Assembly: GCF_004118375.1 (NCBI RefSeq)
Contig: NZ_SDHX01000002.1
Location: 1,105,001 to 1,169,000, forward strand
Source of the DNA: Oleiharenicola lentus
Lineage (GTDB): Bacteria; Verrucomicrobiota; Verrucomicrobiia; Opitutales; Opitutaceae
Length of the DNA: 64,000 nt
Direction: 5' to 3'
The notes beneath the pieces are model-generated. The model was not told where the DNA came from. It worked only from the letters and a program-made list of their open reading frames with translations, and searched no databases. A program made the translations under genes and the position numbers. How positions within the stretch are numbered: position 1 is the first letter of the stretch; the number at the start of each line of letters is the position of its first letter. This document shows positions 1 through 64,000 of this stretch, piece after piece.

Positions 1-2440
1 GGCTCGTCAGGCCCTGCTTCACCTGCAGCGCATAGCCCGGCATGTCGGGATTGGTGATCAGGCGGAAGAGCCGGTCCATGTGCCCCTCGTCGGTGAGCAC
101 ACGGAACAGATAGCGCGTGCCGACCGCACCGGTCGTGGCGTGGCCGCGCGCATCCATGTCCTTGAACACCGCGGCGAGCAACGCGGCCCGGTCCGCCGGC
201 TCGGCGAGCCCGAAGGCCAGCGGGAGCAGCTGCGCGGTCTGCGAGCCGCTGCCGTAGAGCTCGGGCGTGCCGGGCTTGAAGAGCTCGCGGTTGAAGACGT
301 CACGGATTTCCGCCGCCTTGCCGGTGAAATCCGCCGCTTCGTCGGCGAGCCCGAGCGCGGTGGCGATTTTCGCCAGGGTGCGCGCGTTTTCGTAGAGGAA
401 GGCCGTCGCCGTGACCGCGGGCGGCGTGAGGTTGGGCCGGCCGGTCTTTTCGAGGATCACGTCATACCAGTCGCCGAGGCCGTCCTGAAGCAGGCCGCCG
501 GCGGCGCGGCTCTCGAGATGGGCGAAGTAGCGCTTCATCGCCTCGTAATGCTCGCGCAGCAGCGAGTCGTCGCCGGTGAAGAGATACTGCTGCCACGGCA
601 CCTGGATGAACGAGGCGCCCCACTCCGCCGCCGTGCGGAAGGTGTTCTTGAAGGTCACGTATTCGGGCGCGATGTTCGGCAGCAGGCCGTCGGGCTCCTG
701 CGCCTCGGCCATGTCGCGAACATTCTTGGCGAATAGCCGGGTGACGTCCCACTCGTAGCGCAGCGCGGGTCCGCAAAGGTGGTTCTGCTCCAGCCAGCCG
801 AGCTTCTCGCGGTGCGGGCAGTCGGTGAGGATGGAGACCATGTTCGACCGCTGCGCCCAGCGCACGAGGTCACGGATGCGGTTGAGCAGCGGGTCCGACG
901 TGGCGAACTGGCCGGCCGGCGCGGCGGTCGAATGGACAATGACCATCTCGACGGAATCCACCGTGGGCAGCTCGCCGCCGGCCACCGCCGGGATCAATTC
1001 CGTGTAGAGGTAACGCGAGCCGAGGTAGTAGAACTGCGGGAACCAGATCTCGTCCAGGTCCGTGGACTTGGTGTATTGCCACCAGGCGCTGCCGCGGTGC
1101 GCGCCGCCCATCGTGCCACGGTTGATCGTGCCGTCGGCGTTGACAACCTCGCCGGCGGTCAGCTTCACGACGGAGCCGGCCGGACCGCTGACCCGCAGGC
1201 GTGGCATGAAGGAGGCGTTCTGGCCGAAATCATAGAGCACGACTCCGGGCGCCGGGCGACGCGAGGCCTTGACGACCCGCGTCTCGATCGGCGCCACCGG
1301 TTCGGCCGCGAAGCTCAGTCCGCGCAGCACACCCTGCTCCCCGGTGAACTCCACCGCCGCCGGCCAGGCGCTGTCGTCGAAGCCGGAGCGCTTCCATCCG
1401 GGCGGCACAAGGCGCGCGTCGAAATCCTCGCCGCCGAAGATACTGGAGAAAGTGATCGGGCCGGCGTGCGTCTTCCAGCCCTCGTCGGTCACGAGCGTCT
1501 CGACGGTGCCGTCGGCATACTCGAGCCGCAGGTGCAGGATGGCGCGCTGCGGGCCCATCGAACCGACGAATTTGGCGAAGCGCCCCTCCGGCCGCACGAC
1601 GTGCAGCATGCCGTTGCCCAGCGCGAGCCCGACGGCGTTTGGGCCCTCGTAAAGGAATTCGGTCACGTCCTTCGTGTCGTAGAGGATCGTGTCCCGATAA
1701 TCCGTCCAGCCGGGCGAAAGCACGTCGCGGCCGGCCTTGGCGCCATTGAGGAACAGCTCGTAGTGGCCGAGTCCCGTCACGTGCGCCAGCGCACGGCGCA
1801 GACCGGGCTTCACCACGAACTCACGACGCAGCAGCGTGTTTTCCAAGCGGGCCTCGCCCGCCGCCGTGATCCACTTCGCCCCCCAGACCGTCGCGACTTG
1901 GTCCGTCGTCTGTGGTCCGTCGTCTGTGGTCCGGGGCATGGCCCCGACCAGCCCCATCGTCCACATCGCCGGGGCGCTCCAGGCGGAGGGTTGGTCGGCG
2001 CGATCCCAGCTGCGGACCTTCCAATGCACCTGCTGCGAGGAAACGAGCGCCTTGCCTGCGTAGCTCACAAAGGTTGTGCGGTCGCCCTCGACCTTGCCGC
2101 TGTCCCAGAGATCGCCCTGGTCGGACGCGAGCGCTTCGGCCGAGCTTGCCACGAGCACCTGCCACGCCCTCTGCCGCTGGCCGTTCTCGTCCGACGCAAT
2201 CTGCCATGACAACCGCGGCTGCGCGGCATCCACACCGAGCGGGTTGACGGCGAGCTCGCATTTGAGCGCAGCCACCTCGTAGGCGGCGCTGAGCGGCGCG
2301 GTGAGCAGGAGCGCCGCGCAAACCGCCCACACACCCCGTCGCTTCGCGCCACCCCTCTTCCTGGAGGGGATCCAACGCGCCGCTTCCATGATCCCCTCTT
2401 GAGAGGGGTGCCCGCAGGGCGGGGTGTGGTGTTCGCTCAT
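1..2440 (-). CDS. Alpha-L-rhamnosidase, GH78 (3' end outside window)
   Basis: Secreted glycosidase that releases terminal L-rhamnose from rhamnogalacturonan or similar glycans. The reading frame is open from an ATG at 2440 to the window edge, about 813 codons, so the C-terminus is missing. The mature N-terminus has the family-typical LKCELAVNPLGVD...PRLSWQ segment, and the motif DCPHREKLGW at about residue 540 is diagnostic of one GH78 subgroup. The start lies 2 nt after the stop of the sialidase-like gene, so this is the last visible gene of the minus-strand pectin operon. A signal sequence (VWAVCAALLLTAPLSA) begins only about 35 residues after the ATG; the intervening codons come from a palindromic repeat. 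ATG 2389 is an internal alternative. A short direct repeat at 1900-1933 is read in frame. Family call firm; linkage specificity not determined. Confidence 0.9.
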   Translation of the reverse strand, partial: MSEHHTPPCGHPSQEGIMEAARWIPSRKRGGAKRRGVWAVCAALLLTAPLSAAYEVAALKCELAVNPLGVDAAQPRLSWQIASDENGQRQRAWQVLVASSAEALASDQGDLWDSGKVEGDRTTFVSYAGKALVSSQQVHWKVRSWDRADQPSAWSAPAMWTMGLVGAMPRTTDDGPQTTDQVATVWGAKWITAAGEARLENTLLRREFVVKPGLRRALAHVTGLGHYELFLNGAKAGRDVLSPGWTDYRDTILYDTKDVTEFLYEGPNAVGLALGNGMLHVVRPEGRFAKFVGSMGPQRAILHLRLEYADGTVETLVTDEGWKTHAGPITFSSIFGGEDFDARLVPPGWKRSGFDDSAWPAAVEFTGEQGVLRGLSFAAEPVAPIETRVVKASRRPAPGVVLYDFGQNASFMPRLRVSGPAGSVVKLTAGEVVNADGTINRGTMGGAHRGSAWWQYTKSTDLDEIWFPQFYYLGSRYLYTELIPAVAGGELPTVDSVEMVIVHSTAAPAGQFATSDPLLNRIRDLVRWAQRSNMVSILTDCPHREKLGWLEQNHLCGPALRYEWDVTRLFAKNVRDMAEAQEPDGLLPNIAPEYVTFKNTFRTAAEWGASFIQVPWQQYLFTGDDSLLREHYEAMKRYFAHLESRAAGGLLQDGLGDWYDVILEKTGRPNLTPPAVTATAFLYENARTLAKIATALGLADEAADFTGKAAEIRDVFNRELFKPGTPELYGSGSQTAQLLPLAFGLAEPADRAALLAAVFKDMDARGHATTGAVGTRYLFRVLTDEGHMDRLFRLITNPDMPGYALQVKQGLTS
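1900..1933. repeat. Short direct repeat within GH78 coding sequence
   Basis: GGTCCGTCGTCTGT occurs twice in a row (1900-1913 and 1914-1927), followed by a partial third unit. On the coding strand it reads as the GACCACAGAC-type low-complexity motif that fills several intergenic spaces in this window (33.7, 34.9, 36.8 and 37.8 kb). It is translated in frame as a linker rich in Thr and Asp. Confidence 0.7.
2331..2427. repeat. Palindromic repeat, family B, in GH78 5' end
   Basis: The ends are ACACCCCG and CGGGGTGT, with internal inverted arms (CCCCTCT...AGAGGGG). It lies wholly within the GH78 reading frame, between the coupled start codon and the signal peptide. A second family B copy at 18650-18751 occupies the same position in another secreted gene. 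Confidence 0.75.
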
Positions 2441-2442
2441 CT

Positions 2443-3510
2443 TCACAGCTTCTTCGGGTCGAGGACGACGTGTTTGATCTTCTCGCGGTTGAAGGTGTAG
2501 GTGATGTGCACGAGGCCGTCGGTCGTCTGGATCACGGCGGGATAGGAGTAGCCACTCTGGCACGGCTCGGTGTCGAGCGTCACGACTTTGTTCCAGCTCA
2601 GGCCGTCGGCGGAAACGGCCACGGCGATCGGGTAACGGTTGCCCTTCGCCTCGTGCGGCCGGTGGCCGGTGGGATTATAGACGATCAGCTGGCGCCCGTC
2701 GGCGAGCGTGACGGCATCGGTGCCGGAGGCGGGATTCGGCAGCTCGGTGGCGGTGAACGGGCTCCAGGTCTGCCCGCCGTCCTCGGACCAGGTCTGGCCG
2801 ACCACACCCTGCTTGGTGCGCGTCAGCACCTGCAGCTTGCCGTCCTGGTGAAACAGGATGCTCGGCTGGATGTTGTCGAGCGAGGGGCCCTTCTTCACGG
2901 GGCCGATCATTTCCCAGGTCGCACCCTGGTCGCGCGAGCGCTCGAAGTGGACGAGCCAGCCGTCCTTGTTGCCCTCGGTGCTGCTGGGCGAGAGCCACGA
3001 GCCGTCGGCGAGCACGACGGGCTTGTTCTTGATCGGGCCGAGAAAGCCGTCGGGCAGGCGGCGCGGCTTGCTCCAGGTTTTGCCGCCGTCGGTGGAGGTG
3101 ATGACCTCGCCCCACCATTCGCGCGGGTTCGGGCCGACCTTGTAGAAGAGATGCAGCGGTGCGCCCTTCGGCGCGAAAAGCACGGGATTCCAGCAAGGCT
3201 GACGCGTAGCCTCAGCCTTGCTGCCCTGAGCCTGTCGAAGGGCTGGCTGCACGCCATTGGCCACCTCGACGGCGGGCTGCCACTGGCCGCCCTCGTGCCG
3301 GGCAAACCAGATGACGACGTCGGGATTGCGCTCCTTCGTGCCGCCGAACCACGTGGCCGCGAGCCGGCCGGGCGCCAGCTCCACGATGCTCGAGGCGTGC
3401 GACTCCGGGTAAGGTGGGTTGTCGTTGATGAAACCGGCACTGACGACGGCCGGGTGCGAGGCGGCCGAAGCGGTCAGCGCGGCGGCGAGGAGGAGCAGGA
3501 GCATTTTCAT
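2443..3510 (-). CDS. Secreted sialidase-like (BNR/Asp-box) hydrolase
   Basis: 355-residue exported six-bladed beta-propeller enzyme of the exo-sialidase/BNR superfamily. The N-terminus is a signal peptide (MKMLLLLLAAALTASAA). Four Asp-box-like motifs are visible: STDGGKTW, SRDQGATW, SEDGGQTW and a weaker SADGLSW. In pectin loci, members of this fold usually act on non-sialic substrates, so sialidase activity should not be assumed. Its ATG overlaps the TGA of the upstream SSS symporter (ATGA, 3507-3510), implying translational coupling. About 50 nt of palindromic repeat (3193-3242) is inserted in frame just before a conserved CWNPV segment, adding an LRQAQGSKAEA-like stretch to a propeller loop. 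Confidence 0.85.
   Translation of the reverse strand: MKMLLLLLAAALTASAASHPAVVSAGFINDNPPYPESHASSIVELAPGRLAATWFGGTKERNPDVVIWFARHEGGQWQPAVEVANGVQPALRQAQGSKAEATRQPCWNPVLFAPKGAPLHLFYKVGPNPREWWGEVITSTDGGKTWSKPRRLPDGFLGPIKNKPVVLADGSWLSPSSTEGNKDGWLVHFERSRDQGATWEMIGPVKKGPSLDNIQPSILFHQDGKLQVLTRTKQGVVGQTWSEDGGQTWSPFTATELPNPASGTDAVTLADGRQLIVYNPTGHRPHEAKGNRYPIAVAVSADGLSWNKVVTLDTEPCQSGYSYPAVIQTTDGLVHITYTFNREKIKHVVLDPKKL
3193..3242. repeat. Two hairpins inserted in frame in sialidase-like gene
   Basis: A perfect 10-bp inverted repeat (GCAAGGCTGA / TCAGCCTTGC, 3193-3221) is followed directly by CCCTGAGCCTGTCGAAGGG (3224-3242). The second unit resembles the element nested in a REP at 49846-49880. The reading frame is preserved. 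Confidence 0.75.
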
Positions 3511-5006
3511 AAGGCGGAAACAGGGCGGGGCTCGGACGACGGCGGACGCGCCGGTGCCAGCAGCGCGGCGAGACCACCGGTCGCGAGGATGGTAAGCGTG
3601 CCGAACACAATGACGAGCAATCCGTGAAAGGGACTGCGCAGCGCCTCGGGCCACCAGGCGAGCTTGGGCGACAGCGTGAGCCACAAAATCACGACGATAC
3701 CCGCCGCCACGCCTGCGAGCCCGGCCCGGCCGTCGGCCCGCGGCAGAAAGCGCCCGAGGAGGAACAGCCCGAGCATGCCGCCGCCAAAGATGCCGGCGAG
3801 CTCCCACCAGACGTCGAGCGCGCTCTTGATCGAGATCATGGCGAGCGCGGCGCCCACGCAGATCACACCGAAGCCGAGGGTCGAGGCGTAGAGCACGCGC
3901 ATGGCCTCCTTCTCCCCGGCCTGCGGGCGCAGGTAGCGCCGGTAAAGGTCGTTGAGGAAGAGCGTGGACATGCAGTTGAGGTTCGAGTCCATCGCCGCGG
4001 CACACAGGCCGGCGATCACCAACCCGGCGAGCCCGGCTGGCAGCTGCGTGCTGATGAAGTGGGGGAACACGGCGTCGGGCTTCAGGCCGGCGGGCAACAG
4101 CTCCGGCTGCACGGAGTAAAAAGCGAACAGCCCCGTGCCGATGAAGAAGAAGGCTGCGCCCACCGGCAGGTAAAGCAGCGCGCCGAGCCACACGCTGCGC
4201 GCGGCGGCCTGGTCGGACTTCGCCGTCACGTAGCGCTGCACGTAGCTCTGATCGATGCCGAAGTTCTGCAGGTTGATGACCAACCCGTAGATCAGCACGA
4301 CCCAGAACGTGGAGCGCGCCAGGCTGCCGTCGAGGCTGCCGAGGCTGAACTTGTCCTGCGCCGCTGCGACCGCGAACACCTCCGCCGCGCCCCCGGGCAT
4401 CTGGAACAGAATGACCGCCACGGCCGCCAGCGCCCCGCCCACCAGCACGACGGCCTGCACCACGCCCGTCCACACCACCGCCTCGGTGCCACCGACCAGC
4501 GGGTAGATGATGACGACGCCACCGGCCACGAGGATTATCAGCCGGATGTCCCAGCCCGTCAGCGGCACCAGCGCCAGCGCGAGCAGGTAAAGGATCGTGC
4601 CGAGTCGCGCGACCTGCGTGAGAATGTAGCAGAGCACCGCATAGGTGCAGGCCCAGGAACCGAAGCGTTTTTCCAGATGATGGTAGGCCGACAGGTCGCC
4701 CGAACGGCGGTAGAAGGGCACGAACCACTTCACCGCGATGAACGCGGCCACGGGCAGCGTCAGGGCAAAGACGAAGGCGTTCCAGTTGTCGGCGTAGGAT
4801 TTCCCGGGGTTCGCGAGGAAGCTGATGCTGCTCACGTAGGAGCCGAAGATGGACAGACCCACCGCCCACCCGGGTAGCGACCGGCCCGCCGACATGAAGC
4901 GCTCGCTCTCGCGGTTCCGGCGGTAGAACCAGCAGCCGAAGCCGGTCACGCCGACCAGGTAGGCCAGCAGGACGGCGAGATCAGGGATGGACAGCGAGTG
5001 CGGCAC
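3507..5006 (-). CDS. Sodium:solute symporter (SSS family)
   Basis: 499-residue polytopic inner-membrane transporter of the SSS family, presumably importing sugars released by the surrounding glycosidases. The N-terminus starts directly with a transmembrane helix (DLAVLLAYLVGVTGF), followed by the family-typical RESERFMSAGRSLPGW segment, SSISFLANPG, and many further hydrophobic helices. The chosen start is GTG 5006, because it gives a complete first helix and lies 8 nt after the GH28 stop; no strong Shine-Dalgarno is visible. The stop overlaps the next gene's ATG. There is no SusCD pair in this operon, so this symporter is the only visible uptake system for it. Substrate is unknown. Confidence 0.88.
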   Translation of the reverse strand: MPHSLSIPDLAVLLAYLVGVTGFGCWFYRRNRESERFMSAGRSLPGWAVGLSIFGSYVSSISFLANPGKSYADNWNAFVFALTLPVAAFIAVKWFVPFYRRSGDLSAYHHLEKRFGSWACTYAVLCYILTQVARLGTILYLLALALVPLTGWDIRLIILVAGGVVIIYPLVGGTEAVVWTGVVQAVVLVGGALAAVAVILFQMPGGAAEVFAVAAAQDKFSLGSLDGSLARSTFWVVLIYGLVINLQNFGIDQSYVQRYVTAKSDQAAARSVWLGALLYLPVGAAFFFIGTGLFAFYSVQPELLPAGLKPDAVFPHFISTQLPAGLAGLVIAGLCAAAMDSNLNCMSTLFLNDLYRRYLRPQAGEKEAMRVLYASTLGFGVICVGAALAMISIKSALDVWWELAGIFGGGMLGLFLLGRFLPRADGRAGLAGVAAGIVVILWLTLSPKLAWWPEALRSPFHGLLVIVFGTLTILATGGLAALLAPARPPSSEPRPVSAL

Positions 5007-5014
5007 GAAAAGTT

Positions 5015-6601
5015 TCAGGGCTGCTGCACCACGCCGAACGGGACTTCCTTCCCGACCGCCACGCCCGTCGTGCCGTCCGCGGGATGCCCGCCGGTCACGC
5101 TGGCGGAAACGGCGCCGGTCTTGGCGCCGTCCACCCGGAGATAGACCTTGCCGCCCGCGGGCAGCCGTCCGCCGGTCAGCACGACGTCGGCGGTGTCCAC
5201 GAGACTGACCACCGGTGCGCCACCGACCGGCGGCGTGGTGGTGGCGAGGTTGTCGAAGTGAAGGCGGCGGGAGTTGGTGAACACGAAGGGCGATCCCGCC
5301 TGCGCATCGATGCGGATGTCGTGCAGTTCGAGGTCGTCGGCGGCATCGGCCACGAAACCGGCCTTGCCCGTGCCCTTGAGGTCGGAGATGCGGACTTGTT
5401 CGACCGCCTGCTCGGACAGGCCGGCGATGCCGACGACGGTGGCGGCGTTCACCACGGTCACGTTGCTGATGGAGATGTTGCGGAAGGTCGGCGTGCGCTC
5501 GGACTTCGGCTCCTCGGCCATCTTGGAGTAGTTGCTCGTGATGTGGATGGCCTCCTTGGGCGCGTCGATGATCACCCAGTTGTCGAAGCGGAGGTTCTCC
5601 ACGACCGCGCCGCGGCCGCGCTGGGTCTTGAGCCGGATGCCGCGGTCGGTGCCGCGGGTGACGATGTTGCTGGCGGTGATGTCGCGGATGCCGCCGGACA
5701 TCTCGCTGCCGATCACCACGGCGCCATGGCCGCGATACATCACGCAGTTGGTGATGGTCACCAGCTCGGTCGGTCGGCCGACGCGCCGGCCGTCGGCGTC
5801 GCGGCCGGACTTGATCACGATGCAGTCGTCGCCCGTGTCGAAGAAGCAGTCGGAGATGCGGACGTTGCGGCAGGAGTCGATGTCGTAGCCGTCGCCATTC
5901 GGCCCGCGCGAGACGAACGAAACGCCGCGCACGGTGATGTTCTCCGAGTAGATCGTGTGCAGGAGCCACATCGGGGAGTTGGTGATCGTGACGCCCTCGA
6001 TGAGGATGTTTTTGCACTCGTAGGGCACGACCAGCGAGGGGCGGATGAAGTTGGCCGCCACGACGAAGTCCTCGCGCGTGACCTTGGCGCCGTCGCCGGC
6101 CTGGATGCGGTCGCGCAATGCGACCCAGACGGGGCGCGCCGCCTCGGCGAGGTCGCGGCGCGGGGTCTTGTCGGCCGCGCGCCACCACCAGTGCTGGCCC
6201 TGGCCGTCGATGGTGCCGCGGCCGGTGATGGTGATGTTCTCCTTGCGGTTGGCGTAGATCAGCGGGCCGTAGGTCCAGGCCGTCGTGCCCTCCCAGCGCG
6301 ACTCCACGAGCGGGGAATCGGCGGGGTCGCCGCTGTAGAGCAGCGTGGCGCCGGCCTCGAGGTGCAGCGTGAGGTTGCTCTCGAGGTGGACGGAACCGGT
6401 GAGGTATCGCCCGGGCGGAAAATACAGCGTGCCGCCGCCGGCCGCCTTGATCTTCGCGATCACAGCCGCGATGGCCGCAGTGTTCTTGGTCGTGCCGTCG
6501 GGCACGATGCCGTGCTCGACCGCGTTATAGACCGCCGGGGGCGCGGCGAAGGCGCGGAGGAGACCGAGGGCGAAGAGGAGAACAATCAGGCGGAATTTCA
6601 T
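5015..6601 (-). CDS. Polygalacturonase-type glycosidase, GH28
   Basis: 528-residue secreted right-handed beta-helix enzyme of GH28, acting on polygalacturonan or rhamnogalacturonan. The signal peptide is MKFRLIVLLFALGLLRAFA. The four classical GH28 blocks are visible: NGDGYDIDS near residue 232, TGDDCIVIK near 254 (catalytic Asp pair), GHGAVVIGSE near 291, and RGIRLKT near 317. The N-terminal GGGTLYFPPGRYLTGS segment is also typical. It lies between the GH43-like gene and the symporter in a same-strand cluster. A palindromic repeat occupies the 121-nt gap upstream. Exo/endo mode and exact backbone specificity cannot be read from the sequence. Confidence 0.93.
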   Translation of the reverse strand: MKFRLIVLLFALGLLRAFAAPPAVYNAVEHGIVPDGTTKNTAAIAAVIAKIKAAGGGTLYFPPGRYLTGSVHLESNLTLHLEAGATLLYSGDPADSPLVESRWEGTTAWTYGPLIYANRKENITITGRGTIDGQGQHWWWRAADKTPRRDLAEAARPVWVALRDRIQAGDGAKVTREDFVVAANFIRPSLVVPYECKNILIEGVTITNSPMWLLHTIYSENITVRGVSFVSRGPNGDGYDIDSCRNVRISDCFFDTGDDCIVIKSGRDADGRRVGRPTELVTITNCVMYRGHGAVVIGSEMSGGIRDITASNIVTRGTDRGIRLKTQRGRGAVVENLRFDNWVIIDAPKEAIHITSNYSKMAEEPKSERTPTFRNISISNVTVVNAATVVGIAGLSEQAVEQVRISDLKGTGKAGFVADAADDLELHDIRIDAQAGSPFVFTNSRRLHFDNLATTTPPVGGAPVVSLVDTADVVLTGGRLPAGGKVYLRVDGAKTGAVSASVTGGHPADGTTGVAVGKEVPFGVVQQP

Positions 6602-6637
6602 GGGGTTTGGGGTAGGACCGGTCTTCAGGAACTGGAA

Positions 6638-6697
6638 TGTAGGGTCGCTGCTTGCGGCGACCTCGGCGGTGAGGCCGGCGCAAGCGCCGACCCTACA
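6638..6697. repeat. Palindromic repeat TGTAGGGTCG...CGACCCTACA
   Basis: Inverted repeat with 10-bp terminal arms in the gap between GH43-like and GH28 genes. A shorter relative with the same arms is at 26679-26720. It may act as a transcript hairpin within the operon. Confidence 0.75.
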
Positions 6698-6722
6698 AAG
6701 ACGGGCGCAGAGCCTGGTCGGT

Positions 6723-7811
6723 TCACGGCTTGAGCAACCGCTCCACCACCGCGCGGGGCACGGCGAGGATGCAGCCGTGACGCGCCTGCGGCGGGAAGGT
6801 TACCCGGTCGCTGACATCCTCCCAGGTCTTCAGATCGCGCGAGCGGACGAGACCGATGAAATCGAGCATGTGCTTGTCGAAATACACGCGGTATTCGTCG
6901 CCGACCTTGATGGCGGCCGGGCCCTCGGCCCAGTAGTTGCCGGTCAGCGGCGGCGACACGGGGTCCCACGGGCCCTCGGGCGTGCGACCGCGCACGAGGC
7001 GGATGTTCTTCTGCGTGACGGGGGCGAAGGTCTCGTCCTTCACGAACATCAGCCAGTCGCCGGTGCCGTCCTCGGCGGGAATGATGTTCGCATCGATCAC
7101 GTTGTAACCGGCGTCGTAGAGGAGCTTCGTGGGCGTGAAGGTCACAAAGTCCTTCGTCGTCGTCGCGTAGATGCGGTGGTTCCGCTCGCGGCGGCGGTTG
7201 GACATCTCCGTCTCGGGAAACTTGCCGAGGATGGTCGTGGACCAGTGGACGAGGAAGTGCTGCTTCGCCGGGTTCCAGGTGATCTCGGGGGCCCAGCAGT
7301 TCTGCGCCTCGGGTTCGTGGGCCATGACGGGCAGGGTTTTCTGCTCCGACCACGTGAGGAGGTCCTGTGACGAGGCGTAGCCGATCGTCTTGCCCGTCCA
7401 GCCCGTCGTCCACACGAGGTGGAACGTGCCGTCGGGTCCGCGCAGCAGGTGCGGGTCGCGCATCAGCTTGTTCTCGCCGGCCGTGGGCTTGAGGTAGCTC
7501 TTGCCGTCATTGAGCATCTTGAACTCGCGGCCGTCGGCGCTCCACGCGAGGCGGAAACCATCGGCCTCCTCCTTGTGCAGGAAGTAGGCGAAGAGGTAGC
7601 AGGTTTCGGGAAGGGCGGGCTTGGCCGGCTCGGCGGCACGAAGAGGTGATGAAGCGCCAAGGATTAAAAAAACAACTCCCCAAACCGTCATTCTGAGCGC
7701 AGCGAAGAATCCAAGTAAACCCGCACCTGCCCGGTCTTTCCCGCGAATCCCCTTGGATCCTTCGCGGGGCTCAGGATGACGGATCGAAGCTGTGGGGTTG
7801 GTTTGGCTCAT
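6723..7811 (-). CDS. Secreted GH43-like glycosidase
   Basis: 362-residue five-bladed propeller glycosidase of the GH43 type, probably removing arabinose or galactose side chains from pectin. Candidate catalytic residues sit in MRDPHLLR (about residue 117, Asp), YNVIDANI (about 238, Asp) and WAEGPAAIK (about 293, Glu). The start is ATG 7811, which overlaps the TGA of the upstream gene and has a strong purine-rich ribosome site (GGGAGGGG) just ahead of it. Residues about 11-41 are encoded by a family A palindromic repeat; the real signal peptide (MTVWGVVFLILGASSPLRA) begins at an internal ATG (7691) that the repeat itself supplies. Translation from 7691 would give 322 residues. Subfamily not resolved. 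Confidence 0.82.
   Translation of the reverse strand: MSQTNPTASIRHPEPREGSKGIRGKDRAGAGLLGFFAALRMTVWGVVFLILGASSPLRAAEPAKPALPETCYLFAYFLHKEEADGFRLAWSADGREFKMLNDGKSYLKPTAGENKLMRDPHLLRGPDGTFHLVWTTGWTGKTIGYASSQDLLTWSEQKTLPVMAHEPEAQNCWAPEITWNPAKQHFLVHWSTTILGKFPETEMSNRRRERNHRIYATTTKDFVTFTPTKLLYDAGYNVIDANIIPAEDGTGDWLMFVKDETFAPVTQKNIRLVRGRTPEGPWDPVSPPLTGNYWAEGPAAIKVGDEYRVYFDKHMLDFIGLVRSRDLKTWEDVSDRVTFPPQARHGCILAVPRAVVERLLKP
7687..7780. repeat. Family A palindromic repeat (copy 1), in frame in GH43-like gene
   Basis: Starts GTCATTCTGAGCGCAGCGAA and ends with the inverted counterpart (GGATCCTTCGC...TCAGGATGAC). Eight full or partial copies are in the window. Here it is translated and contributes a potential internal start codon. 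Confidence 0.85.
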
Positions 7812-9406
7812 GTCCCCTCCCGCTGCAGTTCGAGTTTCACGGGCTGGCCGTCGGCGCCGATGCGGCGCACGCGCACGGCCATGCCGGGCTTGCCGGGAAG
7901 CTTCACCTTCCGGCCGGCAGCGTCGCCGAAGTGGTAGTTGTTGAGCTTCTTGGTCACGAACTCGCCCTCGACGGGCGTCACGGTCATGGCCCAGGTGTCG
8001 ATGACGTCCACGACGTAGCGCTGGCCGTCCTCGACGCCGTTCTTGTAGAGCTTGAAGGTCCATTCGGTCGGCTGCGCGCGGCCGAAATAGGTCAGGTAGT
8101 AGGTCCCGTGCACGCCGCCGGTGTTCGGGTCCTGCCACTTGTCGATCGGATCAATCCCCTGCGCGGGACCGTCCTCGAGAATTTTGCGCAGGAAGGCGAG
8201 GCGGGGCGCGCTCTGGCCCCTCAGCGTGCCGCCGAAGGACGTCCAAGTGTCCTCGTTGACGAGGAAGTAGTCGCCGTGGCCGACGTAGGTGCCGGCGACG
8301 GTGCCGCACCAGAAGCGGTGCACCATCTCCTCGCCGCTGAGATCGCCCCAACGATAGGGGCTGCTGCCCTCGTATTTGACCTCGTCATAGACGACCGGCC
8401 GGCGCCAGACGCCGCGATACATCTCGGCGCGGCCGGGCTCCTCGACGGCGGCGCCGTTCTGGATCGAGGCGTGCGTGACCCAGGGCTGGTTGTTGTCGTA
8501 GAGCAGCGAGCCGTTGTGGATCGAGCGGAGGTGGTTGTAGGGATCGACGGCCTGGACCAGCTCGCCGATCCGCGTCCATTCGGGTTCGGTCTTCACCCGC
8601 TGGAAGTCGTATTCGTTGGCCAGCGACCACCAGATGTTCCGGTAGGCGCCGAGCCGGGCGATGACATAGCGCACATAGCGCTCGTCGGAAGCGGCGTCCA
8701 TGCTCTCAAAGCCGAATTTGCCGTAGGGGTTGAACAAAATCACGTCGGCCTCGATGCCGAGGTCGCGCAGCTGGCCGATGCGTTTCTCCAGGTGGCGGAA
8801 ATACTCGGGGTTGAAGCGGGTGAAGTCCCAGCTGGTCGGCGGCGTGCCGACGAAGGGCCAGCGCGGCGGGGCGAATGAATTCTGGTAGGGCGTGGGCTGC
8901 GGCGTGAGCAGCATGCGGATCTTGTTGAAGGGCGCGCTCGCAAGCGTCTTCAGCGTCTCCTCCTGCACCGCCTCGGGCGTGTCGGTCCAGTTGTAGATCG
9001 TGGTGCCGATCTGCTTGAACGGCGTGCCGTCGGCATAGGCAAAGTGGAAGGTGTGGGCCACGCGCACGGGGCCGTGGTTGCCCTTGGCCGGCGGCGTCAC
9101 GACAAAGCTGCCGAGCTTGCCGGTCAGCGGCCAGCGGTTGGCCTTCGTCTCGTATTTCCACTCGCCGGTGGCGGACGGCATGAAGCGGACCTTGTAGCTG
9201 CCGTCGCCGTCGTAGAAGCCGGGCACTTCGACGGTGGTCGCACCGTTGGTGAACACCGCGCCGAAGCGCACTTCGGTGAACGGGTTGCCCTCGCTCGGGC
9301 CCTTGAGCTCGAGCTCGAAGATGCCCCATTTTTCAACAGTGACGGGCGCGGCGTTGAGCAGGGCGGCGCCCAGACTCAGGAGGGAGAGGAGACGGAGGAG
9401 TTTCAT
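7808..9406 (-). CDS. DUF5060/DUF5605 secreted glycosidase (GH140-like TIM barrel)
   Basis: 532 residues with a signal peptide (MKLLRLLSLLSLGAALLNA). An N-terminal immunoglobulin-like DUF5060 domain (VEKWGIFELELKG...) precedes a TIM barrel with family-typical segments such as FKQIGTTIYNWTD, NIWWSLANEYDF (candidate acid/base Glu near residue 258) and YDEVKYEG (candidate nucleophile Glu), then a DUF5605-like C-terminal beta domain. Relatives include GH140 apiosidases of rhamnogalacturonan-II degradation, but the exact activity is not assigned here. The start was set at ATG 9406 because it begins the signal peptide; the frame is open further upstream only through a palindromic repeat. Its TGA overlaps the GH43-like start. 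Confidence 0.82.
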   Translation of the reverse strand: MKLLRLLSLLSLGAALLNAAPVTVEKWGIFELELKGPSEGNPFTEVRFGAVFTNGATTVEVPGFYDGDGSYKVRFMPSATGEWKYETKANRWPLTGKLGSFVVTPPAKGNHGPVRVAHTFHFAYADGTPFKQIGTTIYNWTDTPEAVQEETLKTLASAPFNKIRMLLTPQPTPYQNSFAPPRWPFVGTPPTSWDFTRFNPEYFRHLEKRIGQLRDLGIEADVILFNPYGKFGFESMDAASDERYVRYVIARLGAYRNIWWSLANEYDFQRVKTEPEWTRIGELVQAVDPYNHLRSIHNGSLLYDNNQPWVTHASIQNGAAVEEPGRAEMYRGVWRRPVVYDEVKYEGSSPYRWGDLSGEEMVHRFWCGTVAGTYVGHGDYFLVNEDTWTSFGGTLRGQSAPRLAFLRKILEDGPAQGIDPIDKWQDPNTGGVHGTYYLTYFGRAQPTEWTFKLYKNGVEDGQRYVVDVIDTWAMTVTPVEGEFVTKKLNNYHFGDAAGRKVKLPGKPGMAVRVRRIGADGQPVKLELQREGT

Positions 9407-9464
9407 GGGGAAAGAGGGCTGGTGGATGGCAGATGCAGAAGTTGATACAAGAGCCACGTCACCT

Positions 9465-9546
9465 GTCATTCTGAGCGGAGCGAAGAATCCAGCGGCACGT
9501 TCGCTAGCGTGCATGCTCTTGGATTCTTCGCTGCGCTCAGAATGAC
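9465..9546. repeat. Family A palindromic repeat (copy 2)
   Basis: GTCATTCTGAGCGGAGCGAA ... inverted end AGAATGAC, in the 175-nt gap between the DUF6298 and DUF5060 genes. It can fold into a long hairpin in the polycistronic transcript. Confidence 0.85.
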
Positions 9547-9581
9547 AGGCAGGGTCATGACCATTTGATCGAAAGGGGCGC

Positions 9582-12362
9582 TCACGGCTGCACGTCCCCC
9601 GCCTGGTCCAGGCCGGTGATCACGGCCTTGCCGGGGAACTTCGCGCGGTATTCCTGCGCCATCGCGCGGATCGAGGCGGCGCTCGGGCGTCCGCCCTTCC
9701 ATTGGCGCAGGTGCTGGCGCGGCGCGAGCGACATTCCGCCGGCGGGGGCGAACTCCTCGCCCTTGTCGGTGCGGAACCAGTAGGTCAGGTCGATCACGTC
9801 CACCACCGCGCCGCGCACCGGATCGGCGAGGATGGCGTCCTGCACGTCCTTGGTCGCGCTGAGGGCGATGAGCGGCTGCTGGCCGGTCTCGCGCTCCCAC
9901 TCGGCGACGACCTCGAGCCAGAACTGCATGAAATGGAGCGGGCCGGTGTTTTCGGCGCTGAGCGTGTGGATGACGTTCGGCTCGTCGGCCAGGCTCGCGA
10001 GGCACTGCCGGATGTAGGCGCGGTGCAGCGCGCGGTAGGCCGGTTCGGCGAGGTCGTAGAACGCATCGGCCATCTTGATCGTGTCGCCGGTGAACGGCGG
10101 CGGTTCGGGAAACGGCGTGCCGTTGACGTTGTTCACCGGGCGCCACGGCGAATCCACCCAGTGCGCGCCCGACTCGATGATGTTGTGCTGGAAGTACATT
10201 TCGTTGATCAGCACGACACCCTCGCGGCGTGCCTCGGCGGCGAAGGCCTTCAGCCGGCCGAAATACCACGGGTTGTATTTCGTCAGGTCATAGCGGCTGA
10301 GTCCGTCCCACGCCTTCCCCTGCCCGCTCCGCGCGAAGGGCTGCTCGAAGAACGGCGGCCACACGTCGGCATCCGGCCGGCGGATCATCTGGTGGTCGAT
10401 GCGGCGGCGGTCATACCAGAGTCCGTAGTGGTGACGGAGCACCGCGGCGCCCTCGCGCTTCATGCGCGCCACGACGGCGGGAATCTCATCGGTCAGCCCC
10501 GTGCCGGTGCGGCCGGGCGCCCAGCGCGTGATCGCGGGGCCGGGTTCGGAGGCGCGCGCCGGTTCGAGCCGGCCCAGCCACCAGGCCAGGGCCTGCTCCT
10601 TGCCGGAGAGGCGCTCCCCGCCGACGGTGAGCACGCCGTTCACGAGGGCGAGCGGCTTGCCGGAAGTTGCGACGCTTTCGGAGCCAACCCGCGCTCCGCG
10701 CGGGTTCCACCTTTCCAAATTCGCGGCGGCGGCCGGATAGATTCTCTTTTCCAACGTGACCAGCGCGGCCGGGCCGGAGCGCTCGGCGAGCTGCGCGCGG
10801 TAAAGCGACGCGGGATTGGCGAATTCGTTGGTGCCGCTCCAGCGTCCGTCGCCCACGTATTGCGCCCAGACCGCCACCACCCAGTTGTGCGCGCCAGGGG
10901 GCTGGCGGCTGATGATGACGCTGGCCTCGGTCTGCCAGATCATGGAATTCGCCGCCGCCCAACCCACGCCCTGGTTGAAGGTCTCCAGATTGTCCTGCCG
11001 CAACACGCCGCCGTCGAGCTTCACGCCGTCGAAGAGCAGGCCGGAACTCCACGCACCGATCGAGCCGCTGAAGCTGCTCATGCCGGTCGCGATGCAGTCG
11101 AGGAACACCACCGGACCGGCCGTTTGGTAACCGGTCGTGAAATCGTTCCGCCCCTGCTCGCTCCGGCAGCGCAGGAAGAGGACCTGCTGCCCGCGCGCGT
11201 GGAAGGCCATGCGCCGGTAACCGGCATTCTCCGAAACCGGCGCGAGCGAGGCACTGTCCTGCACCGTCACGCGGGCCACGCGCGCGCCGACCTGCACGGC
11301 CGAGCCGGCAAAATGAACGGCCGTCACATCCGCCACCCAGCCGTCGCGCACGGCGTGCAGGTCAATCGCGTTCCACGCGTGCTGCTCGTCGAGTGGGTTG
11401 GCGCGGTCGTAGTCGGCTTCGCAACGCAGGTTCTCCACCCCGACGTCGCTCAGGTAACCCGTCTCGGCGTAAGGCGTGACTTTGCCGCCGCCGAGCTTCG
11501 CGTCGAGCGAGGTGGTGAGCGGGGTATCGAGCGTGATCTTGTCGCCCTTGATCGCCGTGATCACCCGGTCCCAGCGGATGTTCACCGTGCCGGGTTTCCA
11601 CAGATAGGGCTGCCGGGCCGGGGCGACATCCATCCCGAGCTGCGCGAGCCATTCGGCCGGACTCGGCCGCTCGATCGTCACGCTCTGCCCCACGGCCAGC
11701 CCGGTGGCGTCAGCCACGCGGAGCTGCGTCGCGCCGACCGGCACATAGTCGTCCGCCACGGCGCGCGCGGAGGCGAGGTCCTTGCGCTCGTAGCGCCCGG
11801 CCACCTCGATCAAGGGGCGGCGGTCGGTGCCGGTCGCGACCAGGACCGTGCCGTCGGGGCCGGAACCTGCGCCGCGCAGCACGACGCCGCTGGCGGTGAT
11901 TTTCAGCTGACCGGCAATTTCATAACGACCGGCCTCCAGTTGCACCGCGCCGCGCTGTCCTGAAGCGTCAGGCGCCAGCGCGGAAACATGGTCGAGAGCC
12001 GCCTGAATGCGCGCGCCGTCTTCACCCTCGGCCGGAGCCACCAAAATCCTGGCGGGCAACATCGGCAGCGGCACGCCGCCGCCGCGGTAGCCGGCATGCG
12101 AATAATCCGGCACGCGGTCACCACGCGCGAGAGTTTCATAGACGAGCTTGCCGTCCTTGCCCGGCGCCACCGGCGAGGGAAATTCCTTGGCCAAGGCCAT
12201 GGCCCCCACCCAACCGGCCAAACTCAAGATACCTGTCATCCTGAGCGCAGCGAAGGATCCAGTTCGATTGACGCCCCTGGATGGGAGTAGGGCACGTTCC
12301 GCTGGATTCTTCGCTGCGCTCAGAATGACAGTCGGTGAGGATCTCTGGAAAGTGTGCCTCAT
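9582..12362 (-). CDS. Beta-helix plus DUF6298 glycosidase-like protein
   Basis: 926-residue exported two-part protein. The first half is a right-handed beta-helix of the pectate-lyase superfamily (repeated VxLxxxxxxTVxD strands, DCIATGMSSFSGS). The second half resembles a glycoside-hydrolase barrel of the DUF6298 type (RREGVVLINEMYFQHN, HTLSAENTGPLHF, ALSATKDVQ), which could carry a second activity. The ATG at 12362 overlaps the upstream stop (ATGA). A family A repeat supplies residues about 11-42, and the hydrophobic export signal (MTGILSLAGWVGAMALA) starts at an internal ATG (12239) created by the repeat end. The substrate is inferred to be pectic from the neighbours; no catalytic residue was assigned. 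Confidence 0.8.
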   Translation of the reverse strand: MRHTFQRSSPTVILSAAKNPAERALLPSRGVNRTGSFAALRMTGILSLAGWVGAMALAKEFPSPVAPGKDGKLVYETLARGDRVPDYSHAGYRGGGVPLPMLPARILVAPAEGEDGARIQAALDHVSALAPDASGQRGAVQLEAGRYEIAGQLKITASGVVLRGAGSGPDGTVLVATGTDRRPLIEVAGRYERKDLASARAVADDYVPVGATQLRVADATGLAVGQSVTIERPSPAEWLAQLGMDVAPARQPYLWKPGTVNIRWDRVITAIKGDKITLDTPLTTSLDAKLGGGKVTPYAETGYLSDVGVENLRCEADYDRANPLDEQHAWNAIDLHAVRDGWVADVTAVHFAGSAVQVGARVARVTVQDSASLAPVSENAGYRRMAFHARGQQVLFLRCRSEQGRNDFTTGYQTAGPVVFLDCIATGMSSFSGSIGAWSSGLLFDGVKLDGGVLRQDNLETFNQGVGWAAANSMIWQTEASVIISRQPPGAHNWVVAVWAQYVGDGRWSGTNEFANPASLYRAQLAERSGPAALVTLEKRIYPAAAANLERWNPRGARVGSESVATSGKPLALVNGVLTVGGERLSGKEQALAWWLGRLEPARASEPGPAITRWAPGRTGTGLTDEIPAVVARMKREGAAVLRHHYGLWYDRRRIDHQMIRRPDADVWPPFFEQPFARSGQGKAWDGLSRYDLTKYNPWYFGRLKAFAAEARREGVVLINEMYFQHNIIESGAHWVDSPWRPVNNVNGTPFPEPPPFTGDTIKMADAFYDLAEPAYRALHRAYIRQCLASLADEPNVIHTLSAENTGPLHFMQFWLEVVAEWERETGQQPLIALSATKDVQDAILADPVRGAVVDVIDLTYWFRTDKGEEFAPAGGMSLAPRQHLRQWKGGRPSAASIRAMAQEYRAKFPGKAVITGLDQAGDVQP
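12235..12329. repeat. Family A palindromic repeat (copy 3), in frame in DUF6298 gene
   Basis: GTCATCCTGAGCGCAGCGAA ... TCGCTGCGCTCAGAATGAC. Translated in frame between the coupled start codon and the signal peptide, the same arrangement as at 7687-7780. Confidence 0.85.
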
Positions 12363-13897
12363 GGCAGTTTGCCGGTGACGCGCTGGAGCTTGGCAGCCTT
12401 GGCCACGACCTGGCCATCCACAATCACCTGCAACCCCGCGCCGCGGCCGAAGCGCTGGCCGTCCTTGTCCCAAAGGATTGTCACGTCGCGGCCGTGGTAG
12501 CGCACGTTCTCGAGGCAGAACCAGTCCCATGTCCCTTCCGGCAGCAGCGGGGCGACCTCGATGACGTTGTCGGCGCGCGGACGCAGGCCGGCGAGGCCCG
12601 TGATGAGCAGGTCGGCGTAGGTGGAGTGGTTGTAATAGAAGCTGCGCGGGTCGCGGCCCTTCAGCCAGGCACCGGTGGACTCGTCCTGGTATTCCCCGAG
12701 GTAGGGCAGGCCGTCATAGACGTGGCTGCGGGTGTAGGTGACAAAGGCGTCGAACCAGTCGCGGTTGGTCACCGCGTTCTGCGGGTAATCGCGCAGCACG
12801 TTGCCGAGCGCGGTGAGCGTCTGCGACGTGGCGAAGGGCCAGACCGCTCCGTCCCATTCGCAGGTGCCGGTGCCGTGCGTGCGGAACTTCGGGTGCCGCC
12901 GCTCCGCCGTCGTGAGGCCCCACGGCGCCTTGAACCCCTTTTCGTCGGTGAGCTGCTTCCAGGCAACCTCGTAGCCTCGGCCCGTCTCCGGTAGGTGAAA
13001 ATACCACGGGATGAACCCGATGGCCTCGCGAACGGCGATGGGCTGGAGCTCCTCGGTGACCGAACCGAAAAACTGCAGCTCCGGATTCCAAAGCGTCTTT
13101 TGCGCGAGCGAACGCAGGTGCGCGGCCTTGGCGGCAAATTCCTCGGCCAGTTCCGTGCGGCCGGCGCGGCGCGCGATCTCGGCGAGCGCGGTGGCGTTGC
13201 CGAACATGTAAACACTGATCGTGGGGCGCACGTTCTTCACCTTCCGGCCGCCGCTGATGGACTCCTCCATCGCGTCCCACACGTCGGCCTGCCAGAAGAG
13301 ACCGTCGGGGCGCATGCGCTCCGTCTCCCAGCGGCGGTAGTCCGCGACGAGTTCGTCGAGGAGCCCGGTGAGCGTGGCCGTGTCCTGCGTCACGAGCCAG
13401 CGCGACCACAGCGCGTGGTGCAGCCATTGCGAGTAGCGGTGAAACCGTTCCTCGGGCTGGCCGTCCTTCCCGCGCAGCCAGAACCGCACGTAGTCGTCGT
13501 GCCAGGCCTGGTTCCGCAGCCAGCGGCCCTCCATCAGGTGGTGGCCAAGCGCGCTGCTCACGGGCCGCTCGCGCGTGATGAACTCGGTGAACACCCAGCG
13601 GCCGGTGCCCGCGTCACGCCGCAGGTGCTTGCGCAGCGCCCACCAGCGGAACCAGTAAGTCTCCTCCAGCTGCGCGTCGGGGCACGCGAAGCGCGGCACG
13701 TTCGCCTCGAGCCAGGCCTGCGCCTCGGCATTGGGCACGGCGTTCACCACCGTCTCCGGTTCCATCGTGTTGAACTTCGCGATGTGCGGCGCGAAGGCCG
13801 CGGCGGACACGAGCGGGGTCTGGTCCGCGGCGGTCGCACAGCCGGACAGAAACAGCAGGGCGCAGGACAGCAGGCTCAGGCGGGGCAGAAACATCAC
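12359..13897 (-). CDS. Six-hairpin glycosidase lipoprotein (MGH1-like)
   Basis: 512-residue lipoprotein with a lipobox LFLSGC (acylated Cys at residue 20), so probably membrane-anchored. The body looks like an (alpha/alpha)6 toroid of the trehalase/mannosylglycerate-hydrolase type (HLMEGRWLRNQAWHDDYVRFWLRG, DGLFWQADVWDAMEESISG, GTCEWDGAVWPFATSQTLTAL, YNHSTYADLLITGL), followed by a small C-terminal beta domain. It is the first gene of the minus-strand pectin operon, and its promoter should lie in 13898-14241. Substrate is not predictable beyond a likely oligosaccharide from pectin side chains. Confidence 0.8.
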   Translation of the reverse strand: MMFLPRLSLLSCALLFLSGCATAADQTPLVSAAAFAPHIAKFNTMEPETVVNAVPNAEAQAWLEANVPRFACPDAQLEETYWFRWWALRKHLRRDAGTGRWVFTEFITRERPVSSALGHHLMEGRWLRNQAWHDDYVRFWLRGKDGQPEERFHRYSQWLHHALWSRWLVTQDTATLTGLLDELVADYRRWETERMRPDGLFWQADVWDAMEESISGGRKVKNVRPTISVYMFGNATALAEIARRAGRTELAEEFAAKAAHLRSLAQKTLWNPELQFFGSVTEELQPIAVREAIGFIPWYFHLPETGRGYEVAWKQLTDEKGFKAPWGLTTAERRHPKFRTHGTGTCEWDGAVWPFATSQTLTALGNVLRDYPQNAVTNRDWFDAFVTYTRSHVYDGLPYLGEYQDESTGAWLKGRDPRSFYYNHSTYADLLITGLAGLRPRADNVIEVAPLLPEGTWDWFCLENVRYHGRDVTILWDKDGQRFGRGAGLQVIVDGQVVAKAAKLQRVTGKLP

Positions 13898-14241
13898 GGG
13901 GAGGGTAGCGGCGTGGAGCGCCAGGGTTTTAACGCAACAGCCTATCTAACCACTCCTTTCATTTCTGCCACGATGAAGAAAATTATCTCCGGTATCATAA
14001 CCCTCCGCGCCCGCGGCCTTGGTCTCGCCCGCGTCCGCGTCCGCCGGAGCGGAGCGGGCCGCTTCGCTGACTCGCACGCTGTCAGCGATTAACACGCCCG
14101 CGCCTCCCAATCCCGTTGCGGCCGCGCCCGTCGGCCCGCGAGGCGGGTGCCGCGGAAACTTTTTTCACGCGCGACGCGCGAAAACTTTCTGCGGTTGCCA
14201 AAGCCGGATGCGGGGATTCTGGCTACTCCACCCCACCCCGC
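13898..14241. promoter_or_regulatory. Divergent intergenic region between the pectin and sugar-acid operons
   Basis: 344 nt separating two divergent operons, so both promoters should be here. Visible features are an AT-richer patch around 13955-14000 and a direct repeat of AAACTTT (about 14156-14192) flanking a GCGCGACGCGCG palindrome. No sigma-70 boxes were assigned with confidence. A 39-codon Arg-rich ORF at 13973-14092 is probably fortuitous. Confidence 0.4.
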
Positions 14242-15375
14242 ATGATTGTTCCGACTGCCATCACGCTGCTGCAGCCGCCGCGCATTCACTTCGGCGCGGG
14301 CTGCGCCGTGGAGGCGTGCGCCGCGCTCGCCCGCGCGGGCCATCGCCGCGTCTTCGTCATCACTTCGCCTTCCGTGCGGACCCCCGCCGATGCGCTCGCA
14401 TCGCCGTTGCGCGCGGCCGGGGCCGCGATCGAGACGGTCACCGGCGTGCCGCCCGAGCCGACACTCGCCTGCTGCGAGCAATTGCGGGCCGCGGCGAAAG
14501 CCTTTGCCCCCGACCTCGTGCTCGCCGTCGGCGGCGGCAGCGTGCTCGACGTGGCCAAGCTCGTCGCCGCGCTGCACGACCGCGCGGAACCGGCCTCCGC
14601 TTTCTACGGCGTCAACGTGCTCGCCGGCCGCCGCACCGCCCTGGCCTGCGTGCCGACCACCGCCGGCACCGGCAGCGAGGTCTCGCCCAATGCCCTGCTC
14701 TTCGACGAGGCCGCCGTCGCGAAGAAGGCCGTGATCAGCCCGGCCCTCGTGCCCGATGTCGCCATCGTGGATCCGTCGCTGATGCTTTCGCTCCCGCCGG
14801 CCCTCACCGCCACCACCGGCCTCGACGCGCTCACGCACTGCCTCGAGACCTATGCCAACCGCGCCGCCCACCCGGCCGTGGATCTGCACTCGCTCGAGGG
14901 CGTGCGGCTCATCGGCGCGCATCTCGCGCGCAGCGTGGCCGACGGCTCCGATCTTGCGGCGCGCACCGCCGTCGCCCTCGGCAGCCTCTACGGCGGCCTC
15001 GGCCTCGGCCCGGTCAACACCGCCGGCGTCCACGCCCTCGCCTACCCGCTCGGCGGCGAGTTTCACCTGGCCCACGGCCTGTCCATCGCGCTGCTGCTGC
15101 CGCACGTCGTTCGCTTCAACCTGCCCGCGCTGCCCGCACGCCACGCGGCGCTGGCCGATGCCCTCGGTTGCGCGACAACCGCGGACCTGCCCGACCGGCT
15201 CCAGCAGCTCGTGGCCGCCTGCGGGATCGACGCCCGCCTCTCCGCCCACGGCATCCCGCGCGACGCGCTGCCGCGCATGGCCGACGCCGGCATTCAGGTC
15301 ACCCGCCTCCTGAAGAACAACCCGCGCGAGGTCACCCGCGCCGACGCCCTGCGTATCTACGAAGCCGCTTTCTGA
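14242..15375 (+). CDS. Iron-containing alcohol dehydrogenase family protein
   Basis: 377-residue cytoplasmic NAD(P)-dependent group III alcohol dehydrogenase. Visible landmarks are VGGGSVLDVAKL near residue 96 (nucleotide binding), PTTAGTGSEVSP near 140, and GLDALTHCLETY and HALAYPLGGEFHLAHG, which contain the metal-binding His residues. The start ATG 14242 directly precedes the compact IVPTAITLLQPPRIHFGAG N-terminus; longer versions have no family similarity. First gene of the plus-strand sugar-acid operon, 1 nt from the DapA-like gene. It may reduce or oxidise an aldehyde intermediate produced by that aldolase; this is inference from context. Confidence 0.88.
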   Translation: MIVPTAITLLQPPRIHFGAGCAVEACAALARAGHRRVFVITSPSVRTPADALASPLRAAGAAIETVTGVPPEPTLACCEQLRAAAKAFAPDLVLAVGGGSVLDVAKLVAALHDRAEPASAFYGVNVLAGRRTALACVPTTAGTGSEVSPNALLFDEAAVAKKAVISPALVPDVAIVDPSLMLSLPPALTATTGLDALTHCLETYANRAAHPAVDLHSLEGVRLIGAHLARSVADGSDLAARTAVALGSLYGGLGLGPVNTAGVHALAYPLGGEFHLAHGLSIALLLPHVVRFNLPALPARHAALADALGCATTADLPDRLQQLVAACGIDARLSAHGIPRDALPRMADAGIQVTRLLKNNPREVTRADALRIYEAAF

Positions 15376-15376
15376 C

Positions 15377-16276
15377 ATGACTTCCTTTCCCCGCCATCAT
15401 GGCGTGATCGTCCCCCTGGTCACGCCCGTCCAACCCGACGGTTCCCTCGACGAGGCCGCCGCCGAACGCCTCGTGGACCACCTCGCGAGCAACGGCTGCG
15501 GCATGCTCGTGCTCGGCACCACCGGCGAGGTTGCCTCCCTGCCCGCCGCCCTGCGCCTGCGCTACGTCGAGATCGCCGTGCGCGTCGCGGCCAAGCGCAC
15601 CCCCGTCTTCGCCTGCCCGGCGTCGAACTGCGTCAGCTTCTCCCTTGAGTCGGGCAATGCCTACCTGAAGGCCGGCGTGGACGCCGTCGTCGGGATTCTG
15701 CCCAACTACTACAAGCTCGAGGCCGCCGAGATGCTTGCCTACTTCGAGCGCCTCGCCGACGGCATCCGCGGCCCGCTGATGATCTACAACATGCCCGCGA
15801 CGACCGGCATGTCGCTCCCGCTGGACGTGATCGAGACGCTCGCCCGTCGGTCGAACGTCACCGGCCTCAAGGACTCCGAGGGCACCGCCGGCCGGCGCGA
15901 GGAAGTCGCGAAACGCTTCGGCGGACGTCCGGACTTCTCGCTCTTCATGGGCATCGCCGCGCACTCGATCCCGGCCCTGCGCCTCGGCTTCGACGGCCTC
16001 GTGCCCAGCGGCGGCAACCTCTACCCGGAACGCTGGTCCGCGCTCTACCAAGCCGCCCGCGCCGGCGACTGGGCCAAGGCCGAGCAGCTCCAGACGCAGC
16101 TCGACGCCATCGGCGCCGTCTTCCAGCGCAACCGCACCCTCGGCCAGTCGCTCGCCGCCCTCAAGGCCGGCCTCGGCCTGCGCGGACTTTGCGGTCCCGC
16201 CATGGTGCCACCCCTCCTCCCGCTGAGCGCCGCCGACCAGGAAGCCGTCCGCGCCGAACTCGTGCGGTTGGGCTAA
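15377..16276 (+). CDS. DapA-family (dihydrodipicolinate synthase-like) aldolase
   Basis: 299-residue class I pyruvate-type aldolase of the DHDPS/NAL/KDG family. It has GTTGE at about residues 47-51, the Tyr of MIYNMP near 136 and the Schiff-base Lys in GLKDSEG near 164. The position in a sugar-acid catabolic operon beside DUF1537 and PdxA2-like genes argues for cleavage of a 2-keto-3-deoxy sugar acid rather than lysine biosynthesis. Starts 1 nt after the dehydrogenase stop. The specific substrate cannot be read from the sequence. Confidence 0.88.
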   Translation: MTSFPRHHGVIVPLVTPVQPDGSLDEAAAERLVDHLASNGCGMLVLGTTGEVASLPAALRLRYVEIAVRVAAKRTPVFACPASNCVSFSLESGNAYLKAGVDAVVGILPNYYKLEAAEMLAYFERLADGIRGPLMIYNMPATTGMSLPLDVIETLARRSNVTGLKDSEGTAGRREEVAKRFGGRPDFSLFMGIAAHSIPALRLGFDGLVPSGGNLYPERWSALYQAARAGDWAKAEQLQTQLDAIGAVFQRNRTLGQSLAALKAGLGLRGLCGPAMVPPLLPLSAADQEAVRAELVRLG

Positions 16277-16324
16277 ACTCAACCTGTCTCCTCTGTCCCG
16301 ATGAACCAGTCACCTTACCCTTCC

Positions 16325-16407
16325 GTCATCCTGAGCCGTGCGAAGGATCCACGGGAAAGGACCTGCTCTCGCCCCGGTCTTGGATCCTTCGCGCGGCTCA
16401 GGATGAC
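16325..16407. repeat. Family A palindromic repeat (copy 4)
   Basis: GTCATCCTGAGCCGTGCGAA ... GCGCGGCTCAGGATGAC in the 193-nt gap between the aldolase and kinase genes. Confidence 0.85.
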
Positions 16408-16469
16408 AGCAGCGAGACTTGGGTCTTCATCGGTGGGAAACTGCCTTCTTGCCTAATCAGACTCTGTCC

Positions 16470-17597
16470 ATGCCCCACCGACCCCACATCGTTCTCGCGG
16501 ATGACCTGACCGGCGCGGCCGAGATCGCGGCCATCGCCCACGAAGCGGGCCTGCGCGCGGTCGTGCTCACCCACCTGCCGACCGTGCCCATCGCGGCCGA
16601 CGTGCTCGTCTTCGACACCGATTCGCGCCTCCTCGCGCCCGCCGCCGCCGCCCGCAAGGTCGGCGCCTGGGCCAAGTGCCTCGCGCATACGCCGCACCGG
16701 GGTTTCTTCCTCAAGGTGGACTCCGTCCTCCGCGGCTCCGTGCTGGTCCACGCCACCGCCACCGCCCGCGCGCTCGGCCGGCACCGCACGCTGCTGTTGC
16801 CCGCGAACCCCTCGCTCGGCCGCACCATCCGCGACGGCCGCTACGCCGTGCAGGGCGTGCCGCTGCACGAAACCGCCTTCGCCCGCGACCCTCACCACCC
16901 GCGCACGAGCGCCGATGTCCGCGTGTTGCTCGGTCGCGCGCCCCGCACCCCCGTCGTCAGCCTGCCGCCGTCCACCAGCCGCCTGCCGGACCACGGCGTC
17001 GCGGTCGGCGACACCACCTCGCCCGCCGATGTCCGCCATTGGACGGATCTGCTGGACTCCGTGACGCTGCCCGCGGGCGGCGCCGATTTCTTCCGGGCCT
17101 GGCTCAGGTCGCAGGGCCCCTCGCGCCACGCCCGCGCCCGCGCGTCGCGCCTCGTTGGCCCCGCGCTTTTCCTGCACGGCTCCGCCATGGCGACGAACGG
17201 CTCGCGGCTGCTCCGGTTCCGCGGACAACAGGCCCCCACCGTCGCCCGCGTCGCCGCCGCGCTGCAGCGTCACGGCGCCGTCGCCGTCGCTCCGCCCGAT
17301 GCACGGCTGGCCGGACGTGACGCGCCGGCCGCCCTGGCCCGCGGTTTTGCGGACCTCGCCTGGAAGCTGCACGCCCAACACGCCTTCACCCACCTGCTGA
17401 TCGCAGGCGGCGCCACCACGGCGGCCGTGTTGTCCGTGCTGGGCTGGACCGACCTCGAGGTCATCCGCGTCTGGGGGCCGGGCGCGGTCACCCTCCGGCC
17501 GGTGCGCGATCCCGCATTTGCCGTCACGCTCAAACCGGGTAGCTATGCCTGGCCCGCCAACCTCCGCCGCGCCCTGCCCGCCGGCCTCTTCGACTGA
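16470..17597 (+). CDS. DUF1537 four-carbon acid sugar kinase family protein
   Basis: 375-residue cytoplasmic ATP-dependent kinase. The N-terminal substrate domain starts IVLADDLTGAAEIA (ADDLTGA block), followed by FLKVDSVLRGSV (the family KxDSxLRG motif) and LLPANPSLGRTI. The C-terminal nucleotide domain has LLIAGGATTAAVL near residue 310 and a VWGPGAVTLRP loop near the end. The DUF1537 family includes D-threonate and D-erythronate kinases that work with PdxA2 dehydrogenases, and a PdxA-like gene follows after 4 nt. ATG 16470 is chosen as it starts the conserved domain. Somewhat shorter than typical family members (about 420). Confidence 0.87.
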   Translation: MPHRPHIVLADDLTGAAEIAAIAHEAGLRAVVLTHLPTVPIAADVLVFDTDSRLLAPAAAARKVGAWAKCLAHTPHRGFFLKVDSVLRGSVLVHATATARALGRHRTLLLPANPSLGRTIRDGRYAVQGVPLHETAFARDPHHPRTSADVRVLLGRAPRTPVVSLPPSTSRLPDHGVAVGDTTSPADVRHWTDLLDSVTLPAGGADFFRAWLRSQGPSRHARARASRLVGPALFLHGSAMATNGSRLLRFRGQQAPTVARVAAALQRHGAVAVAPPDARLAGRDAPAALARGFADLAWKLHAQHAFTHLLIAGGATTAAVLSVLGWTDLEVIRVWGPGAVTLRPVRDPAFAVTLKPGSYAWPANLRRALPAGLFD

Positions 17598-17601
17598 TCC
17601 C

Positions 17602-18609
17602 ATGTCCGGTCTCCCCCTCCTCGCGATCACGCTCGGCGATCCCGCCGGCACCGGCCCCGAGCTGCTCACCAAGGCCCTCGTGCTGCCCGAGGTGCGCGCC
17701 CTCTGCCGCCCGCTTGTCATCGGCGACGCCGCCGTCTTGGCGAAAGCCTGCGCCTACACCGGCTCGGCCGCCCGCGTGCGTGGCTTCAGCTCACCCGAAG
17801 AAGCCCAGTTCGCCGACGGCGAGATTGCCGTCCACGACCTGAAAAACGTGGACCTCGCCCGCCTGCAACTCGGCAAGGCCGACCCGCGGTGCGGCCACGC
17901 GGCCTACGAATACGTAAAGACCGCCGCCGAGCTCGCGCTCGCCGGACGCGTCGGCGGCATCGTCACCTCCGCCATCAACAAGGCTGCACTCAACGCCGCC
18001 GGCCACCACTTCGACGGCCACACCGGCCTGCTCGCCGAGGTCTGCAAGGCACCCGGCGCGACCATGATGCTCGTGGCCGACAAGCTCCGCGTGAGTCATG
18101 TCTCCACCCACGTCTCGCTCCGCCAGGCCATCGACCGCGTGCGCCCCGAGCGCATCGTCAAGGTGCTCCAGCTCACGAATGCCGCCGTGCAGCGCCTCGG
18201 CATCGCGCAGCCCAAGCTCGCCGTCGCCGGCCTCAACCCGCACGCGGGCGAGGGCGGCCTGTTCGGCGACGAGGAGGAGAAATTCATCAAGCCCGCGATC
18301 GAGCAGGCCCGCGCGCTCGGGCTCGACGTGAGCGGCCCGTGGCCGGGCGACACGATTTTCTTCCGCGCCTCCCAGGGCGAGTTCGACGGCACGGTCGCGA
18401 TGTTTCACGACCAGGGCCACGTCGCCGCCAAGATGCTCGGCATCTGGCGCGGCGTAAACGTCACCCTCGGCCTGCCCATCATCCGCACCTCGGTGGAGCA
18501 CGGCACGGACTTCGCCAACGCCGGCACCGGCCGCGGCGACCCGCGCAGCCTCGTGGAAGCCATCAAGCTCGCCGCCGCGCTGGCGCGCAACCCCTCCGCC
18601 AGAGTGTAA
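17602..18609 (+). CDS. pdxA2: 4-hydroxythreonate-4-phosphate dehydrogenase family (PdxA2-like)
   Basis: 335-residue metal- and NAD-dependent beta-decarboxylating dehydrogenase. It has the ITLGDPAGTGPE N-terminus and the three metal-ligand His contexts: GHHFDGHTGLLAE, LNPHAGEGG and HDQGHVAAKM. In the D-threonate/D-erythronate pathway it oxidises the 4-phosphate made by a DUF1537 kinase and yields dihydroxyacetone phosphate. The adjacent DUF1537 gene supports this over pyridoxal biosynthesis. It begins 4 nt after the kinase stop. Confidence 0.87.
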   Translation: MSGLPLLAITLGDPAGTGPELLTKALVLPEVRALCRPLVIGDAAVLAKACAYTGSAARVRGFSSPEEAQFADGEIAVHDLKNVDLARLQLGKADPRCGHAAYEYVKTAAELALAGRVGGIVTSAINKAALNAAGHHFDGHTGLLAEVCKAPGATMMLVADKLRVSHVSTHVSLRQAIDRVRPERIVKVLQLTNAAVQRLGIAQPKLAVAGLNPHAGEGGLFGDEEEKFIKPAIEQARALGLDVSGPWPGDTIFFRASQGEFDGTVAMFHDQGHVAAKMLGIWRGVNVTLGLPIIRTSVEHGTDFANAGTGRGDPRSLVEAIKLAAALARNPSARV

Positions 18610-18636
18610 CGTCATCTGTTACCAGTTCCCCCCGCC

Positions 18637-20538
18637 ATGAACTCGCCCCACACCCCGCCCTTTCGGGCACCCCTCTCCAGAGGGGATCTAAGGCAGCGCT
18701 GCCAGGATTTGGGTCCCCGCTGGAGAGGGGTGGCGCGGCGCGCCGGGGTGTGGCGATTGGTTGCCGCCATGTTGCTTCCGTTTGCTCCGCTCTCCGCCGA
18801 GCCGCCCGTGCGCTTCACCGGCTCGCTCGACGTGGCGCCGACGGCGGACGGTGGGCTGCGGCCGGTCGTCGGGGTGCAGAACATCCAGGTCTATCGCGCC
18901 AACCGCACCGCGCCCACGCACGCCGACGGCCTGACCGACACCTACCTGCACGCGCCGATGCTCGCCCACTGGCGCGGCCATTTCTATCTGGAATATCTGA
19001 GCGGCCCGCACGCCGAGCACGAGCCGCCCTGCTCGACCTCGCTGACGCGCTCCGCCGACGGCCTCACGTGGGAGGCGCCGCGCGTGGTGTTTCCGGCCTT
19101 CACCCTGCCCGACGGCAAGCAGACGATCGCGCACCAGCGCATGGGTTTCTACGTCGCTCCCGATGGAAGACTCCTCGTCCTCGGTTTCTACGGCCGCTAC
19201 CCCTCGCCCAACGACGGCACCGGCCTCGGCCGCGCGGTGCGCGAGATCCATGCCGACGGCAGTTTCGGCCCGATCTATTTCATTCGCCCCAACGCCAAGA
19301 CCGCTTTTCCCGAGCTCAAGCTGCCCTACCCGCTCTACACCGCCTCGCCGGACCCGGGTTTCGTCGCCGCCTGCGACGCGCTCCTCGCCAACAAGCTGAT
19401 GACCGCGCAGTGGTGGGAGGAGGAGATGCTCGACGAAAGCGGCTTCTACCGCGTCCGCGGCAAGGCCCTGTCCTACGTCACGCGCCCCGACGGCTCCACC
19501 CTCGGCATCTGGAAAAACCGCCTCGTCGCGACCACCGCGGACAAGGGCGAGACGTGGACGCCGACGACCTTCGCCGAGAACCTGCCCAACAACGGCTCGA
19601 AATACTGGCTGCAGCGCACGGCTGACGGCCGTTACGGCCTCGTGCTCAACCCGACGAACCGCAACCGCTACCCGCTCGCGCTCATGACGAGCGCCGACAG
19701 CGCCGAGTTCTCCAACCTCTGGACCGTCCACGCCGAACTGCCTGACCAGCGCTTCGGCGGCTACCTCAAGAACATGGGCCCGCAATACGTGCGCGGCATC
19801 GTCGAGGGCAACGGCACGCCGCCCGACGCCAAGGAGGCCTTCTGGCTCACCTACTCCGTGAACAAGGAGGACATCTGGGTCGCCCGTGTGCCCGTGCCGG
19901 CCACCGCGACCGCCAGCGGCCCCGTGAACGACGATTTTAATTCCGCCACCCCCGGCACGCTGCCCACCGGCTGGAATGTTTACTCGCCCGCGTGGGCGCC
20001 GGTGCGCGTCGCCGCCGAACAAGGCGAGCGCGTGCTGAAACTCACCGACGAAGACCCCTACGACTACGCCCGCGCCGTCCGCGTGTTTCCCGCGAGCCAC
20101 GGCGTGAAGGTTTCGTTCAAGGTCTTCGCCCAGCAGACCAACGCCCGCCTGGAAATCGACCTGCTCGACGGCGCCGGCCTGCGGCCCGTGCGCCTGGCCT
20201 TCGGCGAGGACGGCCGGCTCTGGGCCTGCCATGAGGCGCAGTGGCTCGACGCCGGCGCCTACACCGCCGGCCAGTGGCACACCTTCGAGCTGGAGATCCC
20301 CGCCGATCCCAACGCCGACCGCTGCGCCGTGCTCGTGAACGGCCAGTCCCCGCTCCCGCGTCCGGCCTTCTTCACCGATCCCGTCGCCACGATCGAGCGC
20401 CTGTCGTTCCGCACCGGCCCGCACCGCGAGCGCGGCTACGGCGGCCGCGACCTCCCCGGCGCCGACCAGAAGGCCCCCGCCGCCACCTTCCTCATCGACG
20501 ACGTCATCATCGAGCCCGTCGCGGCGAAGAAGGAGTAA
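18637..20538 (+). CDS. Secreted beta-propeller hydrolase with C-terminal concanavalin-like domain
   Basis: 633 residues. After an export signal (GVWRLVAAMLLPFAPLSA) comes a sialidase/BNR-like six-bladed propeller (SLTRSADGLTWEAPRVVF, GIWKNRLVATTADKGETWTP, GLVLNPTNRNRYPLAL) up to about residue 425, then a jelly-roll domain beginning NDDFNSATPGTLPTGWNVYSP. It is probably a glycan-active enzyme; no catalytic assignment is made. ATG 18637 lies 27 nt after pdxA2. Residues about 5-40 are encoded by a family B palindromic repeat, the same arrangement as in the GH78 gene, and an internal Met (MLLPFAPLSA) could also start translation. Confidence 0.7.
   Translation: MNSPHTPPFRAPLSRGDLRQRCQDLGPRWRGVARRAGVWRLVAAMLLPFAPLSAEPPVRFTGSLDVAPTADGGLRPVVGVQNIQVYRANRTAPTHADGLTDTYLHAPMLAHWRGHFYLEYLSGPHAEHEPPCSTSLTRSADGLTWEAPRVVFPAFTLPDGKQTIAHQRMGFYVAPDGRLLVLGFYGRYPSPNDGTGLGRAVREIHADGSFGPIYFIRPNAKTAFPELKLPYPLYTASPDPGFVAACDALLANKLMTAQWWEEEMLDESGFYRVRGKALSYVTRPDGSTLGIWKNRLVATTADKGETWTPTTFAENLPNNGSKYWLQRTADGRYGLVLNPTNRNRYPLALMTSADSAEFSNLWTVHAELPDQRFGGYLKNMGPQYVRGIVEGNGTPPDAKEAFWLTYSVNKEDIWVARVPVPATATASGPVNDDFNSATPGTLPTGWNVYSPAWAPVRVAAEQGERVLKLTDEDPYDYARAVRVFPASHGVKVSFKVFAQQTNARLEIDLLDGAGLRPVRLAFGEDGRLWACHEAQWLDAGAYTAGQWHTFELEIPADPNADRCAVLVNGQSPLPRPAFFTDPVATIERLSFRTGPHRERGYGGRDLPGADQKAPAATFLIDDVIIEPVAAKKE
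18650..18751. repeat. Palindromic repeat, family B (copy 2), in frame in secreted hydrolase gene
   Basis: Ends ACACCCCG and CGGGGTGT, with internal CCCCTCTCCAGAGGGG and GGAGAGGGG arms. It matches the element at 2331-2427 and, like it, sits between start codon and signal peptide. Confidence 0.75.
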
Positions 20539-20562
20539 CCCTTTCCCTGCCATCCCCGTTCC

Positions 20563-20645
20563 GTCATCCTGAGCCGTGCGAAGGATCCAAGCGCGAGGCG
20601 CAACTCAGTCGTTCACCTTGGATCCTTCGCTCCGCTCAGGATGAC
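20563..20645. repeat. Family A palindromic repeat (copy 5)
   Basis: GTCATCCTGAGCCGTGCGAA ... TCGCTCCGCTCAGGATGAC, directly downstream of the propeller hydrolase stop. Confidence 0.85.
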
Positions 20646-20659
20646 ACGCTGCGCCGCCC

Positions 20660-20885
20660 TCCTTCTTTCTCTTTCTCTTAATCTTTCTCTTTCTCCCCCA
20701 GTCCTGCACCCCGCTGAACCAACGACCAAGAGAAAGAGTCAGCCCCCATACGCCATCTGATTTCCGACCTCTGACATCTGACCTCTGACTTCTGATTTCC
20801 GCTTTCTTCCCTCCTCCGGCCTCCAGCCTCCGTTCTCCTTCCCCCTTCTCCCCTTCTCCCCGCTCCCTGCTCCCTTCCGCACCCC
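20660..20885 (+). repeat. Polypyrimidine low-complexity leader before SSS symporter
   Basis: About 225 nt dominated by C and T on the plus strand: CTTTCTCTTTCTC units, then ACCTCTGACATCTGACC-like units, then CTCC-rich sequence ending immediately before the ATG at 20886. No Shine-Dalgarno is visible. Similar tracts precede qor (33.7-33.87 kb) and fill 34.9-35.07, 36.77-37.04 and 37.84-38.12 kb. Confidence 0.7.
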
Positions 20886-22436
20886 ATGCCCCATCTCCAC
20901 TGGTTGGACGTCACCGTCCTGATCCTCTACTTCGCCGGCATCGCGGCCCTGACCCTCAAGGCCACGAAGCGCAACCAGACGGCCGAGGATTACTTCGTCG
21001 CCGGACGCTCCATGCCGGCCTGGGCGGTGGCGATGGCGATGATGGCCGCGCTCATCAGCAGCAACACCCTCGTCGGCCACCCGGCCACGGCCTACCAGAA
21101 GGGCCTCATCCTTTTGCTCGGCAGTTTCACGCTGCCGCTCGTGCTCCTCTTCGTGGCCCGCGTGATCGTGCCGTTTTACCGCAACGTCGTCGGCATGAGC
21201 GCGTATGAATATCTCGGTGCGCGCTTCGGCATCGGCGGACGGCTCTACGCCTCGGGCTGTTTCATCGGCGACCGGCTCTTCGACGTGGGCGTGACCATGC
21301 TCACCACCGCCGTGCCGGTCTGCGTGATGACCGGCTGGGATCTGCAGTCGGTCATCATCGGCATGGCCGTGTTCACCGTCGCCTATACCATGATCGGCGG
21401 CATGGAGGCCGTCGTCTGGACGAGCGTCGTGCAGGGCCTGATCTTCGTGGCCGCGGCCTTTCTCATCGTTGCGCGGCTGATCTTCGCCCCCGAGTGCGGG
21501 CCGACGGGTGCGGTCATCGGCGCGGCGTGGGACGCCGGCAAGTTCTCCCTCGGCAACTTCGACTTCTCCTGGGCCGGGCTCTTCGACGCCAGCCTCACGC
21601 CCCAATGGCTGCTGCTGCTCGCCTACACCGCCAACTGGGCGCGGCGCTACATCGCCGACCAGCACATGGTGCAGCGCTACCTCATCGCCAAGTCCGACGC
21701 CGACGCCAGCCGCGGCGCGCTCTGGAACGGCCTGCTCTGCGTGCCGGTCTGGGCCCTCTTCATGGTCATCGGTTCCCTGCTCTACGGCTACTACACGCTC
21801 AGCGGCGCGCCGGCGCCCGCCGTGAGCGACGAGGTCGTGCCGCACTTCATCGTGAACCACCTGCCGACCGGCATCATCGGCCTGATGCTCGCGGCCATTC
21901 TCGCCGCCTCGATGTCGTCGATCAGCCCCGACCTCAACAGCATCGCGACGGCGTTCACGGCGGACATCGTCGGCCACTTCAAGCCCGGTCTCTCCGACCG
22001 CGCGCGCCTGCGCTCCGGCCGCCTCGGCGTGGCGCTCTTCGGTCTCCTCGCCATCGGCGTCGCCCTCGTCATGGCCCCCAAGGGCGGGGCCGCGACCATC
22101 ATGGAGCGCGCGGTCACCGTCGCCGCGATCCTCTCCGGCGGCATGCTCGGCCTGTTCTTCCTCGGCTTCTTCACGCGCACCGCCACGCGCCAAGGCTGCT
22201 ATGCCGGCCTCGTCGCCTGCGCCGTCTTCACGACCTGGGGCACGCTCACCTCCGGCAAACAGCCGATGGTGGACCTTGGTTTCAACTTCCCGCTCAACCC
22301 GATCCTCATCGGCATTCTCGGCCATCTCGTTGTCTTCGGCGTCGGCTACGCCTGGAGCCGCGCGTTCGGCGGCCATGTGCCGGCCGACATCGAACGCCTC
22401 ACGTTCCGGCGTGCCGGCAGAAATCCGTCGGCATGA
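20886..22436 (+). CDS. Sodium:solute symporter (SSS family)
   Basis: 516-residue inner-membrane Na+-coupled transporter. Family landmarks are the N-terminal helix after MPHLHWLDVTVL, RNQTAEDYFVAGRSMPAWAV, SSNTLVGHPATAY and many later hydrophobic helices with SMSSISPDLNSIATAF. It shares the fold but not close sequence with the symporter at 3507-5006, so the two loci probably import different sugars. It lies downstream of the sugar-acid operon and upstream of the GH67-type hydrolase. The leader is pyrimidine-rich with no ribosome-binding motif. Confidence 0.9.
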   Translation: MPHLHWLDVTVLILYFAGIAALTLKATKRNQTAEDYFVAGRSMPAWAVAMAMMAALISSNTLVGHPATAYQKGLILLLGSFTLPLVLLFVARVIVPFYRNVVGMSAYEYLGARFGIGGRLYASGCFIGDRLFDVGVTMLTTAVPVCVMTGWDLQSVIIGMAVFTVAYTMIGGMEAVVWTSVVQGLIFVAAAFLIVARLIFAPECGPTGAVIGAAWDAGKFSLGNFDFSWAGLFDASLTPQWLLLLAYTANWARRYIADQHMVQRYLIAKSDADASRGALWNGLLCVPVWALFMVIGSLLYGYYTLSGAPAPAVSDEVVPHFIVNHLPTGIIGLMLAAILAASMSSISPDLNSIATAFTADIVGHFKPGLSDRARLRSGRLGVALFGLLAIGVALVMAPKGGAATIMERAVTVAAILSGGMLGLFFLGFFTRTATRQGCYAGLVACAVFTTWGTLTSGKQPMVDLGFNFPLNPILIGILGHLVVFGVGYAWSRAFGGHVPADIERLTFRRAGRNPSA

Positions 22437-22486
22437 AAACACGTATGAACACCAACAGACAAGAAGGACACCTCACTCCCGCCACC

Positions 22487-22569
22487 GTCATCCTGAGCCG
22501 TGCGAAGGATCCAGTCGGTCGGCGGATGCACGTCCTTTCCCTTGGATCCTTCGCACGGCTCAGGATGAC
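22487..22569. repeat. Family A palindromic repeat (copy 6)
   Basis: GTCATCCTGAGCCGTGCGAA ... TCGCACGGCTCAGGATGAC in the gap between the SSS symporter and the GH67-type gene. Confidence 0.85.
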
Positions 22570-22642
22570 GCTTCGGGGGAATTTTCTGATTCGAGCCCAG
22601 TAGTGTTCTTTCGTGGTTAAACCAAGTCGCTCCGCTTCTTCC

Positions 22643-25207
22643 ATGATTCCATTCCCTTCGCTCCGTTCCTGCCTGTTGTTCGCCGGTCTGCTTGCTGCCA
22701 CGGGGCCCGCGCGCGCCGCCGTCGAGGCCCCCGCCGACGCCTCGCCGCGCATCCGCTACGGCATCGAGCGCCTGCAGCGCGCGCTGCCCGCCCAGGCGCC
22801 GCACATCATCGTGCGCAAGGAAACCGGCGTCGCCCCGAAGGAAGGCTTCATCCTCGCTTCCGCCGCCGACGGCACGATCACGCTCACCGGTGCCGACGAC
22901 TCCGGCGTCCTTTACGGCTGCCTGGAGCTCGCCGAGCGCCTGCGCTCGGGCTGGCCCAAGGGACCGCAGCAAATCTCCGACGCCCCCGTCATGGTCCTCC
23001 GCGGCCCCTGCATCGGCATGCAAAAGACCTACTACCTCCCCGGCCGGAAGGTTTACGAATATCCCTACACGCCTGAGGAGTTCCCGTTCTTCTACGACAA
23101 GGCTTACTGGACCGAATACCTCGACCACCTCGCCGACCTGCGGATGAACACGCTCTACCTGTGGAACGGCCATCCTTTCGCCTCGCTCGTGCGGCTCCCC
23201 GACTACCCCGAGGCCGTCGAGGTCAGTGACGAGGTCTTTGCCAAGAACGTCGAGATGTTCCGCTGGCTCACCGCCGAGTGCGACCGCCGCGGCATCTGGC
23301 TCGTGCAGCAGTTCTACAGCATCCTCATCTCCAAGCCGCTCGCCGAAAAGCACGGCCTCGATTCCCAGCTCCACGCGTGGAACGACCTCGCCGCCGACTA
23401 CACGCGCAAATCCATCGCCGCCTTCGTCCGCGAGTTCCCCAACGTCGGCCTCATGCCCTGCCTCGGCGAGGCCCTCCAGGAACAGAACGCGCAGACGCGT
23501 TGGATGACCGACGTCATCATCCCGGGCGTGAAGGACGGCATGGCCGCGGCCGGCCTGACCAAGGAGCCGCCGATCGTCCTCCGCACCCACGCCACCGACG
23601 CGACCAAGGTCATGCCCGAGGCGCTGAAGGGCTACAAAAACCTCTACACCGAGGCGAAGTTCAACGGCGAGTCGCTCACCACCTGGGAGCCGCGCGGCGT
23701 GCGCCAGCAGCTCCACCTCACGATGAGCCAGGTCGGCTCCACCCACCTCGCCAACGTCCACATTTTGGCCAACCTCGAACCCTTCCGCTACGGCGCGACC
23801 GAGTTCATCCAGAAATCCGTCCTCGCCATGCGCGACCGCCTCGGCGCGCACGGCCTGCACCTCTACCCGCTCTTCTACTGGGACTGGCCCGTCTCGCCCG
23901 ACATCACGCCGACCCCCCTCAAGCAATGGGAACGCGACTGGATCTGGTTCGAGGCCTGGGCCCGCTACGCGTGGAACCCCGACCGCGACCCCATCGCCGA
24001 GCGCGCCCACTGGACGCGGCGCCTCGCCGCGCACTACGGCGCTGACGCCGCGCCGTTCATCCTCGACGCCTACAATGCCGCCGGCGAGTGCGCCCCGCGC
24101 ATCCTCCGCCGCTACGGCATCACCGAGGGCAACCGCCAGACCATGGCGCTCGGCATGACCCTCGACCAGCTGGTCCGCCCCGAGAAATACCGCGAGTTCC
24201 CCGAGCTCTGGGAATCCCAGTCGCCCCCGGGCGAACGCCTCAAGGAATACGCCGAGCGCGCCTGGAAGAAACTCCCGCACGAGGGCGAGACGCCGGTCTC
24301 GATCAACGCCGAGGTGCTCGCCTTTTCCGCCCAAGCCGCCGCCGCCATCGACCGCGCCGCGCCGCTCGTGACGCGGAACCGCGAGGAGTTCAACCGCCTG
24401 CGCAACGACGTCCACGCCATCCGCGCCATGTCGCAGAACTACGTCGCCAAGACCCGGGCCGCCCTGGCCGTGCTGCGCTACGGCTACAGCAAGGACCTCG
24501 CCGACATGGTCCTCGCCGAGGAAAACCTCGCGGAGAGCCTCGTGTATTTCCGCCGGCTCACCGAGCTGACCAAGGACGCCTACAGCGCCGCCAACTCCAT
24601 GCAGACCGCCCAGCGCCGCATCCCCGTCCCCGGCGGCATCGCCGGCAAGCGGGCCAATTACCATTGGACGCAGCTGCTGCCGGTTTACGAGAAGGAGCTG
24701 ACGGAATTCCAGGCCCAGGTCGCCGCGCTGAAAAACCCCGCCGCCGCCCAAGGCCGCACCCACGCCCCGCTGACGCCCGCCGCCTGGAAGCTGCTCACGC
24801 CCGGTCTCAGCACCTACACCGTGCAGGTCGGCAACACCGTCTTTCCCGACGCTCCCGCCGTCTTCACCGCCGTCGCCCCCGAGCTGGAGGGCCTGCAGGG
24901 CATCGGCCTGCGCCGGGGTGAGCCCGACAAGGTGATCGATTTCGAGTGCAGCGAGCCCGTGCGCGTGCTGATCGGCTACTTCCACGACCGCGGCCCCGGC
25001 TGGCGTCAGCCGCCCACGCTGGAAACCGACGCCACCGCCGCCGACCGCGGCGGCGCCGAGCCCTTTATCGTGGACGCCGTGAAGTTCGACGCCCTCCCCG
25101 CCGCCACCGTCCACGCCTTCGACTATCCCGCCGGCCGCCACACCCTCCAGGTCCGCGGCACCGGCACCTACCTGATCCTGGGCATCGTCCGACCCATTGC
25201 TCCGTGA
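22643..25207 (+). CDS. Secreted GH67-type (alpha-glucuronidase-like) hydrolase
   Basis: 854 residues with signal peptide (MIPFPSLRSCLLFAGLLAATGPARAA). An N-terminal alpha/beta domain of the GH67/GH20-associated type (ILASAADGTITLTGADDSGVLYGCLELAERL) precedes a large barrel (LDHLADLRMNTLYLWNGHP, TAECDRRGIWLVQQFYSI, VGLMPCLGEALQEQN) and a helical plus C-terminal beta region ending AGRHTLQVRGTGTYLILGIV. Likely removes uronic acid or a related residue from plant glycans; the exact family is uncertain. Its 3' end is partly duplicated twice downstream (25699-25815 and 26597-26683). Confidence 0.65.
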   Translation: MIPFPSLRSCLLFAGLLAATGPARAAVEAPADASPRIRYGIERLQRALPAQAPHIIVRKETGVAPKEGFILASAADGTITLTGADDSGVLYGCLELAERLRSGWPKGPQQISDAPVMVLRGPCIGMQKTYYLPGRKVYEYPYTPEEFPFFYDKAYWTEYLDHLADLRMNTLYLWNGHPFASLVRLPDYPEAVEVSDEVFAKNVEMFRWLTAECDRRGIWLVQQFYSILISKPLAEKHGLDSQLHAWNDLAADYTRKSIAAFVREFPNVGLMPCLGEALQEQNAQTRWMTDVIIPGVKDGMAAAGLTKEPPIVLRTHATDATKVMPEALKGYKNLYTEAKFNGESLTTWEPRGVRQQLHLTMSQVGSTHLANVHILANLEPFRYGATEFIQKSVLAMRDRLGAHGLHLYPLFYWDWPVSPDITPTPLKQWERDWIWFEAWARYAWNPDRDPIAERAHWTRRLAAHYGADAAPFILDAYNAAGECAPRILRRYGITEGNRQTMALGMTLDQLVRPEKYREFPELWESQSPPGERLKEYAERAWKKLPHEGETPVSINAEVLAFSAQAAAAIDRAAPLVTRNREEFNRLRNDVHAIRAMSQNYVAKTRAALAVLRYGYSKDLADMVLAEENLAESLVYFRRLTELTKDAYSAANSMQTAQRRIPVPGGIAGKRANYHWTQLLPVYEKELTEFQAQVAALKNPAAAQGRTHAPLTPAAWKLLTPGLSTYTVQVGNTVFPDAPAVFTAVAPELEGLQGIGLRRGEPDKVIDFECSEPVRVLIGYFHDRGPGWRQPPTLETDATAADRGGAEPFIVDAVKFDALPAATVHAFDYPAGRHTLQVRGTGTYLILGIVRPIAP

Positions 25208-25260
25208 ACATTCCGGTCCGACCGGTGTCCATTCCAGACCCGGATTGAAACCTGCCGCCC

Positions 25261-25692
25261 ATGAAATCACTGCCCCGGCTCGCCTTACTGTTCCTTGCAC
25301 TTGGCTCCGTTCTCGCCGCCAGCCCGCTGGCGGACAACATCACGGTCGAGGCGCTCATTGTCACCAAGGCGGAACTCCGCCGGCATATGGCGGCCGGGGT
25401 TGACGACACGTTCCGTCCGGCAACTTACGACGAACTCGAGGCCTCACGCGGCGAGGCCCAGCCCGACTATCTGGTGGCGCGTTTTCGCCTGAAGCGCCCG
25501 GGGCACTACTCCGGGGAAGCCGAGGCCCGGATCGACGGTGCCCGGCAGGGCACCAAGCTCAACGTCGTGCTCCATTTCAACAAAGGCTGGGTCGAGTATT
25601 TCATCCCGCTCGACGGCCTGATTTATGGCGGCCGCGGCAAGGAAGGCGGTCCGAAAGTTGCGGTGTCCTGGAACCGCCTTGAAACCAAATAA
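25261..25692 (+). CDS. Small secreted protein of unknown function
   Basis: 143 residues with a clear signal peptide (MKSLPRLALLFLALGSVLAAS). I do not recognise the family. The mature part is mixed alpha/beta in appearance (YLVARFRLKRPGHYSGEAEARIDG, LNVVLHFNKGWVEYFIPLDGLIYGG). It lies 53 nt after the GH67-type gene and is followed within 7 nt by a rearranged copy of that gene's 3' end, so it may have been inserted there. Confidence 0.6.
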   Translation: MKSLPRLALLFLALGSVLAASPLADNITVEALIVTKAELRRHMAAGVDDTFRPATYDELEASRGEAQPDYLVARFRLKRPGHYSGEAEARIDGARQGTKLNVVLHFNKGWVEYFIPLDGLIYGGRGKEGGPKVAVSWNRLETK

Positions 25693-25698
25693 CGGGAC

Positions 25699-25855
25699 CG
25701 CCGCCTGGAAGCTGCTCACGCCCGGCCTCAGCACCTACCCCGCCGGCCACCACACCCGCAAAGTCCGCAACCCCGGCACCGACGTGATCCTCGGCATCGT
25801 GAAACCGTATAAAGGTGGAGGGCACAGCTTCAGCCGTCGCCGAGCCTATGGCTAG
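25699..25855 (+). pseudogene. Rearranged 3'-end fragment of GH67-type gene (copy A)
   Basis: Encodes AAWKLLTPGLSTY, matching the GH67-type gene at about 24779-24820, fused directly to GHHTRK...DVILGIVKP, matching that gene's last 25 codons (about 25132-25198). About 310 nt between the two blocks are missing. The recognisable similarity ends near 25815; the frame stays open to a stop at 25853-25855. No start codon; treated as a recombination remnant. Confidence 0.75.
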
Positions 25856-25926
25856 CAGGCCGCACCGGCCGCGATCCCCGTCTTCCGGCTTGCGCATCGG
25901 GTCGCCGGATATACGGTGTAGATACA

Positions 25927-26187
25927 ATGAAAACCGGCACCCTCAGACCCAAAGCCAAAGGCACCGGAACCCCGCCCCCCTTGGGTAAGGTGTTCAAGTC
26001 GGGCAATTCCGCGGCGCTGCGCCTCCCGGCCGGGCTGCAGGTCCCGGTGGGCAAGACCTTTGAACTCGCGCCCACCGCCTCCGGCTTCATCGCGATTGAT
26101 CCGGTCGATCTGGCGAAGCGCCGCAAGGCCCTCGCCGTGCTCTTCGGTTCGGCGCCCGACTTCCCGCTGCGCGAGTCCGGAGCGTGA
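25927..26187 (+). CDS. vapB: VapB-type antitoxin (AbrB/MazE fold)
   Basis: 86 residues. Contains the SpoVT/AbrB-like swapped-hairpin signature KVFKSGNSAALRLPAGLQVPVGKTFEL (residues about 22-48), the DNA-binding half, followed by a C-terminal tail (DFPLRESG) that would wrap the toxin. It precedes a PIN-domain toxin with a 4-nt GTGA overlap, the usual order for VapBC. It probably autoregulates with VapC; the 70 nt upstream contain a GATATACGGTGTAGATAC imperfect repeat, but no operator is firmly assigned. Confidence 0.85.
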   Translation: MKTGTLRPKAKGTGTPPPLGKVFKSGNSAALRLPAGLQVPVGKTFELAPTASGFIAIDPVDLAKRRKALAVLFGSAPDFPLRESGA

Positions 26188-26594
26188 TCTACCTGCCCGA
26201 CACGAACGTCTTCTCCCGTTTCCTGCGGGGAGGTGAGGCCAACGAGGGCCTGCGTGATCGTCTGCTGGCCCAGCTGCCGTTCTGCCGCCTTTCCGCGATT
26301 GTCCTGAGCGAACTCGAATATGGCGCCGCCAAATCCGGTAACCCCGCCCATCGCGAACGGGTCGCTCGGCTCCGCAGCATCCTGCCGGACGTGGTCCCCT
26401 TCGACGCGGAGTCCGCGACCTGCGCCGGACAAATCCGCGCCCATCTCGCCACGCTCAAACCCAATGCCCAGCCCATCGGGAGCTATGATGTGCTGCTGGC
26501 CGGCCAAGCTCTCGCTCTCGGCGCCTGTGTGGTCACCGGCAACTCCGGCGAATTTCACCGCGTCCCCGGCCTGCCGGTGGAAGACTGGAAATAG
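26184..26594 (+). CDS. vapC: VapC-type PIN-domain ribonuclease toxin
   Basis: 136 residues, GTG start at 26184 overlapping the vapB stop. PIN-domain acidic residues are visible in YLPDTNVFSRFL (first Asp), LSELEYG (Glu) and SYDVLLAGQAL plus VVTGNSGEFHRVPGL (C-terminal Asp/Glu region). Family members cleave tRNA or rRNA. Its stop codon is 2 nt before a second copy of the GH67-type gene's 3' end, indicating the module entered at, or recombined with, that gene end. Confidence 0.9.
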   Translation: MIYLPDTNVFSRFLRGGEANEGLRDRLLAQLPFCRLSAIVLSELEYGAAKSGNPAHRERVARLRSILPDVVPFDAESATCAGQIRAHLATLKPNAQPIGSYDVLLAGQALALGACVVTGNSGEFHRVPGLPVEDWK

Positions 26595-26596
26595 GC

Positions 26597-26683
26597 GACG
26601 CCCGCCCCACCCTCCAGGTCCGCGTCACCGGCACCTACCTGATCCTCGGCATCGTGAAGCCGTTGTCCCTGGCTCTGGTGTAG
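26597..26683 (+). pseudogene. 3'-end fragment of GH67-type gene (copy B)
   Basis: Codes for RPTLQVRVTGTYLILGIVKP, nearly identical to the last codons of the gene ending at 25207 (RHTLQVRGTGTYLILGIVRP). About 55 of 60 nt match by eye. The reading then runs into a palindromic repeat that supplies the TAG stop at 26681-26683. Confidence 0.8.
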
Positions 26684-26720
26684 GGTCGCCCATGAGGTCG
26701 GCGCAAGCACCGACCCTACA
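26679..26720. repeat. Palindromic repeat TGTAGGGTCG...CGACCCTACA (short copy)
   Basis: Same 10-bp arms as the element at 6638-6697 with a shorter loop. It lies in the convergent gap between vapC and the GH2/malectin gene. Confidence 0.75.
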
Positions 26721-26802
26721 AAGTATGCCGTCTCCCGGAGGGCCCGCGTCCCTGCGAGCCGGGTTTTGATCTGGAGGGCCGCAACCATGATCGATCGCGT
26801 AG

Positions 26803-26866
26803 CCCTGCCCGGGAGGGCAGGGACAGGAATTCACGTCAGCACTGCAAAATCCCGCGGCTTCCGCGG
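26803..26866. other. Paired hairpins in convergent gap
   Basis: A perfect CCCTGCCC/GGGCAGGG stem-loop (26803-26822) and a CCGCGG/CCGCGG stem (26852-26866) lie between the converging vapC and GH2 genes. Neither has a T-run, so Rho-independent termination is not evident. Confidence 0.5.
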
Positions 26867-26944
26867 CGGGCTACATGGGCAATCACGGAATCTCGGTTCA
26901 TCCTTCCGTGTCTTCCGTGTGTTCCGTGGGCCAATTCCGGCCAC

Positions 26945-29900
26945 TCACCGCACGATCAACGCCTCGACTTTCACCGCGCCTTTCCCGGGCAGCGTGACCG
27001 TGACGGTGTAGTCGCCGGCGTTCATGCCGAGGTCGGCGACCGTGGCGGTGGCGCCGGGGGTGAGCTCCAGCGACAGCTGACCCTTCCCCATCACGGTTCC
27101 GTCGAGCGCGGTGACCTGCAGCTCTGCCGTCAGCGGCTCGGGGCCGGGATTCACGTAACGAAGGGCAAAATCGTGGCCGCCTCCGAGGCCGAGCGTGATG
27201 GTCCAGCTGAGCCGGTTGCCGTCGCGCTTCGCAGCGGAAACCGGATACGTGGCCTCGCCGAGCGAGAAGGCGGCGTCGGTGGACGGAGCCTTGCTCGTCG
27301 TCACGGCCACGGCCGTTTCCGCCGGCGCGCGGGCCGCCGGGTCCTTCGCCGCGATGGCGATGGCGGAGATCACCGCCTGATACGAGGCGACGCGCGGGAA
27401 CGAAACCTCCAGCCAGCCGCCTGAGACGCGCGCGTTCACAACCTTCTTCACCGCCCCGGCGAATCCTGCCTCCTGCCACAGGTCGAGATTGCGCAGCACG
27501 GTGTCGCCGTTGATCGCCACGTCAAAGAGCCGCCAGCCGGCGCAATTGCCCCCGCCTGCGCCATACCACGGCTCCATGAAATAGAGCTCCACGCGATAAT
27601 CGCCATCCGGCACGGCAAAACGGTAACGCAGTTTCTCGCGGCCGTAGCGGTAGGCTTGGAACAGCGCCTGATCGTCCGTGCCGCGGATCACCTCGGCACT
27701 CGCCCGCTGGCTGCCGAGGCGCGGGGCCACGCCGGGATAAGCCATCGCCCAGCTGGTCGAACCCGAGTTCAACCCCGCGACGAAATCACGGTCGGCCGCC
27801 CAGCGCACGCCGTTGCCGTCGGTGTAGTCGGGGCCGCCGCAGTTCACGCGGTAGAGATAATTCCACGCCGGGTCGGCGGCGGTGAGATTGGTGACGGTGC
27901 CGCGCAGCGTCTCGAGACCGGGCGCGGCCGGCAGGTGCTGCAGCACGACGGCGTCGCGGGCCACCACCTTGCCGCCGACGCGACCCACGGCGGTGAGCAC
28001 GTTGAAGCGGATGTGCACGTCGTCCCAACGGAACGGCACGCCGGGTCCGCCCTGCCGGCGCACGCCGAGCGATTCGCGGCCATCGGTGCCGTTGAACAGC
28101 TCGACTTCCTCGCAGTTCGAATAGACGAGAATGCCGCTCTTCTTCCCCGGCTCCGTCCAACGGTCAGGCCAGGTGTGCGAGACGATGTAAACCATCGGGT
28201 CCTTGGCTGCGGACACGTAACTCGCGCGGTAGAGGTGATAGGCGTCGGTCGGTTCACCCCAGAGGGTGAGCAGGCCCTTGTTGTTGGCGGGACCGATGCG
28301 GTCGAGCTCGGCCCAGCCGTCGGTGCCCTGCTGGCCCTTCGCGCCGATGGTGCGGCCGGGGTTGTCGTGCGTGGCGAGCAGCCAGTGAAAATGCCCGGGC
28401 ACCTGGTCGCGGATGGATTCGGCGAGGCGGATCTTCATCGCAAAAATCGCGTCGGCCCGGTCCTCGCTGCGCACGCCGTCGGCGATGTAGCCGCCCTCGC
28501 TGTGCAGGCCGAGGCTGCGCCACGCGCCGTATTCGCCGATGAACTTCTGTTTCTTCAAATCCTCGGCATAGGTGGCGGGGTCACCGCCGTAGGTGCCGGT
28601 CCAGTTCTGCGGGACGTTCCAGTCGGTGCCCGTGCCACCGTTGCAGGTGGTGACGATGCGCTGGTCCACGGCAGTGGGATCGAGTTCCCGGATGATCGCC
28701 ACACACTCGCGGGCGAAGTCCTCCGGCAGCTTGCTCTCATTGGCGAGGCCCCAGAGGACGTTCGACGGGTTGTTGCGGCGCTCGCGCACCCACTCGCGGA
28801 GGAGGGTCTTGAAGTTCGCGCGAAACTCCGGCGTATCGAACCAGATCTGCGAAATGAACTGCGGCCACCACAGGATACCCTCGCGGTCCCAGTGATCCTG
28901 ATAGCGCAGATTGTGCGGCTGGTGGGCATCGCGCATGGCGTTGAAGCCCGTGGCCTTGGTCTGGTCCACGCGCGCGGCGATCTGCTCGTCCGTGAACGCA
29001 TGGCTGTTGCCGAGGAGGTGCTCGTATTCGCAAGTGCCGTTGAGGAAGACCGGCTGGCCGTTGAGCCGGAACGGCGCGGGCAGCGGGTCGTCGGGCTTCG
29101 GCCATTGGACGGTGCGGATGCCGAAATACGTGTGGACTGCGTCCAACTGAAGCGAGCCTTCGTAAATCATGGTTACCAGCCCATAGAGACGCGGCGATTC
29201 GGGTGACCAAAGTTCGATCTGTTTCAAGTCTATCCTGCTCTTCACCGTGTTCAGGCCCTCGTCTGCCAGAAATTCTTGTTCAATGCCCATGACTATGCGC
29301 GGCCCGTCAACAACCACATGCGTGACCTTCAGCTTCCGCGCCAACCCGTAGTTGCGAACCTCGGCTGCGACATGAAGCTTTGCGCTGGTGGCTGTAGCAT
29401 CACCGTCATTCCACACATGAACGCCGAACGGCTCGACGCGCGTATGGCCGGTTGTCTCGATCCATACTGGTCGAAATATACCCATCGGCTGGCTGCCTTC
29501 GGAGAAGCCGACCGCCGTTGAGCAGCCGCCGCAGACCCAAGGCAGGTCGGTGATGCCGGCCGGATGGTCGGCGCGCACCGCGAGCAGGTTGGGGCCATCG
29601 CTCTTCAAAAGATCGGTCACATCGAGCGTAAAAGTCGTTCGTCCACCGGCGTGCTTGCCGGCCAATTTGCCGTTCACCCAGACAGTGGCGTAGGAACCTA
29701 CGCCCTCAAAGAAGAGAAAAGCACGCCGGCCTTTTTCCCATGGTTTGATCTCGAAGCTGCGCCGATACCACGCGTAGCCGTGGCGGTTGCCGTGCACGAG
29801 GCGGCGCGCGCCGCCGTAGTCGTCCCAGTTGTGCGGCACGTCCACGCGCTGCCACGAGGAATCGTCATAGCCGGGCTGCTCGAAGCCGTCGTATTTCGTG

Positions 29901-30010
29901 CGGTCGTCATCGTCGGCGATCGTGCGCCAGCCGGTGTTCAAGCTGGTTGTGTGACGGGGACCTGCCGCCAAGTCCCAAGTGGCATGGACGGTCGTTGCCC
30001 AAATGAGCAT
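26945..30010 (-). CDS. GH2 glycoside hydrolase with malectin-like domain
   Basis: About 1021-residue secreted GH2 enzyme (beta-galactosidase/glucuronidase clan). Order: jelly-roll sugar-binding domain (GWRTIADDDDRTKYDGFEQPGYDDSSW...), Ig-like domain, TIM barrel with acid/base Glu in GLANESK near residue 419 and nucleophile Glu in FIGEYGAW near 489, a malectin-like domain from about 717 (YRVNCGGPDYTDGNG), and a C-terminal beta domain. The start is uncertain. ATG 30010 (or GTG 30016) begins a short hydrophobic leader, but the frame is also open back to an ATG at 30292 that overlaps the upstream gene's stop (ATGA); the 94 codons between are repeat-derived. Confidence 0.85.
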   Translation of the reverse strand: MLIWATTVHATWDLAAGPRHTTSLNTGWRTIADDDDRTKYDGFEQPGYDDSSWQRVDVPHNWDDYGGARRLVHGNRHGYAWYRRSFEIKPWEKGRRAFLFFEGVGSYATVWVNGKLAGKHAGGRTTFTLDVTDLLKSDGPNLLAVRADHPAGITDLPWVCGGCSTAVGFSEGSQPMGIFRPVWIETTGHTRVEPFGVHVWNDGDATATSAKLHVAAEVRNYGLARKLKVTHVVVDGPRIVMGIEQEFLADEGLNTVKSRIDLKQIELWSPESPRLYGLVTMIYEGSLQLDAVHTYFGIRTVQWPKPDDPLPAPFRLNGQPVFLNGTCEYEHLLGNSHAFTDEQIAARVDQTKATGFNAMRDAHQPHNLRYQDHWDREGILWWPQFISQIWFDTPEFRANFKTLLREWVRERRNNPSNVLWGLANESKLPEDFARECVAIIRELDPTAVDQRIVTTCNGGTGTDWNVPQNWTGTYGGDPATYAEDLKKQKFIGEYGAWRSLGLHSEGGYIADGVRSEDRADAIFAMKIRLAESIRDQVPGHFHWLLATHDNPGRTIGAKGQQGTDGWAELDRIGPANNKGLLTLWGEPTDAYHLYRASYVSAAKDPMVYIVSHTWPDRWTEPGKKSGILVYSNCEEVELFNGTDGRESLGVRRQGGPGVPFRWDDVHIRFNVLTAVGRVGGKVVARDAVVLQHLPAAPGLETLRGTVTNLTAADPAWNYLYRVNCGGPDYTDGNGVRWAADRDFVAGLNSGSTSWAMAYPGVAPRLGSQRASAEVIRGTDDQALFQAYRYGREKLRYRFAVPDGDYRVELYFMEPWYGAGGGNCAGWRLFDVAINGDTVLRNLDLWQEAGFAGAVKKVVNARVSGGWLEVSFPRVASYQAVISAIAIAAKDPAARAPAETAVAVTTSKAPSTDAAFSLGEATYPVSAAKRDGNRLSWTITLGLGGGHDFALRYVNPGPEPLTAELQVTALDGTVMGKGQLSLELTPGATATVADLGMNAGDYTVTVTLPGKGAVKVEALIVR

Positions 30011-30019
30011 CAGCACCCA

Positions 30020-30240
30020 CAACTGGAGGGCCCAGCTCCCGCTGGGCCGTGCCTTCGACCGCGGCTCAGCGGGAGCTGAGCCCTCCACGTCAAGCCTCTC
30101 CTGTAGGGGCGTGGCTTGACCACGCCCTCCGAGGGCGCGCACAAGGCGCGCCCCTACCCCATCCGGCCGGTGCGGAGACCGGCCCTCCAATCGATCTACG
30201 GGAGGCGTTTCCCGGAGGGTCGGTCTCCGCACCGACCGAA
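30020..30240. repeat. Cluster of three palindromic repeats at GH2 5' end
   Basis: Three adjacent inverted repeats: GGAGGGCCCAGCTCCCGCTG...AGCGGGAGCTGAGCCCTCC (about 30025-30088), GTAGGGGCGTGGC...GCGCGCCCCTAC (about 30102-30156) and GGCCGGTGCGGAGACCGGCC...CGGAGGGTCGGTCTCCGCAC (30163-30240). All are open in the GH2 frame. Single copies of the GTGCGGAGACCGG element also occur at 33379-33404, 47311-47335 and 56501-56525. Confidence 0.75.
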
Positions 30241-30288
30241 GCGCGTTGGGGACAACGCGCTCCACCCACGAAACTCGGCTGCCGGCCC

Positions 30289-33105
30289 TCATGGCTGGTC
30301 CAGCAACCGGATGACCACCGCGCCCTTGACCGGGCCGGTGATGGTCTGCGGCTGACCTTGCGGGCCCAGGTTGGACGGCAGCGACTGCTTCGTGCCGATG
30401 GCGGGGATCACCTGATACACACCCACGCCGAGGCGCGGGAGCGTGAGCACGGGGTTGTTCTTGCCGTCGCGCGGGGCATAGACGCCGACAAAGGGCGCGC
30501 CACCGTCATTGAGCAGGGCAAAGCGGCCCTCGGTGGTCGTGAAGTCCATCCACTCCCAGCGGGAGAACCAACCCTTGAACTCGGGGAAGTCCCACGTGAG
30601 ACCCGGGATCGTGTCGTTGTATTCCGTCTCCCAGAGCTCGACATGCCCGCCGCGCAGGCGGTTCTGCCACACCCGATACGGGCCGGCCCCGAGCCACTTC
30701 TTCGACTTCATCTTCTCCTCCGGGTAGTCGAAATCCACGCCGAGAATGTCCACGACGCCCGGCCCCTCGAAACCGTAGTCGAGACGCACATCGCCGTCGG
30801 GCGTGATCGTCCAGCGTGTGTCACGCACGCCGGCGTCGTGCGTGGCCGTGATGACCGCCGCGCCGTTCTCGATCTTGGCGGTGAAGTTCAGGAGCTTGCC
30901 CCTGGCGGGCGCCATCGGAGCGAAGGCGCGCTCGGTGCGCCGGTAGGCCGCGAGCCGCGGACCGTCGCCGAAGGAAATGCGGCGTCCGTCGCGCTCGAGC
31001 GCGGCGATCCGACCCGTCGCGCGGTTGAAGCGCGCGGTGTTGCGACCGACCGTGACGACGGTCTCGCCGCCCTCCTCCGTTAGCGCGACCGCGTCTGACG
31101 TGGGCGCGGCGTGACCGAGTGCGGCGGCGCCGTGCTTCCAGCGCCATGACCAGGTGCCGATCTCGCGCGCCTGGGCGTCGATCGCCGTGACGATGAGCGC
31201 GTCGGCTTCGCGCCAGTCCGCGGGCAAGGGCAGCGCGAGTTCGCCGTCGGCGCGCGCCGCCACGTCGGGACCGGCGAGCCGACCGTAGCCGCGCACCGAG
31301 CGATGGAACATGCGCGCCCCGGGCGGGGCGTAGCGCAGCAGGCGCCACTCGAAGGTGACACCGGCGAGATTCAAGAAGTCGTAGCGGTTGCGCACGGGCA
31401 GCCGGCCGGCGAAATCCGCGGGCAGCGCCGTGAGCGGAAACTGCACCGGGCTCCAGATGTCGCGCACTGCGAAGTAGCTGCCCTCTTTCTCGTGGCGCGG
31501 CCCGAGCATGCCGTCGGGACCGAGGTCGCGGTTGGCGTCCACGCGGCCGCCCTGGTCGGTGCGGACGACGCCCTCGTCCATCCACACCCAGAGGAAGCCG
31601 CCGGCGGCGTGCGGCTTCTCGCCGAGCAGCTTCCAGTAATCGTCGAGCCCGGCGCCGTGGCCGCCGTCGAACATGCCGTGCAGGAATTCCGTGGGCATGA
31701 AGATGTCCGGCCCCTCGGAATATTTCACGGTGTCGGCGTATTCGCGGTAGTGGTAGGTGTTCATGCCGCGGAACGACAGCGCCCACGGATGCAGCACGGG
31801 GCGTTTCTGCGGATCGTGCTTCGCGAACTCGTCGTCGTTCTCCACGTTTTCGCCGCCCTCGTTGCCGTTGTCCCAGAAGAGCACGCTCGGGTGGTTCACG
31901 TCGCGCGCGACGAGCTGGCCGATGAGGCGGCGGCCGGTCGGCGTGTCGTAGGCCTGCTGCCAGCCGCCGAGCTCGTTGAGCACGTAGAGGCCGGCCTCGT
32001 CGCAGAGGTCGAGGAACTCGGCGTCGGGCGGGTAGTGCGACATGCGCACGGCGTTGAGGTTGGCCTCCTTCATGAGCTGCACGTCCTCGCGGTTGCGCCG
32101 GGCCGAGAGCGTGCGGCCGGTGTCGGCCCAGAAGCTGTGGCGGTTGACGCCCTTGAGCGTGATGCGGCGGCCGTTGAGGAACAGGCCCTCGCCGGGGCGC
32201 AGCTCGAAGGTGCGGAAACCGAAGCGCTGCGTGAACGTGTGGCCCGACGGCACCAGCGTGCCGGCGCGCAGCGTGAACTCCGCGAGGTAGAGGTGCGGTG
32301 TCTCGGCCGACCACGTGTCGGGCGACTTCGCGGCGGCGCGCACGGTCACGCGCTGGCTGCCCGCCGGCACGGCCTGCGCCACCGGTTCGCCGACGGGCGT
32401 GCCGTCGGGGCGGCGGAGCTGGACGACCAGTTCGTTGTTGGCCGGCAACGCGCCGCCGAGGAAGACATCGGCCGCGAACGCGCCGTCGGCCTTCGCGTCG
32501 ATGGCCACGCGGTCGATGAACGCCGCGGGCAGGGCCTCGAGCTTCACCGGGCGGAAGAGGCCGCCGAAGTTCCAGTAGTCGGCGTAGCGCTCGGCGCGGT
32601 TCACGCTGTCATTGGCGGAGCGCTTGCTCACGGTGACCTCGAGGAGGTTGGGGGCGTCGAAGCGGAGCTTGTCGGTGATGTCGTGGTGAAAGCGATAAAA
32701 CCCGCCCTGGTGGACGGGACCGGCGGACTGGCCGTTGATCTTCACCGCGGTGTCGGTCATCGCGCCCTCGAACACGATACGCACCGCGCGCCCCTGCCAC
32801 GCCGCGGGAACGGTGAACTCGTGGCGGTAGAGACCCTGCTCGCTTGCCAGCGGCGGACGGTTGGGCTGGCCGTCCGACGGACGAATCATGACGCCGTATT
32901 CGTAGGCACCGAAGCCTTGCAGCTCCCAGCACGACGGCACAGCGATCTTGGTCCACACGCCGCTGTTGCGGCCGGCCGTGCAGTAGAAGTCCCACTGCAC
33001 CGCGTCGTCGCTGCCGCGGCCGGAGAGATAGAGGGTTTCGGTGGGCGTGGCGGCCGCCGAGACGACGGCGACGAGCAACGCGAGCAGGCGGGAAACGAAG
33101 CGCAT
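30289..33105 (-). CDS. GH2 beta-galactosidase-like enzyme, secreted
   Basis: 938-residue LacZ-type GH2 protein with signal peptide (MRFVSRLLALLVAVVSAAA). The N-terminal sugar-binding domain contains VPSCWELQGFGAYEYG and GLYRHEFTVPAAWQGRAVRIVFEG. The barrel has the RRITLKGVNRHSFWADTG segment, acid/base Glu in DNGNEGG near residue 411 and a candidate nucleophile Glu in MPTEFLHG near 468. A C-terminal beta-sandwich includes WLGAGPYRVWQNRLRGG, typical of the Bgal small chain. ATG 33105 begins the signal peptide; further upstream is only repeat DNA. Probably releases beta-galactose from arabinogalactan or pectin side chains. Confidence 0.9.
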   Translation of the reverse strand: MRFVSRLLALLVAVVSAAATPTETLYLSGRGSDDAVQWDFYCTAGRNSGVWTKIAVPSCWELQGFGAYEYGVMIRPSDGQPNRPPLASEQGLYRHEFTVPAAWQGRAVRIVFEGAMTDTAVKINGQSAGPVHQGGFYRFHHDITDKLRFDAPNLLEVTVSKRSANDSVNRAERYADYWNFGGLFRPVKLEALPAAFIDRVAIDAKADGAFAADVFLGGALPANNELVVQLRRPDGTPVGEPVAQAVPAGSQRVTVRAAAKSPDTWSAETPHLYLAEFTLRAGTLVPSGHTFTQRFGFRTFELRPGEGLFLNGRRITLKGVNRHSFWADTGRTLSARRNREDVQLMKEANLNAVRMSHYPPDAEFLDLCDEAGLYVLNELGGWQQAYDTPTGRRLIGQLVARDVNHPSVLFWDNGNEGGENVENDDEFAKHDPQKRPVLHPWALSFRGMNTYHYREYADTVKYSEGPDIFMPTEFLHGMFDGGHGAGLDDYWKLLGEKPHAAGGFLWVWMDEGVVRTDQGGRVDANRDLGPDGMLGPRHEKEGSYFAVRDIWSPVQFPLTALPADFAGRLPVRNRYDFLNLAGVTFEWRLLRYAPPGARMFHRSVRGYGRLAGPDVAARADGELALPLPADWREADALIVTAIDAQAREIGTWSWRWKHGAAALGHAAPTSDAVALTEEGGETVVTVGRNTARFNRATGRIAALERDGRRISFGDGPRLAAYRRTERAFAPMAPARGKLLNFTAKIENGAAVITATHDAGVRDTRWTITPDGDVRLDYGFEGPGVVDILGVDFDYPEEKMKSKKWLGAGPYRVWQNRLRGGHVELWETEYNDTIPGLTWDFPEFKGWFSRWEWMDFTTTEGRFALLNDGGAPFVGVYAPRDGKNNPVLTLPRLGVGVYQVIPAIGTKQSLPSNLGPQGQPQTITGPVKGAVVIRLLDQP

Positions 33106-33872
33106 AAGCGGAGGGGTTGGGCACCGGCCAAATCGCCGGCAGGTAACGCCAACAACGTTGTCCGCCCCACGGCTCCTGCAAGTCGTTATGCGGTGATTCC
33201 GTAGAAAATCCGGCACGCGTGCCTGTGACTTCCGCTATCCTCACTCCACTCTCCCCCGATCCTAACGCGAACCGGAGTAACCACGAAAAACACGAAGCAC
33301 ACGAAAGGATCAGATTGTTAAACGCGGAGCCCGCAGAGCGCGCGGAGGGCCATGTTCCCGCACGGTCGTTCAGATGCATGGAGGGCCGGTCTCCGCACCG
33401 GCCGTTCTGGAATGAAGCATCGAACCATGAACCACGAAAAACACGAATCACACGAAAGGATCAGATTTTTAAACGCGGAGGACGCAGAGAGCGCGGAGGG
33501 CGCGAGTCCCTGCACATCGTCCTGCCCGAACCGGTCCGCAGAGACGGGACCCTCCGCCCTATTCCTTTTCGTGTGTTTGGTGTGTTTCGTGGTTTCCTAT
33601 GTATTGGTCACTCCGCGCCCTTCGCGCCCTCCGCGTTTCAAAGGTGTGGTTCATTCAAAAATGCTGGGTGGCCAATTTCCCCGTGCGAACCAAACTTCGA
33701 CCAGGGACATAGGACCATAGACCAAGGACTACAGACCACAGACCACTGACCTCTGACCTCTGACTACTTCCAACCACCGTCTCCCGTCCATTCCGCCTCA
33801 AGCCTCCCTTCTCCCTTCTCCTGTCTCCCGCCTCCCGGCCTCCCTTCCCCCTTCTCCCTCCTCCCTTCTCCC
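33106..33872. repeat. Repeat-rich intergenic region
   Basis: 767 nt between the divergent beta-galactosidase and qor genes. It holds two direct copies of a unit reading CCACGAAAAACACGAA...CACACGAAAGGATCAGATT...AACGCGGAG (about 33279-33350 and 33429-33505), an inverted copy (about 33565-33640), one GTGCGGAGACCGG palindrome (33379-33404), and from about 33700 a CTCTGACC/CTCC polypyrimidine tract running up to the qor ATG. No plausible gene was seen. Confidence 0.65.
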
Positions 33873-34838
33873 ATGAATACCATCCGCATCGCCGTCCACG
33901 GCGGACCCGAGGTTCTGCAACTCACCGATCTGCCCGTGCCCACGCCCAAGCCGGGCGAGACGCTCGTGCGCGTGACGACCGCGGGCCTAAACTTCATGGA
34001 CCTCTACCAGCGGAGCGGCGTCATGCCGATGGCGCTGCCCTTCACCGCCGGCATCGAGGGCCTCGGGGTGGTCGAGCAATCCGACGGCGCGCTCGCGCCC
34101 GGCATGCGCGTGATGTGGCCCTCGCACCCAGGCGCGTTTGCGGAGTTTGCCTGCGTGCCGACGTGGAAGCTCATCCCCGTGCCCGCCGGCCTCGACGACC
34201 AGACGGCGGTCGCCGCCTGCCTGCAGGGACTCACCGTGCAGTTCCTGACCGAGAGCACCTACGTCGTGAAACGCGATGACGACGTGCTCGTCCACGCCGG
34301 CGCGGGCGGTGTCGGCCAGCTGCTGATCCAGGTGCTCAAGCACAAGGGCGCGCGCGTCTTCACGACTGTGTCCACCGAGGCCAAGGCCGCCCTTGCCCGC
34401 GCCGCCGGGGCCGACGTGGTGATCCGCTACACCGACGAGGACTTTGTCGCCGTCGTGCGCGAGCACACGCGCGGCCGGGGCGTGCAGGTCGCCTACGATT
34501 CCGTCGGCCTCACGACGCACGCCGGCAGCCTCTCGCTCGTGCGCCCGCTCGGCACGCTCGTGCTCTTCGGCCAGTCGAGCGGCGTGGTGCCCCCGATCGA
34601 TCCGCTGCTCCTGATGCGGCAGGGCTCGATCTTCCTCACCCGCCCCACCCTGATCCACCACATTGCCGACGCCCCGGCGGTGCAGGCCCGTTCCGCCCGC
34701 CTCCTCGAATGGCTCCAGACCGGCGTCCTCCGCCCCTCGATCGGCGGCGTCTATCCCCTCGCCGAAGTCGCCCGCGCCCACCTCGACCTCGCCAGTCGCC
34801 GCACCACCGGCAAGCTGCTGATCAAAATCCGCGACTAA
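33873..34838 (+). CDS. qor: NADPH:quinone oxidoreductase (zinc-free MDR family)
   Basis: 321-residue cytoplasmic medium-chain reductase of the quinone oxidoreductase type. It has a GroES-like N-domain (VTTAGLNFMDLYQRSGVMP, typical of Qor) and a Rossmann nucleotide-binding domain with VHAGAGGVGQLLIQVLKHKGARVFTT at about residues 140-165. ATG 33873 is preceded by about 150 nt of polypyrimidine sequence without a Shine-Dalgarno. The last 21 codons (HLDLASRRTTGKLLIKIRD) recur twice downstream (35072-35135 and 38122-38184). Confidence 0.93.
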   Translation: MNTIRIAVHGGPEVLQLTDLPVPTPKPGETLVRVTTAGLNFMDLYQRSGVMPMALPFTAGIEGLGVVEQSDGALAPGMRVMWPSHPGAFAEFACVPTWKLIPVPAGLDDQTAVAACLQGLTVQFLTESTYVVKRDDDVLVHAGAGGVGQLLIQVLKHKGARVFTTVSTEAKAALARAAGADVVIRYTDEDFVAVVREHTRGRGVQVAYDSVGLTTHAGSLSLVRPLGTLVLFGQSSGVVPPIDPLLLMRQGSIFLTRPTLIHHIADAPAVQARSARLLEWLQTGVLRPSIGGVYPLAEVARAHLDLASRRTTGKLLIKIRD

Positions 34839-34840
34839 TT

Positions 34841-35135
34841 CCCGTAGCCGCGCTAGAGTCCGCGAAAGCGTGGTTCGCTGCAGAACGACGACAAAGGACC
34901 AAGGACTGCTGTTCGCAGACCACAGCCCTCGGACCTCTGATTTCTGTCGTCTGCCGTCTTCCCCCTATCGTTCGGTTTCAGGTTTCAGGTCTCAGGTTTC
35001 AGGTTAGGCCGCCTCCGATCTTCGGCCTCCAGCCTCCCTCCTCCCGCCTCCGTTCTCCCTTCTCCCTCCTCCGCCCACCTCGACCTCGCCTCCCGCCGCA
35101 CCTCCGGCAAGCTGCTGATCCGGATCGCGGAGTGA
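34841..35135. repeat. Left direct repeat carrying a qor 3'-end copy
   Basis: Order: REP-like head (GTAGCCGCGCTAGAGTCCGC, from 34844), GACCAAGGACTGC/CTCTGATTTCTG tract, TTCGGTTTCAGGTTTCAGGT, CTCC-rich tract, then 35072-35135 encoding AHLDLASRRTSGKLLIRIAE and a stop. The same order and long identical stretches recur at 37770-38184, so the two bracket hipBA and the DUF4926/DUF6883 pair. Confidence 0.78.
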
Positions 35136-35210
35136 CTTCATTCCCTATTTTACGTCCGACATATCAGACGCTAATTGACATAATGTCAGATATAGCTGAC
35201 GTTATGCCTT
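35136..35210 (+). promoter_or_regulatory. hipBA promoter/operator region
   Basis: An AT-rich patch begins directly after the qor 3'-end copy. It contains TGACATAATGTCA (35176-35188, a 5-3-5 palindrome), an overlapping GTCAG/CTGAC inverted repeat (35185-35200), and a half-site GACATATCAGAC (about 35158-35169). TTGACA at 35175-35180 is a good -35 candidate. These are likely HipB operators; inferred from symmetry and position. Confidence 0.6.
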
Positions 35211-35525
35211 GTGAGCTCCTCCCCCTCCCTGCCGCTTCCCGCCGCCCACGCCCTGCGCAAGCTGGGTCGGGAGCTCGCTTTGGCCCGGCGGAAGCGCGGC
35301 ATCTCGACCGACGATATGGCGGCCCGCCTCTTCGTGAGTCGGGACACACTCTGGCGGATGGAACGCGGCGATCCCAAGGTTGCCACTGGCACGCTGGCGA
35401 CCGCAGCCTTCATCCTCCAACTTCATGACCGGCTCGCCAATCTGGCCACGCCGGGCGATGACACCCTGGGCCTGAACCTCGACGAGCAGCGCCTGCCGAA
35501 GCGCATCCGGCGTCCGCAGACATGA
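35211..35525 (+). CDS. hipB: HipB-type XRE-family antitoxin
   Basis: 104 residues from GTG 35211. A Cro/C1 helix-turn-helix spans about residues 15-60 (LGRELALARRKRGISTDDMAARLFVSRDTLWRMERGDPKV). The C-terminal tail is short and basic (LPKRIRRPQT). It overlaps hipA by 4 nt (ATGA). HipB proteins neutralise HipA and repress their own promoter, and palindromes fitting an operator lie just upstream. A slightly later start is possible. Confidence 0.85.
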   Translation: MSSSPSLPLPAAHALRKLGRELALARRKRGISTDDMAARLFVSRDTLWRMERGDPKVATGTLATAAFILQLHDRLANLATPGDDTLGLNLDEQRLPKRIRRPQT

Positions 35526-36745
35526 GCCTGGAGGTGCATATCGACTGGCAGGGCGCAACCCACCGCGTGGGGCGTCTGCACACCGCGGAGCGCAGCCCGG
35601 CGGTAACCTTCGAGTATGCCCGCGAGTGGCTGGCTCGCGATGGCGCCTTCTCCATCGACCCCACCGGCTTGCCCCTGGGCCCGAGTCCGATTCATGGAGC
35701 CGCGCTGTTTGGAGCGATGCAGGACTGCGGTCCCGACCGTTGGGGTCGGATCCTGATCGAGCGCGCGGTCCGCAAGCACGTCCTCGACCGCAAGCCTTAC
35801 CGCGAGATCGACTACGTCATCGCGCTCGACGACACCGCCCGGATTGGAGCCCTGCGGTTCCGCACCGAACCCACCGGTCCTTTCCTGGCCGCGACGACCG
35901 GCAAGCTGCCACCCCTTGTGAGTCTGGCCGCCCTGCTCCGGGCCGCCGACGCCATCCATGGTGAAACTGAAACCGCCGCCGACCTGCGCTTTCTCCTCGG
36001 CGCCGGCTCGCCCCTCGGCGGCGCCCGTCCGAAGGCGGCCGTCCTGCTCGCCGATGGACAGCTCGCGATGGCCAAATTCCCCAAGCCCGACGACGTGCGG
36101 GACATCGCCGCCGGCGAGGTCCTCGCCCTGCACCTGGCCCGGCAGGCCGGAATCAATGTGGCGGAATCCCGACTGGCCAAAGCCGGGACACGCAGCGTGT
36201 CGGTCATCACGCGCTTCGACCGCATGCGCGGACAACGTCTGCCCTTTCTCTCCGCGAACAGTCTGCTCGGGTTGTCACCCGGCGAGGCCGGCGCCTACAC
36301 TCTCCTCGCCGACGGCATCCGTCAGTTTGGCGACGATGTGGCGGGTGACCTGCGCGAACTCTGGCGGCGGCTCGTGTTTTCCCTCCTCGCGAGCAACTAC
36401 GACGACCATTTACGCAACCACGGCTTCCTGATGCGCACGCCGGGCAAGTGGTCGCTCTCTCCCGCCTACGACCTGAATCCCGTTCCCGAGATCGAACGCT
36501 CCCAGCTGCCCAAGACGGCCATCTCGGAAGACAACGCCGAATCTAGCATCCAAGCCGCCCTGGAGGTCGCGCCCCGCTTTGGCCTCAAACCCACGGCCGC
36601 CAAGGTCATCCTGCGTGAGGCCTATGCTGCGGTTGCTGATTGGCGACAGGCCGCGAAGCGACTGCGCCTCCCCGCCCGCACCCTCGCCGCCTACGCCACG
36701 GCCTTCGAGAATCCGCTGATGACAGAAGCCGAAAAACTCCGCTGA
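35522..36745 (+). CDS. hipA: HipA-type Ser/Thr kinase toxin
   Basis: 407 residues, close to the canonical full-length HipA. The N-subdomain (residues about 1-100, VGRLHTAERSPAVTFEY...) is fused to the kinase body. Visible motifs are the phosphate-binding loop LGGARPKAA near residue 160, the catalytic loop NYDDHLRNHGF near 296, and the metal-binding SPAYDLNP near 316. Characterised HipA phosphorylates glutamyl-tRNA synthetase. All key residues look intact, so it should be active. Paired with hipB in a unit bracketed by direct repeats carrying qor ends. Confidence 0.93.
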   Translation: MSLEVHIDWQGATHRVGRLHTAERSPAVTFEYAREWLARDGAFSIDPTGLPLGPSPIHGAALFGAMQDCGPDRWGRILIERAVRKHVLDRKPYREIDYVIALDDTARIGALRFRTEPTGPFLAATTGKLPPLVSLAALLRAADAIHGETETAADLRFLLGAGSPLGGARPKAAVLLADGQLAMAKFPKPDDVRDIAAGEVLALHLARQAGINVAESRLAKAGTRSVSVITRFDRMRGQRLPFLSANSLLGLSPGEAGAYTLLADGIRQFGDDVAGDLRELWRRLVFSLLASNYDDHLRNHGFLMRTPGKWSLSPAYDLNPVPEIERSQLPKTAISEDNAESSIQAALEVAPRFGLKPTAAKVILREAYAAVADWRQAAKRLRLPARTLAAYATAFENPLMTEAEKLR

Positions 36746-37071
36746 ACTCCGCCTGCCGACCCCGGCTCGGCCCAATCTTTCTCGTTCTCTTAATCTTTCT
36801 CTTTCTCCCTGCCTTCCCCGCCGGTGGAAAATCCCCTGTTGAAGCCGGGACCAGGGACAACGGACTACCGACCACGGACCACAGACCCCTGACATCCGCC
36901 CTCCGACCTCTGACCTCCGACATCTGCCGTTCGGTCTCAAGTCTCAGGTTTCAGGTCAGGCCGCCTTCCGACCTCTGACCTCTGATCTCTGACATCTGAC
37001 ATCTGTCCTCCGGTCTCCCTGCCTCTCGCCCTTCCGCCGCCGCGCGGCGTCTGACCCCCGGGAGGTGAGGC
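36746..37071. repeat. Low-complexity polypyrimidine region
   Basis: 326 nt of CTTTCTCGTTCTCTTAATCT, ACCACGGACCACAGAC, ACCTCTGACCTCTGATC and TCTCAGGTTTCAGGT units between hipA and the converging DUF4926 gene. No gene, promoter or terminator was identified in it. Confidence 0.65.
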
Positions 37072-37323
37072 TCAGGCTGCCGTGGTGCGCGAACGCACCG
37101 CCAGAACTTCGTCGTGGCGCAGGGCCTCCAGCGAGGACTCGGGCACCGTGATCACGGCCACGGTCTTGCCCGTGGCACTGAACACCTCCAGTGAACAGCC
37201 CGGCTCGCCACCCGCCTGCGGTGCGGGATGGTGGTCCACCACCGTGGCCACATCGCCACGGCGGATGCCTTCCGCCGGAACATCGACGGCCAGGGCCACG
37301 CGGCTGTAGAGCGGAAACTTCAT
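37072..37323 (-). CDS. DUF4926 domain protein
   Basis: 83 residues (KFPLYSRVALAVDVPAEGIRRGDVATVVDHH...EVFSATGKTVAVITVPESSLEALRHDEVLAVR), matching the short beta-rich DUF4926 family of unknown function. Its ATG overlaps the stop of the DUF6883 gene (ATGA, 37320-37323). The DUF6883-DUF4926 order occurs as a small two-gene unit in other genomes (recollection, not checked). It lies inside the direct-repeat-bracketed segment with hipBA, so it may be another mobile addiction-like pair; that is inference. Confidence 0.75.
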   Translation of the reverse strand: MKFPLYSRVALAVDVPAEGIRRGDVATVVDHHPAPQAGGEPGCSLEVFSATGKTVAVITVPESSLEALRHDEVLAVRSRTTAA

Positions 37324-37643
37324 CGATCGGAATATAGGGTGATAAACTTGGTCACGCCAGTCGCTTTTTCCGTCATCCACACGGAAAGCACGGACAAAGC
37401 CCGTCCGTTGGGACCAGTCAAACGGCCACGGATGATATAGCGCCAGCCATAGCGATCCTCCCCCGCATGGACCGCCGCCAAGGGCAGCAATTGCATACGG
37501 ATGTCCTGCTCCAGCCGGTTCGCATCCCGCACGGTGTATCCTGCCAGAGCCAGAAATCTGGATTTGTCGTGCTCGTCCCGCGGGCGGAGCAGATAGTCGG
37601 TAATTTTCTCGGGCGCAATCCGCGCATCCGCAGGCAATAGCAT
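37320..37643 (-). CDS. DUF6883 domain protein
   Basis: 107 residues from ATG 37643 (LLPADARIAPEKITDYLLRPRDEHDKSRFLALAGYT...WRYIIRGRLTGPNGRALSVLSVWM), matching the DUF6883 family of small proteins often found in toxin-like or mobile contexts. An in-frame start at 37712 would add 23 residues with no family similarity. Coupled to DUF4926 by ATGA. No catalytic residues are known to me. Confidence 0.72.
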   Translation of the reverse strand: MLLPADARIAPEKITDYLLRPRDEHDKSRFLALAGYTVRDANRLEQDIRMQLLPLAAVHAGEDRYGWRYIIRGRLTGPNGRALSVLSVWMTEKATGVTKFITLYSDR

Positions 37644-37769
37644 GGCCAGGACGAAATGTGTCTGCACCGCAAAGACGGCGGCGTGCGTCGGCCCGCAACG
37701 GAGCAAAGCCACCGGTCGCGCCGTGCCAAGACCAAAGCCGTTTTCGACCCGCGTCGGACAAAGACGTCT

Positions 37770-38184
37770 GCCGTAGCCGCGCTTGAGTCCGCGAAAGCGT
37801 GGCCCGCTGCAGATCGACGACGAGGGACAAGGGACGAAAGACCACTGACTACAGACCTCCGACCTCTGACTTCTGAAGTCTGCCGTCGTCCCCCGACCGT
37901 TCGGTTTCAGGTTTCAGGTCTCAGGTTTCAGGTTAGGCCACCTCCGTTGTCCCTTCTCCGTTCTCCCTCCCGCCTCCGGTCTCCGCTCTCCCGCCGCCCG
38001 CTTCCTCTCCCTCCCGCCTCCGGTCTTCGCTCTCCCGCCGCCCGCTTCCTCTCCCTCCCGCCTCCGGTTTTCGGCCTCCCGCCTCCCTCCTCCCGCCTCC
38101 GTTCTCCCTTCTCCCTCCTCCCGCCCACCTCGACCTCGCCTCTCGCCGCACCACTGGCAAGCTGCTGATCCGAATCGGGAGTGA
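37770..38184. repeat. Right direct repeat carrying a qor 3'-end copy
   Basis: Same module order as 34841-35135: REP-like head GTAGCCGCGCTTGAGTCCGC (37773), GGACAAGGGACGAAAGACC/CTCTGACTTCTG tract, TTCGGTTTCAGGTTTCAGGT, an expanded CTCC tract with internal tandem units (about 37965-38085), then 38122-38184 encoding HLDLASRRTTGKLLIRI. One nucleotide is missing near the end relative to the left copy. Confidence 0.78.
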
Positions 38185-38228
38185 AAGGTGCTGAATGCTC
38201 ACTCGCGGACCATAAAGGCAAATAGTAG

Positions 38229-38381
38229 AGGCCTGACTACACCACCCCCTCCTGTCCCAGCTGCGGCGTGAAGATGGTCACCCGCACCACCAGCAAGGGC
38301 CCGAGTGAAGGCCGCGAATTTTACGGCTGACGCACCTATCCCAGCTGCAAACCGACTTTTAAAGTCCCCCAGCCCACCTGA
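38229..38381 (+). pseudogene. Remnant of a topoisomerase-type zinc ribbon
   Basis: Reading from 38229 gives TPSCPSCGVKMVTRTTSKGP..EGREFYG, then a TGA, then RTYPSCKPTFKVPQPT and a stop. This is the C4 ribbon found at the C-termini of type IA topoisomerases and some Mrr/NERD-type restriction nucleases. The TGA falls exactly where the third Cys ligand is expected. There is no upstream start (TAG at 38226), so it is a decayed 3' end. It sits at the left border of the defence-like block. Confidence 0.7.
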
Positions 38382-38432
38382 GCACTTGCTGCCCCAATCC
38401 ATTTGGTGTGACCTAGCATACCTCCCCGCCCG

Positions 38433-40823
38433 ATGATCGTCTATCTCGCCAAAAAGCACGAATTTCTAGATGACGTCGACTCGAACAGAATCGAGGAGCG
38501 AATCCAAGCCGAGTTTCGCCGCACACACAATCACTCCGTAGGCGCCTCGGAAAAAGCCTCGTGGAAGAACTCCCTCGGCTTCATGCAGCGAATTCTTGCT
38601 GATGAAGAAATTCCACACGACTCTGGAGTCGCGATTGAATTGAGCGTCCCTCTTTCTGCGAAACGAATTGATTTCGTTCTTACCGGCACAAGCCGCGAGA
38701 AGCGTCAGACCGCAATTATCATTGAGTTGAAGCAGTGGACCGAGGCGAAGCCCACTCAGAAAGACGCTATTGTCAGGACCTATTTGGGCGGAGCTGAGGT
38801 TGAGACGTCGCATCCTTCCTATCAGGCTTGGTCCTACGCGGCATTATTGGAGGACTATAGCGAAACTGTCCGCACCCAAAGGATATCCCTCAAGCCTTGC
38901 GCCTATTTGCATAATTGCGCCGACGGCAGCACGATCAACAACCCCTTCTACCGCGAGCACACCGACAAGGCTCCCGCCTTTCTGCAAGCCGACGCGGCCA
39001 AGCTTCGTGCGTTCATCAAGGAACACGTTAAACACGGGGATTCCGGCAAAGTTATCTATCAGATTCGCGACGGAAAGATCAGCCCATCAAAAAACCTGGC
39101 CGATTCCCTGGTCTCACTTTTACAGGGCAACCGCGAATTCTTGATGATCGACGACCAGAAGCTGGTCTACGAAACCGCACTCCAACTGGCAGGCATCGCC
39201 ACGCCCAAGCAGAAGCAGGTGTTAATCGTGGAAGGCGGACCCGGAACCGGAAAGTCTGTCGTCGCGGTCAACCTGCTTGTGGCACTAACCGCACGCAAGA
39301 TGCTGACTCAGTATGTTACTAAAAATGCAGCTCCTCGCGGCGTCTACGAGAGCCGGCTAACGGGGGCATTCAAGAAATCGCACATCTCCAACCTCTTTGT
39401 TGGTTCCGGTGGATTCACCGAGACCCCGCCCAATACATTTGGGGCTTTGGTAGTCGATGAAGCTCATCGGCTAAACGAAAAATCGGGCCTTTTTATGAAC
39501 TTGGGCGAGAATCAGGTTAAAGAGATCATTCAAGCGGCTTGTTTCTCGGTCTTCTTCTTGGATGAAAACCAACGCGTGACATTGAAAGACATCGGGAGCG
39601 TCTCCGAAATCATGCGTTGGGCCACTGCAACCGGCGCGAAGGTTTCCCGACTAAATCTTGAGTCCCAGTTCAGGTGCAACGGCTCAGACGGGTATTTGGC
39701 CTGGGTCGACAACACCCTGCAGGTCAAAAAAAACGCGAACCCCACCTTGGAGGGCATCGACTACGATTTCGCGGTTTGCGATTCCCCCAACGAGCTCCGC
39801 GAGCGAATCCTCCAAAAGAACGCTGGGCGCAATAAATCCAGAATGGTTGCGGGTTACTGCTGGGATTGGAAGAGCAAGACCGACGGGAAAAGCCCTGATA
39901 TCGAGTTTCCGGAGCATGGGTTCTCGGCCCGCTGGAATCTCACGGCAGACGGTCCGCTGTGGATTATTAAGCCGGAAACGGTCACTGAGATTGGCTGCAT
40001 TCACACATGCCAGGGGTTGGAGCTGGAGTATGTCGGCGTTATCATCGGCCCCGATCTCGTAGTTCGTGATGGCCGCATCAAGACCGACCCGGCCAAAAGA
40101 TCCGGCCAGGACTCTTCGATCAAAGGCTTCAAGAAACGCCTATCTGAAAACCGAGAAGCGGCGGAGGCCGCGACGGATGAAATCATCAAAAATACCTATC
40201 GCACACTGATGACGCGCGGACAGCACGGCTGTTTTGTTTACTCAGCCGATCCTGAAACCAACGCATACCTGAAGGCCATGGCCTCGCGGAAGCGTTCCAT
40301 TGCCACTGTCGAGCCAACCGCGTATCCGGGCCTGCCTTTGCGCATATTGGATGGGGCAGCCGCGAAGCCTTTTATCAATGCCGTCCCCCTCTACGATTTG
40401 CAGGTCGCCGCCGGTGCCTTTAGTCTGGAACAGTCGGTAGGTGACTGCGCGTGGGTGGAATTGCCCGACGCCTTCACTCCAAGAAAAGACCTTTTCGTCA
40501 CCCGGGTAGTCGGCGAATCCATGAATCGCCGGATACCCAATGGTTCTTGGTGTTTGTTCAAACGCACACCAGCCGGAAGTCGCGACGGCAAGGTCGTCTT
40601 GGTCGAGCTACTTGACCGCCAAGATCCGGAAAGCGGCGGCCGTTACACCGTTAAAGTATACCGCAGCCAAAAACAGCCGACTGAAGACTCCTGGGAGCAC
40701 ACCAAGATTATCCTTAAACCTGACTCAACCAACGCCGGTTTTAACGACATCGTTTTGGAACCGAGTGAAACCGAGAGTTTCAAGACCATTGGCGAACTGG
40801 TCGCTGTTCTCGGTAAAGACTAA
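38433..40823 (+). CDS. DUF2075 helicase with N-terminal nuclease-like and C-terminal LexA/S24 peptidase domains
   Basis: 796 residues. Residues about 60-110 look like a PD-(D/E)xK nuclease core (AKRIDFVLTG...AIIIELKQW). A DUF2075/Schlafen-type P-loop helicase follows, with Walker A GGPGTGKSVVA near 269, Walker B LVVDEAHR near 340, LDENQR, and ECIHTCQGLELE-like motif V/VI segments (IHTCQGLELEYVGVI, MTRGQHG). From about 670 a LexA/UmuD-like S24 domain has GESMNRRIPNG (Ser near 692) and a candidate catalytic Lys in YTVKVYRS (near 738). Helicase, nuclease and self-cleaving regulatory domains in one chain suggest an inducible defence effector; this is inference. Its base composition is clearly poorer in GC than the flanks. 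A MazG-like gene starts 5 nt after it. Confidence 0.82.
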   Translation: MIVYLAKKHEFLDDVDSNRIEERIQAEFRRTHNHSVGASEKASWKNSLGFMQRILADEEIPHDSGVAIELSVPLSAKRIDFVLTGTSREKRQTAIIIELKQWTEAKPTQKDAIVRTYLGGAEVETSHPSYQAWSYAALLEDYSETVRTQRISLKPCAYLHNCADGSTINNPFYREHTDKAPAFLQADAAKLRAFIKEHVKHGDSGKVIYQIRDGKISPSKNLADSLVSLLQGNREFLMIDDQKLVYETALQLAGIATPKQKQVLIVEGGPGTGKSVVAVNLLVALTARKMLTQYVTKNAAPRGVYESRLTGAFKKSHISNLFVGSGGFTETPPNTFGALVVDEAHRLNEKSGLFMNLGENQVKEIIQAACFSVFFLDENQRVTLKDIGSVSEIMRWATATGAKVSRLNLESQFRCNGSDGYLAWVDNTLQVKKNANPTLEGIDYDFAVCDSPNELRERILQKNAGRNKSRMVAGYCWDWKSKTDGKSPDIEFPEHGFSARWNLTADGPLWIIKPETVTEIGCIHTCQGLELEYVGVIIGPDLVVRDGRIKTDPAKRSGQDSSIKGFKKRLSENREAAEAATDEIIKNTYRTLMTRGQHGCFVYSADPETNAYLKAMASRKRSIATVEPTAYPGLPLRILDGAAAKPFINAVPLYDLQVAAGAFSLEQSVGDCAWVELPDAFTPRKDLFVTRVVGESMNRRIPNGSWCLFKRTPAGSRDGKVVLVELLDRQDPESGGRYTVKVYRSQKQPTEDSWEHTKIILKPDSTNAGFNDIVLEPSETESFKTIGELVAVLGKD

Positions 40824-40828
40824 GACTC

Positions 40829-41200
40829 ATGACTATGACGGACGACATCACCACATTGGCCCAACTCAAGGAAGCCACGGCCAAATTTGCGCGCGAACGG
40901 GACTGGGAACAGTTTCATGCCCCTAAAAACCTTAGCATGGCCATAGCTGCCGAGGTTGGTGAACTCATGGAGCATTTTCTTTGGGTCTCTGCCGACGAGT
41001 CATCCACTCTGTGCTTGAACAAAGACAAACGGGGCAAGATCGAAGAGGAATTAGCGGATATCATTATGTTTTCCCTGCAGTTTGCCAACATGGCCAAGAT
41101 CGATGTTGCGTCGGCCATTTCCGCAAAGATCGTCAAAAACGCAGCGAAGTATCCTGTTTCAAAGGCGAAAGGACGTTCGGAGAAATATACTGAACTATGA
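40829..41200 (+). CDS. MazG-like nucleotide pyrophosphohydrolase
   Basis: 123 residues, all-alpha NTP pyrophosphatase of the MazG/RS21-C6 type. Metal-binding acidic pairs are visible in AAEVGELMEHF and EEELADIIMF. Such enzymes hydrolyse (d)NTPs to NMPs; depletion of nucleotides is a plausible antiphage action. Only 5 nt separate it from the DUF2075 helicase, with which it shares lower GC, so the two form one operon. Confidence 0.88.
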   Translation: MTMTDDITTLAQLKEATAKFARERDWEQFHAPKNLSMAIAAEVGELMEHFLWVSADESSTLCLNKDKRGKIEEELADIIMFSLQFANMAKIDVASAISAKIVKNAAKYPVSKAKGRSEKYTEL

Positions 41201-41284
41201 TTGTAACCGCACCCAAGCTGACCAATTAGTCCCGACCGAAGGTTTGCTCACGGTAGCAAGTAACAAACCCCGATCTTGCGAGCC

Positions 41285-42388
41285 ATGCCTATCCAACACG
41301 CCCTCTGGAAGATCGGAACCCAGCCGACGCCGATCAGTCTCGGGAAACTCGCCAGCGAGCAGGCGCTGGAGGACATGATTGTCCGCGAGACAGGCATTCT
41401 GTCCGCCGAGTGGATGCTCATCGGACGGCAGGAGCAGACTGGCTTCGGCGGGCGTATCGACCTGCTCGCCATCGCGCCCGACGGTTCACTCGTCCTCATC
41501 GAACTCAAACGCAACCGGACGCCGCGGGAAATCGTGGCCCAGGCGCTCGACTACGCGGCGTGGGTCGAAAAGCTGACCGCCGACCGGATCGCCCAGATCT
41601 ACCAACGCTTTTCCAACGGCGACAGTCTGGATGCGGCGTTCCAGAAGCGCTTCGGCACCAAGCTGGACGAGGAGACCCTTAACGAGTCCCACCAGATTGT
41701 CCTCGTGGCCGCCGAACTCGACGACGCCACCGAGCGCATCATCCAATACCTCAACGACCGCGACATCGCGATCAACGTCCTCTTCTTCCAAGTCTTCCAG
41801 CACGGCGGCGACCTCCTCCTTAGCCGCGCCTGGCTGATCGACCCGGGCCAGACTCAGGCCAACGTCACCACGACCACCAAGCGCTCCGGTGAAAAGGAGC
41901 CTTGGAATGGAGAATACTACGTTTCCTTCGGCACGGGCGACTCCCGCACGTGGGAAGACGCCCGGAAGCATGGTTTCATCAGCGCCGGCGGCGGCAGTTG
42001 GTATACCCAGACGCTCAAGCTGCTCTCCCCCGGCGACCGGGTTTGGGTGAAGGATCCCGGCGTCGGTTACCTCGGCGTCGGTCGCGTGCTTGAGCCGGTG
42101 GTAGCAGTGAAGGACTTCAAGGCGCCTACCCCATCCGGGGAAAAGTCCGCCTTGGACGTGCTCTCCACCGCGGCCCGTCTGCGGCAAAGCGCCGATGACC
42201 CGGAAAAGGCGGAGCACTTTGTCCGGGTGCAGTGGCTCGACACCGTGCCCGAATCCAAGGCCGTCAAAGAGCTCGGCCTGTTCGGCAACCAGAACACCGT
42301 CTGCCAGCCCACGACACCCAAGTGGCGCCACACCGTCGATCGCCTGAAGCAGCATTTCCCCAAGTGGAACAAGGAACCTAAGGCATGA
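41285..42388 (+). CDS. DUF91/NucS-like endonuclease family protein
   Basis: 367 residues from ATG 41285. Residues about 55-95 form a PD-(D/E)xK site: GFGGRIDLLAIAPDGSLVLIELKRNRTPREIVAQALDY (Asp, Glu-x-Lys and following Gln). The remainder is a C-terminal domain (YYVSFGTGDSRTWEDARKHGFISAGGG...LLSPGDRVWVKDPGVGYLGVGRV) resembling a modified-base or EVE/SH3-like reader. Overlaps the DUF6979 gene by 4 nt (ATGA). Probably a DNA-targeting nuclease; target unknown. Confidence 0.78.
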   Translation: MPIQHALWKIGTQPTPISLGKLASEQALEDMIVRETGILSAEWMLIGRQEQTGFGGRIDLLAIAPDGSLVLIELKRNRTPREIVAQALDYAAWVEKLTADRIAQIYQRFSNGDSLDAAFQKRFGTKLDEETLNESHQIVLVAAELDDATERIIQYLNDRDIAINVLFFQVFQHGGDLLLSRAWLIDPGQTQANVTTTTKRSGEKEPWNGEYYVSFGTGDSRTWEDARKHGFISAGGGSWYTQTLKLLSPGDRVWVKDPGVGYLGVGRVLEPVVAVKDFKAPTPSGEKSALDVLSTAARLRQSADDPEKAEHFVRVQWLDTVPESKAVKELGLFGNQNTVCQPTTPKWRHTVDRLKQHFPKWNKEPKA

Positions 42389-42768
42389 ATGCGTATGGGG
42401 AGGTAGCGGTTGAAAGCGTTCGTCTCTGCACCAAACGCGGTCTTGATCCGCGCAACGCGTGGCATGCCGCAGCGAAGCTCCGCTTTCCAGACAGCCCCTC
42501 CTCCCAGACGAAGGGCTGTCCCCGCGGCGCCTTCGTGGGCCTATGTGCGGCGGGGTTGGTCCGCGACGTTGCACCGGAAACCGAAGCAGGTCAGTTGGGC
42601 AAGAATGCCCGCTATGCGTGCGCGGCGATCAAGATTCTCATCGCCGCAAAACCGACGATTCGGTCGGCAACGGAACTTTGGCGTGAGGTCGGCCAAGGCA
42701 AAAGACACAATCATCAAATGGATGTCGTCCTCGCCCTATGGAGCAGGGGCCTGATTCACGGCAGTTGA
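42385..42768 (+). CDS. DUF6979 family protein
   Basis: 127 residues matching my recollection of the DUF6979 family (YGEVAVESVRLCTKRGLDPRNAW..AAKLRFPDSPSSQTKGCPRGAFVGLCAAGLV). Function unknown. The conserved SSxxKGCPRGAFLGLC block is the strongest part. Translationally coupled to the nuclease gene upstream. Confidence 0.65.
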   Translation: MNAYGEVAVESVRLCTKRGLDPRNAWHAAAKLRFPDSPSSQTKGCPRGAFVGLCAAGLVRDVAPETEAGQLGKNARYACAAIKILIAAKPTIRSATELWREVGQGKRHNHQMDVVLALWSRGLIHGS

Positions 42769-42777
42769 ACCCAAGCC

Positions 42778-43368
42778 GTGACCGCCGAAACCAATCCAGA
42801 GCTCGACCGACAGCGGGAAGCCGTCTTTGCCGAGGTCGGCCGGAATGTCGTCCTGTTTCAGGACATCGAGCGGATGCTGAAAATCGTGCTCAACCACGGA
42901 CAGGTCACCTTCACGGCGAGTCAACTCAAGGAATGGAATGGTCAGACACCCACGCCCTACTCCAAACGGATGTTGGGTGAACTCATCGAGCCCCTGATCC
43001 AGAATCACCTGACCCCGGGTGAGCCGGAGGGACAGGCCCTCGCCAAGGACATAGAGATCGTGATCCGCACCGGATTCACGGTGGATCTGAAGGAGGAGGA
43101 GAGAGCGGCTTTTCGGATCCGTTTGGAGGACATGGTCAGGCAGCGAAACGAATTCATCCACCACCTGCTGGACTGGCTGAGACTGGAGACGATGGAGGAC
43201 TGCCAGTCGGCAATCGATCGGCTGAGCCACCAGAGGGAAAACCTAAAACCGCTCTATCATGACATCAGAAATATTCTGAAGGTGTTTCTGGAGACTTGGG
43301 ATGAAATGCCGCGCGTGATTGAGGCAATGCGTGCGGAAGAAACCCTCCGTCGCGCCAACCAGAGTTAG
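42778..43368 (+). CDS. HEPN-like hypothetical protein
   Basis: 196 residues from GTG 42778, 9 nt after the DUF6979 stop. Predicted mostly helical. It contains RNEFIH at about residues 123-128, matching the R-x4-H signature of HEPN ribonucleases, within a MVRQRNEFIHHLLDW helix. No other family recognised. If it is a HEPN RNase, it would fit the surrounding defence-like genes; only the motif supports this. Confidence 0.55.
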   Translation: MTAETNPELDRQREAVFAEVGRNVVLFQDIERMLKIVLNHGQVTFTASQLKEWNGQTPTPYSKRMLGELIEPLIQNHLTPGEPEGQALAKDIEIVIRTGFTVDLKEEERAAFRIRLEDMVRQRNEFIHHLLDWLRLETMEDCQSAIDRLSHQRENLKPLYHDIRNILKVFLETWDEMPRVIEAMRAEETLRRANQS

Positions 43369-43548
43369 ACTCTGGCGCCAGGGCGCCGTCCCGGCTTTGT
43401 GTTTCTTGGGGAATTTTATGTGCGTTCGCGGTGGGCGGAGGGATTTCGCTCCAAATCTTGGCCCGGGCATGCACCGTGGCGCCCGACAATTCGCTTGGTG
43501 TGGGTCCACGCCGTCTGCCTGCCGGCGGATGCGCGGACCTTCGGCCCC

Positions 43549-44616
43549 ATGAAACACCCTTACTACCCCGCCCTCGACGGTCTCCGCACGATCGCGGTTG
43601 GCATCGTCCTCTGCGCGCATGGCGGCGTGCCGTGGTTCCGCAGCGGCGGCGTGGGCGTGGACATTTTCTTTGTCCTGAGCGGATTCCTCATCACGACCAT
43701 CCTCAGCACGGAACGGCAGCGGACGGGCGCGATCGCCTTCCGGAATTTCTACGCCCGGCGCTTCCTGCGGCTGGCCCCGGCGCTGGTCCTCACCTGCGCC
43801 GTGGTGGCGGTGGCGAAGCCGGCGTTCGGCGAACCGTTTCCCGGCACGGACATCGCCTTCGCGCTGAGCTACACGGCGAACTGGGTGCAGGCGCTCTACC
43901 ACTACCACCTCACGTGGCTGAACCACTGCTGGTCGCTGGCCATCGAGGAGCAGTTCTACCTGATCTGGCCGCTGGTCATCCTCGGGGTGGAACGGATCGG
44001 ACGCTCGCCGGCGGCCAAGGCCGGGCTCCTGCTCGGCGGGGCGGCCGTCATCGCGGTTTACCGCGCGTGGCACGTCGGCGTCTGGACGGATGAGCGGATC
44101 AACTTCGGCCTCGATACGCGCATGGACTCGCTCATGACCGGCGCGGCGCTGGCGTATGCGGTGCAGGCGTGGCGCAACGCTCCCGGGGGAACCGGCGCTC
44201 CGCGCGGGTTGGCCTGGGTCAGCCCCGTCCTCGGCCGGGTCCTCGCGCCGCTCGCGCTCGTGACGCTGTTTCTGATCCCCAACATCGTGACGTGGTATAG
44301 CCCGTGGATGGGCTGGATCGGCTACGTGCTGGTGGCCGGCCTGGCGGCGACGGTGCTGGCGGACCTCGTGTTGGGCCGGCACTCGCTGCTGGCGCCGGTG
44401 CTGGCGACGCGGCCGATGGTGTTTGTCGGGAAGATTTCCTACGGGCTCTACCTCCTGCACCTGCCGGTGTATTTCGCCGTGGAGAAACTCATCCCCGAGG
44501 CCCCGCTGGCGGTGCGCCTCGGCTGGAAGGTCAGCGTGAGCCTGGCCCTGGCCACCGCCTCGTATTTCTGGCTGGAGCGCCGCTTCCTGGCGCTGAAATC
44601 CAAGTTTGATGGGTAG
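43549..44616 (+). CDS. Acyltransferase 3 family membrane protein (OafA/YrhL-like)
   Basis: 355 residues with about ten hydrophobic helices. Typical elements are YYPALDGLRTIAVGIVLCAHGG, GVDIFFVLSGFLIT, RRFLRLAPALVL, SLAIEEQFYLIWP and ISYGLYLLHLPVYF. Transfers acyl groups to extracytoplasmic sugars. ATG 43549 starts the conserved LDGLR segment. The 180 nt upstream (43369-43548) contains no clear gene. Confidence 0.92.
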   Translation: MKHPYYPALDGLRTIAVGIVLCAHGGVPWFRSGGVGVDIFFVLSGFLITTILSTERQRTGAIAFRNFYARRFLRLAPALVLTCAVVAVAKPAFGEPFPGTDIAFALSYTANWVQALYHYHLTWLNHCWSLAIEEQFYLIWPLVILGVERIGRSPAAKAGLLLGGAAVIAVYRAWHVGVWTDERINFGLDTRMDSLMTGAALAYAVQAWRNAPGGTGAPRGLAWVSPVLGRVLAPLALVTLFLIPNIVTWYSPWMGWIGYVLVAGLAATVLADLVLGRHSLLAPVLATRPMVFVGKISYGLYLLHLPVYFAVEKLIPEAPLAVRLGWKVSVSLALATASYFWLERRFLALKSKFDG

Positions 44617-44634
44617 CGCGGGTTAAATTGAACT

Positions 44635-44727
44635 GTAGCCGCGTTGGACCCCGCGGCCGCGGGAGACAACGTGGTCGTCCCCTGACCACGCTTTCGTCCC
44701 GCGGACGCGTGACTCAAGCGCGGCTAC
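44635..44727. repeat. REP element (copy 1)
   Basis: GTAGCCGCGTTGGA ... ACAACGTGGTCGTCC ... GACCACGCTTTCGTCCCGCG ... TCAAGCGCGGCTAC. An 80-90 nt imperfect palindrome; related copies are listed around 49.0-50.0 and at 59.7 kb. Confidence 0.8.
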
Positions 44728-44851
44728 AGGTAAACCAAGCCGAAGCCGGCTTCGAGGCAGGGGACCCGCGGGGAATCAACGCCCCCCGCCCAGCCCAGAA
44801 AATCCTTGCGCGGCCTAAGGCAGATCGTAGGTTGCGCGACTTCCGTTGAGG

Positions 44852-44928
44852 GTCCCCATCGTCTAGCCCGGTCAGGACACCACCCTTTCACGGTGAGAAC
44901 CGGGGTTCGAATCCCCGTGGGGACGCCA
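44852..44928 (+). tRNA. tRNA-Glu (UUC)
   Basis: 77 nt including an encoded CCA. The acceptor arms GTCCCCA/TGGGGAC pair, the T arm is CGGGGTTCGAATCCCCG and the anticodon loop CTTTCAC places TTC at positions 34-36. Close in sequence to other bacterial tRNA-Glu genes. Its last 22 nt (with flanking ACG) recur exactly at 45079-45100 and 45254-45275. Confidence 0.97.
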
Positions 44929-44935
44929 ACGAAGA

Positions 44936-44959
44936 AACCCGCCGCAAGGCGGGTTTTTT
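44936..44959 (+). terminator. Rho-independent terminator after tRNA-Glu
   Basis: Stem AACCCGCC / GGCGGGTT with GCAA tetraloop, followed by a T-run. Confidence 0.9.
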
Positions 44960-45076
44960 CGTGGTCGGACCACGGGTGATGAGAACCCTTGGGTTCGACG
45001 ACCGGAGCGAAGCGGAGGGAGAAGGGGCGCGGCCCAGCCGCGAGTGCGCAGCACCGGTGCCGGTTCGGCGGCACCG

Positions 45077-45142
45077 CCAATCCCCGTGGGGACGCCAACG
45101 GTAAAAGCCTCTCAACCTCCAAGTTGAGGGGCTTTTCCGTAA
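45077..45142 (+). repeat. tRNA-Glu 3'-end copy with terminator (copy 1)
   Basis: AATCCCCGTGGGGACGCCAA (start of a 22-nt exact copy of the tRNA 3' end, 45079-45100), followed by the stem-loop AAAAGCCTCTCAACC...GGTTGAGGGGCTTTT-like terminator at 45103-45136. An almost identical unit lies at 45252-45317. Confidence 0.88.
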
Positions 45143-45251
45143 GCGCTTGGCGAGCATCGCCAAGTTCGAACCCCGGAGGGGTTTGTGGAGGCCGTAGGCC
45201 GGAACGGACGAGGCCCAGCCTCGGTCGCGAAGCGATGCCGCCCTCGCGGCA

Positions 45252-45317
45252 CCAATCCCCGTGGGGACGCCAACGGTAAAAGCCTCTCAACCTCCAGGTT
45301 GAGGGGCTTTTCCGTTT
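45252..45317 (+). repeat. tRNA-Glu 3'-end copy with terminator (copy 2)
   Basis: The same 22 nt of tRNA 3' end (45254-45275) and terminator hairpin (45278-45311) as the copy at 45077. They differ by one base in the hairpin loop (CTCCAAG versus CTCCAGG). The hipT stop codon lies about 55 nt beyond. Confidence 0.88.
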
Positions 45318-45371
45318 GGCGCCTGAAGCTAGGCTTCAGGTTCGAACCCTTGGGTTCGACGTAGCAACGGT

Positions 45372-46301
45372 TCAGGCGAGCCCCAGGCGCTCGCGGCGCT
45401 CGCCGAGAAGGGCCAGATAACGGTCCTTCATTTCCGCCGACAGGAAGCTGTTCATGATCCGGTCCGGCCAGGCGGAGCTGGCGGCGGCGAAACGTTTCCT
45501 GGCCTGGTCAACCTGGGCCGCGGTGAGACCCAGGCGTTCGCCGGCGAGGTAACCCCAGAACAGCTTCGCCTGCAGGTTGGACTTCCTGCCCTGCAGGGGC
45601 AGGGCGAGTTCCTCCCGGTTCTTGGGATTGGAAATCGTCGAATTGAGCAGGTCGTAGGCGGGGGCGAGCTCCACCTTGTCATCGCGGGTGATGAGCGACC
45701 AGTTCTTCAGGTGCATGTCCTCGTTGCCGGTGAGAAAGGCAAAGAGGAGTCGGTCGAGAAACTTCCGGCGCTCCAGCACGGGGAAGGTGCAAAAACGATC
45801 GATCACCTCGATCAGGTGCTCGGTGCTGGAGTCGTATTTGGTGTCACGACTCGCGCCGCTTAACTGCGCGAAATCCTCCACCGGCAACTTGTCCCAACCC
45901 TGGCGGTCGAAGCGCCGGATAAAGTACGAGCGCGTGGCATCGGCGTTGAGCAGGAGACCATGAACCGGAACCTCGATGCCGACCGTTTCGGCCAGCGACA
46001 TGGTGAGAGCCTCGTTCTCGGGGAGCTCCGGATAGATCATGTGCGGCGGCTTGACGATGAAGCGCCCGCCGTGGTCGACCACGGCCATCCGCCCTTCAGG
46101 GACCTTGAGCACGGTGCTGACCTTGGGCTGCATGCCCTGAATGGACATTTTCGACGCCCGCGCGGCCGCCTCGGCAATGAGCTGCTCGCGCGTGTGGGGA
46201 AGAGGGGTCAGGGCGGCGAGCCGCCGATCGAGCAGGCGCAGCCCGGCTGGTGAATACGGACCGGGCCCGGCCCAGGGCTCGCTGGTGATCAGACACCTCA
46301 T
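45372..46301 (-). CDS. hipT: HipT-like kinase toxin (HipA kinase domain)
   Basis: 309 residues: a HipA-type kinase lacking the N-subdomain 1, which is encoded separately upstream. Landmarks are the Gly-rich loop ASKMSIQGMQPKVS near residue 53 (the Ser-containing loop autophosphorylated in HipT), catalytic loop TGNEDMHLKNW near 195, and the metal-binding APAYDLLNST near 215. Overlaps hipS by 4 nt (ATGA, 46298-46301). In the E. coli HipBST system HipT phosphorylates tryptophanyl-tRNA synthetase; the substrate here is unknown. Confidence 0.88.
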   Translation of the reverse strand: MRCLITSEPWAGPGPYSPAGLRLLDRRLAALTPLPHTREQLIAEAAARASKMSIQGMQPKVSTVLKVPEGRMAVVDHGGRFIVKPPHMIYPELPENEALTMSLAETVGIEVPVHGLLLNADATRSYFIRRFDRQGWDKLPVEDFAQLSGASRDTKYDSSTEHLIEVIDRFCTFPVLERRKFLDRLLFAFLTGNEDMHLKNWSLITRDDKVELAPAYDLLNSTISNPKNREELALPLQGRKSNLQAKLFWGYLAGERLGLTAAQVDQARKRFAAASSAWPDRIMNSFLSAEMKDRYLALLGERRERLGLA

Positions 46302-46606
46302 TCGGCTGCCTCAATCCTGAGTGAACCGACCACGTCGCGGCCGACGGCGAGCAACTGACCAAAGAGGTCGCCCTTATCGAGCTTGCGCTGCCTGAGGAGG
46401 GCATCGAGCTGCCCGCCCTCGGGCAACAATCCCTCGAAGGGGGCGGGAAAGCCCTCGAATTCCCACACCCGGGTCTTCGTTGGCATGGTGAGGGAGACGG
46501 GTTCCCCCTGGTATCCCTCGTCGTAGGTGAAACGAAACTTGCCGGAGTCGAGTGACACGAGCAGTCCGGCGAGCTGACGTTTTTGGTAGATGCGGGCCGT
46601 TCTCAT
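46298..46606 (-). CDS. hipS: HipS-like protein (HipA N-terminal subdomain)
   Basis: 102 residues corresponding to the N-subdomain 1 of HipA (ARIYQKRQLAGLLVSLDSGKFRFTYDEGYQGEPVSLTMP...FPAPFEGLLPEGGQLDALLRQ). In HipBST systems this small protein, rather than HipB, is the antitoxin. Overlaps both hipB and hipT by 4 nt, so all three are coupled. Confidence 0.87.
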   Translation of the reverse strand: MRTARIYQKRQLAGLLVSLDSGKFRFTYDEGYQGEPVSLTMPTKTRVWEFEGFPAPFEGLLPEGGQLDALLRQRKLDKGDLFGQLLAVGRDVVGSLRIEAAE

Positions 46607-46899
46607 ACCGGTGTGCGCGCCTCCGCCACTGCTGATGAATCAGGTGATGATGATGCCGATGCCGTCGGTGACGATGAAGCGGATGCCATGGCCTCACGCT
46701 CAAGCAGGGGGCTGCGCCATTCAGCCGTGATGTTGAGCACCCTGAAGATCTTTAGCAGGGTATCCCATTGCACAGACTCCTTGCCGTTCTCGATATCCCA
46801 GATGACCGTCTTGCCCACTCCAGCCAAACTCGCGAGCCCAGCCTGAGAAAGGCCTGCCTTCTTGCGGTGCTTCTGGATGAGTTCTGCGACCGAGGTCAT
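46603..46899 (-). CDS. hipB: HipB-like XRE-family regulator of the HipBST module
   Basis: 98 residues from ATG 46899 with a Cro/C1 HTH (LIQKHRKKAGLSQAGLASLAGVGKTVIWDIENGKESV, about residues 6-45) and a Ser/Ala-rich C-terminal tail. The start is chosen because an operator-like palindrome begins 3 nt upstream and the frame before it is AT-rich promoter DNA. The frame is also open to 46944. First gene of a hipB-hipS-hipT operon. Confidence 0.87.
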   Translation of the reverse strand: MTSVAELIQKHRKKAGLSQAGLASLAGVGKTVIWDIENGKESVQWDTLLKIFRVLNITAEWRSPLLEREAMASASSSPTASASSSPDSSAVAEARTPV

Positions 46900-46901
46900 A
46901 T

Positions 46902-47060
46902 TACCGTTATGGCAGTATAATCGCACATAAAATGCTAAACTCAATATAGAAAGATATGATTTGTAGATAATAATACCGCTTAGGCGGTAATATTGGATTA
47001 ATTCTGAACTATCCTGAACAAAGCGCAGAAATCATGACTAAATTTACTGCCTTAGCGGCA
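46902..47060 (-). promoter_or_regulatory. hipBST promoter with three operator-like palindromes
   Basis: Three 16-nt sites share the pattern TACYGYYTWDGCRGYA: 46902-46917 (TACCGTTATGGCAGTA), 46974-46989 (TACCGCTTAGGCGGTA, near perfect) and 47045-47060 (TACTGCCTTAGCGGCA). On the minus strand a candidate -35 TTGAGT (46944-46939) and -10 TATACT (46919-46914) overlap the first site. The region is strikingly AT-rich for this genome. Autoregulation by HipB is inferred. Confidence 0.78.
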
Positions 47061-47091
47061 TATTTCGTCGGTTTTCTATGAACTAAGGAAT

Positions 47092-47535
47092 GCTCACGTA
47101 GCAGAGCAAAGATCCTTTGCAGCCCCATGTCATCGGAAGCCACAGGGGGGCAGCTACCACACGGGACCTACCAGCCCGCGCGGAGCGCCGGCTCCACCCC
47201 CGATCCAAGCTCGCCCTCCGCGATCTCTGCGGTCTCCGCGTTTAGAAATCCGATTCCTTCGTGTCTTGGTGTCTTTGTGGTGCCATCGGCTCGATGCCTT
47301 GATCGCCAAACGGCCGGTGCGGAGACCGGCCCTCCAAGAAAATCGAATCGGCCGCGCGGGAGCTTGGCCCTCCGAGTGTGAATCGCTGGATCCTTCTCCC
47401 GCTCCGCGGGATCAGGACGCCGATCGGATTCCGATCGGCGCTTTACGCGGAAAACGGGCGCGGGCTTGGGCTACTGTCTGAATCGTGCGGTGGTTGTCGG
47501 CACCGGGTCGCTCCCCCGACCCTCCGCCCCACCCC
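47092..47535. other. Intergenic region with repeat debris
   Basis: Holds a reverse relative of the CACGAA/CGCGGAG unit seen at 33.3 kb (about 47205-47285), a GTGCGGAGACCGG palindrome (47311-47335) and a GATCAGGACGCCGATCGGAT-type repeat before the MFS start. No gene or clear promoter was identified. Confidence 0.5.
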
Positions 47536-48987
47536 ATGGTCCCCTCCCCGTCCGCCTCCGCGGCTGCGCCGATCGTCGCCCGCGCGGGCACGCTCCACTA
47601 CACCCGCGGCAACCTCTTCGCCATCTTCGCCTGGCTCCTCGGCGCGGAGGTCGTGTTCGTGCTCATCGACATCATCGAGCCGCAGGTCCTGCCCGTCCTC
47701 CTGAAACTCCACGGCGCGACCGACACGCAGATCGCGATCATCATCGGCTCGGTCAACGCGGTGCTCCAGCTCCTCATCATGCCACCGCTGGGCTACTGGA
47801 GCGACCGGCTGCGCACGCGCTGGGGCCGCCGCATCCCGGTCCTGTTCTGGGTCACTCCGTTCGTCACGCTCTTCCTCGCGCTGACGCCGTTCTCGCCGGA
47901 AATCGCGGCCTGGCTCGCCGGCATTCCCGTCCTCAACCAGTGGCTGCACCTCCTGCCGCTGGCGCCGGTGATCTCCGTCTTCGCTGTGCTGGTGATCCTG
48001 TACCGCACGGTCCAGACGGCGACCAACGTCTGTTTCTTCGGCCTGCTGCGCGACGTGGTGCCCGACACGCACATGGGCCGCTTTCTCGCCCTGTTCCGGG
48101 TCTTCGGCGCGGCGGGCACGGCCATCGTGAGCTACTGGCTGCTCGGGCTCACCGAGACGCACAGCAAACACATCTTCATCGGCATCGCGGTGCTCAATCT
48201 CGGGTGCTTCTCCCTGCTCTGCTGGTTCGTGCGCGAGGGCGAGTATCCGCCGGTGGAGCCCAACGCCGCCGGGGCGGGCGCCGGCCGCGCGGCGCGCCTC
48301 TGGGCCGCGACCAAGACTTTTTGCCGCGAATCCTACCGCCACCCGGTCTACCTGTGGTTCTACTTCGTGCGCGTCTGCCTCTACGGCGCCCTGCTCGGGC
48401 TGTCGCACTTCACCATCTTCTTCCCCCAGCACGAGCTGGGCATGGACCTGATGAAGATCGGCGCCTACCGCACCTACCCGCTCCTGGTCTGGATCGTGAT
48501 CGCCTTCCCCGTGGGCTGGCTGGTGGACCGCAAGGGCGCCGTCGCGGTGCTGAAATGGGGCCTCATCATGATCACCCTCGGCTACGTGCTGACCTTCTTC
48601 CTCGCCACCGGGCCGCTCAGCTTCCTGGCGGGCAACATGATCTTCGGCGTGGCGTTCTGGGTCGTGATGATGGCCCAGCTCAAGCTGACCGCGGAGGTCT
48701 TCCACCCGCAGCGCTACAGCCAGCTGGCCGGCGCCAACACCATCGTGCAGTCGCTGATGATTGCCGTCGTCATCAGCCCCGTCTGCGGCTGGATCCTCGA
48801 CGCCCTCAAGGGCTGGTCGCACACCCTCACGCTGCCCGGCGCGGGCGAGGTTGTGATCGGGCCCTACCGGCTCGTTTACCTGATGATGGGCGCGTGCTAC
48901 CTGCTGGCGCTCTTCGGCCTGAACCGCGTCGGCCACCACATGCGCCAGCACACCGGCCCGGATGGGAAGTATCTGGCGCCGTTGTGA
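47536..48987 (+). CDS. MFS transporter (SLC45/GPH-like sugar transporter)
   Basis: 483 residues with about 12 transmembrane helices. The cytoplasmic loop GYWSDRLRTRWGRRIPVLFW matches the SDRxRxRxGRRRP motif of SLC45/GPH-type sugar carriers. ATG 47536 is taken because it leaves a short hydrophilic N-terminus before FAIFAWLLGAEVVFVLIDII. It stands alone, with REP elements downstream. Substrate unknown, likely an oligosaccharide or glycoside. Confidence 0.88.
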   Translation: MVPSPSASAAAPIVARAGTLHYTRGNLFAIFAWLLGAEVVFVLIDIIEPQVLPVLLKLHGATDTQIAIIIGSVNAVLQLLIMPPLGYWSDRLRTRWGRRIPVLFWVTPFVTLFLALTPFSPEIAAWLAGIPVLNQWLHLLPLAPVISVFAVLVILYRTVQTATNVCFFGLLRDVVPDTHMGRFLALFRVFGAAGTAIVSYWLLGLTETHSKHIFIGIAVLNLGCFSLLCWFVREGEYPPVEPNAAGAGAGRAARLWAATKTFCRESYRHPVYLWFYFVRVCLYGALLGLSHFTIFFPQHELGMDLMKIGAYRTYPLLVWIVIAFPVGWLVDRKGAVAVLKWGLIMITLGYVLTFFLATGPLSFLAGNMIFGVAFWVVMMAQLKLTAEVFHPQRYSQLAGANTIVQSLMIAVVISPVCGWILDALKGWSHTLTLPGAGEVVIGPYRLVYLMMGACYLLALFGLNRVGHHMRQHTGPDGKYLAPL

Positions 48988-49001
48988 AGATTGCTGGGAA
49001 T

Positions 49002-49085
49002 GTAGCCGCGTTGGAGCGCAGCGACAACGTGGTTCATCCCCGACCACGCTTTCGTCCCGCCAACGCGGGACTCAAGCGCGGCTAC
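49002..49085. repeat. REP element (copy 2)
   Basis: GTAGCCGCGTTGGAGCGCAG ... GACCACGCTTTCGTCCCGCC ... TCAAGCGCGGCTAC, directly after the MFS gene. Confidence 0.85.
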
Positions 49086-49096
49086 CTGAGCGGGAA

Positions 49097-49721
49097 GTAG
49101 CCGCCTTGGAGCGCAGCGACAAGGTGGTCAGAAGCCCGGTCAGTCCGGCAAAGCGTTCCAATAATTCCACCACGCATCACGAAATGTTGGCTGACGGGGA
49201 TCCAGACCGGGCAAAGCGCGCACCAGAGAACCGGTGAAAGGCCACTCAGACGGTGTGGAGACAAGCCCGGCACGCACCGGATTCTCGCTGATATAATGGG
49301 CCAGCGCCGTGAAGGCGTCGGCCCCGGATTCATTGGTCCGCAAGACATGGTCGTAAGCCTGCTTTTGCAGACTGAAGGGATGGAGCTCCGCATTGAGGCG
49401 GCGTCGGACGGCGCGGCTCCAGAGGGTCTGGTCACTGGCTGGGTTCATGCCCGCGGAAAGCACATGAATGTGGTCCGGCATCAGGCAATAGGCGGGAACC
49501 GCCACGGCATAGCGTTCCGGATTAATCTCGAGGATTGAGCGAAACGCGGTGTGGAATTTCGGAGTCAACCAGCCGGTGCGCCGGCTGGCGATGCCCATGG
49601 TCCAGTGAATGAACCCGCGACCGCGATAGGCGTCTGGCAACAGGCGCGGAAGATGCCGTTGGGGAGCGAGGCTCACACCTGGATCGAGCCACGCTTTCGC
49701 CTTCGGCTCAAGCGCGGCTAC
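49097..49721 (-). mobile_element. RAYT unit: transposase gene flanked by REP halves
   Basis: The left flank (49097-49131) is the first half of the REP palindrome (GTAGCCGCCTTGGAGCGCAG...), and the right flank (49686-49721) is the second half (GCCACGCTTTCGCC...GCGCGGCTAC). The transposase gene fills the space between the halves, as expected for a REP-associated tyrosine transposase unit. Confidence 0.82.
49140..49676 (-). CDS. rayT: REP-associated tyrosine transposase (RAYT, IS200-like Y1 fold)
   Basis: 178 residues from GTG 49676. It carries the HUH-type metal motif in YCLMPDHIHVL (near residue 66), a candidate nucleophilic Tyr in QAYDHVLRTNE, and the diagnostic YISENPVRAGLV segment. Such proteins cut single-stranded REP DNA and are thought to spread REP elements. 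REP copies occur on both sides and elsewhere in the window. GTG 49676 is the nearest plausible start; the frame upstream runs into REP sequence. Confidence 0.87.
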   Translation of the reverse strand: MSLAPQRHLPRLLPDAYRGRGFIHWTMGIASRRTGWLTPKFHTAFRSILEINPERYAVAVPAYCLMPDHIHVLSAGMNPASDQTLWSRAVRRRLNAELHPFSLQKQAYDHVLRTNESGADAFTALAHYISENPVRAGLVSTPSEWPFTGSLVRALPGLDPRQPTFRDAWWNYWNALPD

Positions 49722-49737
49722 ACAGGAAAAGCGGAAG

Positions 49738-49812
49738 GTAGCCGCGTTGGAGCGTAGCGACAACGTGGTCGTCTCCGGACCACGCTTTCGCCCTTGGCTC
49801 AAGCGCGGCTAC
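49738..49812. repeat. REP element (copy 3)
   Basis: GTAGCCGCGTTGGAGCGTAG ... GGACCACGCTTTCGCCCTTG ... AAGCGCGGCTAC. Confidence 0.85.
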
Positions 49813-49825
49813 ACCTGAACGCGAA

Positions 49826-49963
49826 GTAGCCGCCTTGGAGCGAAGTCCCTCGACAGGCTCGGGACCTTGAGCTTGTCGAAACGGCGACAATGTGGTCGGG
49901 AACGTGAAACGCATCTGAGGGCCACGCTTTCGTCCCGCAGACGCGGGACTCAAACGCGGCTAC
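49826..49963. repeat. REP element (copy 4) with a nested second repeat
   Basis: A REP palindrome is interrupted at 49846-49880 by an inverted element (TCGACAGGCTCGGGACC / TTGAGCTTGTCGA) related to the one inside the sialidase-like gene at 3224-3242. The outer REP continues to GCGGCTAC at 49963. Confidence 0.8.
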
Positions 49964-49977
49964 ACCAAGTCCTCCAT

Positions 49978-51597
49978 TCACCGAACGCTGTCCGGCAATC
50001 CGTCGCAGTCGCGGGTGCGGAGGGCGGTCACGCCGGTGAGCACCCATTCATCCTTGGAGGTCTGGCCGGGCAGGCGGACGCCGGCGAAGTCGGCGGCGCG
50101 CACGTCGTCGAGCTCGACCGCGGGGCGCGCGTCGCCGCGCTGCAGGTGCAGGCTGACGTCGCGCACCTGGATGCGCTCGGCGTGGCGCACGTAGAGCCCC
50201 CACGCGGGCAGCGGGCCGAACAGCATCGGTTCGGGATAATCGCGCACCATCTCCGGCACTTCGCGCGCGGCGTCGGCCGCGGTGCCACCGCCGCGGCTGT
50301 GCAGGCGGATGCCCGAGAGCCGGACGTCCGTCACCGGGTGGCCGGGCAGGCCGGCGATGAAGAGGCCGTGCTCGGGCGCCACGTCGGTGGCGACGACGTT
50401 GCTGATGGCGATGCGCGTGGCGGTGCCGGGCTGGGTGGCGCCGGGCGCGCGCAGGCGGCCGGCGAGGCGAATGAAGATCGGCGCGTTCATCACCTCGCGC
50501 ATGGTGAGATTGGAGACGACGATGTCCTCCATGAATGAGCCGTCCACCTGCTCGAGGGCAAGGCCACGGCAGAAATCGAAGACACAGTTCGTGATGGCGA
50601 TGTTGCGGAAGCCGCCGCTGGCCTCGGTGCCGAGCTTGATGCGGCCGATGGGGCCGCCGCGGTGCCGGATCACGCGCTCGCGCGTGCCGTCATAGAGCGT
50701 GCCCTCGGTGAAGCCGCTGACGAAGCAGTTGGTGACCGTGACGTTCTCCACCGGGCGGAGCACGCCGGCGCCGAAGGAAGACTTGATGCAGATGCCGTCG
50801 TCCCACGGCGAGTTGACGGAGCAGTTCGAGATGCGGACGTTGCAGCAGGCGTCGATGTCGATGCCGTCGCGGTTGGTGTCGATGAAGACGTTGTCCACCG
50901 TGACGTTGTCGCAGGCGGTCGCGAGGATCGCGAAGTGCCCCGCGTGCAGGATGGTGAGGTCCTGCACCGTGACGTGACGGCAGGCGCGCAAGCCGATCGC
51001 CTTGTTGCCGACGCCGGCGGGCAGCGTGTCCTTGGCGTGCGGGTAGCCGAAGGGCCCCGGCGTGAGCGGACCCGCGAAGGGCGCGAAGGCGCCGTCGGCC
51101 TCGAGCACGTCGGGCAGGTGGCCGGGGGGCTGCGGGGCAACCTGGCCGACGGGCAGCGCGATGCGGCCGTTGCCGCGGCTGAGCCCGCGGCCGTAGATCA
51201 CGCCCGGGCCGCGCAACGTGACGTGCTCGAGGTTTTCGCCCCAGAGGAGACTGTTGCGGAAACGCGAGTGGCCGAAATCCTGGAACTGGTTGGGCGGGCC
51301 GTCCTCCGGCGCATCGTAGCCACCGGGCTGCCCGGGCGGCGGCGGATCGGCGGCGATGAGCGTCGCGCCGGCCCGCAGTTCCAGCGTGATCCGGCTCTGC
51401 AACCGGACCGAGTGGCTGAGGTAGTCGCCGGCCGGGAGAAACACCGTGCCGCCGCCGGCCGCAGAGGCGGCGGCGATGGCGCGGTTGAGCGCGGCGGTGT
51501 CGAGCGTCCGCCCGTCGCCGACGGCGCCGTAACGGCGCACGTCGAACTCGGGCGGAGCGGACGACCGCTCCGCCGCGGCTGGAACCGGAGGATTCAC
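49978..51597 (-). CDS. GH28/pectate-lyase-superfamily beta-helix protein
   Basis: 539 residues, right-handed beta-helix with GH28-like blocks NRDGIDIDACCNVRISNC, SPWDDGICIKSS and GRIKLGTEASGG. The N-terminal segment GAVGDGRTLDTAALNRAIAA...GGTVFLPAGDYLSHS is the standard pectate-lyase-superfamily start. GTG 51597 lies 13 nt after the TonB receptor stop. No signal peptide is visible, unlike all other glycosidases here; either it is intracellular or the export signal is lost. Confidence 0.83.
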   Translation of the reverse strand: MNPPVPAAAERSSAPPEFDVRRYGAVGDGRTLDTAALNRAIAAASAAGGGTVFLPAGDYLSHSVRLQSRITLELRAGATLIAADPPPPGQPGGYDAPEDGPPNQFQDFGHSRFRNSLLWGENLEHVTLRGPGVIYGRGLSRGNGRIALPVGQVAPQPPGHLPDVLEADGAFAPFAGPLTPGPFGYPHAKDTLPAGVGNKAIGLRACRHVTVQDLTILHAGHFAILATACDNVTVDNVFIDTNRDGIDIDACCNVRISNCSVNSPWDDGICIKSSFGAGVLRPVENVTVTNCFVSGFTEGTLYDGTRERVIRHRGGPIGRIKLGTEASGGFRNIAITNCVFDFCRGLALEQVDGSFMEDIVVSNLTMREVMNAPIFIRLAGRLRAPGATQPGTATRIAISNVVATDVAPEHGLFIAGLPGHPVTDVRLSGIRLHSRGGGTAADAAREVPEMVRDYPEPMLFGPLPAWGLYVRHAERIQVRDVSLHLQRGDARPAVELDDVRAADFAGVRLPGQTSKDEWVLTGVTALRTRDCDGLPDSVR

Positions 51598-51610
51598 GCA
51601 GACGGGCGGC

Positions 51611-53932
51611 TTACCAGTTGATCGTGGTCGTCAGGCGCAGGTTGCGCCCGGGCATGGCGGTGATGCCCGTGCCGGTGACACGGCCGCCGGCGACCGAGAT
51701 GTAGTGTTTCTCGTCGAGGACGTTGTCGATGACGAGGCGGGTGTGGTAGCGCTCGTTCCAGCGGTAGGAGAAGCCGAGGGTCGTGGTGTACTGGGGCTTC
51801 AGGTAGAAACTGACCTGCTTGACCACGTTGAGCTGGGTGAAGTTGCCGTCGGGGATGTCGCCGGCGCGGCGGCCGTTATAGACGATGCCGCCGTTGATCG
51901 CGAGGCCCTTGAGGGAACCCTCGGCGATGCGGTAGTTGGCGAGGAAGGTCGCGTTCTCGTCGGCCACGGCGCGGACCTTGCGGCCGAGGGCGTCGCGCAT
52001 CTTGAGGTGCGACCAGGTGGCGATGAGCGACAGGTTGTCGGTGACGCTGCCCATGACCTCGAGCTCGTAGCCCTTGTTGCTCAGGTCGGAGACGAGCGTC
52101 TGCGGCTGGGTCGGGTCGGTCTGGTAGGCGGGGTTCGGGACGGTGACGTTGGTCTGCGCGATCTCAAAGTAGGCGAGGTTGACGGAGAGCTTCCGGTTGA
52201 GGAACTCGGACTTCACGCCGATCTCGTCCTGTTCGCCGGAGCGCCAGAGCGGCTGGTTGTTGGCGATGACGGGCGAGGCGTTGATGGAGCGGCTGGCGTA
52301 CAGCGAGACGTTCTCCCGGATCTTGTAGAGCGCGCTGAGGTTCCAGAGGTTCTTGTCGTCATCGAGGACGGCGGGCGTGGCGCCGGTCAGGACGTTGGCG
52401 CCGACGGTCTTGGTCGAGTAGCGCAGCAGGCCGCCGGTGAGGTAGAGGCGGTTGTCGAAGAAACCGAACCGCTGGTTCACGTAGAGCTGCGTGTTGGCGT
52501 AGCTGTTGCGGTTGAAGAACGAGAAGGTCGCGCCGTAGGTCGGGTAGAACTCGCGGTCCGGCTGGCTGAGGTCGATGCCGGGCATGGTGCCGGTGCGGCC
52601 GCGGCCGTAGGCGAGCTGACGGGAGTAGCCGAAGCCGGCGACGGTCTGCGAACTCGTGTTGCCGAGCATCGTGTTATAGACGAGATCGGTCTGGAAGTTG
52701 AACGTGCGGCGGCGGGTGTCCTGACGGTCGCCGCGGTTCGGGATGTTGCCCGGGTTGAAGAACGGCGAGAACGTCGGCACATAGCGGTTGGTCGTGGCGT
52801 TGTGCGGCAGCGCGGTGTTCTGCAGGGCCCAGGTGCTGTCCTGGGTCAGCTCGCCGGTGTAGGGGTTGTAGCGGTTGCTCAGGCCGGGCGTGGAGAGGAA
52901 GTTCTGGTCGGAATCCTCGTAGTAGTAGCGGCCGTTGGCGGCGACGCGGAGGTTGAGCTTCTCGCTGAGCTGCGAGGTGAGCGTCGCGAACACGTCGGCG
53001 CTGTGGGTCTCGACGTGGCTCCAGTCCTGGATGCCGTTGTTCGTCTTGGGATTGATGCCGGGGGCGAAGTAGGGGTCCTTGGTGGCGGCGGTGACGTCGG
53101 GATGGATGATCAGCAACGGCTCGCGGGACAGCCACTGCTCGGCGCCGATGACCTTCAGGGTCAGGAGGGTCTTGTCGCTGAGGCGCCAGGCGAACATGGG
53201 CGCGAGGGTGCGGTTGCGGACGTAGGAGTCATCCCAGTAGCGGTCGGAGTCCTGCGCCGAATGCACGAGGCGGTAGGCGAACTTGCCGCCGTCGCCAAGC
53301 GGGCCGGCCAGATCCAGCATGTATTTCTGCGCGTCGAACAGACCGACGGTGGCGAGGAAGGAGCGCTGCTGCTTGAAGGTCGGCGACTTCGTGATGATGT
53401 TGAGCGAGCCGCCGGGCGCACCGGCGGGCGAGAGGATGGCGTTGGGGCCCTTGCTCACCTCGATGCGGTCGATGACGGACTCGACGATGTTGTCGGCGTC
53501 GGCCGACTGGAGAAAGTTGTCCACCGTGCGGGCGCCATTCTGGGTCTCGAAGCCGCGGATGATCATGCGGTCCTGGAACTGCACGCCGCGGCCCTCCTGC
53601 ACGCCGGCGACGTAGCGGGTGACGTCGAAGACGCGCGTCGGCCCGAGATCGTCCATCATGTCGCGCGTGATGACCGAGATGGAGCTGGCCGTGTCGAGCA
53701 AGGGGGCGCGGACGCGCACCGCCGAGATGGCCTCGCCGGCGTGGTAGCGGTCGGCCGACTCGGCGCTCACGGTGAACGGGGAGAGCACCACGACTTCGTC
53801 ATTGTTCGCGGCGGGGGCGGCGGTCTGGGCCGCCAGCGGGGCGGCCGGAAGGACGGACAACAGGGCGAGCGCGGAGAGCGCCGGCGTCAGGGAACGGCGA
53901 GCCGTGGCTCGCGTGGGATGCAGCTGGTTCAT
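51611..53932 (-). CDS. TonB-dependent outer-membrane receptor
   Basis: 773 residues with signal peptide (RRSLTPALSALALLSVLPAAPLAAQ), a plug domain (SISVITRDMMDDLG...RDVTRYVAGVQ-like, GAPGGSLNIITKSP) and a long beta-barrel ending in an aromatic-rich strand (GRNLRLTTTINW). The VVVLSPFTVSAE segment is typical of Opitutaceae receptors. With the GH28 gene behind it and a divergent LacI regulator, uptake of a pectin-derived oligosaccharide is more likely than a siderophore, though the fold is siderophore-receptor-like. Confidence 0.93.
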   Translation of the reverse strand: MNQLHPTRATARRSLTPALSALALLSVLPAAPLAAQTAAPAANNDEVVVLSPFTVSAESADRYHAGEAISAVRVRAPLLDTASSISVITRDMMDDLGPTRVFDVTRYVAGVQEGRGVQFQDRMIIRGFETQNGARTVDNFLQSADADNIVESVIDRIEVSKGPNAILSPAGAPGGSLNIITKSPTFKQQRSFLATVGLFDAQKYMLDLAGPLGDGGKFAYRLVHSAQDSDRYWDDSYVRNRTLAPMFAWRLSDKTLLTLKVIGAEQWLSREPLLIIHPDVTAATKDPYFAPGINPKTNNGIQDWSHVETHSADVFATLTSQLSEKLNLRVAANGRYYYEDSDQNFLSTPGLSNRYNPYTGELTQDSTWALQNTALPHNATTNRYVPTFSPFFNPGNIPNRGDRQDTRRRTFNFQTDLVYNTMLGNTSSQTVAGFGYSRQLAYGRGRTGTMPGIDLSQPDREFYPTYGATFSFFNRNSYANTQLYVNQRFGFFDNRLYLTGGLLRYSTKTVGANVLTGATPAVLDDDKNLWNLSALYKIRENVSLYASRSINASPVIANNQPLWRSGEQDEIGVKSEFLNRKLSVNLAYFEIAQTNVTVPNPAYQTDPTQPQTLVSDLSNKGYELEVMGSVTDNLSLIATWSHLKMRDALGRKVRAVADENATFLANYRIAEGSLKGLAINGGIVYNGRRAGDIPDGNFTQLNVVKQVSFYLKPQYTTTLGFSYRWNERYHTRLVIDNVLDEKHYISVAGGRVTGTGITAMPGRNLRLTTTINW

Positions 53933-54115
53933 GGTGGGGTGGGATCAGGGGTTGGCCGGCGGGGCGGGCGGCGGAGCCGCACGCGGGACACCGGCAATCG
54001 CCTGGGTAAGGGGCGATGCCGGCACAGTGCAGCGCATGCGCCCGCGGCCAAGTGCGCCGGAACTTTCCACGTAAAATGAATTGCGCCGTTTCGGCCCCGC
54101 GCGCACGGTGCGCGC
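53933..54115. promoter_or_regulatory. Divergent TonB receptor/LacI control region
   Basis: Contains a perfect 8-1-8 palindrome GCGCGCAC-G-GTGCGCGC (54099-54115) abutting the lacI-type ATG, and a longer imperfect stem CCGGCAATCGCC/GGCGATGCCGG (about 53991-54023). Either could be a LacI-family operator. An AT-rich TTTCCACGTAAAATGAATTG patch (about 54064-54083) is the best promoter candidate. Confidence 0.6.
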
Positions 54116-55177
54116 ATGGCCTCACCCCGCGCCGCGTCCAATCCTCCCACCCTGCGGGAAATCGCCCGGCGCGCCGGCGTCAGCCACACCACGGTCTCGC
54201 TCGCCCTGCGCAACCACCCCTCGATCCCCGAGGAAACCCGCGAGCGCATGCGCCGCCTCGCCGACGAGCTGGGCTACCGTTCCAACGTGCTCGTCTCGGC
54301 GCTCATGAGCCAGGTGCGCCTCAAGCAGCACAAGTCCGGCCCCGAGGTCGTCGGATTTCTCACCGGCGGACCCGCACCCGACGAGTGGAAGCACCACTCC
54401 GCGAGCGTGGGTTTCTACGAGGGCGCCCGGAAACGCGCGCAGCAGCTCGGCATGCGGCTCGAGCCCTTCTGGCTCGGCCCGGGCGGGGCGCAGGCCGCCG
54501 CCACCTCGCGCATGCTGCAGGCGCGCGCCATCCGCGGGAACCTGATCACGCCCTTCGCCGTGCCCGTCTATGACCACGAGCTCGACTGGGGTCATCTGAT
54601 CTGCGTCGGCCTCGGCTACGTGTACAACCACCTCGCGTTGCACCGGGCCACGCACAACCACTTCCGCGGCGCGACCCTCGCCTTCGAGCGGCTGCACCAA
54701 CTCGGCTACCGCCGCATCGGCCTCATGCTCGATCAGGACCAGAACCGGCGCGTCAACTACGGCTGGCTTGGCGGCTATCTCGCGGCACAAAGCACGCTCG
54801 GCACCGTGCGGCTCGAACCGCTCCTCACCGCTCGCGGCGAAGAGGCGGCCGCGCTGAAGACCTGGTTGCGGACGGCCAAGCCCGACGCCGTCATTGGTTT
54901 CGGCCCGAAGCAGTTCCTCGCGCTCGAAGCGGCCGGTCGCCGCATCCCGCAGGACCTGGCCTTCGCCGCGCTCGACGTCGAGCAGACCAACCTCGACCAC
55001 GTCGAGGAGGTCACCGGCATCAACCAGAACCTCACGCTCATCGGCGCCACGGCCATCGACATCCTCGCCAGCCAGCTCTACCACAACGAGCAGGGCCTGC
55101 CGCAGCGCCCCGTTTACTCCATGATCGAGGGCTATTGGGTGCCCGGGCGGACGGCGCCGGCGAAACGCGGCGGGTGA
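54116..55177 (+). CDS. LacI-family transcriptional regulator
   Basis: 353 residues: N-terminal LacI helix-turn-helix (PTLREIARRAGVSHTTVSLALRNHPSIPEETRERM, residues about 11-45) and a periplasmic-binding-protein-like sensor domain (RLHQLGYRRIGLMLDQDQNRRVNYGWLGGY). Divergent from the TonB receptor/GH28 pair, which it probably controls in response to a pectic sugar. The start codon touches a perfect palindrome. Confidence 0.93.
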   Translation: MASPRAASNPPTLREIARRAGVSHTTVSLALRNHPSIPEETRERMRRLADELGYRSNVLVSALMSQVRLKQHKSGPEVVGFLTGGPAPDEWKHHSASVGFYEGARKRAQQLGMRLEPFWLGPGGAQAAATSRMLQARAIRGNLITPFAVPVYDHELDWGHLICVGLGYVYNHLALHRATHNHFRGATLAFERLHQLGYRRIGLMLDQDQNRRVNYGWLGGYLAAQSTLGTVRLEPLLTARGEEAAALKTWLRTAKPDAVIGFGPKQFLALEAAGRRIPQDLAFAALDVEQTNLDHVEEVTGINQNLTLIGATAIDILASQLYHNEQGLPQRPVYSMIEGYWVPGRTAPAKRGG

Positions 55178-55230
55178 GCCGATAATCGCCTTTGCCTTTC
55201 GCAGCGGGTCCGTGCGATGAATTCAGCTTC

Positions 55231-56142
55231 ATGAATTTTGCCGAGATCAAAGCCGCCCTCCCCCAGACCGCCGTCACCACCATCGACGGCCTGCCCTTCC
55301 CCAAGATCGCGTCGGGTAAGGTGCGCGAGATCTTCGACCTGGGCGACGCCCTGCTCCTCACGGCCACCGACCGGCTCTCGGCCTTCGACGTGATTCTGCC
55401 CGACGGCATCCCGGGCAAGGGCGCCATCCTCACGCAAATGAGCCACTGGTGGTTCGCCCAGACCAGCCACCTGATCCCCAACCACCTCCTGCCCGACCAG
55501 GCCGGTGAGTTTGCCCGCCGCGGGATTACCAGCCGCGACCTCCAGCTGCGCAGCATGATCGTGCGCAAGCTGAAGCCGCTCACCATCGAGTGCGTCGCCC
55601 GCGGCTACCTGATCGGCAGCGGTTGGTCCTCCTACCAGAAGACAGGCGAGGTGTGCGGCATCAAGCTGCCCGCCGGTCTGCGCCAGGCCGACAAGCTCCC
55701 CTCGCCCATCTTCACGCCCACGACCAAGGCGCCCAAGGGCCAGCACGACGAGCCGATCAACGACGCCCAGGGCGCAGCCGCCATCGGCGCCGCGCTCTAC
55801 GAGAAGGTGAAGGCCATCAGTCTCCAGCTTTACACGTTCGGCCACGAGCGGGCGAAACAAGCCGGCATGATTCTGGCCGACACGAAGTTCGAGTTCGGCA
55901 CCGACGCGGCCGGCAATCTCTTCCTCATCGACGAGGTGCTCACGCCCGACTCCTCGCGCTACTGGCCCGCCGCCGACTATCGGCCCGACTGTTCGCCCCC
56001 GAGCTACGACAAGCAGTTCGTGCGCGACCACCTGCTCGCCATCCAGTGGAACCAGACGCCCCCCGGCCCACGCCTCCCGGCCGACGTGATCACGCGCACG
56101 CAGGAAAAATACCTCGCCGCGCTGCAGAATTTGCTGGGCTGA
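55231..56142 (+). CDS. purC: Phosphoribosylaminoimidazole-succinocarboxamide synthase
   Basis: 303-residue SAICAR synthase of purine biosynthesis (CAIR plus aspartate plus ATP). Visible motifs are SGKVREIFDLGDALLLTATDRLSAFDVILPDGIPGKG, IECVARGYLIGSGW, LILADTKFEFG-like and DEVLTPDSSRYWPA. Length fits the eukaryote-like long form. ATG 55231 follows a plain 53-nt gap after the LacI gene; co-transcription is possible but functionally unexplained. Confidence 0.97.
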   Translation: MNFAEIKAALPQTAVTTIDGLPFPKIASGKVREIFDLGDALLLTATDRLSAFDVILPDGIPGKGAILTQMSHWWFAQTSHLIPNHLLPDQAGEFARRGITSRDLQLRSMIVRKLKPLTIECVARGYLIGSGWSSYQKTGEVCGIKLPAGLRQADKLPSPIFTPTTKAPKGQHDEPINDAQGAAAIGAALYEKVKAISLQLYTFGHERAKQAGMILADTKFEFGTDAAGNLFLIDEVLTPDSSRYWPAADYRPDCSPPSYDKQFVRDHLLAIQWNQTPPGPRLPADVITRTQEKYLAALQNLLG

Positions 56143-56596
56143 ACGGGCGGGCCAGATCGGTCGTTGTAGGGCGGGGTCTCCGTCACCCCGCCTCTGGATT
56201 CTTCGCTTCGCTGCCAATGAACTCCCCTGTTTGTCATCCTGAACGAAGTGAAGGATCCAAGATGATGTCCGCTTTCGATAATGCTGCTGGATCCTTCGCA
56301 CGGCTCAGGATGACGGTATGGGCGTTCTTTGTTGGTCCCACCCAAGCAGGCTTAGCTTGGTCATGAGTCTCAGTATGACTGGGGGGCAGGTATTTTCCGC
56401 TGCGTGTCATCCTGAGCGCAGCGAAGGATCCAGCTGATTTGCCGCTGGACTACACCGTTAACGCCATGACGGAACCCGGAGTTATCCTCCACCCGATCCC
56501 GGCCGGTGCGGAGACCGGCCCTCCACCTCGATCCGCAGACATCCCCCCGGGAACTCGCGGTTGCCAAACCGGACGCGGGTGATTTGCCTAGGAATC
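56143..56596. repeat. Repeat-filled intergenic region with family A copies 7 and 8
   Basis: Order: GGGCGGGGT/ACCCCGCC hairpin (about 56169-56192), a family A half (TGGATTCTTCGCTTCGCT, about 56195-56212), a full family A palindrome (56233-56314), another half (GTCATCCTGAGCGCAGCGAA, 56406-56440) and a GTGCGGAGACCGG palindrome (56501-56525). No coding region seen. Confidence 0.75.
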
Positions 56597-57097
56597 GTGA
56601 GCTGTCGTCTGCCGATCCTCGTTGCCTGTCTGCTGCTGTCCGCCGTGAGCACCCGCGCGGCGCTGGGCGAAACGTTGGCCGACCTGCGCAAGCGGTTTGG
56701 TCCGCCGGAGCCGCTGCAGCCGCATGCGGCCAAGAACGTCTCCCACTGGTCCATCGAGACGGAGCAGTCGGAGCGGTTGATCTACACCGTGACCTTCAAC
56801 GCCAAGGGCTTCTCCATCGCCGAGGGCCTCAAGCCCGTGGGCCGCGCTGTGCTGGCCGAGGCGCTGGCGCAATCGTTCGTGGACAGCCAATTTGCCCTGC
56901 ACCGCAACGCCACCTCCACGCGCACGCCGAAGCCCGGCGAGAAATACCGCTTCGCCGGCCAGGACTTCGTCTGCGCACCCAACGAGGCCGTGTGGGTGGA
57001 CGAGACCCACGACTTCATGATCGTCTGGGCCAAGGATCCCAAGGGCAAGGGCCTGGTCATGGCGGTGCGGGCGGAGATGCTGGCGCCGGCACCCTGA
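56597..57097 (+). CDS. Secreted hypothetical protein
   Basis: 166 residues from GTG 56597, which has a GGA ribosome-site element 4 nt upstream and begins a signal peptide (SCRLPILVACLLLSAVSTRAA). Upstream in-frame starts at 56579 (GTG) and 56561 (TTG) are possible. The mature protein (ETLADLRKRFGPPEPLQP...YTVTFNAKGFSIAEGLKP) looks like a small alpha/beta exported protein. I do not recognise the family. Confidence 0.65.
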   Translation: MSCRLPILVACLLLSAVSTRAALGETLADLRKRFGPPEPLQPHAAKNVSHWSIETEQSERLIYTVTFNAKGFSIAEGLKPVGRAVLAEALAQSFVDSQFALHRNATSTRTPKPGEKYRFAGQDFVCAPNEAVWVDETHDFMIVWAKDPKGKGLVMAVRAEMLAPAP

Positions 57098-57281
57098 GCC
57101 TGGGGTGTCTCAGGTGGAGCGACCTGCTCCTCAGGGCGCTTGCTGGGAGCGGACACCCTTGGCGCGTTGGGGAGGCGATTCGGCCGGCTCAAGGCCCTCA
57201 GCACATCGAACGGGCAACGCGCACCACCTCAACCGCCGCGTTTCCCCTCGCCTGCCATCGCGGCTGTGTTCCAGTGACACC

Positions 57282-58916
57282 ATGCCCGTCCGACTTTTCC
57301 TCGCCTCGGTCCTGACGGTTTCGCTCCTGGTGGCCGGCGGTTGCCGCCGTTCGGACCAGTCGGCCTCGTCCGGCTCATCGTCCGCCAACCGCGTGCTCGT
57401 CGTCGGTAATTCCATCGAGCCCGCCACCCTTGATCCGCACATCAACACCGGCTCGTCCGAGAGCATGATCCTCGGCGAAATCTACGAGCCGCTGGTCCAG
57501 CGCGGCGATGACGGCCTGACGCTCGTGCCCGGCGCGGCCGCGCGCTGGGAAATCTCGCCCGACGGCCTCACCTACACCTTTCACCTCCACCGCGACCGGC
57601 GCTGGTCCAACGGCGACCCGGTCACGGCCCAGGACTTCCTCTACTCCTTCCGCCGCATCGTGGATCCGAAGCTGGCCGCGGAGTTCGCGGTGCGCGGCAC
57701 GAGCATCGTGGGCGTGCCGGCCTACCTGCGCGGCGAACTCACCGACCCGGAGCAGCTCGGGTTCAGCGCGCCGGACACGCACACCTTCGTCATCCGCCTG
57801 GCCACGCCCAACGTCGCCTTCATCCAGAATCTCATCGCCTATCCCTGGGTGCCGGTGCACCTGCCCACACTCGACGCCACGGGCGGACGCTACCGCGACA
57901 ACCAGAAGTGGACGCGTCCCGGCGTGATGGTGACCAACGGTCCGCTGCAGCTCGCCGAGTGGGTGCCCAACGCCCGTGTCGTGCTGAAACCCAACCCGCA
58001 CCACCCCGACGCCGCGAAGATCCGCCTCGCGGAGGTCCACCTCCTGCCCATCGACAATCTCGACACCGAGGAGCGCGCCTTCCGCGCGGGTCAGTTGCAC
58101 GCGACCTATTCGCTGCCCCCGTCCAAGGTCCCGGTCTATGAGGCCGCCCGGGACCCCGCGCTCCAGATCACGCCGCGCCTCGGCACCAATTACATCGTGT
58201 TCAACACGAGCCGTCCGCCCTTCAACGACCCACGCGTGCGCCGCGCGCTCTCCGCCGCGATCAACCGCGAGGCCCTCACCAAGGTCGCCTACCAGGGCGG
58301 CTACCAACCGGCCCGTTCGCTCAGCCAGCCGGGCATGGGCGGATACCAGCCGGTCAACGTCGTCACCGAGGGCCCGGCCGAGGCGCGGGCGTTGCTGGCG
58401 GCGGCCGGTTACCCGGGCGGGAAAGGGTTTCCGCGCGTCACCTACCTCTACAACACCCTCGACCGCAACCGCACCGTCGCTGAGGTGCTGCAGGGCATGT
58501 GGCGGCAGGAACTCGGCATCGAGGTCGAGCTGGTGAACCAGGAATGGAAGTCCTTCCTCGACTCCCGACGTCTGGGCAACTTCGACATCGCGCGCAGCGC
58601 CTGGAATCCCTTCGCCAACGAGCCGACCGACTACTTCGAGCTGTTCCTGACCAACGGCTCCTACAACCAGACCGGCTGGGGCAACGCCCGCTACGACGCC
58701 CTCTACGAGCGGGCCCTGCAAGCCCTCGATGTGCCCGCGCGCCACGCGCTCTATGCCGAGATGGACGCCATCCTCCGCGACGAAGCGCCGCTCGCCCCGC
58801 TCGTGTTCAGCAGCACCGTCCGCCTCGTGCAGCCCCGCGTGCGGAACTGGCCGAACAACCTGATGGATCAGCGCCTCCTGAGTCGGGTCTATCTGGCCGG
58901 CGAAACGCCCGAGTGA
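57282..58916 (+). CDS. oppA: Oligopeptide ABC transporter substrate-binding lipoprotein
   Basis: 544-residue SBP family 5 protein. Lipobox LVAGGC with Cys at residue 21, a Ser-rich linker, then NSIEPATLDPHINTGSSESMILGEIYEPLV and the family signature WSNGDPVTAQDFLYSFRRIVDP. Binds oligopeptides in the periplasm for an Opp/Dpp permease, which is not encoded nearby. It is closest in style to OppA/MppA, so murein peptide binding is also possible. Confidence 0.9.
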   Translation: MPVRLFLASVLTVSLLVAGGCRRSDQSASSGSSSANRVLVVGNSIEPATLDPHINTGSSESMILGEIYEPLVQRGDDGLTLVPGAAARWEISPDGLTYTFHLHRDRRWSNGDPVTAQDFLYSFRRIVDPKLAAEFAVRGTSIVGVPAYLRGELTDPEQLGFSAPDTHTFVIRLATPNVAFIQNLIAYPWVPVHLPTLDATGGRYRDNQKWTRPGVMVTNGPLQLAEWVPNARVVLKPNPHHPDAAKIRLAEVHLLPIDNLDTEERAFRAGQLHATYSLPPSKVPVYEAARDPALQITPRLGTNYIVFNTSRPPFNDPRVRRALSAAINREALTKVAYQGGYQPARSLSQPGMGGYQPVNVVTEGPAEARALLAAAGYPGGKGFPRVTYLYNTLDRNRTVAEVLQGMWRQELGIEVELVNQEWKSFLDSRRLGNFDIARSAWNPFANEPTDYFELFLTNGSYNQTGWGNARYDALYERALQALDVPARHALYAEMDAILRDEAPLAPLVFSSTVRLVQPRVRNWPNNLMDQRLLSRVYLAGETPE

Positions 58917-59010
58917 CCCTCGGGCTGTATCGCCCGCCCAGTCCGGGGATTGTGTCCACCGGAATTCGTTCCGCACTCGCCCGCAGCCCACGGCATGGCA
59001 CGGTGTCGCC

Positions 59011-59577
59011 ATGAGCGATGACCTCCATCTGTCCCCCGCCGAGCTCGAAGCCGGGCTGGATTACATCCGGCAGTCCCCGGCGGATGGCGGCACGCTGGCC
59101 ATGATCGTCCGCCGGCCGGAGTCGGACCGGCGGGAGGTGCTTGCGGTGGCGGAGCTGGACCTGACCCAGGGCCTGGTCGGTGACAACTGGCGCACCCGCG
59201 GCAGCCGCTCGACGCCCGACGGCTCGGCCAATCCCGAGATGCAGCTCAACCTCATGAACGCACGCTCCGTCGCGGTCCTCGCCCGCCACCGCGACCGCTG
59301 GCCGCTCGCTGGCGACCAGCTCTACGTGGATCTCGATCTCAGTGCAGCCAACCTCCCGCCCGGCACGCGCCTCAGCCTGGGCACCGCCGTGATCGAGGTG
59401 ACCGCCGTGCCGCACACCGGCTGCGCGAAGTTCACCCAGCGCTTCGGCGCGGCGGCGATGAAGTTCGTCAACTCCCCGGTCGGCCGCGCCCTGAACCTCC
59501 GCGGCATCAACGCCAAGGTCGTGCAACCCGGAACGATTCGCGAGGGCGATGTCGTGCGGAAAGTCCTGCGCGGATGA
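59011..59577 (+). CDS. MOSC domain-containing protein
   Basis: 188-residue protein with a MOSC (molybdenum cofactor sulfurase C-terminal) fold. LTQGLVGDNW, NLMNARSVAVLA and GTRLSLGTAVIEVTAVPHTGCAKF (conserved Cys near residue 138) are visible. Probably a YiiM-like stand-alone MOSC protein handling Moco-linked sulfur or N-hydroxylated substrates. Monocistronic between oppA and the converging pckG. Confidence 0.87.
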   Translation: MSDDLHLSPAELEAGLDYIRQSPADGGTLAMIVRRPESDRREVLAVAELDLTQGLVGDNWRTRGSRSTPDGSANPEMQLNLMNARSVAVLARHRDRWPLAGDQLYVDLDLSAANLPPGTRLSLGTAVIEVTAVPHTGCAKFTQRFGAAAMKFVNSPVGRALNLRGINAKVVQPGTIREGDVVRKVLRG

Positions 59578-59704
59578 TTCAACCAGGGTTTCAATTTTCA
59601 GTTGCTGCTTCTTAGCTTTGCGGGCGCACCAAGAAAGTCCCGCTGCTCCCGCCTCGAACCACACCCCGATCGCAGAATTAACGCGACGCGGTTTGCATTG
59701 AAAT

Positions 59705-59787
59705 GTAGCCGCGTTGGAGCACAGCAACAACGTGGTCGTCCCTGACCACGCTTTCGTCCCGCGGACGCGGGACTCAGGCGCGGCTAC
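59705..59787. repeat. REP element (copy 5)
   Basis: GTAGCCGCGTTGGAGCACAG ... GACCACGCTTTCGTCCCGCG ... TCAGGCGCGGCTAC, in the convergent gap between the MOSC and pckG genes, about 10 kb from the RAYT. Confidence 0.85.
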
Positions 59788-59823
59788 ATCTCGGTTGAAT
59801 CTGCTGTCTCTGCGCCCGCCGCC

Positions 59824-61650
59824 TCAGAGCAGGCGGCAGATCAGCAGCTCGCGCTCGAACATCATCTCCTTCGGCAGGTGGGCGTGCAGGTCGAGGAAGA
59901 GTTCCTCGTGGCTGAGCACCTCGGTGCGCCAGGCGGCGCGGTCGATGGCTTGCAGCGCCTCGAACTGTTCGCGGGAAAGATCCAGGCCCTTCCACTCGAT
60001 GTCGTCGTAGCGCGGCATCCAGCCGATGGGCGTTTCCTTGGCGCGGCCACCGCCGCGGGCGCGGTCCACGATCCATTTCAGGATGCGCATGTTCTCCGAG
60101 AAGCCCGGCCACATGAACTTGCCGTCGGCATCCTTGCGGAACCAGTTCACGTGGAAGATACGCGGGGTCTCGTTGATGGACTTCTGCATCTTGATCCAGT
60201 GGCGGAAATAGTCGCCCATGTGGTAGCCGCAGAACGGCAGCATGGCCATCGGGTCGCGGCGCACCTTGCCGATCGTGCCGGCGGCGGCGGCGGTCATCTC
60301 CGAACCCATGGTCGCGCCGGCATAGACACCCGCGCTCCAGTTGAAGGTCTGGAACACGAGCGGCATCGTCGTCGCCCGGCGTCCGCCGAAGACCATCGCG
60401 CTGATCGGCACACCCTCGGGCTTTTCCCAGGCGGGGTCGATCGTGGGGCATTGCGCCGCGGGCGCGGTGAAACGGGAGTTGGGATGCGCGGCCTTGACGC
60501 CCTTCTCCTTCGCCAGCGCGGGCGTCCACTCGTTGCCCTGCCAGTCAATGAGGTGGGCGGGCGGTTCGTCGGTCATGCCTTCCCACCACACGCCGCCGTC
60601 GTCGGTGAGGCCGACGTTGGTGAAGATGGTGTTCTTCGCCAGGGCGGCCATGGCGTTGGGATTGGTCTTCACGCTTGTGCCCGGGGCCACGCCGAAGAAG
60701 CCGGCCTCGGGATTGATGGCGTGCAGGCGGCCGTCGGCGTCGGGCTTGATCCACGCGATGTCATCGCCGACGGTGGACACCTTCCAGCCCTGCTTCTGCA
60801 GGTGCGGGGGCGGGATGAGCATGGCGAAGTTGGTCTTGCCGCAGGCGCTGGGGAAGGCGGCGGCCACATAGGTCTTCTCGCCCTTGGGGTCCTCGACGCC
60901 GAGGATGAGCATGTGCTCGGCCATCCAGCCCTCGTCGCGCGCCATGGCGCTGGCGATGCGGAGAGCGAAGCACTTCTTGCCAAGCAAGGCGTTGCCGCCG
61001 TAGCCCGAGCCGTAGCTCCAGATTTCGCGGGTCTCGGGGAAGTGGACGATGTATTTCTCCTTGTTGCAGGGCCAGGCGACGTCCCTCTGCCCCTTCTTGA
61101 GCGGGGCGCCGACCGAATGCACGCAGGGCACGACGCGCTTGAAGTTCTGGTCGATGAGGTCGAACACCTTCTTCCCGATGCGCGCCATGATGCGCATGTT
61201 GATGACGACGTAGGGCGAGTCGGTGAGCTCGACGCCGATCTGCGACATGGGCGAGCCGATGGGGCCCATGCTGTAGGGGAGCACATACATCGTGCGCCCC
61301 TTCATGCAGCCGTTGAAGAGGCTCTTGAGCGTCTTCCGCATCTCGTAGGGGTTGACCCAGTTGTTGGTCGGGCCGGCGGCGTCCTTGGACAGCGAGCAGA
61401 TGAAGGTGCGGTCCTCGACGCGGGCGACGTCGCCCGGGTCCGAGCGGGCGAGGAAACAGCCGGGCCACTTCTTCTGGTTGAGCTTGATGAAGGTGCCGCC
61501 GTCCACGAGCAGCGAGCAGAGGCCGTCGTATTCCTCCTGCGAGCCGTCCACCCAGTGTATGTTGTCCGGCTTGCAGAGGGCGGCCATCTTATTCACCCAG
61601 CGAATCAGATGCGGGTTGCTACACAGGGGGGTGCCAGCGTCCGTTTTCAT
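59824..61650 (-). CDS. pckG: Phosphoenolpyruvate carboxykinase (GTP)
   Basis: 608-residue GTP-type PEPCK for gluconeogenesis from oxaloacetate. The P-loop with the reactive Cys is FPSACGKTN near residue 262. [33 protein letters not shown] and [25 protein letters not shown] are also characteristic. Complete and of normal length. The 159 nt upstream should hold its promoter; no strong boxes were identified. Confidence 0.97.
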
Positions 61651-61809
61651 GTAACCGAGGCTACGGGTGCGCCTTGGAGAGTAAACGGGAAAGGCATCCG
61701 GCGCGGCGCGAATTAAATGAAGTGCATGAACTGATTAGTTCCCGGCGCCGCATGAATTGGCCGGCCCGCACGATATGACCCGGACAATCCATGCGCGGAG
61801 AAGCCGAGA

Positions 61810-63036
61810 TCACCCCACCTGCGAATCGGCGCGATACTGGGCGGGGGTCTGGCCGGTGGCGGCCTGGAAGAACTTGGCGAAGCTCGCCTCGTCCACGAAG
61901 CCCAGACCGGTGGCGATGGATTTGATGCTGAGGCGCGTGCAGCGCAGGGCGTCGAAGACGTTCAGCTCGCTCAGGGCCAGCGGCGCATAGACGCCACCGC
62001 CGACGAAGTGCGCGCCCTCGGCCAGCACGGTCTTGGGGCGGCGCTCGACCTCGAGGCTGGCCCGATAGTAGCGCGCGCGGTAGTCCTGCGGCGTTTGCCC
62101 GATGAGTTGCCGGAACACCCGGCAGAAGTAGCTCGTGTCGCTGAAGCCGCAGGCGGCGCCAATGGCCTTCACGCTGAGCTGCGTGGTGCGCAGGCCGTCG
62201 GCGGCGTTCTGGATGCGGATGCGCGTGATGTATTCGGCGAGGCGCTCGCCCGTCTTGTCGCTGAAGACCCGTGAGAGGTAGCTGGGCGAAAGCTCCAGCT
62301 CCTTCGCAAGAAAGCCGAGGCTCAGCTCGCAGTTGTTGGCGTGGCGCTTCACCAGCCACTGGCAGCGGGTGACGATGTCGCGCACCGGCGAAGGCTGGTC
62401 CTGCGGCGCTTCCACCAACTGTGCGACCAGTGCGAGTGTGGCGGTGAGCAGTGCGCGGATGGGCACGCGGTTGGCCGCCTCGTCCTCGTGCGCGAGTTCT
62501 CCCACGCGGTCCAGGAACGTGATGATGTCGGCGTAGAGCGGCGTCGTGAAGAAATACATGTTGTCCGGCGCGGGCAGCCCGTGGCCGTTGTCGTGCGCCC
62601 CGTGGACATAGACTGTCTTGTTGTAGAAATTCACGATGATGGACCGGTAGTCGGAGTCGGTGCGCCGCACGCGCTCGCTGTGCGCGATGCCACCCGGCAC
62701 GAGACACACCTCGCCGGCCCGCACCGTCAGGCTCTGCGCCGCGAACTGGAAATCGCACTCGCCGCCCGTGAGAATGAACAGCTCGGGGCAGAAGTGGTAG
62801 TGCATGCCCGCCGCCGGCTGATAGCGCCGGCTCAGGGCGGGAATGCGCCAGGCATCGGCGCCACCCTCCAGGCGCGCGATCTGGGCGCGCAGCGCGGGCC
62901 CCATCTGTTCGAGGGGCGTCTGCACGGCGGACGTGGGTTCCGGCAGGTTCATCGCGGGGCTCCGGCGGGACGGCGCGGCGGGGGTGACCGGCTTCCACGT
63001 TATCGCCCTGCCCTCCCGTGCCAAGGACGAGTTCAT
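61810..63036 (-). CDS. AraC-family regulator with an extra C-terminal HTH segment
   Basis: 408 residues from ATG 63036, which overlaps the upstream lyase stop (ATGA); ATG 62952 would give 380. An N-terminal cupin-like sensor (MHYHFCPELFILTGGECDFQ..., VPGGIAHSERV) is followed by a complete AraC domain (LSLGFLAKELELSPSYLSRVF through GFSDTSYFCRVFRQLIGQTPQDYR). After a short linker there is a second copy of the last HTH (TRLSIKSIATGLGFVDEASFAKFFQAATGQTPAQYR, about residues 363-402). The additional half-domain is unusual. Confidence 0.87.
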   Translation of the reverse strand: MNSSLAREGRAITWKPVTPAAPSRRSPAMNLPEPTSAVQTPLEQMGPALRAQIARLEGGADAWRIPALSRRYQPAAGMHYHFCPELFILTGGECDFQFAAQSLTVRAGEVCLVPGGIAHSERVRRTDSDYRSIIVNFYNKTVYVHGAHDNGHGLPAPDNMYFFTTPLYADIITFLDRVGELAHEDEAANRVPIRALLTATLALVAQLVEAPQDQPSPVRDIVTRCQWLVKRHANNCELSLGFLAKELELSPSYLSRVFSDKTGERLAEYITRIRIQNAADGLRTTQLSVKAIGAACGFSDTSYFCRVFRQLIGQTPQDYRARYYRASLEVERRPKTVLAEGAHFVGGGVYAPLALSELNVFDALRCTRLSIKSIATGLGFVDEASFAKFFQAATGQTPAQYRADSQVG

Positions 63037-64000
63037 GCGGGAATTGTCGCCAGTCCGCGCCGGGCACGCGCGACGGCCTCGTCCGCCAGGCGGGCGGATT
63101 CGCCGACATAGTTTTCCACCGCCAGGGCGCCGTTGAGGCCCGCAGGCAGATCCTTGCCGCGCACGAGCAGCTGCTCCCGCAGCAGTTCCAGGAAGGGCAA
63201 CCCCTCGGAAATCGCGCGTTGCGCCACCTCGTAGAGCAGGTGGTGCGCCTCGTGCCGGCCCATGGATTCCGTAAGGCGCATCATCACCGCCTCCGAGACG
63301 ATCAGGCCGTGGGTGAGCCGAGCGTTGTGTGCCATGGCCTTCGGACTGACCGTGAGCCCGGCCACCAGCCGCTGCAGCGTCTCCGCGAGGCTGACGGCCA
63401 GGACCGCAATCTCGGGCAGCGTGACGTCGTTGACGTTCGTCGCCGAGGAGTCGCCCTCGTCCATGCGGGCCATGCACTCCAGGCAGAGCGTGACGCGCGA
63501 CCGCAAAAGCCGCGCCATCGAGATAAGCATGAGCGAGGTCGAGGGGTTGCGTTTCTGCGCCATCGTAGAGCTGCCAACCTTGCCGAGATGGAAGGACTCC
63601 GCGACCTCGCCCACCTCGGTCCGTTGGAGAAACACGATGTCGCGCGCGATCTTTTCCGTGGTGCCCGCAAGCAGGGCGAGGGTGGACAGGTAGTCGCAGA
63701 TCCGGTCGCAGGAGGCGCGTGCCGGCAGGCCGGCGGCCTGCAGGCCGAGCTTCTCCGCCATCAGCCGTTCCACTTCCGGCCCGCGCGGTCCCATGGCGGC
63801 GAAAGTGCCGATCGCTCCGCCCATGCAGACGACAAACGACGACGCAAAGCGCTCCGCCAGCCGCGCCCGGTCGCGGACCAACTCGTCGAGCCAGCCGGCA
63901 ACCTTGAACCCGAAGGTCATGGGCAGCGCGTGCTGACCATGCGTGCGGCCAGCTTGGAGCGTGAGCCTATGCTCCTGAGCGAGCACCGCGAGCCGGGCGA
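63033..64000 (-). CDS. Fumarase/aspartase-superfamily lyase, PurB/3-carboxymuconate cycloisomerase-like (5' end outside window)
   Basis: About 322 codons visible; the frame is open to the right edge, so the N-terminus is missing. Superfamily signatures are GRTHGQHALPMTFGFK and GSSTMAQKRNP (the GSSxMxxKxNP loop), with TEVGEVAES between. The RTHGQ...TFGFKVAGWLDEL segment is shared by adenylosuccinate lyase-like and carboxymuconate cycloisomerase enzymes; I cannot choose without the N-terminus. Coupled by ATGA to the AraC regulator. Confidence 0.85.
   Translation of the reverse strand, partial: ARLAVLAQEHRLTLQAGRTHGQHALPMTFGFKVAGWLDELVRDRARLAERFASSFVVCMGGAIGTFAAMGPRGPEVERLMAEKLGLQAAGLPARASCDRICDYLSTLALLAGTTEKIARDIVFLQRTEVGEVAESFHLGKVGSSTMAQKRNPSTSLMLISMARLLRSRVTLCLECMARMDEGDSSATNVNDVTLPEIAVLAVSLAETLQRLVAGLTVSPKAMAHNARLTHGLIVSEAVMMRLTESMGRHEAHHLLYEVAQRAISEGLPFLELLREQLLVRGKDLPAGLNGALAVENYVGESARLADEAVARARRGLATIPA

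Follow-up and report, generated by a model that had tools for sequence, protein, structure and literature searches.

The window analyzed here, a stretch of 64,000 nt from Oleiharenicola lentus, carries on its forward strand a gene (38433–40823) for a 796-aa protein in which a candidate nuclease domain, an SLFN-g3 helicase domain and an S24 domain are fused in a single chain, as judged from the ORF, Pfam and full-length relatives in several phyla. SLFN-g3_helicase is a name which we take to be the successor of DUF2075 in Pfam. The helicase domain spans residues 261–606 (39213–40250; PF09848, E 2.2e-96). Its Walker A motif (GGPGTGK, residues 268–274; 39234–39254) and the Asp–Glu pair of Walker B (residues 342–343; 39456–39461) are both conserved at ≥97% of 81 sequences, and with an intact Walker A/B pair in a PF09848 domain the protein belongs to the SLFN-g3 (DUF2075) helicases. 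Residues 1–236 (38433–39140) form the candidate PD-(D/E)xK-type nuclease domain, with D80, E98 and K100; a model of this part found its best matches among PD-(D/E)xK-type proteins, at middling strength, and the domain is a putative nuclease. The Schlafen N-terminal RNase core was absent from the Pfam families of the 796-aa protein (E 0.1), and no helix–turn–helix family was returned by Pfam at the same threshold, so the protein does not class as a LexA repressor. A sequence-only reading of the window had described this three-part chain with intact Walker motifs and proposed HMM searches for each domain; Pfam returned PF09848, Peptidase_S24 and MazG-like families, and both the architecture and the motifs were borne out. 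Neither the S24 fold nor the nuclease fold on which that reading depends was missing, the latter appearing as middling matches.

The C-terminal S24 (LexA-type) self-cleavage module covers residues 632–796 (40326–40820; Pfam Peptidase_S24, residues 652–728, E 1.7e-7). By sequence comparison, it combines an S24 fold with a Ser–Lys dyad, as in the self-cleaving peptidases LexA, UmuD and CI. The predicted nucleophile is Ser696 (40518–40520), the predicted general base is Lys741 (40653–40655), and the predicted scissile bond lies between Ala660 and Gly661 (…PLYDLQVAA/GAF; 40410–40415). Across 121 modules, a set which includes repeats (L012/L172 and L010/L148) and truncated copies, Ser is found in 121, Lys in 119 and A–G or C–G in register in 114, and the dyad noticed from the sequence alone is confirmed. 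The predicted cut site aligns within one residue of the LexA Ala–Gly, and in most modules its distance from the conserved Pro exceeds that in LexA by one residue; further details of the fold are LexA-like, including a likeness to RecA-bound forms. Exceptions are few: L059 keeps the dyad and has lost the A–G site, L177 has no A/C–G at the cleavage site, and the second module of L027 has Arg for Lys. In L026 (7995–10391), TTA replaces AAG and Arg replaces the catalytic Lys, so that both cleavage parts are gone together, with the remaining domain intact.

The S24 domain might serve for dimerization or docking, its cleavage being vestigial. The LexA S24 domain is described in excerpts of PMC8565304 as a domain for both autolysis and dimerization, and L059 retains the domain without its A–G site. 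We nevertheless regard this as improbable, given that nearly every one of the 121 modules, on about eleven host architectures, retains Ser, Lys and the scissile pair, and that L026, with an otherwise preserved domain, lost site and Lys together.

Five nucleotides after the helicase ORF starts a second ORF on the same strand (40829–41200), encoding a 123-aa MazG-like nucleotide pyrophosphohydrolase (PF12643, E 4.4e-16; MazG, PF03819, 3.8e-5). Both the family match and the ExxE…ExxD metal motif place it with MazG at the sequence level, E42xxE45 being conserved in 86 of 86 and E74xxD77 in 87 of 87 MazG sequences. Scanning a single genome for each species yielded 390 relatives. The best 80 of these 390 (L002–L081), biased to close kin, were supplemented by further additions to 106 helicase loci, or 104 once one duplicate and one short row were dropped; gene calls followed a longest-ORF rule, and the 104 loci still include repeats (L012/L172, the same helicase) and truncated copies. 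In 87 of the 104 loci, a MazG gene is found no more than 1 kb from the helicase (66 upstream, 19 downstream and 2 on the opposite strand), most commonly with a 4-nt overlap (31 of 87). The position of MazG requires 15 changes on the tree, and the pair has thus been rearranged yet kept together. Of the 17 loci without MazG, at least two are cut, L065 having a MazG piece at the contig end and L069 starting at one. By annotation, the archaeon Halalkalicoccus also carries the pair, as does Priestia, with an N-6 methylase and HsdS downstream of it. An unannotated small ORF occupies the MazG position at a Microcystis phage locus, and no adjacent pyrophosphohydrolase is annotated at the Methanosphaera, Hymenobacter and Streptomyces plasmid loci, the plasmid gene tables being incomplete. 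The functional pairing proposed in the sequence-only reading, with a neighborhood analysis as its check, is upheld by these counts, and homologues consistently free of MazG were not what was found.

The helicase gene is present as a single copy in its own genome. Its GC3 is 0.64, whereas 16 of the window's 18 long native genes have 0.88–0.95, which suggests recent acquisition. Of 200 genomes from the family, 8 gave strong matches, its own genome among them, a patchy distribution. Among plasmids, a single record, from Halomonas, reaches 80% coverage of the query or more, and the same record is the only one returned when the S24 module alone is searched; the 5 phage records that match all fall short of 80% coverage, and a scan of viral_contigs, limited to close relatives, gave no relative. 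The upstream gene at 33873 had no match at E 1e-50 in any of 10 genomes from the same genus, and the right-flank gene at 47485 was matched in 3 of 10, with the flank rearranged in the best of them; a clean empty site was not seen among these 10 genomes.

Upstream and downstream lie a HipB-like/HipA pair (35211–36745, +; Pfam) and a NucS_C-type nuclease gene (41276–42388, +; PADLOC candidate PDC-S11, E 6.9e-157), both of which are regarded as neighbors and not as core. The NucS_C-type gene was rejected as a part of the system, since among L002–L081 a relative occurs only in L034 (25.6%), with a partial match in L050. The HEPN-like neighbor of the sequence-only reading matched no family over a cut-off. 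Its defense island, for which that reading cited the GC drop and these neighbors, is weak outside the window and was rejected as a conserved context: among 95 neighbor proteins scanned of 163 picked (≥170 aa, MazG thus being excluded), defense and housekeeping functions are mixed, no family occurs in more than 3 of the 95 among the matches listed, and enrichment is not claimed. No full-length match to a known anti-phage system was found with PADLOC (2023), the best being a partial match to PDC-S41 over residues 20–285. A defense role for the two-gene unit, as proposed earlier, is supported and probable. Elsewhere in the window, a second HipA-like kinase domain (45372–46301, −; PF07804, E 5.3e-46) lies near a tRNA-Glu at 44852. 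The 3′ end (34775–34829) of the oxidoreductase gene at 33873–34838 is repeated downstream at 35071–35127 and 38121–38177, flanking the HipBA/DUF6883 segment, which looks like the trace of an insertion at that gene's end. Many short imperfect intergenic repeats are also common to distant spots of the window (33280–38180, 44617–49964 and 59687–59788).

The S24 module was scored as present on the helicase in 84 of the 104 loci and absent in 19, with 1 cut; L070, in which the S24 sits in a separate frame, was counted as S24-free. Relatives that lack S24 terminate at about residue 620. Leaving aside the cut row, presence of S24 requires at least 11 changes on the tree, 4 to 5 of which are forced by starred branches. 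Since MazG is kept in 14 of the 19 loci (out of 104) scored as lacking S24, the module is, on this comparison of loci, an add-on switch to a helicase/MazG system.

A whole-protein search of the phylum returned S24-only matches in other long frames. Genome searches of this kind scored the best candidates per genome (2, 9 or 12–13, depending on the search), and the counts are lower bounds. An alignment of 28 modules, searched against 387 genomes of the phylum, gave 25 places at E ≤ 1.5e-29: 11 on this helicase, 11 on other long proteins and 3 in short frames. Below this level the next match, at 5e-19, was a methyltransferase–HNH protein (L177), and the remainder, at 5e-15 and weaker, were mostly frames of 75 to 380 aa, in the repressor range, with two long exceptions of 1090 aa (a PLD–ResIII helicase, L178) and 521 aa. 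All 11 other long S24 proteins were scanned with Pfam, and 8 also with PADLOC. These carry S24 on a type IV-like ResIII helicase (L125), AlwI (L131, E 6.9e-94), HsdR (L128, PADLOC 8.1e-264), HsdS (L132, 3.4e-23), type III Res (L134 and L135, 6.4e-254 and 7.6e-122), a ResIII/TnsA-like protein with both domains under Pfam cut-offs (L133), a DruE-like DEAD helicase with MZB (L136, 5.6e-111), an HNH_2 protein (L130) and methyltransferase–HNH proteins (L129 and L142), which, from their domains, are probably restriction enzymes. The family search added a HIT–ResIII helicase (L122) and two methyltransferase–HNH frames (L124, which was scanned, and L123, assigned by likeness to L124). AlwI-S24 adjoins a D12 methylase and HsdS-S24 an N6 methylase, and these two look like complete systems because of the adjoining methylase genes. 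As a control, PADLOC matches at 1e-15 were seen in 2 of the 18 long native window proteins, both to a CARF–β-galactosidase model.

Beyond the phylum, the module was found in at least 24 of 295 genomes of Bacteroidia (the class of G571) at E ≤ 1e-15, 17 on the helicase and 7 on a PLD–ResIII–DUF3427-type helicase, six of these seven being named by length, start and tree and L156 (and L067) by Pfam. All 16 newly fetched loci of the 17 have MazG in the stretch. Among Gammaproteobacteria (the class of G555), at least 6 of 274 genomes contain it: four on the helicase, one on an HsdR-like protein (L173) and one cut at a contig end. On a quick tree of 76 modules, in which long rows are unsure, the Bacteroides helicase modules (L051, L054 and L058) cluster with modules of HsdR, HsdS, AlwI and Res (a starred group, 98) and are separated from the majority of helicase modules. 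Seven of eight PLD–DUF3427 modules nest among modules of GIY-type helicases (98), the GIY-YIG domain having been scanned in L151 only. Labels for this helicase versus other enzymes change 5 times on the tree, 4 of these forced by starred branches, and the PD-type label has 3 forced changes. Transfer of the module between hosts is therefore very probable, within the limits of this tree. As far as sequence can tell, S24 is a portable module, found on type I, II, III and IV-like restriction enzymes, methyltransferase–HNH proteins, a DruE-like helicase and others. Unlike in the sequence-only reading, in which DUF2075, S24 and MazG formed one unit, S24 is not specific to the system, being found on many restriction and defense enzymes.

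Several further placements of the domain were observed. Diverged S24 lies internally, before the last DUF3427 stretch and not at the terminus, in L027 (10526–14374), L180 (4427–7714) and L181 (4688–7972), the first two assigned by Pfam and L181 by likeness. It also occurs in short frames that themselves encode no effector (L126, 7119–7937; L127, 11974–12309; L183, 6819–7148), which appear to be remnants or separate modules. At one locus (L142; G367 C1, 1056000–1075000), a helicase and a methyltransferase–HNH protein, both bearing S24, lie ∼1.4 kb apart beside a DUF6361/PLD/SNF2-helicase cluster.

Close kin of the LexA-type domain at or near the end of unrelated defense enzymes suggest a built-in damage-triggered switch and, if it is such, most likely an off-switch. 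Alongside the anatomy, competence residues, portability and MazG link observed above, the best explanation for the whole is a horizontally acquired two-gene defense unit with a self-cleaving off-switch, which we judge evenly balanced between right and wrong. The long protein would be a DNA-acting effector, a PD-(D/E)xK nuclease with an SLFN-g3 helicase/translocase, supported by MazG, probably through (d)NTP hydrolysis. The uncut enzyme would be active. On host DNA damage or repair, RecA–ssDNA filaments would dock the Ala660–Gly661 loop into the Ser696/Lys741 site, the chain would cut itself, and the freed effector, ending …PLYDLQVAA-COOH much as the LexA N-terminal fragment ends (…GLPLVGRVAA before its cut), would be taken by ClpXP. 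The enzyme would thus be removed while host DNA is unmodified or broken, amounting to restriction alleviation inside the enzyme. Excerpts of PMC10584840 and PMC5742171 describe ClpXP signals exposed by cleavage of LexA-like proteins, adjoining the cut in the latter. RecA and ClpX are encoded in the genome of the window. No other S24 protein was above cut-off there, and thus no LexA was found, leaving SOS signaling in this organism uncertain; the sole other S24-like frame (L185, 1196–1720, own genome C1; 22.2 bits, under the cut-off) has a signal-like start and looks secreted. Counting against the degron step, C–G modules would leave …AAC ends and not …AA.

The same anatomy is also compatible with activation by cleavage. 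Here S24 would hold the effector inactive or dimerized until RecA filaments, from phage or damage, trigger self-cleavage and free the nuclease–helicase, with MazG draining nucleotides in abortive infection. Since the relatives lacking S24 stop at about residue 620, much as the cleaved form would, that form is probably a working enzyme, and the MazG pairing suits growth arrest. We consider activation rather unlikely, however, because the same module sits on AlwI beside a methylase and on HsdR, HsdS and type III Res, and an AlwI-type enzyme must be active against incoming DNA before damage; LexA-type cleavage, moreover, exposes degrons on the N-terminal fragment (PMC10584840 and PMC5742171, in part). 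Of the earlier proposal that self-cleavage releases or activates the effector, the possibility holds, but the off-switch explains the AlwI/HsdR host range better. Another alternative is that slow, RecA-independent spontaneous self-cleavage keeps the enzyme low in a new host with unprotected DNA. The unit does look horizontally mobile by its GC3 and patchy occurrence, and several module hosts are restriction enzymes needing such a delay; the strictly conserved site, the LexA-like fold details with their likeness to RecA-bound forms, and a helicase/MazG pair in the window that shows no evidence of self-protection by methylation make this a remote prospect.

Returning to the off-switch, restriction and similar systems need silencing during repair of the cell's own DNA or on first entry into a cell. 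For EcoKI, silencing is by host ClpXP, and excerpts of PMC4231737 report that HsdR is a target of the protease in the course of translocation and that the signal on the enzyme was not found; PMC12707154 likewise describes how ClpXP removes HsdR following damage or entry. A portable self-cleavage module, if true, would be a built-in answer to this need used by many unrelated systems, tying immunity directly to the DNA-damage response. We lean slightly toward a general control layer of this kind, in which one LexA-derived autoprotease module, shared across unrelated restriction enzymes of types I to IV and Druantia-like and Schlafen-helicase systems, would let each sense RecA filaments and destroy or switch itself without transcription or an adaptor. 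A one-residue change (Ser to Ala) would then probe its role in each host enzyme, and S24 at or near the C terminus of a large enzyme could serve as a simple sequence mark for undescribed defense genes. In the literature searched, which includes few subscription journals and bioRxiv preprints, nothing among the matches listed joined DUF2075 with MazG, S24 or phage defense, or an S24/LexA-like peptidase with restriction, defense or fusion. S24 and LexA are unmentioned in PMC12707154, PMC12839542, PMC10853773 and PMC11090510, and LexA, UmuD and DUF2075 in PMC5512222.

Compared with known systems, LexA, UmuD and phage CI are self-cleaving S24 repressors, whereas here the module follows a nuclease–helicase or a restriction enzyme, without a DNA-binding repressor domain. 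The likeness to ClpXP-dependent restriction alleviation of EcoKI is that a restriction motor-nuclease would be removed on damaged or unmodified host DNA; in EcoKI the protease acts on HsdR in translocation, whereas in the present case the signal would arise within the enzyme by its own cleavage. PF09848 is shared with the SLFN-g3/DUF2075 helicases, whose name ties them to group 3 Schlafens; in place of the Schlafen RNase core there is a PD-(D/E)xK or GIY-YIG domain, plus a MazG partner and an S24 tail. PADLOC PDC-S41, AbiO and Nhi match partially, in the N-terminal region or the helicase core, and none reaches the S24 part. Druantia DruE, the type I–IV restriction enzymes and the PLD–DUF3427 helicases have relatives with the same S24 module on effectors of different fold.
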